A stretch of 37,128 bases of DNA from a virus, in IMG/VR virus record IMGVR_UViG_3300036399_000489, positions 1 through 37,128 of that record; one strand, given 5' to 3'. The notes under the pieces were generated by a model. It saw nothing but the letters and a program-made list of their open reading frames with translations. It had not been told where the DNA came from and searched no databases. The number at the start of each line of letters is the position of its first letter. Within the stretch, counting starts at the first letter, position 1. Shown here piece after piece: positions 1-37,128 of this stretch. The position numbers and the translations under genes were made by a program.

Positions 1-1503
1 GGGGATATGTATGTCTCAGGAACAACTTCCTCTACCATCCGCGATCTCCAGGGCGATGAGATGACGACGGATGCACTTAAGTCAATGGCTGATACCGCCA
101 AGAAGAACATGACCATTTGGCTGAACCACAACTACAACGTACCAGAGGACCTCTTTGGGTCCGTCACAGATGCCCGCATTGTCAAGCGCGTTGACGAGGC
201 AAGCGGCGAGCAAGTCTACGACCTCGACATCGACATCAAGGTCTGCCCAGAGGATGAGAACCCTGAGGCGCTCCGCACCTACAAGGCAATCAAGCGCGGC
301 GTTCGACTTGGTCTTTCGATTGGCGCCCGCGTCGATCAGGCTAGCAAGAAGAAGGACAAGGCGACTGGGCTTGAGACCTATGTGATTGAACGAATCTCGC
401 TCCTTGAGTCGTCTGTTGTTGGCATCCCAGCCAATCAGCGCTCCTACCTCCAGAGCGCCCTCAAGAGCCTCCGCGGTCGCAGCAAGGAAATTGCAGAAAT
501 CCAGGATGCGATAAACGAAGTTGAGGAAACCACGACATCTGATACCTTCCAGATCAGCGCGCAGGCGCAGTCAATTACGGCTGCTGACGGCGCTGGCGCA
601 GAGAGCCTTGCTGGGGCGCTCTATTCTGCTAATGAGGCAATTCTGAACACGATTGCTGGAGCCCTCCAAGAGGGTGATGGCATGAGTCAGCAGGGGGTTC
701 TGAACTTCCTTGCTGAGCGTCAGGAGATGCATCAGAAGTGGTCACAGCAGTTGCGTGCCTCCCTCGCTCCTGAGGAGGGTGAGGTTTCGCCTGTTGAAAC
801 CCCAGAAGTTCCCAAGCAGCCCGTCGAGGGTTCGCTTGGGTTTAAGTCAGAGAAGGAGAATGTCCACATGGACAACGCCGAAAATCTGGCTGCTGAGGCT
901 GTTGAGGAAGTTCTTCCTCCAACGCCGCCCGTCGAGGCGCCCGCTGAGGCACCTGTCGTGGAACCAGTAGTCGAAGACGTCGCTGAAGTTGTCGAGGAAG
1001 AGAAGGCTCTTACCCCTGGCGACCGCTGCGCAAACGTTATGGCTGAATTGGAGTCAATCGCCGCTGAGGAGGCTGACGCCAAGAAGGCACAGTACCTGAC
1101 CCACGCCGCTGGCTGGGTTAAAGCGTACACGGAGTATGCGGTTGATCCCGCTGCTACGGAAGAAGAAGACCCAAGTGCGCCTGCTGAAGAGCCAGGCGAT
1201 GCTGAGGAAGTCGAGAACAAGCCAGCCGCTAAGAGCGGTGATGCGGATCTCGCCAAGGTTGCCCTAGAAGCCGCCGAGGCAGCACGCGCAGAGGTGGAGG
1301 CGCTCAAGAGCGCACTTACCGTAGCAGCGGCTGATAAGGCTAAGGTCGAGGCTGACTTTGAACGAGCAGTTGCCCTCCTTGAGAAGGCAGTTGCAATTCC
1401 AGTCGGACGTAAGTCTGGCTATCAACCTTCGAGCAAGACCGCCAGCAAGGCAGTTTGGCTCGAGCCATACGTTCAGCGTTTGCTGGACGCCAATGAGGAG
1501 TAA
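1..1503 (+). CDS. Prohead maturation protease fused to scaffold domain (5' end outside window)
   Basis: This is an HK97-type (S78/U35-like) prohead protease followed by a scaffolding region in one chain. Numbering from the ATG at 7, the NH motif gives catalytic His41, the LGLSIGA motif gives Ser104, and the following LLESSVVGIPAN segment (130-143) matches the conserved end of the family. From about residue 250 the chain becomes acidic and rich in Ala, Glu, Val and Pro, then strongly helical and probably coiled-coil (about 410-465), as in scaffold proteins. The frame is open back to base 1, there is no ribosome site before the ATG at 7, and family members usually have 15-30 more residues before the VSG...D..GD motif, so the true start probably lies upstream. 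The portal gene is expected just before. It acts in capsid assembly, cleaving scaffold and the capsid delta domain. Confidence 0.88.
   Translation, partial: GDMYVSGTTSSTIRDLQGDEMTTDALKSMADTAKKNMTIWLNHNYNVPEDLFGSVTDARIVKRVDEASGEQVYDLDIDIKVCPEDENPEALRTYKAIKRGVRLGLSIGARVDQASKKKDKATGLETYVIERISLLESSVVGIPANQRSYLQSALKSLRGRSKEIAEIQDAINEVEETTTSDTFQISAQAQSITAADGAGAESLAGALYSANEAILNTIAGALQEGDGMSQQGVLNFLAERQEMHQKWSQQLRASLAPEEGEVSPVETPEVPKQPVEGSLGFKSEKENVHMDNAENLAAEAVEEVLPPTPPVEAPAEAPVVEPVVEDVAEVVEEEKALTPGDRCANVMAELESIAAEEADAKKAQYLTHAAGWVKAYTEYAVDPAATEEEDPSAPAEEPGDAEEVENKPAAKSGDADLAKVALEAAEAARAEVEALKSALTVAAADKAKVEADFERAVALLEKAVAIPVGRKSGYQPSSKTASKAVWLEPYVQRLLDANEE
853..870 (+). promoter_or_regulatory. Internal Shine-Dalgarno and in-frame ATG inside the protease-scaffold gene
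   Basis: AAGGAG at 853-858 lies 9 nt before an in-frame ATG at 868-870 (residue 288 of the long frame). The sequence and spacing equal the best ribosome sites in this window. It falls exactly between the protease part and the scaffold part, as in lambda, where Nu3 scaffold is translated from inside the protease gene. Confidence 0.6.
868..1503 (+). CDS. Nested scaffold protein (probable separate product)
   Basis: Starting at the internal ATG at 868, the same frame would yield a 211-residue protein lacking the protease domain. It begins MDNAENLAAEAV, is very acidic in its first half with Pro-Glu-Val repeats, and ends in an Ala/Glu/Lys-rich probable coiled coil and a basic patch (VGRKSGYQ). Separate expression of a scaffold from within the protease gene is established for lambda C/Nu3 and similar phages; here it is inferred from the ribosome site alone. 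Such a start would let the phage make many scaffold copies per protease copy. Confidence 0.5.
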   Translation: MDNAENLAAEAVEEVLPPTPPVEAPAEAPVVEPVVEDVAEVVEEEKALTPGDRCANVMAELESIAAEEADAKKAQYLTHAAGWVKAYTEYAVDPAATEEEDPSAPAEEPGDAEEVENKPAAKSGDADLAKVALEAAEAARAEVEALKSALTVAAADKAKVEADFERAVALLEKAVAIPVGRKSGYQPSSKTASKAVWLEPYVQRLLDANEE

Positions 1504-1506
1504 ATA

Positions 1507-2736
1507 ATGTCTGAAGTACGAGAGCGACTTCAGGATGTCGAGCAGTCGCTCGAGACCCTGAACGACACCTCGATTGTTTCGAAGGACGGCGCGCGCGGCG
1601 CTTCTGCCTTCGACGCTGCTGAGGCTGTCATGGTCCAGAAGGATCTTCGCAAGAAGTTCCAGGCTATGCCAACCCACGAGGTTTACCAGGCTATTGACGT
1701 GCAGGCTTCCCGCGAGACGGGCAAGCAGGCTTCGTCAGATATCCTTAATCAGTTGGCTAACGCCAACCCAACGATCAGCAAGTTGCTCGATTCGAGCGGC
1801 GGCACGGCGCTTATCCGCCAGGACCTAGAGCCAATGCTCTATTCGCTGTTTGTTAAGAAGTTCCCACTCTTTGAGCGCCTCCGCAAGGAGCCTGCAAACG
1901 GGCTTGTGCACGCGTTCAACCAGATCACTTCGTATGGTGATGCCGTGTTCCAGACGGAAACTGGCACCGCCACGGATGATTCCGCGACCTACGCTCGCCA
2001 GACGACGAACATCGCCGTTCTTGCGACCCGCCGTGGTATCACCCTTAAGAGCCAGTTCGCCATCAATCAGGGTGGTGCTGGCTATGATGGTCTTGCGACT
2101 GAACTTGGTTCAGGCGTAACGGCTATCGCTCACAAACTCCAGAAGCAGGTCTTCCAGGGGAACGGCACGACTTCAGCAGGCAATGGCGCGGCTGTGGAGA
2201 TTGGTGATTACGACGCGAACGGCTTCGACGGTCTCCGCAAGTTGCTGGGCTCTGCCGCAGCGGCTGGCAACGGGATCATCGAGAAGGGGAGCGCTACGTA
2301 CACCTCTTCGATCAACAGCGCAGTTGCTGGCATCCTGAACAACGGCGGAAATCCTTCCGCCATCGTTCTCTCGCCAACTGACTATGCTGCATTCGTTGAT
2401 GAGCAGACGCAGTACGTCCGCTTCCCAGGCGCTGGCAACGTAAACCCTGGCGTGAACTTCGGTTCAGTCGCCACGGCAAACGGTCAGTTGCCTGTGCTCG
2501 CGGTTGCTGGTGACTCGATTGGCTCGTATGCCATTTCGTCCGTCAACAAGCGCGACATGTACGTTATCGACGAGGACGCCTGGTCGCTGCCGTACCTTGG
2601 TACAGACTCAATCACCACCCTGGAGATTCCAGTTGGTGTTGGTGGAGCCCTTACCCGACTTTACATCATGTTCACGATGTTCGGTCTGGCAAGCAAGGCT
2701 ACCAAGTTCAACGCAAAGATTCGCGTCAACGCCTAA
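1507..2736 (+). CDS. Major capsid protein, HK97 fold
   Basis: A 409-residue protein directly after the protease/scaffold, with GAGGAG overlapping the previous stop codon. The first 100 or so residues are charged and helical (MSEVRERLQDVEQSLETL...), the expected removable delta domain. The rest has HK97-fold features: a Gly-rich E-loop-like stretch (about 140-180), helical spine around 190-215, and the LSPTDYAAFVDEQTQYVRFP segment (about 290-310) typical of the A domain. The C-terminus (LTRLYIMFTMFGLASKATKFNAKIRVNA) is a usual capsid ending. It forms the icosahedral shell. A terminator-like hairpin follows at once, consistent with a high-level transcript ending here. Confidence 0.93.
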   Translation: MSEVRERLQDVEQSLETLNDTSIVSKDGARGASAFDAAEAVMVQKDLRKKFQAMPTHEVYQAIDVQASRETGKQASSDILNQLANANPTISKLLDSSGGTALIRQDLEPMLYSLFVKKFPLFERLRKEPANGLVHAFNQITSYGDAVFQTETGTATDDSATYARQTTNIAVLATRRGITLKSQFAINQGGAGYDGLATELGSGVTAIAHKLQKQVFQGNGTTSAGNGAAVEIGDYDANGFDGLRKLLGSAAAAGNGIIEKGSATYTSSINSAVAGILNNGGNPSAIVLSPTDYAAFVDEQTQYVRFPGAGNVNPGVNFGSVATANGQLPVLAVAGDSIGSYAISSVNKRDMYVIDEDAWSLPYLGTDSITTLEIPVGVGGALTRLYIMFTMFGLASKATKFNAKIRVNA

Positions 2737-2761
2737 TCGTTAGGGGTTCTCGCGTTAGTGG

Positions 2762-2802
2762 CGGGCGGGTTGTCCTAGGGGGCAGCCCGCCCGTTCTCTT
2801 TA
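2762..2802 (+). terminator. Terminator-like hairpin after the capsid gene
   Basis: CGGGCGGG at 2762-2769 pairs perfectly with CCCGCCCG at 2786-2793, extendable by a G-T and a T-A pair, and is followed by the T-rich TTCTCTTTA. It looks like an intrinsic terminator or partial attenuator between the capsid gene and the small gene at 2816. Confidence 0.7.
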
Positions 2803-2815
2803 GTTAGGAGGAAAC

Positions 2816-3148
2816 ATGGCAAAGTGGGAAGCAAAGGCTGAAGAGCCAGTGGTGGAGGCAGTCGTTGAGGTTGCCCCTGTCGCAGAACCCGCTGTTGAGC
2901 CAGTGGTCGAAGCCGCACCTGCGGTGGAGCCAGAGGTTGCAGCGGAAGTAGAAAAGGTTGTCATTGGCAAGGCTATCAAGAGCGCCAAGGACGAACTCAA
3001 GGGTGAAGAGCGAGTGCGAGTGCGCTGGGAAGGCGCAAGCGCGATTGGCGTTGCTGACGGAACGTTTATTCGTTTCGTTGACGGCGTTGCGAGCGTCGCC
3101 GCTAAGCATCTTGATGAACTCAAGAAGTACGGCGTAGAGAAGTTCTAA
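2816..3148 (+). CDS. Small acidic head protein of unknown function
   Basis: A 110-residue protein with an excellent ribosome site (AGGAGG at 2806-2811). Residues 1-45 are a low-complexity linker of Glu, Val, Pro and Ala repeats (EPVVEA, AVEPVVEA). Residues 48-110 form a compact, mixed-charge domain containing RVRWEGA, TFIRFVDGVASVAAKHLDELKKYGV. The position between capsid and connector genes, the small size and the isolating hairpins on both sides fit a capsid decoration or head accessory protein, but I do not recognise a family, so this is positional inference. The Glu/Val/Pro repeats resemble those in the upstream scaffold (EAPVVEPVVEDV), so a shared origin or shared binding partner is possible. 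Confidence 0.7.
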   Translation: MAKWEAKAEEPVVEAVVEVAPVAEPAVEPVVEAAPAVEPEVAAEVEKVVIGKAIKSAKDELKGEERVRVRWEGASAIGVADGTFIRFVDGVASVAAKHLDELKKYGVEKF

Positions 3149-3167
3149 TCTCCCTTAACAGGTAAAT

Positions 3168-3215
3168 CGCCCGCGCTGTTGTAGCACACGCTGCAATGGA
3201 CGCGGGCGTTCTGTT
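3168..3215 (+). terminator. Terminator-like hairpin after the small head gene
   Basis: CGCCCGCG at 3168-3175 pairs perfectly with CGCGGGCG at 3201-3208, and TTCTGTT follows. Inside the 25-nt loop a second small stem forms (GTAGC with GCTGC around ACAC). The outer stem has nearly the same GCCCGC/GCGGGC core as the hairpin at 2762. Confidence 0.65.
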
Positions 3216-3233
3216 AGGTAGAATAGAACTATG
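3197..3233 (+). promoter_or_regulatory. Predicted promoter with leaderless start for the connector operon
   Basis: The hexamer TGGACG (3197-3202), a 16-nt spacer and TAGAAT (3219-3224) precede the ATG at 3231 by exactly 6 nt. There is no Shine-Dalgarno site before this ATG. The site comes directly after a terminator-like hairpin. The same spacing recurs at four other transcription-unit starts in this window. The -35 match is only moderate. Confidence 0.5.
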
Positions 3234-4145
3234 GTAAAAGTTACGTTCTCCGTTGGTGGAATTGCTACGCAGTACGCTGCTGGCTATCGCTCAATTGAGG
3301 CTGGCAGGGCATCCACTCAGGCAGACGCTCTCGCTAAAAGCGGGACGTTTAGCAACCTTGGAGTTGTCCTAACCCTTATTCCAGGCGTGGAGTCCTACGA
3401 CTTTAACGACGCTGGAGCCGCACGGGGGCAGTGGCACGTCTTTCGACTCAAGAAGGAAAACGGCGATTACTCAGCATGGTTTGCGCCGCAGCAGGGTTTC
3501 TCTGCTGGCTACCTAACGGTCGAGAAGTTTAAGGCGTACGAGATGGGCGACCTTAATGATTTTGAAGGGAAGCCGCTCTCTGACAGCAAACTAGAACGCT
3601 TTATTGGTCTTGCTTCTAGGGCTGCTGATGCTTACTGCGGGCAGCACTTTGGGCTAGAGCAGGTAACGGAGCGACACCGCTGGCGCCAAGAGACCCGCAG
3701 GATTTATCCGCGTCAAGCCAACGTGGTCAGCGTTTCCAGCCTAAAAATTTACGTATCCTCTGGGCAACTTGCCACGTTCAGCCTTAACGACCTCTTCATT
3801 AACAGCAACGAGAACAACGTGGAGATCACTTCGCTTGCCAGCGTTACCTATTCCATCTTCCCTGCAATTGTTGCCCTTGGGCTTACGACCCCAACGGCTG
3901 AGATCACCTATATCCATGGGTTTGACCCGATCCCGCAGGATCTCGAAGATGCTACGGCATTTATCACCGTCGACCTGCTTGGGCGAGATGCGCTTGCAAA
4001 GCAGGGCACCATTGGTCTCAATCGACTTATCGTTGGGGACACTCAGATGTTCCTCGACGTCCCACAGAAGGGAATGCGCAGCCAGCATATTCCCCAGCAC
4101 GCAGCAGCCATTCTTGACCGCTACGTGAAGGTGAATATTCGATGA
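3231..4145 (+). CDS. Head-tail connector / adaptor protein with N-terminal extension
   Basis: A 304-residue protein. The part from about residue 97 (YLTVEKFKAYEMGDL...LSDSKLERFIGLASRAADAYCGQHFG) follows the pattern of gp6-like head-tail adaptor proteins, in which a helical start is followed by a beta region that docks under the portal. The first roughly 95 residues (beta-rich, containing WHVFRLKKENGDYSAWFAPQQG) are additional to the usual adaptor and unrecognised. The protein ends one start-stop overlap before the next gene (ATGA), showing translational coupling. It should sit at the portal ring in the mature virion. Assignment rests on motif pattern and position between capsid and tail-completion genes. 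Confidence 0.7.
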   Translation: MVKVTFSVGGIATQYAAGYRSIEAGRASTQADALAKSGTFSNLGVVLTLIPGVESYDFNDAGAARGQWHVFRLKKENGDYSAWFAPQQGFSAGYLTVEKFKAYEMGDLNDFEGKPLSDSKLERFIGLASRAADAYCGQHFGLEQVTERHRWRQETRRIYPRQANVVSVSSLKIYVSSGQLATFSLNDLFINSNENNVEITSLASVTYSIFPAIVALGLTTPTAEITYIHGFDPIPQDLEDATAFITVDLLGRDALAKQGTIGLNRLIVGDTQMFLDVPQKGMRSQHIPQHAAAILDRYVKVNIR

Positions 4146-4474
4146 CGATGCCAGGTGGGCGCTGGAAGGCGACACTCACCCGCATTGGTATGGGTGGGCA
4201 CTCAGCAGATGGTCAGCAGGTAGAGACCAGCAGCACTGTTTGGAATAATGTCCCAGCCTATATCTCAATTAGCAAGAACACTGACGCTGAGAGCCCCACT
4301 GGTCTTAGCAGCGATACGGAATACACTGTTGTTTTGCCGTGGCTCGAATACGAAAAGGAGCCGCTGCCAAACGATACGCTGTCCGTAAACAATATGAGCC
4401 TACGGGTTCTCTGGGTCGAGCAGGACCATTTTAGGCGTCACTTCAAGTGCCACGCTGAGAGGATTTACCCTTAG
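4142..4474 (+). CDS. Head closure / stopper-like protein
   Basis: A 110-residue beta-rich protein overlapping the previous gene by 4 nt (ATGA). It has the size, position and character of the stopper (head completion) protein that follows the adaptor in siphoviruses: a short beta barrel with a charged end (LRVLWVEQDHFRRHFKCHAERIYP). No diagnostic catalytic residues are expected. The call is mostly positional; a minor capsid or tail attachment protein of the same module is the main alternative. Confidence 0.6.
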   Translation: MTMPGGRWKATLTRIGMGGHSADGQQVETSSTVWNNVPAYISISKNTDAESPTGLSSDTEYTVVLPWLEYEKEPLPNDTLSVNNMSLRVLWVEQDHFRRHFKCHAERIYP

Positions 4475-4475
4475 T

Positions 4476-4949
4476 ATGGCTAGCCTTGATGTCACGATCA
4501 ACTTTGACACTGCGAAGATGCGCAAACTCATTAACAACATGGAGGCTGCGAAGCGCGGAGAGGCGCTAGCGGCTGCGTCTAAGGTCATCGACCGCTACAT
4601 CTATAACAACCTTGCCCCACAGATTGCCGCAAGGACTCCAGTCGATACTGGTGCGTTGGTGAATAGCCTTACAAGCCCAGAGGCGCCTGGGGCTATCTAT
4701 AAGGGCGTCATCACTGGCAGCCAGTTCAATCTTGTCTACGGCACAGAGATGGATGCGCAGATGCGTTACGAATACTACGGAGGCGGAAAGACTGGCTCTG
4801 GATCAGTCCCGTACCCATATTTCTACCCTGGGGACGTGGAGCAGGAGCACGGAATGATCTCCTACGGCTTGACCGTTTGGCGAGATATTCTCCACACCTC
4901 AGCCCTAGGAAACATCTCTAAGGCGATCCTGCGGGTGCTTAGGCGGTAG
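4476..4949 (+). CDS. HK97 gp10-like neck / tail completion protein
   Basis: A 157-residue protein starting 1 nt after the previous stop. It has the typical family core: a helical N-terminus, then ARTPVDTGALVNSL (about 53-66), then a beta stretch and LVYGTEMDAQMRYEYY, followed by a proline/aromatic segment (SVPYPYFYPG). This pattern is characteristic of HK97 gp10-like proteins, which join the head connector to the tail. The gene is the last one of the plus-strand head block; its 3' end overlaps the 3' end of the convergent metallophosphoesterase gene by 11 nt. Confidence 0.78.
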   Translation: MASLDVTINFDTAKMRKLINNMEAAKRGEALAAASKVIDRYIYNNLAPQIAARTPVDTGALVNSLTSPEAPGAIYKGVITGSQFNLVYGTEMDAQMRYEYYGGGKTGSGSVPYPYFYPGDVEQEHGMISYGLTVWRDILHTSALGNISKAILRVLRR

Positions 4950-6024
4950 CCTTACCCTCGTAGCGTCGTCCACGCCACACAAGTTCCTTACCAGTCCAAG
5001 AGGCAAAGTCTGGCTGCCATTCGCCTTCTTCAGTCCCCCACAGTTCAATGACCGCAAAGCCAGCAGCCCAGCGGCTGACTTGATGCTGAGCAAGGTAGCC
5101 CAACTCCGTCCTGCGACACATCATCCCCGTAGAGATGGCGACCAACTTCTTCTCTTCTAGTTCAGCGAATCCGCCGCGGGACATGAACGCCATGCCCTGA
5201 GAATGGTCATGACCACCCACAACGCTAACGCCAGCAGCGTCAACGATAGGGAGGATTGAGGCTGCGCCGCCAGCAGTTCGGGAGTATGTCCCGTGTGTGG
5301 CAATGAGGTCCTTTGTGATCTTGTAGTAGGAGCGAAGGTGCTCTGGACCAGCGTACGCTACGCCCTCTGAGAGGCACGGCGTAATCTTCAGGTGGTCTAG
5401 GCGCAGCATGTTTGCAAGCGAGAGAACTTCGTGCCCCTCTGCGTCGACCATGCCTACGAGTTCTGGAGCCTTACGGGAAAGCCACTTCGACATTCGCGCC
5501 TCGTGGTTTCCGTAGACGAAGAAGATCCGCGCATCTTCACCAGCGGCGCAACGAATCTCAGCCAATCGAGCGTGCGCGTGAGCCAACTCATCCTGCACAG
5601 GCATCCCTAGGCGCGGGTCGCGATCAAAGTTTGACACGCTTGTAAGGTCAAGGATGTCTCCTGTGAGGACAATGCGGTCAGGTCGCTCAGCCGCAAGGAA
5701 GGTAAGGAACGCGGCAAATACCGCCTCGTCCTCAAACGGGAACTGGAAGTCACCAGCCGCGACAACTAGTTCGCCCCGCTTTGTTGACGGAGCCTTACCA
5801 ATGCGCTTTAAGTAAGTTAACTTTGCTGGCTTGACGGGAGCGATGTCATGCCTAATCTGCATTGCAGTCTCTGGATCTACCGCAATCTTCTTGCGCTCTT
5901 CCGCCAACCTTTGGCGGTAGGAGTTGGCGCTGACTTTGGGATGTTTGATGCGGAAGTCTTCCCTAGAAAGTCTTGTTAAATCTGCGATTGCCGACTCCGA
6001 CCAGAAGAAACCTTTGTTTGGCAT
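4939..6024 (-). CDS. Calcineurin-like metallophosphoesterase with N-terminal helical domain
   Basis: A 361-residue enzyme with the metal-binding motifs in order: GDFQFP (D92, Q94), TGDILD (D123, D126), YGNHE (N173, H174), ATHG (H244) and GGHDHS (H272, H274). The first motif is D-x-Q where D-x-H is usual. Residues 1-45 (SAIADLTRLSREDFRIKHP...SYRQRL) look like a small helix-turn-helix, a fusion seen in phage phosphoesterases. It is the final gene of the long minus-strand block and has a ribosome site (CGGAGA) 7 nt before its start. The substrate is unknown: phosphodiesters in nucleic acids or a nucleotide signal are possible. It could act in host takeover or DNA processing. Confidence 0.85.
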   Translation of the reverse strand: MPNKGFFWSESAIADLTRLSREDFRIKHPKVSANSYRQRLAEERKKIAVDPETAMQIRHDIAPVKPAKLTYLKRIGKAPSTKRGELVVAAGDFQFPFEDEAVFAAFLTFLAAERPDRIVLTGDILDLTSVSNFDRDPRLGMPVQDELAHAHARLAEIRCAAGEDARIFFVYGNHEARMSKWLSRKAPELVGMVDAEGHEVLSLANMLRLDHLKITPCLSEGVAYAGPEHLRSYYKITKDLIATHGTYSRTAGGAASILPIVDAAGVSVVGGHDHSQGMAFMSRGGFAELEEKKLVAISTGMMCRRTELGYLAQHQVSRWAAGFAVIELWGTEEGEWQPDFASWTGKELVWRGRRYEGKATA

Positions 6025-6051
6025 TTCGAATCTCCGTTCTGGAAGGGCGCC

Positions 6052-6402
6052 CTAGCGGGCAGCCGCATCCTTTGCAGCCTTGACGGATGCCTCAATGGTG
6101 GCTGAGATGGTGTCGTCAGTCAGGGTGATCCCATGACGCTTGAGGTGCTGCTTCAGGATATCGACAGCCTGCGTCTTCTTGAGAGAGCCGTCTGCGCTCG
6201 CAAGTTTCTGCTCAACTGCTGAAACCGTACTTGCGCTCAGCGTTTCGATGAATGCCCACTGCTCCTTGCCAGCCTTGGCGCGGAGGAAATCTGCAACATG
6301 CTTTACGCCAAGCACAAGGCAGGCAACCAGAACGGGTACGGTAACGGTAATAAGTGTGTTGAATAGTGCGCTGGCGACATCGCCGTTAAACACTGAATCC
6401 AT
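6052..6402 (-). CDS. Holin, LLH family
   Basis: A 116-residue protein with one clear N-terminal membrane segment (about 14-36, ALFNTLITVTVPVLVACLVL) and a soluble helical C-terminal part (AVEQKLASADGSLKKTQAVDILKQHL...). This layout, including the Lys-Lys turn and the final IEASVKAAK helix, is that of the LLH holin family. An AGGAGG ribosome site sits 7 nt before the ATG. It lies in a cassette with an endolysin-like peptidase and two other small membrane proteins. Holins open the cytoplasmic membrane at lysis. Confidence 0.75.
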   Translation of the reverse strand: MDSVFNGDVASALFNTLITVTVPVLVACLVLGVKHVADFLRAKAGKEQWAFIETLSASTVSAVEQKLASADGSLKKTQAVDILKQHLKRHGITLTDDTISATIEASVKAAKDAAAR

Positions 6403-6484
6403 ACTTCAACCTCCTAGTACGTTACTGGAAACCCAGCAACCACATCATAACACATACGCACCCATCAGTGCGCAAGATGCCAGA

Positions 6485-6751
6485 TTACAGACCAAACCTC
6501 TTAATCAACTTCTCTGCCGTATGTAGACCTGCGGCGTCAAGGGGTGATTGCCCCTCCTCTTCGTAGATGATGTAAGGAACAGTCTTTACATCATACTTTG
6601 CAACGAGGTCAGGATGCTTGGCGATGTCGTAGCGCAGAACCTCTACTTCTTTGCGCAGTTCCGCAAGTCGATCTAGTTCCGTATGCTGGACCTTGCAGGG
6701 CTGGCACCAGGTCGCCCAAAACTCAATTAGGGTGCGCTTTACAGGGGTCAT
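6485..6751 (-). CDS. Thioredoxin / glutaredoxin-like protein
   Basis: An 88-residue thioredoxin fold protein with the active site WCQPC (C16, C19) and the cis-proline motif TVPY (P59). It begins LIEFWATWCQPCKVQHTEL, which matches thioredoxins closely, but it is shorter than the usual 105 residues, ending soon after the last strand. A perfect AGGAGG lies 8 nt before the ATG. It sits between the endolysin-like peptidase and the LLH holin. It could reduce protein disulfides in the cytosol, supply electrons to a phage or host reductase, or influence the Cys-dependent endolysin next to it; the sequence does not decide. Confidence 0.88.
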   Translation of the reverse strand: MTPVKRTLIEFWATWCQPCKVQHTELDRLAELRKEVEVLRYDIAKHPDLVAKYDVKTVPYIIYEEEGQSPLDAAGLHTAEKLIKRFGL

Positions 6752-6777
6752 GATTTCCGCCTCCTAGAGCGTGAGAT

Positions 6778-7524
6778 TTACCTGGTTGGGTGAATGATGC
6801 AGCCGCAGGACGAACACGCCTTAGCGGGCGCCGTAGGTGCCTGTACGGGGGCTGCTGGAGCAGGGGCTGGGGCTACTGGTGCCGCAACAACATCCTTGCT
6901 CCTATCCCATGTGATGATAAGGCAGTGCTTGTGCGGCTCCGCCTTGTCCTTGCCGCTTACGCGCTTGGAGTCAGCAATTGCCTTCAACTGCGCCTCAGTC
7001 ACCTGAACAGCGAACTGTTCCTTGCCCTTGCCAGAGCGAGTTGGGCACGCCCACTGCCAGCCAAACTCTTCATCCCAGCCAGCCATTGTCATATGACCAT
7101 AGCCAGCCTTAAGGTGCTTAGGATTTTTCTTTGCCCAATACTTTCCCCACTTGGTGTGCCATTCGCTGACCTCTAGACCCTTTGGGTATCCAATTGGCTG
7201 CTGTACCCAGACGCCAATGGCTGCGCCGTGCTGCGCAGATGCCACGACGTCTTCCCACGACTTTGCCCAGCGCGCGCGTGCACCCATTGCGTTAGCAACC
7301 TTCGCCAACTGAGCCAACGAGGAGCCGTTGTCAGAGACGCCATCGACGTCCTTCTGACCTGTGACCTTCTTCTTCCACTGGATGCCATCTGCGGCTGAGA
7401 ACTCACGGGTGTAGCCTGAAGCCCACGATACGCCAGCCGCAAGGCTTGACGGACCGCAGTCGTCTAGAATGCCGCCCTTCTCAATGTGATCGAGTTGCGA
7501 CTTTACCTTAAAACGTACACCCAT
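6778..7524 (-). CDS. C39-like cysteine peptidase, probable endolysin
   Basis: A 248-residue protein with DDCGPSSLAAG (catalytic Cys23) near the N-terminus and GYGHMTMAGWDE (probable catalytic His144), the layout of papain-like C39-type peptidases used as peptidoglycan hydrolases by phages of Gram-positive hosts. A Pro/Ala linker (about 214-235) leads to a short Cys cluster ACSSCGC at the end. No signal peptide is seen, so export would depend on a holin. Neighbours are an r1t-like holin upstream and a thioredoxin and LLH holin downstream, which supports a lysis role. The target bond is inferred to be in the peptide part of the cell wall. A ribosome site (AAGGAG) precedes the ATG. Confidence 0.72.
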   Translation of the reverse strand: MGVRFKVKSQLDHIEKGGILDDCGPSSLAAGVSWASGYTREFSAADGIQWKKKVTGQKDVDGVSDNGSSLAQLAKVANAMGARARWAKSWEDVVASAQHGAAIGVWVQQPIGYPKGLEVSEWHTKWGKYWAKKNPKHLKAGYGHMTMAGWDEEFGWQWACPTRSGKGKEQFAVQVTEAQLKAIADSKRVSGKDKAEPHKHCLIITWDRSKDVVAAPVAPAPAPAAPVQAPTAPAKACSSCGCIIHPTR

Positions 7525-7548
7525 GATAGTTCTCCTTTACTAAACTAA

Positions 7549-7839
7549 TTACGCGTGAAACTGAACCTCGTCCTCAGGATCAACGACGACCTTCTCCTTC
7601 TTCTGGAGACCGTAGGCGGTGTTGTTTGGGTCAAGATACTTTACCAGCACCTGGAGCCCTGAGGCAAGACCAGCGGACACCACGGTGCGGAAGTCGCCGC
7701 CGCTGATGTCGAGAAGTGGAATGCCAAGACCAAGCGCAACAGAAATGCTTACCGTAATAAACGTGCGCATCGCATCGAGCACTGCCTCGTCAAGGTCTGT
7801 GCCAGCGCGCCATGCGGAAATCGAATCAAGAACGCTCAT
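7549..7839 (-). CDS. r1t-like holin or small membrane protein
   Basis: A 96-residue protein with two hydrophobic segments (about 25-45 and 51-67) joined by a short turn (DISGGDFRT), preceded by an amphipathic start (LDEAVLDAMRTF) and followed by a charged tail (KKEKVVVDPEDE). This matches the r1t-type holin layout common in phages of Gram-positive bacteria. AAGGAG stands 7 nt before the ATG. It is the second gene of the lysis cassette. Whether it or the LLH protein downstream forms the lethal hole, or one acts as antiholin, cannot be told from sequence. Confidence 0.65.
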   Translation of the reverse strand: MSVLDSISAWRAGTDLDEAVLDAMRTFITVSISVALGLGIPLLDISGGDFRTVVSAGLASGLQVLVKYLDPNNTAYGLQKKEKVVVDPEDEVQFHA

Positions 7840-7848
7840 GTTTGCTCC

Positions 7849-8052
7849 TTACTTATTGTTGGCGAGGAATGCCGCAATCCCGCTCAAGCCTGAGATCCCC
7901 AAAAGGGCGATCACAAACTTGGCAAGGCGGTATGCCCCGCGAGTTTCTGCCATTTCCCGCTCCATAAAGCCAAGGCGGTTCTCAATCGACTCAAGGCGTG
8001 CCTCGATACGAGCAAGAGAAGCGTCTGCGGCAATCTGATTTGCGGTTGGCAT
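7849..8052 (-). CDS. XhlA-like coiled-coil membrane protein
   Basis: A 67-residue protein with an N-terminal heptad-repeat helix (LARIEARLESIENRLGFMEREM) and one C-terminal membrane segment (about 44-64). This is the layout of XhlA/hemolysin-type phage proteins that cooperate with holins. It is the first gene of the lysis cassette and ends 9 nt before the holin. Its start at 8052 lies 7 nt after a promoter-like -10 element, with only a weak GAGG inside the loop of an inverted repeat, so it may be translated from a leaderless or nearly leaderless message. Confidence 0.65.
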   Translation of the reverse strand: MPTANQIAADASLARIEARLESIENRLGFMEREMAETRGAYRLAKFVIALLGISGLSGIAAFLANNK

Positions 8053-8087
8053 GACTGTAACAATACCTCATTGTTACACTACTTCAA
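8053..8087 (-). promoter_or_regulatory. Predicted promoter of the lysis cassette
   Basis: On the minus strand TTGAAG (8087-8082), a 16-nt spacer and TATTGT (8065-8060) precede the ATG at 8052 by 7 nt. Each hexamer matches the sigma70 consensus at 4 of 6 positions. The 16-nt spacing equals that of other predicted promoters in the window. Confidence 0.45.
8056..8078. promoter_or_regulatory. Perfect 8-bp inverted repeat over the lysis promoter (candidate operator)
   Basis: TGTAACAA and TTGTTACA flank 7 nt. The repeat covers the -10 hexamer and part of the spacer of the predicted lysis promoter, and its loop holds the only SD-like bases (GAGG). It could be a repressor operator or an RNA hairpin that hides the ribosome site. 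Confidence 0.5.
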
Positions 8088-8105
8088 CCGTTTGGAGGTC
8101 TACGG

Positions 8106-8126
8106 AAAAATGGGGCTTAGCGACCC
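8106..8126 (-). terminator. Weak terminator-like element after the tail-tip gene
   Basis: On the minus strand a short GC stem (GGGT with GCCC) over the stop codon of the tail-tip gene is followed by CATTTTT. The stem is only 4 bp, so this is a weak candidate, but it stands directly upstream of the predicted lysis promoter. Confidence 0.25.
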
Positions 8127-11100
8127 TCTAGTTCCGCAACGCGTCCCTCTAGTTCTCGAACCCAGCCAAGAAGCGCAGCGACCACGCCCATCTGGTCGTA
8201 TCCTTCTGCAAGCCCCTCTGACTTAATGACTACGCAGTCCAGTCCAGCCTCTTCCATCTCCTCAACGATGAATCCTAGGCGTCGACCGTAAATCTCATCG
8301 CCGTGCATGCCGCTGTAGTGAACTGGTCGCAAGCGCTTTACGGCGTCAAGGACATTTTGGTCAAGATCAGTAATTCCTGTCTTGTATCTCCTTGATGAGG
8401 AGGCAATCCTGAGTTTCCATGAATCTGTTGATGCTTCCAGCCCTTGCCACGTAGCGCTGAGACCAGCAAAGGTGACTGGGGTACTTCTTTGCATATATGC
8501 TGAGTTGGCAAGTAGGGAAATACTCGTATTGAACCTAATTCCACCAGCCGCGAGCCCATCACTACCACTGTTGTAGTCCATATAATAATCTGTTTGATCT
8601 CCTGGGTAGATTCGGTCGGCTCGAATGTTGCCTGCTTGGTTGACGGCAGACCCCGAACTGAAGGTAAAAATACCGCTAGAATTTACTGCAATGTTTGCAA
8701 GCGTTGCGTCTGATACGTTTCTGAAAAACAAAGCGGCGTAGCCGCCAGATGGGGCATCAGCGTATAGACCGCCTCCGTTAGCAACAACGGAGAATGCATT
8801 AATGCCCCCAGAAACTCCTAGTTCACTGCCAACTGTTAAGTCGTTACCTACAGCAAGCGATCCGCTGGTTCGGATTGTGTTTGTGGCGCTCTGGTAGAGG
8901 TTTCCGCCGCCAGTGTATTTTGGACCACTTGATGGGACAGTGAGGAACACCATCTCGCCATCTGCTGGGATTGGGTAACCACCGCCAGATCCCGTTCCCA
9001 GTCGATTCATTGTTGTTCCCAGGGCAAGCCCACCAGTTCCAAGAATTCCTGGGGCGGTGCTGCTGGTCGATGAGGCGGAGACAAACAGACCGCCTGGTGC
9101 AACAAGCGTCAGGTTCTTGTACTCGCGCAACGTCGATGGGCTTGTAAGAGTCCTGGACCCAGCGTAGGGCATGACTGTAGTAATGGTCCCAGCGGCTCTA
9201 TCCACTGCCGTTACACGGTGCGCCTCGTCTTGCGAGTCTCCATTAGTGATGCCGCAGTTATGCCACGAGACGTACGCCCCAACGCCAATCGTGTGGTTTG
9301 CACCAATTGTGGTAGTCACGGTTCCCTGTGAAGCCCACGACGCTGGGGAGATTGCGGTTACTGTCCATAGGGAGTAGTCAAGAGAACCAGATTCAGGGAC
9401 TACCTGGATCGAAGATCCGCCTACGTTGGTCGTCACTCCGCTGACAGTTACTGGCTGCGGCTTCATCTTGACAAGCCCAAGAGTGTTTAGGACCGCCCCG
9501 TCGCTCTGGGAGAATGTTGCTGAGTTTTGCAGCGTAATGTCTGAGGCGATGACGGAGCCAGAGTTGCTGACGCTGAAGTTTGTTGACTGGATTGCGGCAG
9601 TGCTTGTGCGCAGGTATGCCACACCGCCCCCAACGTATGTCCCAATGGCATTGCTTGTCACCGTAAACTGCGTCGCCGTTGCTGATGCAACCGTAGCGTT
9701 TGTGAGGTTGTAGGCGACTGGGTCGACCCCAGTTATGGTGACGGTTCCGCTAACAGAAAATGAGTTATCAGCGGTGTAGGTTACGGTTGTCCCGTTCCCA
9801 GATACGTTTGTGATAATTGCCTCGCTGGTCGCGCCAAGCGGGGTGAGAGTCAGCGAACCAGAAGTGATGTCTCCAGCATTGATGCTGTCGATGTCTACGG
9901 AGTTAACCTTTCCCGCGGCAACCGAATCTGAAGAGTCAGGCGTTTCGTCCCCGTTGACATATGCCCACGTGCTCTCGTTTCCAGAATTGTCAATTGCTAG
10001 CACTCGATACCAATAGAATCGACCGTATTGGCTGTTCTCTGAACTTGCGCTTTCGCTTTGGGCAGTTACTGGGTGGACCACAGAAGACGACTCGTAAAGG
10101 TACGTTTGAAGCGTCGCATCAGCCCATGCGGATGCGGGGAACGAGTTAGTCGAGTTGCTTACGCGCTGCAACTTGAACTTAGAAAAGTCCTTGTTATCCG
10201 TGACAGTGAGATCAAAGTCCCACGAGATGAGCACTGAGGCAATACTTGATGTTGCAAGCATGTTTGTTGGTGGGTTTGGCGGCACGGTATCCAACGGAGC
10301 AAGGATGGCATTAGATGCGCCAGCAGCCGCAGTAGATGGCAGGGAGGCGTTGGACATAAAGTCTGTTGCAACGACTCGTGCAGCAACGTACTTTCCAGAG
10401 GGGGCATTGTAGTTTGCGGTAATCGTCGCTGGTGCGCCAGTTCCCGTTGATTGGTTCCTTGGAATAATCTGCTGCGTTGGAGCAGTGAAGTTTGCTGCGT
10501 CTACCGCGGTGTCTGCCTCAGCGAAGTCGACACGGTAGGAACGAAGGTCTGGCTCAGTGTTTGGCGACCAGGTGACGGTAACGACAGACTTTGCGTTGCC
10601 ATCGTTGTCAATCTTCGCTGTTGCCGCGCTAAGGACTGGTGCGGCGGATGTAACTGGGTCTGAAACTGGTGGCTGCGGAGCAATCGCGTCCGTGACGTAG
10701 TCTTGTAGGTTCTGGACGGCAACGTTGACCGCGTAGAGCCGCGTCTGAGTAATTGTAGGATCTCCGCCCAGTTCACTTGACCAGAAGAACCTTGTTCCCT
10801 CGTAGGTGGCAGAGTTTGTTCGTACGATAAACGGCTCAGCGATGTCGCCAGTCTCCCAGATGAATGGGACGACGTTTCCAGCGCGAAGGCTGGTGTGTTC
10901 AGTCTGATGGTCAAAGGAAACGGTGCGGAGCGGAACTCCCTCTTTCTCAAACGTTCCAGCGGCTCGATATGCAGAGCCAATGTCATCGATGACACTCTGG
11001 TCAAAGATGTTCGCGTAGATCTTTCTGCCGCGCATAGCCCATACGCCGCGGGGGTGCTCGTATTCGTTATACAGGTTGTGCGTTGTTGGGTTCTCCCAAG

Positions 11101-12370
11101 CACCATAGACGCGGACAGCGTTCTTGGCGTCAGCACCTTCAATAGTCGTGGAAGGGTTCTCAAAGTCGTTCCAAATGAAGCCGTCTGCGTCCCCGTGGTT
11201 TGCAACGCTCTTTCCTGTTTCAAGGAATCCAAACGTTGTGTCGATAGGGATGACCTGGATATCCGTGATGTCGATGCGCTCTTGGCGGGCACCGCTAGAC
11301 GAAGATTTTCCAATCGTGAGCGATAGCCGAATGGTGTTTGGGGCGCTGTTGGTATGCGTAGACATGAACCAGCCAGTTGTCCATTCTGTCTGAGACTTCT
11401 CCAGAGCCAAGTGCGTGTCGTGGATTGTCGTTGATGGGGACTGCACCCAATGTAGGTGAATCTGAGGATGCGCCTGCCCGCTATCGTTGTTGCTTGTTCG
11501 ATAGCGGAATGTGACCATATAGGTCGTGGCGTAGTCGCCCGTCACTGTGGTTGGGACATAGACTTCCTGCTCTCCAGTTGGAGAACCAGTGACTTCGAAG
11601 CGTAGGTATGTTCCGCTGTTGAACGGACCGCCAGAGGTCTCCCTCGTCAGCGCTGTTCCAGTGGGTGCTGCCGTCCATCCTGCGGTGTTGTTTACGGCGC
11701 TGCCGTTGGTCATGATGTCTCGCACGTTGCTCTTTGCGTAGTGGAAGTTCAGCGCCTCGTCTACCCAGTAGGTGTAGCCCGTCTTTGAGATGACTGACTC
11801 CAACGCCTGCTTGACCGTCATTCCCTGGTAGCGCTCAACAAGGTAGGTGTCAGGGTTAGAGAAGACGTACTGCGACGTGCTGCGGATGTATGGGATATCT
11901 GTGGCGGTTGGCTGGTGGTCGAGGGCGCACATCTGCCAGATAGGCGTGCTGGTGATGCCGTCTACGTGCGCAAAGATCTGGGCAATCACCTGAACGTCAG
12001 AGGTTCGCTCCGCAACCGTCATGTCGTCAATCACTACTACGTCAAAGATAGACGTGTAGTCAGCGAGTTCAAGAGACTGAACGACGTGGTCGCCTTCCTG
12101 CGATGGGGAGATCGACGTGACGAACCCGCTAAAGAGCCACTGGGCATCGCCACCAAGGGCTGTATCCCTGACGCGAATCAAATCCCTGACAGAGAACTCT
12201 CGCTTTGTGTATTGCCCAGTTCCGAATGGCAGCAATGTGAAAACGTCCATGCGGCATAGGGAGTTAATCCCGCTGGCGTTCTGCTCTAGGCTTACGGAGG
12301 TGAAGTCAACCTGATCCGTGATGTCGACGGCTGACCCGCCGTACTGGGTCCACAGTACTTCGTATGACAT
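8117..12370 (-). CDS. Large tail-tip / fibre protein with fibronectin domains and C-terminal S74 chaperone
   Basis: A 1417-residue protein whose start overlaps the tape-measure stop by one base (TAATG). The N-terminal part (to about 560) is beta-rich and resembles minor tail/baseplate hub proteins (DITDQVDFTSVSLEQNASG..., LFSGFVTSISPSQEGD). Two fibronectin-III-like domains follow (about 570-690 and 695-810; e.g. VTVTWSPNTEPDLRSYRV and VLISWDFDLTVTDNKDF). Next comes an Ig-like/beta stretch (TVTITGVDPVAYNLTN). The last 95 residues are a peptidase S74 (endosialidase-type) intramolecular chaperone: SSRRYKTGITDLD then RLRPVHYSG and a terminal helix WVRELEGRVAELEGR. Such chaperones trimerise a fibre and then cut themselves off at the Ser. 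The protein thus should be a trimeric tip or central fibre that contacts the host. Confidence 0.85.
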   Translation of the reverse strand: MSYEVLWTQYGGSAVDITDQVDFTSVSLEQNASGINSLCRMDVFTLLPFGTGQYTKREFSVRDLIRVRDTALGGDAQWLFSGFVTSISPSQEGDHVVQSLELADYTSIFDVVVIDDMTVAERTSDVQVIAQIFAHVDGITSTPIWQMCALDHQPTATDIPYIRSTSQYVFSNPDTYLVERYQGMTVKQALESVISKTGYTYWVDEALNFHYAKSNVRDIMTNGSAVNNTAGWTAAPTGTALTRETSGGPFNSGTYLRFEVTGSPTGEQEVYVPTTVTGDYATTYMVTFRYRTSNNDSGQAHPQIHLHWVQSPSTTIHDTHLALEKSQTEWTTGWFMSTHTNSAPNTIRLSLTIGKSSSSGARQERIDITDIQVIPIDTTFGFLETGKSVANHGDADGFIWNDFENPSTTIEGADAKNAVRVYGAWENPTTHNLYNEYEHPRGVWAMRGRKIYANIFDQSVIDDIGSAYRAAGTFEKEGVPLRTVSFDHQTEHTSLRAGNVVPFIWETGDIAEPFIVRTNSATYEGTRFFWSSELGGDPTITQTRLYAVNVAVQNLQDYVTDAIAPQPPVSDPVTSAAPVLSAATAKIDNDGNAKSVVTVTWSPNTEPDLRSYRVDFAEADTAVDAANFTAPTQQIIPRNQSTGTGAPATITANYNAPSGKYVAARVVATDFMSNASLPSTAAAGASNAILAPLDTVPPNPPTNMLATSSIASVLISWDFDLTVTDNKDFSKFKLQRVSNSTNSFPASAWADATLQTYLYESSSVVHPVTAQSESASSENSQYGRFYWYRVLAIDNSGNESTWAYVNGDETPDSSDSVAAGKVNSVDIDSINAGDITSGSLTLTPLGATSEAIITNVSGNGTTVTYTADNSFSVSGTVTITGVDPVAYNLTNATVASATATQFTVTSNAIGTYVGGGVAYLRTSTAAIQSTNFSVSNSGSVIASDITLQNSATFSQSDGAVLNTLGLVKMKPQPVTVSGVTTNVGGSSIQVVPESGSLDYSLWTVTAISPASWASQGTVTTTIGANHTIGVGAYVSWHNCGITNGDSQDEAHRVTAVDRAAGTITTVMPYAGSRTLTSPSTLREYKNLTLVAPGGLFVSASSTSSTAPGILGTGGLALGTTMNRLGTGSGGGYPIPADGEMVFLTVPSSGPKYTGGGNLYQSATNTIRTSGSLAVGNDLTVGSELGVSGGINAFSVVANGGGLYADAPSGGYAALFFRNVSDATLANIAVNSSGIFTFSSGSAVNQAGNIRADRIYPGDQTDYYMDYNSGSDGLAAGGIRFNTSISLLANSAYMQRSTPVTFAGLSATWQGLEASTDSWKLRIASSSRRYKTGITDLDQNVLDAVKRLRPVHYSGMHGDEIYGRRLGFIVEEMEEAGLDCVVIKSEGLAEGYDQMGVVAALLGWVRELEGRVAELEGR

Positions 12371-15300
12371 TAGCGCTGCCTCAGGGTGCGGGTCATCCTC
12401 TTCTCGACGGCTTCAGCCAAGGCGTAGATATCCTTGTCGTCGCGGATACTTCCTGGCGCAAAGTTGAAGTTCATGACAGTCACGTTGCCCATTGTACCCT
12501 CAAGTCCAAGTTTCATGGGCTTGACCCCTGTCAACTGGTTGACGAAGTCTCCAAGACCAATCTTCATGGCAAAGTCGCCCTTGAAGGTGTCCTTCATACC
12601 CGTGAGCATGTTCTTCGCGAGCCTGCTGCCCCAGTTGCTCTGATCCTCAGCCAGCGGTCCAGCCTCGGTTGGGCTCTTAACCTTAAGGTACTTGGCAATG
12701 ATTGCAGCAAGTTCCTTGGCGGCGGTGTCCATTACCTTCTTGCTCTTCTGTAGACCGTAGGCAAGGTTCTTTCCTAGCGTCTCGCCAATCTCCTCGTAGT
12801 TGTTTCCAAGGGTCTCAAACTCCTTAAGAGTCTCCTTGGCAAAGTCTGCGCCCGTCATCTTGCCCTGCTTCAGGAGCGCTGCCATGTCCATCACGTTGTT
12901 CTCAAAGGCAAGCAGGTCCGCTTCCATCTGCGTCTTGAGCGCCTCTTGCTGCGCCGTCATTAGGTCCATAGCGGTCGTATGCTGGTCTTCCAGTGCTTGG
13001 AGCGCATCGTCGTAGGCGCGCTTCTCCGCATCCTTTCGATCAGCGTAGTCCCGCTCCCACAGTTCCCTCTGGTCGTCGATTGCCTCAGCCTGAACGTCCA
13101 GGGCGTCGAGAGCAGCCTGCTCCTGGGCGCTTAGGTTGAAGTCGTCTAGGGCTGCGCGAGCCTCAGCAACGTTGCGGGCAGCCTCAAGCGGGTCAAGAGT
13201 TCCAGATGCCTGCTGGGCGATAGCGAATGCAAGGTCTCGCTCCAACTTAGCGCGGTCGTCCTCACTCTTGCGCTCGTCGCTTGCCTTGTTGAGCGCGTCC
13301 CGCTGATCGTTGATGCCTTCTAGTGCGTCGTCAAAGAAGCGGTCTTGGGCAGTCTTCTCATCGTCGAACTGACGCATGCGCTGCTCATGTGCTCGCTTGG
13401 CAGCCTCCTTCGTGCTCTCGAACTGTTTCTTTTGCGCATTCTTGAGGTCTTCGATTGCATCAATCTCAACCTCATACATCTTCTTCGTTTCAGACTTTAC
13501 CTTATCAATCCAAGCCTTCAACTTTGCATCAAAGTCGTCCCACTTATTCTTTCCGCCACCACCACCGCCGCCCTTCTTAGGCTTGGTTACACCACCGCGC
13601 ATGTCGCCAACGGCTGGCAGGTTTGGGTTGAAGAGGTCGTCGAGCGTGTATGGCGCGTTTGGCGCGACGCCAGAGCCAGAGACAGCAGCGCTTGTCTTGC
13701 TCTTAGTTTCCGTGAAGATGTCTACCTTAACCGTCTTGAGTCGCTCCATCTTGCCAAAGACGTTTCCAAGGGTGGCGTTGTACACGTCTACGAGCATGTT
13801 CAGTTTTTCAATGATGCCGTTGATGATTCCTGCGAAGAATCCAGCCACAGCCTTAACCCCAAATCCAATTGCCCCAACAATTGCGCCCATGACGGTGCTC
13901 AAGATGGAGAGCGGACCAGAGATGATTGCCCCAATGATTGATCCAAAGAACCCAAAGACTTTTCCAATAATGTTTCCTAGGAACATGATAAGCGGCATGA
14001 CATTTTGCTGGATGATGTCAATAAGCCCAGCAAACTGACCAAAGAGATTGCCAATGAATACAAAGATAGGCTGGAACGCGTTCAGGATTCCCGTGACAAT
14101 TCCAGCCACGACATTGAACACTACGCCTAGCAGACCGCTAATGAGACCAATAAATGCGCCAATGAAGGTGATGATTGGAGAAAGTGCCTCAAACGCTGCG
14201 AATAGTGCTGAGATCAATACCTGCAATGGCTCGATGATTCCATGAATTGTTGTGAACAATCCCTGGAACATCATGGTAAATCCATCTGCGATAGCAGAGA
14301 CAATTGCAATCATTGGGGCAAGTAGGCTGTCGTATATTCCCATAAGCATCTCAAAGATGCCCTGAGTCTTTTGTCCGCCCTGCTCTACACCGTTAAAGAT
14401 TACGGCAAATGTATCCACAATTCCAAGAAGTGGCTGGAGTGCGCCGCCAATGACGTTGATCCAGAACTGCGTAACTTGGCTGAGGTAGTTAATAATTGGG
14501 AAGACAAATTCAGATAGCACTGCCGCTACAATCTTAAAGCCTTGCGCAATACCGTCGATAAGGACCTGCGGACCTTTGCCGCCCGTGACGGCGTTAAGGA
14601 ACTTATCCATTGCTGCCGCAATAGTGTTTGCGCCATTCGCTAGTTCAGGGCTGAGGAGCAAGTCCTTAAACTTTTGGATAAAACCTAGGCTGTTTGGGTC
14701 TTCGCTACCCATGAAATCAAAGAACGGCTTAAACGACGTCGCCATAAGGGTTTGGGAGGTGTCTGCAATGGTCGCCATTGCGCCAGCAAACGTGTTACCA
14801 AGCCTGTCTTGTGATCCCTGGAAGCGGTCCTGCATTCCTGTTAGAAGCGCGTCCGCCGCGCCCCTGCCGCCAAGTGCGCCAATCCTTGTAAGGGCTCGCA
14901 CGGCTTCAACAGAGAAGCCCTTTGTGACGTCAAACCCAAGCGACGTCGCCTTCTTTGCCAACTCAACAGCGTCCTCAGATCCAGCCTGAAGTTTCTTAAA
15001 CAATTGCTCGCCAAGGATTTCATAACCGTTGATACCAGCATTTGCCAACTGCATCATTTGGCGCTGGTAGACACGACCGCTGTTTCGCATTTGCCCAAGG
15101 GCATAACCAATGCGCTGCATCTGCTCTTCGCTACCGCCCATTGCAGCAACCGCTTCACCAATGGCATTGATGGCGGGAACTGTCTCTTCCGCGGCAAATC
15201 CGTACGCGCGCATCTTCTTCGACATGTCCAGAATTTCTGGGAAGCGGAACGGCGTTACGTTCGCATAGTTCTTCAGCAACGTTACGTAGTCTTGAGCGGC

Positions 15301-16602
15301 GTGCTTTGCCGCTTCAGTTCCTTCAACTACCTGGGTAAAGAACCCAGGCTGCTCTAGCGCTGCCTGCTGAACATCCGCAGCGGTAGCGTTTGAAATACCC
15401 TTCAACTTATTGTACGACTGAATCAAGTCTTCAATTGTTAGTTTTAGATTTGATCCAGCCTCTTTGTCTTTGGTAAACGGAGATGGACCCCCAGCCTGCG
15501 TCGTGGCAGTGTAGATGCCCATGGTCTCGGTCCAGACCTTGTTGATGCCCTTCATATCGTTGCCAAACTTGTCCGTGCCGCCATCAAGCGCAGTCTTCAG
15601 GTCTCCAGCGGCTACGACTCCGCGGCGAATTTCATTTGTAATAAGCGTTTCAAACGCGACGTTAGCCGTTTGCAGCGTTGAGTTGAAGTCAATAATACCG
15701 CTGGCAAGGTGGTCTAGCGATTGGGTCATTGCCGTCATCGCTTTCGCTTGGAGATAGACCGCGCCAACCTGCTTTGCCATCTTTGCAAAGTTGCCAACGA
15801 TTCCAGCAAGCCCGCTGAATCCGCTTAGTTTCCCCGCCGCTGATGCAATGCCCGTCGCAAGGGCGGCGGACTTCTGAACTGCTGACGCAATTTTACTAAC
15901 AACACCTTGTGCGGCAGAAGCCATTCGACCAAACGCGCCGCTGCCCGTGCCGCCCAATCCTTGCAGACGGCTTGCCATATTCCCAATACCCTGACCAAAT
16001 CGGGAGAACATAGCGCCAGAGAATCCAGCAAGGATTCCGCCAACTGAGGCACCAACCCCTGCGATTCTTTGTAGTGCCAAGCCGATCCCAGAGATTGCAG
16101 CGCTTGCTGCCCCAGCCTGCGGAGTGATCCCAGAGAGTGACCCTCCAATTGCCGCCCTAAGTTTTGCAAACCCTATTGCCGCAACGCTGGTAGAAGTCCC
16201 AATCAAGCCAATTCGAGCAGCAAGTGTATTGACCAGACCAAGGGTTCCCTGAAGCCCAGTCTGCATCTTTGATCCTGAAGCCTGAACCCCAACGCCAGCG
16301 TTGTATGCGCTTTGACCAACGGTCTTTAGACCCGTCCCTGTCGCGTTCGCTACCGTCGCAGCCGCGCGTAGGGCAGCCGCCATTGCGGTGATTGGATTTG
16401 TTGCTGATGCGGCTGACTGACCAGTGCTCGCAATAGATGTCTTAGCCTGGTCAGACCCGCTTGCCGCAGACTTCGCTGCTGGGGCTACGCCATTGAGAGA
16501 CTGCTGTAGTGCCGTCAGGCTCGCAATGGCGGTAGTGAGACCCTGCACAAGTTGCGCAGAGTTGACCCGCAGGTCTAGATTTAGTTGCTCGTTATTAGCC
16601 AT
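12370..16602 (-). CDS. Tail tape measure protein
   Basis: A 1410-residue protein directly downstream of the frameshifted assembly chaperone, the standard place. The first 280 residues are Ala/Gly/Ser-rich and helical. About 300-560 is the conserved tape-measure domain (YVTLLKNYANVTPFRFPEILDMSKKMRAYGF... AINAIGEAVAAMGG... QMMQLANAGINGYEIL). About 650-940 holds many hydrophobic helices, as in tape measures that enter the membrane. A poly-Gly/Lys hinge (near 1013) is followed by a long charged coiled coil (about 1030-1230) and a compact end. The length would allow a tail near 200 nm by the usual 0.15 nm per residue rule. No lysozyme or peptidase motif was seen. Confidence 0.92.
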   Translation of the reverse strand: MANNEQLNLDLRVNSAQLVQGLTTAIASLTALQQSLNGVAPAAKSAASGSDQAKTSIASTGQSAASATNPITAMAAALRAAATVANATGTGLKTVGQSAYNAGVGVQASGSKMQTGLQGTLGLVNTLAARIGLIGTSTSVAAIGFAKLRAAIGGSLSGITPQAGAASAAISGIGLALQRIAGVGASVGGILAGFSGAMFSRFGQGIGNMASRLQGLGGTGSGAFGRMASAAQGVVSKIASAVQKSAALATGIASAAGKLSGFSGLAGIVGNFAKMAKQVGAVYLQAKAMTAMTQSLDHLASGIIDFNSTLQTANVAFETLITNEIRRGVVAAGDLKTALDGGTDKFGNDMKGINKVWTETMGIYTATTQAGGPSPFTKDKEAGSNLKLTIEDLIQSYNKLKGISNATAADVQQAALEQPGFFTQVVEGTEAAKHAAQDYVTLLKNYANVTPFRFPEILDMSKKMRAYGFAAEETVPAINAIGEAVAAMGGSEEQMQRIGYALGQMRNSGRVYQRQMMQLANAGINGYEILGEQLFKKLQAGSEDAVELAKKATSLGFDVTKGFSVEAVRALTRIGALGGRGAADALLTGMQDRFQGSQDRLGNTFAGAMATIADTSQTLMATSFKPFFDFMGSEDPNSLGFIQKFKDLLLSPELANGANTIAAAMDKFLNAVTGGKGPQVLIDGIAQGFKIVAAVLSEFVFPIINYLSQVTQFWINVIGGALQPLLGIVDTFAVIFNGVEQGGQKTQGIFEMLMGIYDSLLAPMIAIVSAIADGFTMMFQGLFTTIHGIIEPLQVLISALFAAFEALSPIITFIGAFIGLISGLLGVVFNVVAGIVTGILNAFQPIFVFIGNLFGQFAGLIDIIQQNVMPLIMFLGNIIGKVFGFFGSIIGAIISGPLSILSTVMGAIVGAIGFGVKAVAGFFAGIINGIIEKLNMLVDVYNATLGNVFGKMERLKTVKVDIFTETKSKTSAAVSGSGVAPNAPYTLDDLFNPNLPAVGDMRGGVTKPKKGGGGGGGKNKWDDFDAKLKAWIDKVKSETKKMYEVEIDAIEDLKNAQKKQFESTKEAAKRAHEQRMRQFDDEKTAQDRFFDDALEGINDQRDALNKASDERKSEDDRAKLERDLAFAIAQQASGTLDPLEAARNVAEARAALDDFNLSAQEQAALDALDVQAEAIDDQRELWERDYADRKDAEKRAYDDALQALEDQHTTAMDLMTAQQEALKTQMEADLLAFENNVMDMAALLKQGKMTGADFAKETLKEFETLGNNYEEIGETLGKNLAYGLQKSKKVMDTAAKELAAIIAKYLKVKSPTEAGPLAEDQSNWGSRLAKNMLTGMKDTFKGDFAMKIGLGDFVNQLTGVKPMKLGLEGTMGNVTVMNFNFAPGSIRDDKDIYALAEAVEKRMTRTLRQR

Positions 16603-16604
16603 AA

Positions 16605-17152
16605 CTACTTAGGCTTCTTTTCTGGAGACTTCTCTCCATAGCGAGCAACAAGTTCGTCTAGTGAGGAAATGCTTTGGGTGTTCCCAGACGTGCCGCCAGA
16701 CTTCTTGGAATTTTCCTTCAGGCGGTCTGACTGCCGCTTGGCGTATTCGCCGTACTCAGCAAGTTGTGGCAAGGTAAGGCAGAAGAACTGCTCAGGCGTA
16801 AACCCGTACGCTTCTCCAAACGATGCCATTACTTGCCCCCATTCTAAATCTTTCCAGCCTAGACCGCGCTGGCTTTTCCCGTTGCATCATCCTCTCCAGC
16901 GGCAAGACCACTTGCCTTCAGGACAGGTTGTACTTCGGTCAGAAGATTGGTTAGGTCAAATCGCTCGCCAACCTGCTCTTCAGTAATATCCTTCTCAGCC
17001 TTTCGAATCGAAAGCCAGAGAACGGTACGAAGAATCGAGAAGCGTGTGAAGTCAATGTCTGAGAGAGAACCGTATCGATCCTCCAGCAGAGCCAGATCGT
17101 TCAGCGTGAGCGCGCTTTTACCTTGCGCCGCGCTTAGCGTGTTTGCCGCCAT
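16605..17152 (-). CDS. Tail assembly chaperone, long -1 frameshift product (gpGT-like)
   Basis: A -1 slip on GGGAAAA at 16880-16874 carries ribosomes past the zero-frame stop into a frame that stays open to 16605. The product has 93 residues of the short form followed by 89 of the second frame, 182 in all. The new part starts SQRGLGWKDLEWGQVMASFGEAYGF and ends in a charged, Lys-rich tail. A separate gene starting at the ATG at 16829 is unlikely because that ATG has no ribosome site. The coordinates span both frames. In lambda the extension recruits tube subunits to the tape measure. Confidence 0.82.
16859..17152 (-). CDS. Tail assembly chaperone, short (zero-frame) product
   Basis: A 97-residue helical protein with AGGAGG 7 nt before its ATG. 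It lies between the tail-tube genes and the tape measure, the place of the lambda gpG/gpGT pair. The body (LALLEDRYGSLSDIDFTRFSILRTVLWLSIRKAEKDITEEQVGERF) is like the N-terminal chaperone domain of many siphovirus G proteins. The last codons contain a slippery GGGAAAA, after which the zero frame stops within 4 codons. It binds the tape measure during tail assembly and is absent from virions. Confidence 0.82.
   Translation of the reverse strand: MAANTLSAAQGKSALTLNDLALLEDRYGSLSDIDFTRFSILRTVLWLSIRKAEKDITEEQVGERFDLTNLLTEVQPVLKASGLAAGEDDATGKASAV
16874..16897 (-). promoter_or_regulatory. Programmed -1 frameshift site with internal SD-like stimulator
   Basis: The slippery heptamer GGGAAAA (16880-16874) is in the right phase (G GGA AAA). 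An SD-like GGAGAGG (16897-16891) ends 10 nt before it, the distance used by the dnaX frameshift stimulator. Confidence 0.85.
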
Positions 17153-17167
17153 TGAGACCTCCTATAT

Positions 17168-18016
17168 TTACGCTACTGTCACCGTGACAAGGTTGTCGAC
17201 GGTTGAATCATATTGTAGCGTAAAGTCGAGATCCATGGTAGCGATATCTTCACGAACGAACGGGAGGGGCAACTTGTAGATGCAGCCCTTCGAAGCCACG
17301 ACCTTAACCGTCCCAGAGGCGTCCGTGCGCGTATGGGTGAACTCAAGGTACAGGGGCTTAAGCGAGATGTTAATAGAAGGATCAATCTGATCCTCCCATC
17401 GCCCAGCAGTGCTGTTATAGAACGGGGTCAAATTCAAGCCCATAAGGCGAACAAGAGCCAGAGGATCTAGTTCTACCTTCTTTGCGGAGATGGCAGCCTT
17501 GCCGCCGTAGAAGTACTTAGCAATAGGGAAGTTAGCCTGCCCGTAAAATTCCTTCTCTTGGAATTCGATGTTGTACTCAACGTCGCCGCCAATTTCACCA
17601 ATACTGATAAGACCGCGATCTGACGCGCGCTGATCGGTTTGGACCAAGGCAGCAGTGATCTGGTGCCCCGTGTTGGTCGTGGTATTGACAACCTGGCGGA
17701 AGCACTGACCGCTTGCGTTACCAACGTAGATGTCGTATGCCTCAGCCCCAGAGACGTTGGTCCAAGCGACCGTAATCTTCTGGGTCGAAGTGCCGCCGCT
17801 GAGGGTAATTGACGCCTCAGCGGACGGCTCTCCTTCCGCATAGTTAGAACCCGTGATGAGGTTCTTTGCCATGACTTGCACGTAATAGGTCCCGTCTGAC
17901 AGGGAGCCCCCAGTGCTGGCGCCCGTTAGGGTAATAGTGCCAGTTACCTGTCCGCTGTAGTATCCTCCAGCGGTCCAAGCCTTTGCCTTAAGTACACCAG
18001 ATCCAAGCGTCAGCAT
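17168..18016 (-). CDS. Second tail-tube protein with inserted Ig/fibronectin-like domain
   Basis: A 282-residue paralogue of the next gene upstream. Both begin MLTLGSG, and a 46-residue core (ISIGEIGGDVEYNIEFQEKE... to KKVELD) is identical at 38 positions. Both end with a matching block (YLEFTHTRTDASG ... PFVREDIATMDLDF). It differs by an extra domain of about 90 residues near 25-120 with fibronectin-like strands (GTYYVQVMAKNLITGSNY, KITVAWTNVSGAEAYDIYVGN). Tail-tube proteins of several phages carry exposed Ig-like domains on the tube surface. It is probably a minor or alternative tube subunit or the tail-initiator end of the tube. Confidence 0.78.
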   Translation of the reverse strand: MLTLGSGVLKAKAWTAGGYYSGQVTGTITLTGASTGGSLSDGTYYVQVMAKNLITGSNYAEGEPSAEASITLSGGTSTQKITVAWTNVSGAEAYDIYVGNASGQCFRQVVNTTTNTGHQITAALVQTDQRASDRGLISIGEIGGDVEYNIEFQEKEFYGQANFPIAKYFYGGKAAISAKKVELDPLALVRLMGLNLTPFYNSTAGRWEDQIDPSINISLKPLYLEFTHTRTDASGTVKVVASKGCIYKLPLPFVREDIATMDLDFTLQYDSTVDNLVTVTVA

Positions 18017-18028
18017 TTGGGTATTACC

Positions 18029-18619
18029 TCACTCTACTTCGACGGTGAACACCTTGTAAGTGCTCACGCCGCTTGTCGTCTTGCGGTCAGCAATAGCGCT
18101 GAAGTCGATATCCTGCGTCGCGATGTCTTCGCGGGTGAACGGATAGGTCAACTTCATGCTGAATGCCTTCCAAAGGTGAATCTTTACCTTCTTTGAAGGG
18201 TCATCCGAGCGCGTGTGCTCGAATCGAACGTAGAGAGCAGGCGGTACAGGCGTTGCACCAGTGGTGAACGTGCCAGTCTCGGCGTAAGTCTCTGCGTTGT
18301 TGTCAGTCCCCGAGGACTGGGTTGCGCCAAGGAGGCGCTTCAGGTTTCCGAAATCGAGTTCGACCTTCTTGGCGCCAAGGCTAACCTTGCCACCGTAGAA
18401 GCCCTTAGCGATTGGGAAGTTAGCCTGACCGTTGAACTCCTTCTCCTGGAACTCAATGTTGAACTCGACGTCGCCGCCAACTTCGCCAATGAGGTAGAGA
18501 CCTGAAGTTCCGTATGTCGTTGGATAGTAGGTGTCGATGCTTGCAAGGTCCCATGACCCCGCTGCCGCAGTGCCGCTATAAGCCGCTGCGTATACCTTAC
18601 CACTGCCAAGTGTAAGCAC
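18029..18619 (-). CDS. Major tail (tube) protein
   Basis: A 196-residue beta-rich protein, starting with GTG after AAGGAG. The core LIGEVGGDVEFNIEFQEKEF ... FYGGKVSLGAKKVELD and the ending PFTREDIATQDIDFSAIADRK fit the phage tail-tube fold (a beta sandwich with an alpha helix). The plain form without insert is taken as the main tube subunit. It sits just after the tail terminator gene and before its longer paralogue, with 12 nt between the two. It polymerises around the tape measure to form the tail. Confidence 0.8.
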   Translation of the reverse strand: MLTLGSGKVYAAAYSGTAAAGSWDLASIDTYYPTTYGTSGLYLIGEVGGDVEFNIEFQEKEFNGQANFPIAKGFYGGKVSLGAKKVELDFGNLKRLLGATQSSGTDNNAETYAETGTFTTGATPVPPALYVRFEHTRSDDPSKKVKIHLWKAFSMKLTYPFTREDIATQDIDFSAIADRKTTSGVSTYKVFTVEVE

Positions 18620-18631
18620 TGGTTATCTCCT

Positions 18632-19054
18632 TCAGTTGGTGACCGTCAGGGCGTACCTAACGATCCGTCTGTATTGGTTCGAGATTGGCTCCCACGAGTC
18701 TCTCTCGAAAATTTTTTGACAAAGGTGGATGACGGTCTTTGGACTGCCAATAGCCAACCTCTGCCTATTCATTAGTTCGTCCATCCGCTTTGAGATGGTG
18801 TTCAGTTCTGTGACCCCTGCGCCTGAGTCGATCAGGAAGTCGATAACTGGTCGCTCGATAGGATGACCCACATCGCTCGACGTATTCAGAACTGCCACCC
18901 TGATCGCAGGGCTGGACTCCTTTTGCCTGTGGTGGATAGGGAAGATCTTTCTGTTAGAGGCTGTGCCTCCAAGCGCCGTTTGCAGCGTTGCGTCGCTGCT
19001 GAGGGTGCTAAAGACCGTCTCATAAATTCCAACCACCCAGACAGCATAACGCAT
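18632..19054 (-). CDS. Tail terminator / tail completion protein
   Basis: A 140-residue protein with an initial helix (VGIYETVFSTLSSDATLQTALGG) followed by KIFPIHHRQKESSPAIRVAVLNTSS and a beta-rich rest, the pattern of DUF3168/gpU-like tail terminators. Its place immediately before the tube genes is standard. Tail terminators cap the finished tube and join it to the head. The chosen ATG has no ribosome site; a later GTG (in the VVGIYET segment) is possible. Confidence 0.62.
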   Translation of the reverse strand: MRYAVWVVGIYETVFSTLSSDATLQTALGGTASNRKIFPIHHRQKESSPAIRVAVLNTSSDVGHPIERPVIDFLIDSGAGVTELNTISKRMDELMNRQRLAIGSPKTVIHLCQKIFERDSWEPISNQYRRIVRYALTVTN

Positions 19055-19106
19055 TTGTCTATGGGATAAAGCCCTGCGAAGTCTACAACACCATACTCTT
19101 TACAGG

Positions 19107-19928
19107 CTATTCTTTTGCGGCAGCCTGCTTTGCTTGGTATTCCTCGCGCCCTTTCTGTAGGGCGACGGCGGTTTTCTCGACATGTGCCTGCACCTGCTCT
19201 GGCGTGCGCTGAGCCATGTACTCTTTCACCTTGGCGTTACGCCGCTTTCTTCCCTGCTCACCCATCTCTGCGACGCCCTTGCGCGTGGCTGCCACGCGGC
19301 GCTCCTTGATCTCAGGGTCAGCCCACTGCGCCTTCATCTTCTTGCTGAACTCCTGCTTGCGCTCCTCAGTCCACTTCGTTGGGCGACGGACAGGGCGCAT
19401 TAGTTCTATGTCGTCTGCCGTCTTCAGTGGGCTGGCTGCCCGCAGTTCACACTTGGCATTGGGGCAGAGGGGGCTTCGTGCGCACTCGTGGCAGAAGGCT
19501 GCAACAGACCGCTTGTAGATGACCAGAAGGTCACGATCCCTGCTGGGCTTAGCGGAGATGTTCTTTGCCCCAATCTTTCCCGCCATGCGACGGCAGTCAT
19601 CGCCGCAGTATTTCCTTGGACCACTGAAGCCCTCAGAGCGGAAGATGCATTTGCACACTAAGCAGTGATGGGTATAGAGCGTGTCAAGCCACGCTTCAAG
19701 TGTGGAGTTATCTAGGGCATCGCCAAGGGGTCCGCCGTACTTAGACGGAGGTAAGTGCACGCCGTAGAACCAGTGCTGCACCGTACCAGCGGGAACGCCT
19801 AGGCGCTCAGCAAGCATGGTAACGCTGATGCCCTTCCTTTTTAAGGCTCTTTTCAGAAGGGAATTAAACACCTTCCGCTTGCCCGTGGTAGACATCCTGC
19901 GCGCTTTTTCAAGAATCTCCTCAGCCAT
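19107..19928 (-). CDS. Helix-turn-helix / zinc-finger protein with NUMOD-like basic tail
   Basis: A 273-residue DNA-binding protein. Residues 34-58 (ISVTMLAERLGVPAGTVQHWFYG) are a clear helix-turn-helix. Two Cys clusters follow: HHCLVCKC ... YCGDDCRR (C89, C92, C94, C108, C112), like the fingers found in homing-endonuclease relatives, and CHEC...CPNAKC (C146, C149, C155, C160). Residues 186-225 (TEERKQEFSKKMKAQWADPEIKERR) look like the NUMOD3-type helices of intron-encoded nucleases. I see no GIY-YIG or HNH active site. The gene overlaps the preceding small gene by 8 nt. It may be a regulator of late genes, or a relic of a homing nuclease now used for DNA binding. Confidence 0.65.
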   Translation of the reverse strand: MAEEILEKARRMSTTGKRKVFNSLLKRALKRKGISVTMLAERLGVPAGTVQHWFYGVHLPPSKYGGPLGDALDNSTLEAWLDTLYTHHCLVCKCIFRSEGFSGPRKYCGDDCRRMAGKIGAKNISAKPSRDRDLLVIYKRSVAAFCHECARSPLCPNAKCELRAASPLKTADDIELMRPVRRPTKWTEERKQEFSKKMKAQWADPEIKERRVAATRKGVAEMGEQGRKRRNAKVKEYMAQRTPEQVQAHVEKTAVALQKGREEYQAKQAAAKE

Positions 19929-20070
19929 TCGCTGGGGTTTCTTTCTCCGCGAGTTTGTCCTTCAGTTCCTTGATCTCTTTGATCAAGGCTTGGCGCTCAG
20001 TCATAAGGAACTCAAGGTCCATGAGCATGCGCCCAATCTTTTCGAACAGTGCGTTGCTTTGATCTTCCAT
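19921..20070 (-). CDS. Small coiled-coil protein (49 aa)
   Basis: A 49-residue frame with a near-perfect ribosome site (AGGAGGTG) 5 nt before its ATG at 20070. The product MEDQSNALFEKIGRMLMD... is one long amphipathic helix with heptads of Leu/Ile (LMTERQALIKEIKELKDKL), so probably a coiled-coil dimer. Its stop overlaps the next gene by 8 nt, which suggests that the HTH protein downstream, which has no good ribosome site, is translated by coupling. Function unknown. Confidence 0.75.
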   Translation of the reverse strand: MEDQSNALFEKIGRMLMDLEFLMTERQALIKEIKELKDKLAEKETPANG

Positions 20071-20121
20071 CTTGCACCTCCTCCGCTGATCTTAGCAGAC
20101 CAGACGGAGGGGCGCAAATAA

Positions 20122-20289
20122 TCAGTCTCGCAGGCGTAGCGGCATTGTTACAGCCCACGCTGCAATCACCAGGAGGAGCGAAACCCCTACGACGGACTTT
20201 GCCTCACCTTCAAGAACGACCCATGCTACGAACATACCTAGAATGGTCCATGACGTCGAGACAAGTTCAGCGATGATCTTTCCTTTCAC
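20122..20289 (-). CDS. Small two-membrane-segment protein, GTG start (55 aa)
   Basis: A 55-residue protein with two hydrophobic segments (about 9-26 and 32-48) separated by LEGEAKS and ending in the basic LRLRD. The GTG start is inferred from an excellent AGGAGGT 5 nt upstream, inside the end of the secreted-protein gene, and from a 4-nt GTGA overlap with that gene's stop. The size and hairpin topology are those of small holins or membrane accessory proteins. It is coupled to the secreted Pro/Thr-rich protein, so it may help that protein at the membrane or act as a further holin. Confidence 0.7.
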   Translation of the reverse strand: MKGKIIAELVSTSWTILGMFVAWVVLEGEAKSVVGVSLLLVIAAWAVTMPLRLRD

Positions 20290-21788
20290 TTTTTACCTCC
20301 TTTCTGGCTTTTCCTATTTGATGATTTTGAACTATCGCTTGGGGCTCCTGCTGGAGCGCCACCGCCGCCAGTTGGGGCTGGTCCGCCACCCGCTGGTCGT
20401 CCAGCAGCGGCGATTGTGGCTACGGAACTAGCAATCTGGGTAACGATGACAGCAGGGACAACTGCCTCTTGCGCCTGCTTGCGCTCCTCAGGCGTCATGT
20501 CTTCGCCAAGTTTGGCAACGGTGTCAACTGCTTCCCCAGCAGCGTCCGCAACGGCGCTAACCGCCTCAGCCGCAGCCTCTGCAACAGCGGCGACCGCTTC
20601 ACCTACGACTGCGGCAGCCTCACCAGCAAATTCGATAACGGCAGGTGGCTCGTCGCTTGGCGACGGGCTTGGCTCTACGGAAGGCGGCACAGGGGACTCT
20701 GTTGGCTCAACAGAAGGAACAGGAGTGGGACTAGGAGTAGGGGACTCTGTTGGAGTAGCCACTGGCGACGGGACGGGCGTGGTCGTCGGTCGAGGTGTGG
20801 CAGACGGTGACGGCTCTGGGGTTGGATCTGGGGTAGGTTCTGGTGTCGGCTCAATTGGCGGTACCTCCGTTGGGCTTGGTGTCGGCTCCACGGTTGGAGA
20901 CGGCGTTGGCTCAGGGGTTGACGTAGGGGTTGGGCTTGGGGTTGGTGGCGGCGGGGCAGGAACAAAGACGGACACCGCGCCTGAGGAAGGCGAGTACACG
21001 CTAAGCGTATCGTTGTCAGCCCTTACCCAGAATGTGTACGTTTGGTCAACGCCGCCCGTAATGACAAAGACGTTGCTGGCGATGCCCATATTGGTCTCTG
21101 TGGACGCAGCGCCCCACCCGTTCAATTCGCCCGTAGTCCAGAACACGCCATATCGCTCAATGCCAGTCCCACTTGACTCTGGCGCGTTCCATGTTAGATA
21201 GACGTTGCCGTCTGTGTACACGGTCACCATCAAGCCAGTTGGGGCATTGAGGTACGGGGTTGGAACAGGCGTTGGGGTTGGCTCTGGCGTGGGCGTTGGG
21301 GTTGGCTCTGGCGTGGGGGTAGGTTGGGGCGTAGGAGTCCACGTGGCGGACGGAGTGCCAGGAGCCAACTCAATCGAAAAGTTGCTGATTAGGTAGTAGT
21401 GGTTGCCGTTAAAGCGATCAGCCGTTGGGTCGCCGCAGCAGACGCCAGCGCGAATTCGATAATCGCCAGCCAGCAGTGAGATGCGGATTGTAGAGGCAAG
21501 GGAATATCCACCTGTGTGATCGGTGAATGAATCGTCATTTGCGGCAATAAGCGTGCCGTTGCCGTCGTACAGCCACAACATGGAATCAACTGTGCCAGGG
21601 CACCATGAAGACGTGGTGTCGTCGCAAAGGTCAGTCCACAGGTGCAGTTCTCCGTCCGCAGGGAGGTTGACCCAGAAGTCTTGCGTTCGATCTACGTAGT
21701 TGTTCTCCACGCCGCGCACCGTGGCAGTAACAGCAAAGGTAAAAACAACGAGGAGCCAGCAACAAGCAGTAACAAGGAATTTGTTCAC
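20286..21788 (-). CDS. Secreted, membrane-anchored Pro/Thr-rich protein with beta and fibronectin domains
   Basis: A 500-residue protein starting with GTG. Residues 1-26 are a signal peptide (MNKFLVTACCWLLVVFTFAV then TATVRG). Residues 30-142 form a beta domain like bacterial pre-peptidase C-terminal domains (GELHLWTDLCDD, VDSMLWLYDGNGTL, LLAGDYRIRAG) with five Cys. A Pro/Thr/Glu repeat (149-178), a fibronectin-III domain (182-276) and a longer Pro/Thr/Ser/Glu repeat (278-395) follow. Then come an Ala-rich helix, a hydrophobic segment (about 446-466) and a basic Lys/Arg tail, as in a one-pass membrane anchor. It has its own promoter. In a phage this suggests a moron that decorates the host surface, for example to block superinfection; a virion adhesin is the alternative. 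Confidence 0.75.
   Translation of the reverse strand: MNKFLVTACCWLLVVFTFAVTATVRGVENNYVDRTQDFWVNLPADGELHLWTDLCDDTTSSWCPGTVDSMLWLYDGNGTLIAANDDSFTDHTGGYSLASTIRISLLAGDYRIRAGVCCGDPTADRFNGNHYYLISNFSIELAPGTPSATWTPTPQPTPTPEPTPTPTPEPTPTPVPTPYLNAPTGLMVTVYTDGNVYLTWNAPESSGTGIERYGVFWTTGELNGWGAASTETNMGIASNVFVITGGVDQTYTFWVRADNDTLSVYSPSSGAVSVFVPAPPPPTPSPTPTSTPEPTPSPTVEPTPSPTEVPPIEPTPEPTPDPTPEPSPSATPRPTTTPVPSPVATPTESPTPSPTPVPSVEPTESPVPPSVEPSPSPSDEPPAVIEFAGEAAAVVGEAVAAVAEAAAEAVSAVADAAGEAVDTVAKLGEDMTPEERKQAQEAVVPAVIVTQIASSVATIAAAGRPAGGGPAPTGGGGAPAGAPSDSSKSSNRKSQKGGKK
21269..21316. repeat. Tandem 24-bp repeat in the first Pro/Thr-rich stretch
   Basis: Two identical 24-base copies lie end to end at 21269-21292 and 21293-21316. 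They encode 8-residue PTPEPTPT-type units in the secreted protein. Near copies continue on both sides. Confidence 0.85.
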
Positions 21789-21822
21789 GCATAGATTATA
21801 GTTGTTGAACTTAGTGTATCAA
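21789..21822 (-). promoter_or_regulatory. Strong promoter with leaderless GTG start for the secreted protein
   Basis: On the minus strand TTGATA (21822-21817), a 16-nt spacer and a perfect TATAAT (21800-21795) stand 6 nt before the GTG at 21788. The -35 matches consensus at 5 of 6. The start codon has no ribosome site. This is the best promoter match in the window. Confidence 0.7.
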
Positions 21823-21851
21823 TACGCAGCGAATCTGCTAGAAAATGCCCC

Positions 21852-22040
21852 TTACGCGCAGCGTGCTTTGTGTGCCCACACCCATGTTCGTGCGCTCTTT
21901 GAGTTCCCGTGCGGGTATTCAATAGAGAGCGTGTTGAACAACTGATCGCTCAAGATTGCGTTACCGCACTTTGAGCAGACGTGCTTAGTAAGCCTTGCGG
22001 CTTTCTTTTCTTTCCCTGATTGCTGCTTCTTGACTGCCAT
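21852..22040 (-). CDS. Small basic zinc-ribbon-like protein
   Basis: A 62-residue protein with a Lys-rich start (MAVKKQQSGKEKKAARLTKH) and one CSKCGNAIL knuckle, with a lone Cys near the end (KARCA) and His residues (EYPHG, WAHKARC) that might complete a metal site. The ribosome site is weak. It lies between the secreted-protein promoter and the next unknown gene. It may bind nucleic acid; no family is recognised, and a non-coding frame is not excluded. Confidence 0.5.
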   Translation of the reverse strand: MAVKKQQSGKEKKAARLTKHVCSKCGNAILSDQLFNTLSIEYPHGNSKSARTWVWAHKARCA

Positions 22041-22089
22041 TGCCCCATCTTCTCAGCCGCAGCCAAGAAGTAAAGAGCGAAAAAATCTA

Positions 22090-22449
22090 CTAGACGATTG
22101 TCGCCGCGCAGACCTTGCAGTTGTGGGCAGGCGGGCATTCGCCCCTTACGAAATCAGTAGCGCCCACTGGAGGCTCTGATGTCTGGTGGCAGCAGTCGTA
22201 CTGATGCTGGTCGATTATCGCCCATAGCCTTCCAAGTTCTTCCTGCTGCGTCATCCAGTCCCCTTGTTCTGGGCACGACCAGTGGGGGACATGCGCTCCG
22301 TCAATTAACTCAAGATTGGCGGCGATTACATCTACCGCATCTTTCACGGTGCTAGCAGTTCCGCCAAACTTGGCAGCAATGGCTGCCGCTACGGACTCTT
22401 CGTCCTCTTCCTCAAAGTTAATAGCAATGTTGATTAAGCGCTGTGTCAT
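22090..22449 (-). CDS. Unknown protein, Cys/His-rich C-terminus
   Basis: A 119-residue protein with AGGAGG 5 nt before its ATG, right after the third collar-fibre gene. The first half is acidic and helical (NFEEEDEESVAAAIAAKFGGTAS...IAANLELIDG). The second half contains WSCPEQGDW, DQHQYDCCHQ and GECPPAHNCKVC, with Cys and His placed as in a metal-binding or disulfide-rich unit. I do not recognise it. Being within the fibre region it might be a fibre accessory or chaperone, but this is only positional. Confidence 0.65.
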   Translation of the reverse strand: MTQRLINIAINFEEEDEESVAAAIAAKFGGTASTVKDAVDVIAANLELIDGAHVPHWSCPEQGDWMTQQEELGRLWAIIDQHQYDCCHQTSEPPVGATDFVRGECPPAHNCKVCAATIV

Positions 22450-22457
22450 GCTTCCTC

Positions 22458-23411
22458 CTATGTCTTGATTATGTAATACAACTTTTGCGACTTTGGATCA
22501 TGCGTTGCGTGCGCATGCCCGCCGCTGCTTCCAGGGGCAGATAACGTATGGGAGTGATTTTCATTTGAGGCAGGCGCTCCGCTGGTATTTGATGTGGCAG
22601 ATGCCCCAGTGTGGGTATGGGCGGGGTGGGCTGCTGGTCCAGTGTATGACGTGGTTGTGACTACGTGATTTGACGACGATCCTGCTGAGGCAAGGGAAAC
22701 AACATGGGTATGCCCTCCACCAGAAACAGAAACCCCAGAAGTGAAAAAGATGTTTGCATAGGCGGTGTTTGCCCCGCTTGTAATTGAGTGCGTATGCGCT
22801 GATCCCGCAAAATTGAACACCCCGTCCACGGTGTGGCTCCCATCCCCGCTGCTCCCGCTTGTGCCAGAGGTAGTGCTGTGCGAGTGGCTTCCAGTGTGGG
22901 AATGGCTCCCCGCAGGTGTCATGCTTGCGACGTGAGAAGAGTGTGCGCCATCAGTTGAGTGGCTAAATGACTCATAGAAAGACGTGCCAGTTGTTGCAAC
23001 CCAGTTAGAGGCATCGCCTGATGGATCTGGCGCAACGGCACCAAGGGCATTAGATGGACCCATAAGCCAATAGTTGTCGTAGTTTGGCAAGTTAAACGTT
23101 GTTGTGCCATCACCCACACCATACTTTGTCCCAATGACCGCAAACAAATTTGCGTACGTTGTTCGAGAAACCGCGTCTCCATTGCAGAGAATCCAACCAG
23201 ACGGGACATTGCTGTGAGCGCCAGCCCATGACGTAACCATGCCAGGTTTCCCCGCAGCCACAGCAGCGCCGCCGCCCACGTCTGCCCATCCCGTGCTCTT
23301 ATATACCCTGATTTTCTTAGTAGTTGTATTGAAATAAATTTGACCAATGTTGCTTGCCTGGTCGCTGTCTGCGACTGGTAGCCCAAGCGGAGAAACGAAA
23401 TTTACTGACAT
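22458..23411 (-). CDS. Tail collar-domain fibre protein 3 (His-rich)
   Basis: A 317-residue fibre protein. The start is taken at the ATG at 23411 (MSVNFVSPLG), 1 nt after the previous stop; a longer frame to 23558 would overlap that gene in another frame. An N-terminal attachment module (IGQIYFNTTTKKIRVYKSTGWADV, about 24-47) is shared with the next three fibres. A phage tail-collar domain follows (SGWILCNGDAVSRTTYANLFAVIGTKYGVGDGTTTFNLPN). The rest is Gly/Ser/Thr-rich with many H-x-H motifs (SHSHTGSHSHS, AHTHSI, GHTHVV, NENHSHTL) ending in KLYYIIKT. H-x-H motifs bind iron or zinc in the trimeric tips of T4-type fibres, so a metal-threaded receptor-binding fibre is inferred. Confidence 0.85.
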   Translation of the reverse strand: MSVNFVSPLGLPVADSDQASNIGQIYFNTTTKKIRVYKSTGWADVGGGAAVAAGKPGMVTSWAGAHSNVPSGWILCNGDAVSRTTYANLFAVIGTKYGVGDGTTTFNLPNYDNYWLMGPSNALGAVAPDPSGDASNWVATTGTSFYESFSHSTDGAHSSHVASMTPAGSHSHTGSHSHSTTSGTSGSSGDGSHTVDGVFNFAGSAHTHSITSGANTAYANIFFTSGVSVSGGGHTHVVSLASAGSSSNHVVTTTSYTGPAAHPAHTHTGASATSNTSGAPASNENHSHTLSAPGSSGGHAHATHDPKSQKLYYIIKT

Positions 23412-23412
23412 G

Positions 23413-24336
23413 TTATGCCGCCTTAATGATGTAGTGAGCCATATAGGCTTTGTAAGAGTGATCCGTGTGCGTGTGCGATCCATCGCTTGATGGTGTCGCT
23501 GTATGGTTGTGTGTTGCTGGGGAAGCCCCTGAGGTATTGCTGGATGTAGACAAATCAAAGACTGGGCTATGCCTGTGTGCTGCGTGGGCAGACCACGAAG
23601 ACGTGCTTACTGTGTGGCTATGAGTATCTCCTGTAGATACGCTTGGGGCTGGGTGGGCATGTGCCGTAGACGCTCTGGTCGACGTAGAGGAACTAGAGGT
23701 AAGACCAGCCCCAGTTGCTACGGATGCGGTATGACCGTGGCTTTGCCCGCTATTAGATGTGTCTGAATATGTATGTGCCGCGTTCGTGATCGTAGTCTCT
23801 GAGACCGTCGCGGAATGCGAATGCGTATTGCTGTGTTCAGTTTCCGCCGCCGCCGTGTACGTTAGCGAGTGAGAGTGGTTAGCGGCATCTCCAATGTGAG
23901 CAGCAATTTCTTTGGCATCAATAGACCCTTGGCGGAACGTTGACGTGTTGTCAATATCGCCAAGAAGACTTAGACCAGGTGCGCCAACGACTTGGTAGCC
24001 CTGAAGGTCAGGAACGTTAAAGGTCGTTGAGCCATCACCCGTTCCGAATCTGGTAGAAATGATTGCGTACAGTCCGCTATAGGTTGACCTAGAAACCGCC
24101 TGACCGTTGCAAATCAACCAGCCAGATGGGGCAGACGCGCCAAGCCACGGCTGCACCGTTCCAGTAGGCATTTCTGAAGTTCCTGAAGATCCAAGATCCG
24201 CCCATGACGTCCCATCATGGTATCGAACCTTTTGATTGACGCTATCATAATAGATCAGCCCCTCAGAAGAGTAGGCTGTCTCAACATTTGCCTGAGTTGA
24301 AACTGGAAGTTTAATGCTTGAAAGAACCTGGGTCAT
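23413..24336 (-). CDS. Tail collar-domain fibre protein 2 (His-rich)
   Basis: A 307-residue paralogue of its two neighbours. Its N-terminal module (SEGLIYYDSVNQKVRYHDGTSWADL, about 26-50) is followed by a collar domain (SGWLICNGQAVSRSTYSGLYAIISTRFGTGDGSTTFNVPD) and a His-rich shaft or tip (NHSHSLTY, THSHSATV, THSHTVSTSS, HRHSPVF, SHTHTDHSYKAY) ending AHYIIKAA. Its ATG overlaps the upstream fibre's stop by 4 nt, showing translational coupling. The tip sequence differs from both paralogues while the collar is conserved, as expected if each copy binds a different receptor. Confidence 0.85.
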   Translation of the reverse strand: MTQVLSSIKLPVSTQANVETAYSSEGLIYYDSVNQKVRYHDGTSWADLGSSGTSEMPTGTVQPWLGASAPSGWLICNGQAVSRSTYSGLYAIISTRFGTGDGSTTFNVPDLQGYQVVGAPGLSLLGDIDNTSTFRQGSIDAKEIAAHIGDAANHSHSLTYTAAAETEHSNTHSHSATVSETTITNAAHTYSDTSNSGQSHGHTASVATGAGLTSSSSTSTRASTAHAHPAPSVSTGDTHSHTVSTSSWSAHAAHRHSPVFDLSTSSNTSGASPATHNHTATPSSDGSHTHTDHSYKAYMAHYIIKAA

Positions 24337-25268
24337 GCTTTCACCAGATAATGAACTCGCGCTCGATTTGCAGAATGAGCGCTGTGATCGTGCGAGGCAG
24401 TACCGTCTGCTGTCATAGACCCGCCATGGGTGTGTGCGCCATTGCTACCAGAGGTGCCAGTATATGATGGAGTTGACCCAGTATAAGAATGGTTATGACC
24501 GCTGCATGTAGAGCACCCTTCTGTAACGCTGTGGGTATGAGCATTTCCCCCAGAGACATTTGCAACTGTGTGGGTGTGGCTTGAGGTTGCGGCGGGTTCT
24601 GTCGCTGAAGTGTTACGCACGCCAATTGTTCCAGTAGATGTCCCAAGGTCTCCAACCGTATGCGCGTGACCTGTAGATGACGTCGATGCGACGTATGTGT
24701 GCGTGTGCCCTGGCAATGCCGTGGAACTACTGAACGATGTACTGGTGGCGTGGTCAATAGCATGCGTATGTGAGCCCTGAGAATTGTCGCTAAAGGTATG
24801 TGTATGAGCCCATGTGTCTGTTGAATGGCTAAGGGCAGTAAAGGGGTCAGCAGTTCCGTAGGTCCAGACTTTTCCGCCAGCAGTGTTGCCAACTGCAACG
24901 CCTGCGTTTGCGCTTACCGCGCCAACAAGAGATAGGGCTCGAAAGTCAGGAAGGTTGAATGTGGTAGAGCCGTCGCCAACCCCAAAATATGTCCCAATCA
25001 CAGCGAAAAGGTCAGCATATGTTGATCGAGATACGGCAACGCCTTGGCAGTTAAGCCAGCCAGTTGGGCGATTCCCAGGTAAGCCAACCCAAATGATAAT
25101 TGACCCCGTTGGCATCTCAATCGTTGTGCCAGACCCTAAGGCAGCCCAGGAAGATGAGTTCTTCAACTTTAACTCATCTGTAAAACTATTGTAATAAAAA
25201 GTGCCCTCATCCGCGGTTGGGTCTGAGGTTAGTTCTGCGTTCTTTAGGGTGCTTATAAACCTGGGCAT
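24333..25268 (-). CDS. Tail collar-domain fibre protein 1 (His-rich)
   Basis: A 311-residue protein and first of three tandem collar fibres. The N-terminal module is DEGTFYYNSFTDELKLKNSSSWAALGSG (about 19-46, here cited as the region around FYYN and SSWAAL). The collar domain reads GWLNCQGVAVSRSTYADLF...FNLPDF. The His-rich part has at least nine H-x-H motifs (AHTHTF, SHTHAI, GHTHTY, GHAHTV, SHTHTV, AHTHSV, GHNHSY, AHTHGG, SHDHSAH) and a Cys pair (EGCSTC), ending VHYLVKA. The start has no ribosome site and is 6 nt after a TATAAT. It is a probable receptor-binding fibre. Confidence 0.85.
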   Translation of the reverse strand: MPRFISTLKNAELTSDPTADEGTFYYNSFTDELKLKNSSSWAALGSGTTIEMPTGSIIIWVGLPGNRPTGWLNCQGVAVSRSTYADLFAVIGTYFGVGDGSTTFNLPDFRALSLVGAVSANAGVAVGNTAGGKVWTYGTADPFTALSHSTDTWAHTHTFSDNSQGSHTHAIDHATSTSFSSSTALPGHTHTYVASTSSTGHAHTVGDLGTSTGTIGVRNTSATEPAATSSHTHTVANVSGGNAHTHSVTEGCSTCSGHNHSYTGSTPSYTGTSGSNGAHTHGGSMTADGTASHDHSAHSANRARVHYLVKA

Positions 25269-25302
25269 AAAAAGATTATACCCCCTGCTGCCGTATTTGC
25301 AA
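25269..25302 (-). promoter_or_regulatory. Predicted promoter with leaderless start for the collar-fibre genes
   Basis: On the minus strand TTGCAA (25302-25297), a 16-nt spacer and a perfect TATAAT (25280-25275) lie 6 nt before the ATG at 25268. The promoter is embedded in the terminator hairpin that closes the upstream fibre gene. The -35 match is 4 of 6. Confidence 0.55.
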
Positions 25303-25320
25303 CAGGGGGTATTTCTCTTT
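25275..25320. terminator. Bidirectional terminator-like hairpin between fibre genes
   Basis: A perfect 10-bp stem (25278-25287 with 25303-25312; core ACCCCCTG/CAGGGGGT) encloses a 15-nt loop. On the minus strand it is followed by AATCTTTTT, on the plus strand by TTCTCTTT. It should end the transcript of the large fibre gene. Confidence 0.75.
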
Positions 25321-25328
25321 AGTAACTA

Positions 25329-26885
25329 TTACCCGATTACAACCCAGCGATAGTCGCCTGCGAGGCTGATTGTGACGGTGACTACGCTCGTGCTGGTGGT
25401 GACCACGTCAGCAAAGACTAGCGCGTCTGTTGAGTCGTACAGGGCTACCGTGACGTCCTTGGTGCCAATGCTGTGCGTGACTGCCTTAGCCTCACCAGCG
25501 GTCCAGGTGGCGGTGCCGCTCTTCTTTCGAGGAAGACTAAATCCGCTCTCCGCAAGGGCATCGCGTGCCGCAGAGGCAGACGTTGCGCCCGTACCACCAT
25601 TCGCCAAGGCGATGGCAGTGCCGTTCCAGGTACCCGTGGCGATTGTTCCAACGGAGGTCAGGCTTGAACCAGTGACTCCGCTGCCAAGGGTTGTCCCGCT
25701 AAGGACTTCTGTGTTGTTGATCTTGTATACCTTGCCGCTGGCAAGGTCAGCATGCTCAGACAAGGTCCACGCGTCAGTTGCATCAACCCAGTTGATGGTC
25801 TTGTCCGTGGTGCCCTTAAGAGTAATACCACCGCCGTCAGCGCCAGCATCCGTTGGGGTTACCGTAGAGCCAAGTTCAAGGTTCTTGTCATCGACCGTTA
25901 CGGTTGTCGAGTTTACCGTTGTAGTCGTTCCGTTTACCGTCAAATCTCCAGAAAGGACAAGGCTTGTACCAGTCGCCGCGCCAATGTTTGGCGTGACAAG
26001 GGTTGGGGTGTTGGCAAATACCAACGCACCAGTGCCTGTCTCGTCAGAAATGACACCAGCAAGTTCGCTGGACGATGTCGCAGCAAACGTGCTCAACTTG
26101 TTTTCAGTCAACGCAACCGTACCCGTTGCATTTGGAAGGGTAATCGTTCGGTCTGCGGTTGGGTCTGTGACCGTAAGGGTTGTCTCATAGTCGTCAGCCG
26201 TGGCGCCTTCAAAGACCACACCAGCACCATCAACAATAGGCGCGGTAAGCGTCTTGTTGGTGAGGGTCTGCGTGCCAGTCTCAGTTACGTAGCCCGTAAG
26301 CGACGGAATGTCAGACGTAAGAGCAAGCGTACCAGTCGTTGCTGGAAGGGTAACCGTTCCGCCTGCCGTTGCGGCTGGCTGAAGGGTTGTCGTTCCCGTT
26401 GACGATCCTGGGAGCGCAACGCTTGAGATCCCCGTGAGGGCGAGGTTTGCGGACGAGCGGTTCAGCGCAACGCTGGTCGTACCAACAAAGGTTGTGTCAG
26501 ATGGGTTTGCCTTGCCGTTGGCAAGATCATAGGCAGACTTGACGGACGCAGGCGTTGCAGCCTTGCTGGTTGAAGTGCTAGACGTGGAATCCTCTAGTTG
26601 GACAGCACCCTTGACGGTGGTTGAAGCGTCAGCAATGCTGATTTCTGGGGTAGCGCCACCTGTTGAGGAAATTGCACCAGTACCAGTAACAGCAGTAACG
26701 GTTCCTGCGCCAGTCGAAAGACTTGCCCATGCGCCGTTAGCGTAGACGCGGAGTACATCAAGCGCCGTATCGTAGTAAACCTGCCCCTCAACTGGGCTCG
26801 CAGGAGCCGTGGCAAGATTCTGGATTACCGCGTTCTGGAGTTCATTTTTGCTAAGATCAAGGCTGGTCAGGAACTTTGTTGCCAC
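25329..26885 (-). CDS. Large tail fibre protein
   Basis: A 518-residue fibre with a GTG start and an AAGGAG ribosome site. The N-terminus (about 25-58, VEGQVYYDTALDVLRVYANGAWASL) is the same attachment module found in the three collar fibres. The shaft is Thr/Ser/Ala/Gly-rich with recurrent phage-fibre phrases (TGTQTLTNKTL near 203, DRTITLPNATGTVAL, LANGGTGATSASAARDAL). The final 55 residues (THSIGTKDVTVALYDS ... VTVTISLAGDYRWVVIG) resemble the C-terminal domain of the small gene just upstream. It probably forms a trimeric side or central fibre and shares a docking site with the collar fibres. Confidence 0.82.
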   Translation of the reverse strand: MATKFLTSLDLSKNELQNAVIQNLATAPASPVEGQVYYDTALDVLRVYANGAWASLSTGAGTVTAVTGTGAISSTGGATPEISIADASTTVKGAVQLEDSTSSTSTSKAATPASVKSAYDLANGKANPSDTTFVGTTSVALNRSSANLALTGISSVALPGSSTGTTTLQPAATAGGTVTLPATTGTLALTSDIPSLTGYVTETGTQTLTNKTLTAPIVDGAGVVFEGATADDYETTLTVTDPTADRTITLPNATGTVALTENKLSTFAATSSSELAGVISDETGTGALVFANTPTLVTPNIGAATGTSLVLSGDLTVNGTTTTVNSTTVTVDDKNLELGSTVTPTDAGADGGGITLKGTTDKTINWVDATDAWTLSEHADLASGKVYKINNTEVLSGTTLGSGVTGSSLTSVGTIATGTWNGTAIALANGGTGATSASAARDALAESGFSLPRKKSGTATWTAGEAKAVTHSIGTKDVTVALYDSTDALVFADVVTTSTSVVTVTISLAGDYRWVVIG

Positions 26886-26895
26886 GTTTCTCTCC

Positions 26896-27186
26896 TTAGT
26901 TTAAATATGCTTTGCCAGCGAATCCGCTGGAGAATCGAACCGTGATCTGGTTCGCACTGTCGTAGGTAACCTCTCCAAACACCACAGTACCAGCACTGTC
27001 AACCACGCTGACTGCTGGGTGTCTAGCCATGTTGTGAGGGATTACCCAAGTTGCACTCGCAACAGCCTGATTGAACGTAAAAGTCTCAGATCCGACATAT
27101 GCCACGCTGGCTGATGTCGTGATTGTTGGGACGCTTTGCGTAATACTTAGATTTAGATTAGGTGCGTTGATCTCCAGCGGGCTCAT
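26896..27186 (-). CDS. Small fibre-tip-like structural protein
   Basis: A 96-residue beta protein. The domain from about residue 35 (TFTFNQAVASATWVIPHNMARHPAVSVVDSAGTVVFGEVTYDSANQITVRFSSGF, cited by its ends) is a common phage fibre/tail module that contains the IPHN and VTV.FS motifs and ends in AYLN. A similar module closes the large fibre gene downstream. It overlaps the previous gene by 4 nt (ATGA) and precedes the large fibre by 10 nt, so the three are one transcript. It is probably a virion component of the baseplate or fibre. Confidence 0.7.
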   Translation of the reverse strand: MSPLEINAPNLNLSITQSVPTITTSASVAYVGSETFTFNQAVASATWVIPHNMARHPAVSVVDSAGTVVFGEVTYDSANQITVRFSSGFAGKAYLN

Positions 27187-27527
27187 CGAGAAATAGCCCC
27201 AGCAATGTCAAATGTGCCTGTAATCAACTTTTGCTCCAGTCCTGTATTGCTGTTAAGGATCAAATCATAGACGTATGATCCTGGCTGAACCCCTTGCAAA
27301 GTAGCGCTATCGATTAGCAGGGTGACGGTCCCCGCTGCCCCGCCAAGGGTGATTCCGCTTGTTTCCGTGAGTGAAATGTAAGCGGCTGAGGCGCTGGCGT
27401 TTTTTCTGACCTGCATCTTGGCGGTATACCCCGTAAGGTTAACGAGTGCCGCAGCCGCTGTTCTATAAGTTAACACGAAGGACAAGTCTGATCCCTGCTC
27501 CGCGGTAATGTTGTATTGGTCAGACAT
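27183..27527 (-). CDS. BppU-like N-terminal-domain tail protein
   Basis: A 114-residue beta-sandwich protein (QGSDLSFVLTYRTAAAALVNLTGYTAKMQVR..., VQPGSYVYDLILNSNTGLEQKLITGTFDI). This pattern is shared by small phage tail proteins related to the N-terminal part of BppU-type upper baseplate proteins. It is the first gene of the 22-kb minus-strand block. Its ATG has no ribosome site and is placed 6 nt after a TAAGAT element, so a leaderless message is likely. It may form the adaptor that holds the downstream fibres. Confidence 0.65.
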   Translation of the reverse strand: MSDQYNITAEQGSDLSFVLTYRTAAAALVNLTGYTAKMQVRKNASASAAYISLTETSGITLGGAAGTVTLLIDSATLQGVQPGSYVYDLILNSNTGLEQKLITGTFDIAGAISR

Positions 27528-27561
27528 GCGCGTATCTTACTGTATGTAGGACGTTATTCAA
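27528..27561 (-). promoter_or_regulatory. Predicted leftward promoter of the tail-fibre block
   Basis: On the minus strand TTGAAT (27561-27556), a 16-nt spacer and TAAGAT (27539-27534) precede the ATG at 27527 by 6 nt. Each hexamer matches at 4 of 6. The spacing equals that of the stronger examples in this window. Confidence 0.5.
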
Positions 27562-27597
27562 CACTTTTGCTTCTACGTGGTGTATAATCACATTATG
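27562..27597 (+). promoter_or_regulatory. Predicted rightward promoter of the terminase genes, leaderless ATG
   Basis: A perfect TATAAT (27583-27588) stands 6 nt before the ATG at 27595, which has no ribosome site. No good -35 hexamer is visible at the usual distance. It faces away from the leftward promoter, with the two starts 67 bp apart. Confidence 0.55.
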
Positions 27598-28131
27598 GCT
27601 AAAACTGGTCGTAGACCTATGGGGCAGACCGCTGCCCTTCGAGACAAGATTTCAGGGCTGTTGCTGGCTAACGTGCCGCCCAGCCAGATTGCCTCTGCCG
27701 TGGATCTCCAACTAGACACTGTGTATAGACACATTTCTGCCATCCGCAAAGAGTGGGCTGCGCAGAATCCTGGCGGGAATGACGGCAATCGCACGGAACT
27801 TCTTGCCAAAGCGCGAGATATCATGCGGCAGGCTGCTGCGGGCGCTGCCCGCGCGCGAGGCGGTCCTACTGAAGTTGCGTTCTTGAAGGTGCAACTTGAG
27901 GGTCTTGACCGCATTGCCAAACTGACTGGAGCGTATGTAGCGGACAGGCTTGAACTTACGGGGGCGAACGGCGGCGCCATTGAGATGTCATCTGAGCACG
28001 CAATTGATGCATTGAGCGACGGCGACCTTGCGGAGCGCATGAGGGTGTGGGCTGAGTCCCTAGAGGCTCAGATTGTAGAGGGAAAGGTGGTTGAGATTGC
28101 CTCAGCAGCAGACGCAGCAGACCCTCAGTAA
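27595..28131 (+). CDS. Terminase small subunit
   Basis: A 178-residue protein. Residues 14-50 (ALRDKISGLLLANVPPSQIASAVDLQLDTVYRHISAIRKEW, cited by ends) form a helix-turn-helix of the type that recognises the packaging site. The middle is helical (EVAFLKVQLEGLDRIAKLTGAYV), a typical oligomerisation region of small terminases. The gene overlaps the large subunit gene by about 41 nt. The ATG at 27595 was chosen over an upstream GTG at 27577 because the TATAAT of a promoter lies between the two. It binds phage DNA and loads the large subunit. Confidence 0.82.
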   Translation: MAKTGRRPMGQTAALRDKISGLLLANVPPSQIASAVDLQLDTVYRHISAIRKEWAAQNPGGNDGNRTELLAKARDIMRQAAAGAARARGGPTEVAFLKVQLEGLDRIAKLTGAYVADRLELTGANGGAIEMSSEHAIDALSDGDLAERMRVWAESLEAQIVEGKVVEIASAADAADPQ

Positions 28132-29545
28132 TCGAGAATACAGAGACTGGCTGCGAAGGAAGGCAGCAACCTCTGACGCCGCTTTTGCAGAGTACATGAG
28201 CAATCTAGTCTTTCCCCCGTACTTGCGCGGGATGGAAGACTTCTTAGATAAGAACGATGCAGCCCTTGTCCTCATGCCGCGCGGTCATGCAAAGACCACA
28301 ATGCTTATTCATCGCGCTGCGCGTCTTGTTGGCGTCACGAAGGGAAAAGTCCGCATTGGTGTAATCACTGCGGTTATGGCTGAAGCAATGTCTCGATCAC
28401 GAGCAATCAAGAACTTAGTGGAAAGCCCAATGTTTGCTGAAGTGTTTCCATGGGCAAAAGATGGGGTGGTTGGGTCTAAGTGGACTGACGAAACATGGAC
28501 AGTGAAAAACGTTAACCTAGGAAAAGATAGCACTTGCTTCTCTGACGGTTTGTCGTCAATCAAGCCAGGAGCACGTCTTGATATTGTTATCTGCGACGAC
28601 ATGGTGGGCATGCGAGAGAATGCAACTCCTGGTCAGAGGCAGAAGGCAAGCGAAACGTATTGGCAGGTTATCGACCCAATGCTTGTTCCTGGTGCAAAGC
28701 GCTGGTACATTGGCACGCGGTGGCACGAAGACGACTTCTACGCTGAGTTGACCCGCAAGGGCATCCCAACCCTTAAGCGAGCCGCCATCGAAGACGGTCA
28801 GCCTTTGTGGAAGAAGATGTACACGGTTGAAGAACTCCAAAAGAAGCGCGACGAACTAGGGACTCCAATCTTTATGCTTCAATACCAGAACGACGTCACC
28901 TCCATGGGTGGAAACATTTTTCGATACGAGTGGTTTCAGTACGTGGAGCAGGTGCCAGAGGGTGTTCGCAGAATTGGCGTTGACCTTGCAGCAAGCGCCA
29001 GTGAGCGAAGCGACTACACTGCTGCTGTTGAAATTGTTGAGGACAAAGACCATAACATTTACATTGTGGGTTCCTATAGGTCCCGCATGCAAGAAGGTCA
29101 TAGGCAGTGGCTTACTGGAATTTCAAAAACTGGCGGGCTGATGGACGACCCCACTAGCCCTAAACTTTCATGGAGCGCGTCACTTCTTGGTCTTCGTGGT
29201 CAGAACTGGGTTCAGCAGACTGACGAACCCAGGGCTATTGAGATGCTGAATATCGAAGCAGTCCAGCACCAGAGCACATTTGTGAGGGAGATGCTGAGCG
29301 AAACTCGCCTTCCAGCACGTGCAGTTCGCCCAGATAAAGACAAGGTGAGCCGCAGCCGCGCTCTTGCCGCCAGGTATGAGGCTGGCAAGGTGTTCCATCT
29401 TAGGAACGCCCCAGGGCTCCAGGAACTCGAAAGGGAGATGATGGGGTTCCCAAATAGCGAGCACGATGACCTTGTTGACGCGCTTGTTTATGCCGCAGAC
29501 GTTGGTTCAGTATCCCTTTACTTTACTTCAGCGAGAAGGTTTTAG
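28091..29545 (+). CDS. terL: Terminase large subunit
   Basis: A 484-residue packaging motor. The ATPase half has a Walker A-type motif LMPRGHAKTT (61-70; Ala where Gly is usual), a Walker B LDIVICDD (163-170) and the coupling-type GTRWHEDDFY (208-217). The nuclease half has GVDLAASASERSDYT (D298, D308), IEAVQHQ (E389) and SEHDDLVDALVYA (D459-D463), the RNase-H-like metal site. The start is uncertain: TTG at 28091 or 28097, both inside the small subunit gene; the next ATG (28196) would remove a conserved N-terminal region. About 45 residues (340-385) between nuclease motifs look inserted. The 3' end overlaps the convergent gene by 4 nt. Confidence 0.95.
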   Translation: MRLPQQQTQQTLSNREYRDWLRRKAATSDAAFAEYMSNLVFPPYLRGMEDFLDKNDAALVLMPRGHAKTTMLIHRAARLVGVTKGKVRIGVITAVMAEAMSRSRAIKNLVESPMFAEVFPWAKDGVVGSKWTDETWTVKNVNLGKDSTCFSDGLSSIKPGARLDIVICDDMVGMRENATPGQRQKASETYWQVIDPMLVPGAKRWYIGTRWHEDDFYAELTRKGIPTLKRAAIEDGQPLWKKMYTVEELQKKRDELGTPIFMLQYQNDVTSMGGNIFRYEWFQYVEQVPEGVRRIGVDLAASASERSDYTAAVEIVEDKDHNIYIVGSYRSRMQEGHRQWLTGISKTGGLMDDPTSPKLSWSASLLGLRGQNWVQQTDEPRAIEMLNIEAVQHQSTFVREMLSETRLPARAVRPDKDKVSRSRALAARYEAGKVFHLRNAPGLQELEREMMGFPNSEHDDLVDALVYAADVGSVSLYFTSARRF

Positions 29546-29826
29546 TTCGCTCGCTCCCCGTCTAGGAGAAACTCGAACTCTGCTTTTCTGGTCAAGAGTT
29601 CAATGGCTCTACCAATGAGGTCCGCCTCCGCGTAAAGATAACGCTCTCTACCAAGTTGCAGCCGCCACGCAGAGTAGTCAAGGTGCTCTGTAGCGAACGC
29701 GCGGACTTTCCAAGAACTGTCGCTTGGGTTCCTGACGATAATGTCAATCTTCCAATACGGAGCGACGGCGTCGTTAAACGCATTCCATGCGCACTGGTGG
29801 CAGGCTAGGTGACCGCAGTCAGTCAT
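29542..29826 (-). CDS. Unknown protein with N-terminal Cys/His cluster
   Basis: A 94-residue protein, last of the minus-strand operon. The start is put at ATG 29826, which overlaps the previous stop by 4 nt (ATGA); a longer frame to 29925 would overlap the zinc-ribbon gene in another frame. It begins MTDCGHLACHQCAWNAFNDAV, with a compact Cys/His cluster, followed by a beta region (KIDIIVRNPSDSSWKVRAFA) and a helical charged end (LIGRAIELLTRKAEFEFLL). No family is recognised. It could be a small metal-binding accessory. Confidence 0.65.
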   Translation of the reverse strand: MTDCGHLACHQCAWNAFNDAVAPYWKIDIIVRNPSDSSWKVRAFATEHLDYSAWRLQLGRERYLYAEADLIGRAIELLTRKAEFEFLLDGERAN

Positions 29827-30008
29827 TCGTTTGGCTTCTGGTTCCTTGCCCAACCAGAACCTCTGTAGACAATGTTTTCCCCACCAGAGATTTTCCTCTC
29901 CATATCGCTTCCGCACTTTTCGCACGTCACTGCCGTTTCGTCTGAAAAAGACTTATATACCTCAACAATCAGGTTGCACTTCTTGCATTCGTAATCGTAG
30001 GTTGGCAT
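29823..30008 (-). CDS. FmdB-type zinc-ribbon protein
   Basis: A 61-residue protein starting MPTYDYECKKCN, the hallmark of FmdB-family zinc ribbons, with Cys8/Cys11 and Cys29/Cys32 (TCEKCGSDM). The rest (ERKISGGENIVYRGSGW) is also family-like. The ATG at 30008 overlaps the upstream stop by 1 base (TAATG) and its own stop overlaps the next ATG by 4, so it is coupled on both sides. Such proteins occur often in phages and bacteria and are thought to bind nucleic acid or regulate transcription; the exact role is unknown. Confidence 0.85.
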   Translation of the reverse strand: MPTYDYECKKCNLIVEVYKSFSDETAVTCEKCGSDMERKISGGENIVYRGSGWARNQKPNE

Positions 30009-30562
30009 TATCCAGTCACCGCCCATAGGGTCTCGTCCTTCTTGCTCACTCTTGGCGCGTCTTCTCCCTCCCTAACGAGTTCGTCTATGTTCTTGGGGGT
30101 CCATTCTCCAGCAGCGCAGCGCGCCAGAACATTGTTGTTCTTGGGCTCAACGATGCGATATTTCGCAATGCGAGCACCTGGGTTGGCAATGTGATCACGC
30201 TTCAATGTTCCAAAATCCATTGTGTGCATTGCGGAAAACTGATATCCCTTCTCAACAAGTTTGACGTATTCCTCGAATGCGTCGCCCGCAAAGAACCTGC
30301 AATGCAGCATGATGTGGCAACGGTAGCAAAGGGGGAACTGCCAGATGTGAGCGCCATAGGGCTCTCCGTAATCTTCACAGTGGTGAAACAGAAGACCTTG
30401 CGACTGACCGCACGAATCGCATTCTGCTGGTCTAGGGTAACCCGCCGCATACTGCTTATTCTGCCAGCGACCAACCTTTCCTCGCTCGTTAGGCGTGTAG
30501 CCGTTGTACCAGCCCTGACCGTGCCTAAGACCAAACGTATCGTACTGCATACTTACTCCCAT
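30008..30562 (-). CDS. HNH-like endonuclease
   Basis: A 184-residue protein with an HNH-like metal core: AECDSCGQSQGLLFHHCEDYG (C48, C51, H60, H61) followed by WQFPLCYRCHIMLHCRF (C79, C82, H83, H87). The paired Cys hold a structural zinc and the HH dyad and later His could form the active site. The start is uncertain: the ATG at 30562 is preferred because GGAGG lies 7 nt before it; a GTG at 30583 and an ATG at 30550 are possible. HNH proteins near terminase genes often assist cos-type DNA packaging. This one is on the other strand, about 460 bp past the terminase end. Confidence 0.7.
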   Translation of the reverse strand: MGVSMQYDTFGLRHGQGWYNGYTPNERGKVGRWQNKQYAAGYPRPAECDSCGQSQGLLFHHCEDYGEPYGAHIWQFPLCYRCHIMLHCRFFAGDAFEEYVKLVEKGYQFSAMHTMDFGTLKRDHIANPGARIAKYRIVEPKNNNVLARCAAGEWTPKNIDELVREGEDAPRVSKKDETLWAVTG

Positions 30563-30601
30563 CATTGCGCCTCCGCCCAACACGGTGGCATCTGCATAAT
30601 A

Positions 30602-31222
30602 CTAGGCTTCTGTTACCGCCTTGTCAAGTGGGGTAAGGTGGGCGCATTCCTTGTAGCGGTGGACTAGTTTCCAGGTTGGCTTGCAACCCTCCCACTCCCC
30701 AATAAATGGCATAATTTCGTGCTCAATGTCTGGGCACGGGTGCGTTGGCTTTGCAACCCGCTGGCGTCCCTCTAGGAACATCTCTTTCGCGCCGCCAGCG
30801 ATAAACACTTCGCCAAGTACTGGGAACACTGGGATGAGTTCACTGATGCAGCGTCGCGCTACGACTGTATTAACTTTGTGCTCTTTCATCCAGTCAGCAA
30901 TGCTCCACACGGTCTCAGGGGTAATCCACATATGCTTAACTGGCTGGTCTTCGCCCCAAACCCCTTTTTCTACAGACTCCTGCTCGCCCTCAACTCCGAC
31001 CGCGGGAATTCCAGCACTTATAAACCTGCGGGAAAGCAGCCCAGTTGATCCACAGAGATCAAGCACAACATCGCCGTTCATTCGTGAAATAACATAATTG
31101 AATAGCGTGTCGTGAATTTGCGGGAACTTGCCTGTGCTCCTCCAGAGATCAATTCTCTCTTGGGAGTCGAACCGCATGTCCACCACTGGTCTTCGCTCTC
31201 GACGCTTCGCTACGCTTGTCAT
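30602..31222 (-). CDS. SAM-dependent methyltransferase-like protein
   Basis: A 206-residue Rossmann-type protein. VVLDLCGSTGLLSRRF (52-67) is a class I methyltransferase motif I, and PAVGVEGE (73-80) supplies the acidic residue that binds the ribose of SAM. No DPPY/NPPY-type DNA amino-methyltransferase motif or Pro-Cys cytosine motif was seen, so the substrate is unclear. The gene overlaps the upstream zinc-ribbon gene by 4 nt. The same operon encodes a SAM synthetase, which suggests a demand for methyl donor. Possible substrates are nucleic acid, protein or a small molecule. Confidence 0.65.
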   Translation of the reverse strand: MTSVAKRRERRPVVDMRFDSQERIDLWRSTGKFPQIHDTLFNYVISRMNGDVVLDLCGSTGLLSRRFISAGIPAVGVEGEQESVEKGVWGEDQPVKHMWITPETVWSIADWMKEHKVNTVVARRCISELIPVFPVLGEVFIAGGAKEMFLEGRQRVAKPTHPCPDIEHEIMPFIGEWEGCKPTWKLVHRYKECAHLTPLDKAVTEA

Positions 31223-31350
31223 CTTGTCACCCTTCCGTACTCAATCCACTCTTTGCAGTGTGGGCATAGAATCTTTTTGCTTTTTCCAAATTTTGCCACT
31301 TGTGCTGACCATGGGTCAAATGAGGCTAGGCATGATGGGCACTTAAACAT
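31219..31350 (-). CDS. Small zinc-ribbon protein (43 aa)
   Basis: A 43-residue protein, MFKCPSCLASF...KKILCPHCKEWIEYG, with two Cys pairs (C4/C7 and C29/C32) spaced as in a rubredoxin-type zinc ribbon. It fits exactly between two genes: its ATG overlaps the oxygenase's stop by 8 nt and its stop overlaps the methyltransferase start by 4 nt (ATGA). The precise fit and the motif make it convincing despite its size. Such ribbons often bind nucleic acid or a partner enzyme; here it could accompany the methyltransferase. Confidence 0.82.
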   Translation of the reverse strand: MFKCPSCLASFDPWSAQVAKFGKSKKILCPHCKEWIEYGRVTR

Positions 31351-31984
31351 CTGAGCCGTAAATATGCTCGTCCGCATCTTCTGGGCGACCGTGATCGCCC
31401 CTTAGGTAGTAGTTGCAGACCAATGACACGCGTCGCTCTGCTGTCTCCATTGCGTGTACACGGTGACGGACGTATCTCCCGTTCATTACAACGACTCTCC
31501 CTTTCTTTGGATACAAGAATACAGACTTTCCAGTCTCATTGTCGACAACCTCAATTGCTCCTTGCTTTGGGTTATTGGTCAAGTAGGCAATTACCGTAAC
31601 GGGGTTTGATTCCCTGTGCCACGACTGCGTAGATCCCGCAGCCTCAAACTGAACCGCCGTAATGGCGCTGCGGAAATAGTTGCTCTTCACCACCTCTGCG
31701 TCAGTTAAGTTCCTGAGCCAGGCGATGTTTCCCGCATAGAAATCTACAATCTCTGGGCACGCCTCCATAATCGCATAGGTATCAAGATAGTTGTAAAGGT
31801 TTTTACCAGCCTCAAAGAAGCCCCCAGATGTAACCCCTTGGTCGCTCTTAAACTGCTCTGGCTTTGCTTCACGCAAAGACAAGTCCCATTTTGCACAGAC
31901 ATCCTGGTCCAGGAAGTCCTCTAGGACGACTAGACCGCTCCTGTCGTAGAGCGCCTTTTCTTTTGCGGTGGGGGCGTATCTCAC
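31343..31984 (-). CDS. 2OG-Fe(II) oxygenase (prolyl-4-hydroxylase-like)
   Basis: A 213-residue protein with the double-stranded beta-helix pattern of 2-oxoglutarate/iron oxygenases: SWHRESNPVTVIAYL gives His123 and Glu125, GRYVRHRVHAM gives the second His (174 or 177), and AERRVSLVCNYY gives the Arg that binds 2-oxoglutarate. The usual motif is H-x-D; here it is H-x-E. The N-terminal LYDRSGLVVLEDFLD is also typical. It begins with GTG after GAGGAG and overlaps the MazG stop by 4 nt. Phage members of this family may hydroxylate proteins or modified bases; the substrate here is unknown. Confidence 0.78.
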   Translation of the reverse strand: MRYAPTAKEKALYDRSGLVVLEDFLDQDVCAKWDLSLREAKPEQFKSDQGVTSGGFFEAGKNLYNYLDTYAIMEACPEIVDFYAGNIAWLRNLTDAEVVKSNYFRSAITAVQFEAAGSTQSWHRESNPVTVIAYLTNNPKQGAIEVVDNETGKSVFLYPKKGRVVVMNGRYVRHRVHAMETAERRVSLVCNYYLRGDHGRPEDADEHIYGSDV

Positions 31985-32355
31985 GTGTGCTCCTCAAACA
32001 ACAAGGTTTGACCGTCCAGAACGTCAACTCGATCTATGCTTTTCTGAGCAGACCACTCTCCGCCATAGCGTTTGCTCAACTTCTCAATGTTCTTTTCCAT
32101 CACGCTCTCCAGGGTAATGTCTAGGGCGTTGCACAACTCCGTGACGTACCAGAGGACATCCCCTAGTTCCTTCTCAATCTTTTCTTTTGGCAGGTCGTGC
32201 CCGTGGAACAAGTACTTCTTAATGACCTCAGATGTTTCCCCAGCCTCGCCTACGAGACCAAGCGCCGCCGCGGCAATCCTTCCCTGCTCTTGGTTAAGGG
32301 AAGAGAATGCGCCGCTCGTGCTTCTTACAAACTCTTGGTATGACTTTGTGCTCAT
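31981..32355 (-). CDS. MazG-like nucleotide pyrophosphohydrolase
   Basis: A 124-residue all-helical protein with the full MazG metal motif E-x-x-E ... E-x-x-D: GEAGE (E37, E40) and KELGD (E63, D66). The segment ALGLVGEAGETSEVIKKYL and the ending NIEKLSKRYG match single-domain phage MazG proteins. The start is the ATG at 32355, which overlaps the previous stop by 4 nt; a frame extending to 32367 lies inside the ParB-like gene. MazG hydrolyses (d)NTPs to monophosphates, and in phages is thought to adjust nucleotide pools or remove the alarmone (p)ppGpp effect. Confidence 0.92.
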   Translation of the reverse strand: MSTKSYQEFVRSTSGAFSSLNQEQGRIAAAALGLVGEAGETSEVIKKYLFHGHDLPKEKIEKELGDVLWYVTELCNALDITLESVMEKNIEKLSKRYGGEWSAQKSIDRVDVLDGQTLLFEEHT

Positions 32356-32909
32356 CTTGCAACCCACTCTCCGTCAGTTGGCTTCTTTGGCTCTTCTTCT
32401 CCGCGCTTTACCTCAACGGGGTACCACGCCCTGCTGTAGCGATAGTCAGCCAAGTTGCGTTGCTTGAATACGTTGTTTTGGTATAGAAGATCAACTTCGC
32501 TGCGAGCGGCACCAATCTGTCGCGCCACCTCATCTGGGTCAATTCCGTCCTGATCGATGAGGCTCTGCACGAGTTCGCTCATGGACAGGGCGCCGTGTTC
32601 CCCCTTGGCGCGATTGATTCTTACCGTCAGCATTTTTGCGTCAAACTCTGGAATGTCCATAACCGCACATGGGACCAGACCCCCGTATTTTCGATTAAGT
32701 TCCTTTGACTCCCTCGACAGCATCCACCTGTGGAAACCGTCAATGATTGTCCCAGCGGGGGTGATCAAGATTGGCTGAATCCATCCGTTGGTGAGGATGC
32801 TAGTCTCCAGCAATTGCAACTCTGGGTTAAATACCTTGTTAGGGTTCCAGTGGTTAGCCTTTAACTCGCCAGCGTTGCGCCACTCAATGCGATCAATTGG
32901 GTCAGCCAT
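32352..32909 (-). CDS. ParB-like nuclease-domain protein (IbrB-like)
   Basis: A 185-residue protein with a ParB/sulfiredoxin-like N-terminal domain: NHWNPNKV (19-26), QPILITPAGTIIDGFHRWMLS with the motif DGFHR (57-61), then a helical part (MLTVRINRAKGEHGALSMSELVQSL) that resembles the ParB HTH region. It overlaps the PAPS-reductase-like gene by 8 nt. The pairing of a PAPS-reductase family protein with a ParB-like protein is known as IbrA/IbrB in E. coli and phages, first linked to regulation of immunoglobulin-binding genes; the biochemical role is not settled. ParB domains can be CTPases or nucleases. Confidence 0.82.
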   Translation of the reverse strand: MADPIDRIEWRNAGELKANHWNPNKVFNPELQLLETSILTNGWIQPILITPAGTIIDGFHRWMLSRESKELNRKYGGLVPCAVMDIPEFDAKMLTVRINRAKGEHGALSMSELVQSLIDQDGIDPDEVARQIGAARSEVDLLYQNNVFKQRNLADYRYSRAWYPVEVKRGEEEPKKPTDGEWVAR

Positions 32910-34023
32910 TTTCCCTCTCCGCTAACAATGCCGCTCGACGCTTCATTCGTACAGTTTGGTTGTTCAGGATTGTGGTGTCCACTCTACCATGAGCAAGCAC
33001 GCTTAGCAAGTAGTCTGGGGTAAACGACTCAGGGTCTTTGTCAGATAGCGTCTTAAACTCAGCAAGCCGCTTCTTTGCTTGGATTCTGCTCTCTTTGTCG
33101 TCAGAGAACCTCTTAGCAATGAATGCGGAGACGCCTTCCCATCCTCTCTCCCTGTATGGGGCAATCATTCCTTCCGTGTCAAAGTCTTTTCCATACCGTT
33201 TCTGCAATACCGCTTCAGGGAATACTTTTAAAACCATTTCCCAAAGTTCTGGGTCTGTCTGCGCTAATTTTGGCAACTTAGCCACGCTGCTGAAATGCAG
33301 CGGCGTGCTTACGCGCAGTTTCACCCCAGTGATTGCTTGTGCGTCATAGATTTGGCACCAAGGGATCTTGCTCTCATGAAGCCACTTCATGATGTCATTT
33401 TCAGTCCAGTCGTAGATAGGCTTTGCCATGCGTACGCGCTTTGGCTGCGGCACGCCAGACGGCACCGTTGGCGCGGTAATGTAGTTATCGTGCAGTTTGT
33501 TGACGACGCTGCGGTATCGAATATTCGACTCCTCAGCACGGATTCCAGTTACGAAGGCAACCATACCCTTGTAGGACTTTGCGATGTAGGCATCAAGACT
33601 ATGCTGGTCAACCTTTTTCCCGTCAAAGCCTTCTAGTTTTTCCGCCCAGTCTGGCATTGGTCTAGCCCATTCTCTATCTGGGTCCCATGCCCAGTAGGTG
33701 GATCGCTCAGTGAGAATATAAGTTTCGTTCTCAAGGGGAGCGCAGAACCACCGCATCCTAATCCATGGCTTGTTCCTATACTCGTTGACGAAGTCAATGA
33801 CGGAAGGGTGGATTAACTCCTCGTCACGGAACACGACATCAATTACCGCGTCTTCGCCGTATCTCTTCTTAGCCTCTTCCCACCCTAGGTGGATACAGAC
33901 AAGGCTGTCTTTCCCGCCACTGAACATGTAGACCACAGTGTCAAAGACGTCATAGATGTGGGCAATGCGGTTGCTCGCCTCTTCAATGACACTGTTGTCA
34001 ATGTACTTACGAAATCTCGCCAT
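32902..34023 (-). CDS. PAPS reductase-family PP-loop protein (IbrA-like)
   Basis: A 373-residue protein with a PP-loop VYMFSGGKDSLVCIHLGW (SGGKDS at 35-40), the adenylate-forming signature of PAPS reductases, DndC and tRNA thiolation enzymes. Further family-like segments are VFRDEELIHPSVIDFV, PWIRMRWFCAPLENE, TGIRAEESNIRYRS and KPIYDWTENDIMKWL. It lacks an obvious Cys pair or the ECGLH end of true sulfonucleotide reductases, so sulfate reduction is unlikely. It overlaps the PD-(D/E)XK gene by 17 nt and the ParB-like gene by 8. With its ParB partner it resembles IbrA/IbrB; sulfur transfer to, or adenylation of, a nucleic acid is a reasonable guess. Confidence 0.85.
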   Translation of the reverse strand: MARFRKYIDNSVIEEASNRIAHIYDVFDTVVYMFSGGKDSLVCIHLGWEEAKKRYGEDAVIDVVFRDEELIHPSVIDFVNEYRNKPWIRMRWFCAPLENETYILTERSTYWAWDPDREWARPMPDWAEKLEGFDGKKVDQHSLDAYIAKSYKGMVAFVTGIRAEESNIRYRSVVNKLHDNYITAPTVPSGVPQPKRVRMAKPIYDWTENDIMKWLHESKIPWCQIYDAQAITGVKLRVSTPLHFSSVAKLPKLAQTDPELWEMVLKVFPEAVLQKRYGKDFDTEGMIAPYRERGWEGVSAFIAKRFSDDKESRIQAKKRLAEFKTLSDKDPESFTPDYLLSVLAHGRVDTTILNNQTVRMKRRAALLAERENG

Positions 34024-34579
34024 CGTTCCAAATCTTCTTTGTGATGTGGTCGAAGAATCCTTGCAATGGGGTCAGTTTCTCGTTGCTAACCTTAACGCGG
34101 GATCGCTGATCTTTTCCTTCTCCATAAATATGCTCTGCTGCGTCTCGCATGAATTTCTCTTTTGAGCACACGCCCCACACCCGCCAAATGGAGGATTGCG
34201 CCTCAGGGTGCTGCCTATCACCAATCAACTGCACAAGAATGGCGATGTCCGCCTTGAAGTGCTTCTTGCTGTTGAAAATCAATTCGTCCAGCGTGGATGT
34301 CTTGACGTCCCACTTGAACCCGTACGCCAAGCAGTCGATTCCAGTATCTCCACCTGGGCGGATCTCCCAATCAAGCGCGGTCGCCCAGTCGAGGTCCAGT
34401 GCGTGGCATGCTGCAATCTCTCCAAGCCTTCCCATCAGATCGACCGCGGAGGAAGTGCTCTTACGGTCGTACCACTGGTCTACAACCTCATGGTCTTGTT
34501 TGAATGCTTGCTTTTCCGCAGTCCACTCAATGCAACGGCGAACCTCTGATTCGCTAAGACGAATATCCCTGTAGCGCAT
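34007..34579 (-). CDS. PD-(D/E)XK nuclease-like protein
   Basis: A 190-residue protein with the restriction-nuclease-type core: a helix containing RLGEIAACHAL (E54), then PGGDTGIDCLAYGFKWDVKTST with D82 and D91-V-K93. The order E ... D ... D-x-K is that of PD-(D/E)XK enzymes, which include restriction, recombination and repair nucleases. The last part is helical and charged. It lies between a ParB-like gene (8-nt gap) and the IbrA-like gene (17-nt overlap). It could cut host or competitor DNA, or cut in response to a modification state set by its neighbours. Confidence 0.75.
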   Translation of the reverse strand: MRYRDIRLSESEVRRCIEWTAEKQAFKQDHEVVDQWYDRKSTSSAVDLMGRLGEIAACHALDLDWATALDWEIRPGGDTGIDCLAYGFKWDVKTSTLDELIFNSKKHFKADIAILVQLIGDRQHPEAQSSIWRVWGVCSKEKFMRDAAEHIYGEGKDQRSRVKVSNEKLTPLQGFFDHITKKIWNDGEIS

Positions 34580-34587
34580 CTGCGCCT

Positions 34588-35190
34588 TTACGGGCGAATG
34601 GAGTCGTCAATGAAGCGAGTCAGGCGTGCGGCAAACGTCTCATACTCTGGGTACTTGCCCTTCAGCCACTTCACAAACTCAAACCAAAGGTCCTGCTGCT
34701 CCTCGTCGTCAAAGACAATTTCAGCCGTTGGCGACTGGTCTGCCATTTCCTTGGTATCGTCTGTCTGCTTCTCAATCTTTGCAAGCAAGGAATCTAGATC
34801 GTCTGAGTCGTAGCCAGTCCCATCAAGGTGACCGCTTGTTGCCAGATCCTCAAGAATCAACGCAAGGGAAGAGTCGTTGTAGTCGCCAATGTCTGACATG
34901 CGGTTATCCGCAATAAGGTACGCCTTGGCGTCCTTGTCTGACAAATCTGTGACCACAGCAGCAATGTGCGTCCAGCCAAGAGCCTTTGCTGCACCAAACA
35001 CGTGGTTTCCAGCAACGATGTAGTTTGTCTCCTTGGCGACCACGATAGGCTTCTGCTGCCCAAATCGGGTGAGCGATTCTTGGATTTTTGTTTCGTCGCC
35101 ACGGCGCGGGTTATTTGGGTACTTCGCTAGTTGCTCAACGGGGACAAGAAGCACCCGCAGTTGCTCAGCACCATTCCAAATCTCAGACAT
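34588..35190 (-). CDS. Second ParB-like protein
   Basis: A 200-residue protein with a ParB-type N-terminal domain: LAKYPNNPRRGDETKIQESL (21-40), GQQKPIVV (44-51), YIVAGNHVFGAAKALGW (57-73), and YLIADNRMSD (91-100). The usual GxHR triad reads GNHV, so Arg is absent, as in many phage versions. The end is acidic and helical (FDDEEQQDLWFEFVKWLKGKYP). It resembles the ParB domains often found near phage methyltransferases. It overlaps the upstream unknown gene by 8 nt and has a ribosome site (GGGAG). It may bind DNA or CTP; it is clearly different from the ParB-like gene at 32352. Confidence 0.82.
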   Translation of the reverse strand: MSEIWNGAEQLRVLLVPVEQLAKYPNNPRRGDETKIQESLTRFGQQKPIVVAKETNYIVAGNHVFGAAKALGWTHIAAVVTDLSDKDAKAYLIADNRMSDIGDYNDSSLALILEDLATSGHLDGTGYDSDDLDSLLAKIEKQTDDTKEMADQSPTAEIVFDDEEQQDLWFEFVKWLKGKYPEYETFAARLTRFIDDSIRP

Positions 35191-35734
35191 ATTTCTCTCC
35201 CTCCATCCAGAAGACTACTCGTGGGCGAAGCCCATTTGAGCGAAGGTTTTCTACCATCGCCTCTACCCCCATGATACACCAGAATGAAGGCGTTTGTACA
35301 GACCCATCTTGGACCTGCTTCTTAATTTCTCGTACAAACTCAAACCACGCTGAGCCAATGACCATCCCTTCAGCAGAGCGGGTCTCAGGGATTCCCCGCA
35401 CCTCTTCTCTGTGGGCGGTCGCCGTCCTGTTCTCCCATCGCCATGTGCCACCGCCCTTATACAGCCCTTCCTCGCGCATTCCGCCAGGGTAGCCAATTGT
35501 GCCACCAGAGATAGGCGCAAAGAGGCTGACGGTCATGTCAGATGCGTCAAGAGGGAAAGGTCGAATAATGTCGTCCCGCCATTCTGCCAACTCAATGCCT
35601 GCGCTTTGCTGCGTCAGAAACTTGTGGATTGCTGGGTCTGGCGGACAGTAGGCGACGGAAAACAATTGATGGTCAACTGGCGCGTCGCCACCCCCGCTTG
35701 CAACAACCTCAACGACAATTACCATGGATGGCAT
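35183..35734 (-). CDS. Unknown protein (183 aa)
   Basis: A 183-residue protein whose start overlaps the previous stop by one base (TAATG). It has a hydrophobic start (MPSMVIVVEVVASGG) that is probably a beta strand, a Gly-rich middle (PISGGTIGYPGGMREEGLYKGGGTWRWENR), and a mixed alpha/beta end (GSAWFEFVREIKKQVQDG, RPRVVFWMEGEKYV). No catalytic motif or family is recognised. The tight coupling between the acidic 102-residue protein and the ParB-like protein argues that it works in the same system. Confidence 0.7.
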   Translation of the reverse strand: MPSMVIVVEVVASGGGDAPVDHQLFSVAYCPPDPAIHKFLTQQSAGIELAEWRDDIIRPFPLDASDMTVSLFAPISGGTIGYPGGMREEGLYKGGGTWRWENRTATAHREEVRGIPETRSAEGMVIGSAWFEFVREIKKQVQDGSVQTPSFWCIMGVEAMVENLRSNGLRPRVVFWMEGEKYV

Positions 35735-36042
35735 TAGTAGGACTCCAACTCAGCCAAGGCATCTTCAAGTGTGTTGGGTGTCACATACACAGGAGTGTTT
35801 GGTCCAACATACGCACCAAGGACGTTGAACTCAAGATACTCAACCGCTTCCCCGTAGTGATCGCATTCACACTGGTCAGCGCAGTCTTTCGCGCTTTCCT
35901 TTATCAACTTATCAATCATCTTTGGGAGATCGTAGACCGCGACTCGTCGCATTCCAGCAGAGCCCGCGAACACAGAGCCAGTCCCAATGAAGCAATCTTC
36001 CCATCCATCAGCCAGCAAGATCTCGTCTTCTTCGTAAGCCAT
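35734..36042 (-). CDS. Unknown acidic protein (102 aa)
   Basis: A 102-residue acidic protein. The start is set at ATG 36042, which overlaps the stop of the SAM synthetase by one base (TGATG); a frame starting at 36063 would lie inside that gene. It has the segments DGWEDCFIGTGSVF, VYDLPKMIDKLIKESAKDCADQCECDHYGEAVEYLEFNVLGAY and a short acidic end. The Cys/His group (C, C, C-x-H near 65-71) might bind a metal. No family is recognised. Confidence 0.7.
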   Translation of the reverse strand: MAYEEDEILLADGWEDCFIGTGSVFAGSAGMRRVAVYDLPKMIDKLIKESAKDCADQCECDHYGEAVEYLEFNVLGAYVGPNTPVYVTPNTLEDALAELESY

Positions 36043-37128
36043 CAACCCTCCACGCTCTCCCACGGGAGCCCATCAACACCAAAGTGCCCCTGAACGGCTG
36101 CCGTGTAGTACCAAGGCTTCCGCAGGTCAAACCGCTCAATAATCGCGGCAGGGCGGAAATCCCATCTCTCAATAATATACTTCCTAATCGCCTCGTTGTC
36201 ACCAGTGCCATACGCGTCAACGGTCAGAGAAACTGGGCGCGGCATACCAATTGCATACGCCACGGAGATCTCCACCTTGCGCGCTAGCCCGTGCGCTACA
36301 ACATTCTTCGCGGCGTGCCTTGCGGCATACGATGCTGACCTATCTACCTTTGTTGCATCCTTGCCACTGAATGCCCCGCCACCGTGGTGCGCTTCGCCGC
36401 CGTATGTATCTACAATAATCTTACGACCAGTAAGTCCAGCGTCCGCTGCTGGACCGCCAAGGACAAACCTGCCTGTTGGATTAATCAAGTACGTTGCATT
36501 AGGCGTGACCATCCCCGCAAGTTCAGACTGAGCGAGTCCGTACAGTTGACCCCTAAATGCGGAGAGATCAACCCCAGCCTCGTGCTGAGCGCTTAGGACG
36601 ACGGTGTCAATAAGCCCAGAGTCGTTGACCGTAATCTGAGATTTTCCGTCTGGGCGCAAGCCATCAACGGAGCCGTCCATGAGCGCCATAGAAAGCGCGC
36701 GGGTAAGTTTCTTTGCTGCGTAAATAGGTAGGGGCATAAGCACGTCTGTCTCGTCTGTTGCGTAGCCGTACATAATGCCCTGGTCGCCTGCGCCCATCTC
36801 AGCGCCCTCTACAACGCCCATTGCGATGTCTGGAGACTGCTCCTTGATGCTTGACGTGATGGAGCATTTCATTGGGTCAATGCCAGACTCTGCGGTGTAG
36901 CCAATAGAACTTAATACGCTGCGCGCAACCATCTCGTGGTCAACCTTCGCGGAACTTGCGACTTCACCAAAAATCCAAACTTGCGACCCTGAAACTGCGC
37001 TCTCGCAGGCAACGCGGGAATACGGGTCTTGCTTTAGGTATTCGTCAAGGATGGCGTCGCTAATCTGGTCGCAGATTTTATCTGGGTGACCGCGCGTTAC
37101 GCTTTCAGCCGTTCTGCTCAAGGTTCCC
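36042..37128 (-). CDS. metK: S-adenosylmethionine synthetase (5' end outside window)
   Basis: At least 359 residues of methionine adenosyltransferase, which makes SAM from ATP and methionine. The signatures are all present: ESVTRGHPDKICDQISDAILD near the start, GAGDQGIMYGYATDET, MPLPIYAAK, LRPDGKSQITV, STAQH-like VVLSAQHEAGVD, and GGGAFSGKDATKVDRSASYAARHAAKN, with a normal C-terminus. The methionine/ATP motif usually reads SVTEGHPDK; here Glu is Arg. The frame stays open to the window edge without an ATG, and cellular enzymes have a few residues more, so the start is likely just outside. A SAM synthetase is unusual in a phage and may supply the methyltransferase of this operon. Confidence 0.94.
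   Translation of the reverse strand, partial: GTLSRTAESVTRGHPDKICDQISDAILDEYLKQDPYSRVACESAVSGSQVWIFGEVASSAKVDHEMVARSVLSSIGYTAESGIDPMKCSITSSIKEQSPDIAMGVVEGAEMGAGDQGIMYGYATDETDVLMPLPIYAAKKLTRALSMALMDGSVDGLRPDGKSQITVNDSGLIDTVVLSAQHEAGVDLSAFRGQLYGLAQSELAGMVTPNATYLINPTGRFVLGGPAADAGLTGRKIIVDTYGGEAHHGGGAFSGKDATKVDRSASYAARHAAKNVVAHGLARKVEISVAYAIGMPRPVSLTVDAYGTGDNEAIRKYIIERWDFRPAAIIERFDLRKPWYYTAAVQGHFGVDGLPWESVEG

Follow-up and report, generated by a model that had tools for sequence, protein, structure and literature searches.

A conserved pair of predicted divergent, leaderless-type promoters between the terminase and tail-fibre genes of a phage family

The short gap between the packaging and tail-fibre genes of the phage genome described here probably holds a true divergent pair of -10/-35 promoters of the kind read by the primary sigma factor, presumably that of the host, with each transcript starting at the A of a start codon, so that two leaderless mRNAs would be made. 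We put the probability of this reading, which rests on a comparison of related sequences, at about 0.7. As a conserved, predicted promoter pair for the terminase and tail-fibre blocks, the arrangement is well supported. The window, meaning the whole stretch of DNA that was analysed, is IMG/VR virus record IMGVR_UViG_3300036399_000489, with 37,128 bases and a GC content of 53.7%.

Layout of the promoter region and the genes it serves

The features of the region are collected in Table 1. The preliminary description had seen two opposing leaderless-type starts sharing 67 bp, and the letters bear this out, since both -10 boxes sit 6 nt from an ATG. The transcripts are predicted to start at the A of ATG 27595 (rightward) and the A of ATG 27527 (leftward), 68 bp apart, and the -10 boxes are separate. 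No Shine-Dalgarno sequence was seen before either ATG in the window; together with a -10 placed about 6 nt before the start beyond chance expectation, this gives the pair both sequence marks of a leaderless unit. A TG lies directly 5' of the rightward TATAAT (27581-27582), and no TTG precedes this box at either a 16-bp or a 17-bp spacing. The leftward -35 had been described as lying just upstream of the rightward -10. It does fall in the rightward -35 zone, which it overlaps by 2 bp, but it is 21 bp away from the -10 and not adjacent to it.

Table 1. Positions of the promoter elements and of the genes on either side in the window
Feature	Position	Strand	Basis
Intergenic region of 67 bp with both promoters	27528..27594	.	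read directly; homologous in 27 clusters
Rightward -10, TATAAT	27583..27588	+	6 nt before ATG 27595 (small-terminase-like gene)
Leftward -10, TAAGAT	27534..27539 (read 27539 to 27534)	-	6 nt before ATG 27527 (P2)
Leftward -35, TTGAAT	27556..27561 (read 27561 to 27556)	-	16-bp spacer to -10
Small-terminase-like gene, 179 codons including stop, predicted leaderless	27595..28131	+	directly upstream of large terminase
Large terminase	28091..29545, start provisional	+	phrog_38, E 2.3e-66; PF17289, E 6e-09
P2, first leftward gene, tail-fibre-assembly-like, predicted leaderless	27183..27527	-	phrog_1084, E 3.6e-19; phrog_3304, E 3.9e-12
P4, second leftward gene	26896..27186	-	phrog_30556, E 9.2e-19, a family of unknown function
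Tail-fibre gene with Phage_fiber_2 repeat, Shine-Dalgarno-led (AAGGAG)	25329..26885	-	PF03406, E 1.1e-11

The claim that divergent leaderless-type promoters face the terminase and tail-fibre blocks also stands: phrog_38 matches on the right, a phrog_3304-like P2 and a Phage_fiber_2 gene lie on the left, and the relatives keep the arrangement. The phrog_3304 family is that of L-shaped tail fibre assembly. The small-terminase-like gene has only a weak match, to phrog_645, and its name leans on its position and on the helix-turn-helix-like look that we take its product to have.

How far the leftward transcript directly serves the fibre genes is limited by other promoters. The next fibre gene, with its start at 25268, has its own promoter (TTGCAA-16-TATAAT-6-ATG), and the leftward gene starts at 21788 and 8052 have promoters resembling it. 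All three stand at block heads, and in each a TTG-N16-TANNNT stops 6-7 nt short of the start codon. Since later fibre genes carry their own promoters, the promoter studied here would directly serve P2, P4, and the first fibre gene, and the others by read-through only. Many genes inside the window's blocks have AGGAG-type leaders. Three genes in tandem at 22458-25268 each have a tail-collar domain, and farther along, at 32902-37121, leftward genes encode an S-adenosylmethionine synthetase, a PAPS-reductase-domain protein, and a ParB_N-domain protein.

On the rightward side, the large terminase and a convergent leftward gene end in overlapping stop codons (29542-29545), an overlap found at the same offset of -3 in 12 of 26 cluster records. 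With this overlap so frequent in relatives, the two terminase genes form a two-gene rightward island between leftward genes.

Search for relatives and the comparison set

A strict single-sequence consensus scan of 26500-28600 called no promoters, neither of the two considered here among them (shuffle mean 1.6), and a strict terminator scan called none at the locus. A single sequence therefore could not settle the promoters, and the comparison of relatives does. Among named phages, a near-identity search of 50,697 records gave no near match to the window's right third. The protein search found only distant large terminases, with all 252 records below 60% identity and those listed (n = 30) at 20.9-26.5%, so no annotated relative was usable for comparison.

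The genome contigs gave one match, an Anaerolinea MAG of about 70% GC with a large terminase of 57% identity. In it, a co-directional open frame runs up to the small terminase, whose start falls at that frame's stop, and a divergent promoter was not seen. Within the phylum of this MAG, the one searched, the large terminase is present in 3 of 301 genomes. Anaerolinea was not adopted as the host, the search having covered this phylum alone.

Relatives of the window were gathered with large-terminase scans, a P2 scan, and a small-terminase scan; the last gave the four nearest relatives only. At least 235 loci had the small terminase on the plus strand, with the best 80 loci taken from each larger scan, and the phage family is larger than the loci compared. 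After a copy of the window (L001) and two loci in which the start was not reached (L230 and L162) were dropped, 232 usable loci gave 72 distinct sequences in 27 clusters at 80%. An earlier pass, made with the first scan only, had given 20 clusters at 85%. The left starts were picked by hand from homologous N-termini while the promoter sequence could be seen, a weakness of the comparison, and the 27 clusters share descent, so their counts are not independent.

Conservation of the leaderless placement

The placement of both -10 boxes is conserved. On the terminase side, a -10 lies 6-8 nt before the start in 24 of the 27 clusters (23 at 6 nt, one at 7); on the leftward side this holds for 22 (NANNNT at 6 nt in 19, three at 7-8). 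The stricter TANNNT stands exactly 6 nt before the terminase ATG in 23 of the 27 representatives, compared with a mean of 0.86 and a highest value of 12 (at spacing 11) for the other 49 spacings, and none of 2000 shuffles reached 23. For the left side, the figure at 6 nt is 12 of 27, the mean at other spacings is 0.61, the highest is 4, and again no shuffle of 2000 was as high. That the hexamers are not promoters at all, as the empty strict scan might suggest, is thus very improbable, because position-specific conservation of this degree is not what chance would give.

All 54 sides of the 27 clusters are either leaderless-type or Shine-Dalgarno-led, and the latter are the eight without a -10 at 6-8 nt: the terminase starts of L208, L213, and L269 and the left starts of L306, L309, L175, L184, and L313. 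The left side of L271 is of the leaderless type yet also carries GAGG. Judged from the -10 positions, the window's messages should be leaderless in both directions.

Leaderless placement as something peculiar to this site was rejected, as it is family-wide: in these phages generally, TANNNT stands at 6 nt in 83 of 1435 candidate starts, compared with 4-23 at each other spacing from 0 to 24. Close divergent leaderless pairs number 24 in the 27 records, of which 18 are the small-terminase pair. Among the remaining six, the one in L010 is the same site read with an alternative start, and L047 has a plausible second pair of the divergent leaderless type between other genes (4562-4639), its gap being 77 bp.

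Two promoter types at a kept distance

The predicted promoters are of two types. Leftward, the -35 is a TTG, separated from the -10 by 16 or 17 bp in 17 of 22 clusters and just once by any other spacer from 10 to 25. Rightward, a -35 is mostly lacking (TTG at 16 or 17 in 3 of 24; six have it at 19), but a TG precedes the -10, immediately or at a gap of one base, in 21 of 24, 12 of them at the one-base gap; on the leftward side such a TG occurs in 7 of 22. The first base of the -10 is T in 24 of 24 rightward and 15 of 22 leftward promoters. The leftward promoter would accordingly be one that relies on its -35 and a moderate -10, and the rightward promoter one that relies on a strong -10 and the upstream TG.

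The distance between the predicted starts is 68-77 bp in 19 of 20 back-to-back clusters, as tallied by hand. L297 breaks the rule at 88 bp, and L269 does so with a 57-bp gap and an ambiguous arrangement. In four clusters one gene has a leader (L208, L213, L306, and L309), which widens the ATG gap to 86-94 bp, and the start distance is still 69-75 bp, in the case of L213 for any of three possible hexamers. Taken together, the constant spacing and the lack of a rightward -35 suggest two sites adapted to one another, though shared descent accounts for part of this. The rightward -35 may be missing because the leftward -35, or a regulator site, occupies that stretch.

The leftward partner is less constant. 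The first leftward gene belongs to five unrelated groups (13, 6, 6, 1, and 1 clusters). P2 is co-oriented with the leftward block in 26 of 27 clusters, either as its first gene or farther along, and in 13 of those 26 other leftward genes lie between it and the promoter. P2 as the constant divergent partner was rejected, as this holds in 13 of 27 clusters.

Merged promoters in six clusters

In six clusters (L058, L167, L170, L175, L184, and L313), the two -10 boxes overlap, and the start distance is about 18-23 bp. The invariant bases before the terminase ATG in the first five are TATAnTA plus one far-edge T, and TATAnTA lets the -7 and -11 positions of both sides coincide at a start distance of 18 bp; L313 corresponds to the 23-bp form. 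All five TATAnTA clusters have an A after the -10, compared to 4 of 18 others (hypergeometric P 0.004). In L058, L167, and L170, a TATACT on the opposite strand sits 6-7 nt from the leftward ATG, and the leftward message is therefore predicted to be leaderless or to have a leader of a few nt. On the large-terminase tree, five of the six merged clusters are grouped with the back-to-back L186. The merged label needs three changes on this tree, which means that it was gained or lost more than once. Mutual exclusion of polymerases at these predicted merged promoters follows from the geometry.

What the kept spacing may mean

The preferred reading is that of two different promoters kept as a unit with 68-77 bp from start to start, the rightward one giving a leaderless mRNA with the terminase genes and the leftward one a leaderless mRNA with the tail-fibre genes, and with simultaneous occupancy probably hindered at this spacing. 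Several accounts of the spacing can be set beside it. The most serious, which we rate at somewhat less than even odds, is plain compaction: two independent constitutive promoters packed to the limit, with inherited spacing and no functional coupling. Throughout these phages, genes are tightly packed and leaderless starts are widespread, as the overlapping convergent stops also illustrate for the packing. However, compaction does not readily explain a start distance that persists where a leader has widened the ATG gap, nor one that recurs with unrelated left genes, although common descent explains some of this. The spacing could also be kept for a regulator site, with a phage or host activator binding between the promoters and switching on the -35-less terminase promoter late. 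This is a fair alternative in kind, though we consider it rather unlikely. It would account for the scarcity of rightward -35 elements and for clade-specific conserved blocks between the promoters, such as CAACTT.C.GT.AAG in the 73-bp clade (L198, L222, L225, L229, and L294), which lies about 30-45 bp upstream of the terminase ATG and in some members holds a CTTG-N4-CAAG dyad, a possible regulator site. Against it, the blocks vary from clade to clade, a TG before the -10 can replace a -35, and no regulator gene is linked to the site.

A competition switch, in which polymerase at one promoter excludes the other and so sets the balance of packaging and fibre transcripts, seems to us equally doubtful. 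The 68-bp distance, with the leftward -35 reaching 2 bp into the rightward -35 zone, the constancy of the spacing, and the merged clusters, in which exclusion is a matter of geometry, all speak for it, and polymerase exclusion at 68 bp is plausible. The phage lambda promoters PR and PRM, however, can be co-occupied at about 82 bp, and five unrelated kinds of gene occupy the first leftward place. With genes between the promoter and P2 in half of the clusters having P2 and with later fibre genes under their own promoters, a packaging/fibre balance set at one promoter pair is too simple; such a balance through polymerase competition is only plausible. The published work on five bidirectional promoters of Escherichia coli also weighs against it: these are described as too weak at basal level to compete, with competition only upon activation of one side, and such direct clashes are said there to leave separate divergent promoters unaffected (Warman et al. 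2026, PMC12825309). Less probable still is the broadest version, a spacing-constrained terminase/tail unit in which exclusive polymerase binding sets the transcript ratio and which some lineages have rebuilt as a symmetric -10 starting two leaderless or near-leaderless messages within about 20 bp.

Comparison with known systems

In the open-access literature searched, no description of a "divergent leaderless" arrangement came up, nor any paper on mutually exclusive divergent promoters. The PR and PRM promoters of lambda are back-to-back, PRM gives the leaderless cI message, and the pair works as a repressor-operated switch between regulators. The pair described here is similar in its spacing and back-to-back order but faces packaging and structural blocks, with no operator or repressor known.

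The window is also similar, in TANNNT position and absent leader, to the leaderless genes described by Zheng et al. 2011, in which a Pribnow-like TANNNT precedes the start codon by about 12 bp, measured from the first T (PMC3160421). Those genes are on bacterial chromosomes, whereas here there is a divergent pair in a phage.

The bidirectional promoters studied by Warman, Grainger, and colleagues (PMC12825309, PMC10268837) are the closest match for the merged clusters. A start distance of 18 bp with coinciding -7 and -11 positions is the commonest arrangement of such promoters (PMC10268837), and L058, L167, L170, L175, and L184 match it with TATAnTA at 18 bp, as L313 does the 23-bp form. Bidirectional promoters of this type have a shared -10 and starts 7-25 bp apart; the window, with separate boxes and predicted starts 68 bp apart, falls outside this class, and the clusters of six relatives are predicted to fall within it. 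What sets the relatives apart is that both products are phage protein-coding genes and that, in three clusters, the predicted starts fall on both ATGs or no more than a few nt away from them.

By itself, the window is a modest result, a well-conserved and mechanistically ordinary promoter pair. The family, on the other hand, offers a natural series at one homologous site: back-to-back pairs spaced 68-77 bp apart, pairs whose -10 boxes overlap (about 18-23 bp), and genes that occur in both leaderless and Shine-Dalgarno-led versions. It is thus ready material for testing when two divergent promoters disturb each other and what difference a leader makes. Set against the lambda pair, the TANNNT genes, and the bidirectional promoters, it presents known principles in a compact, predicted leaderless variant.
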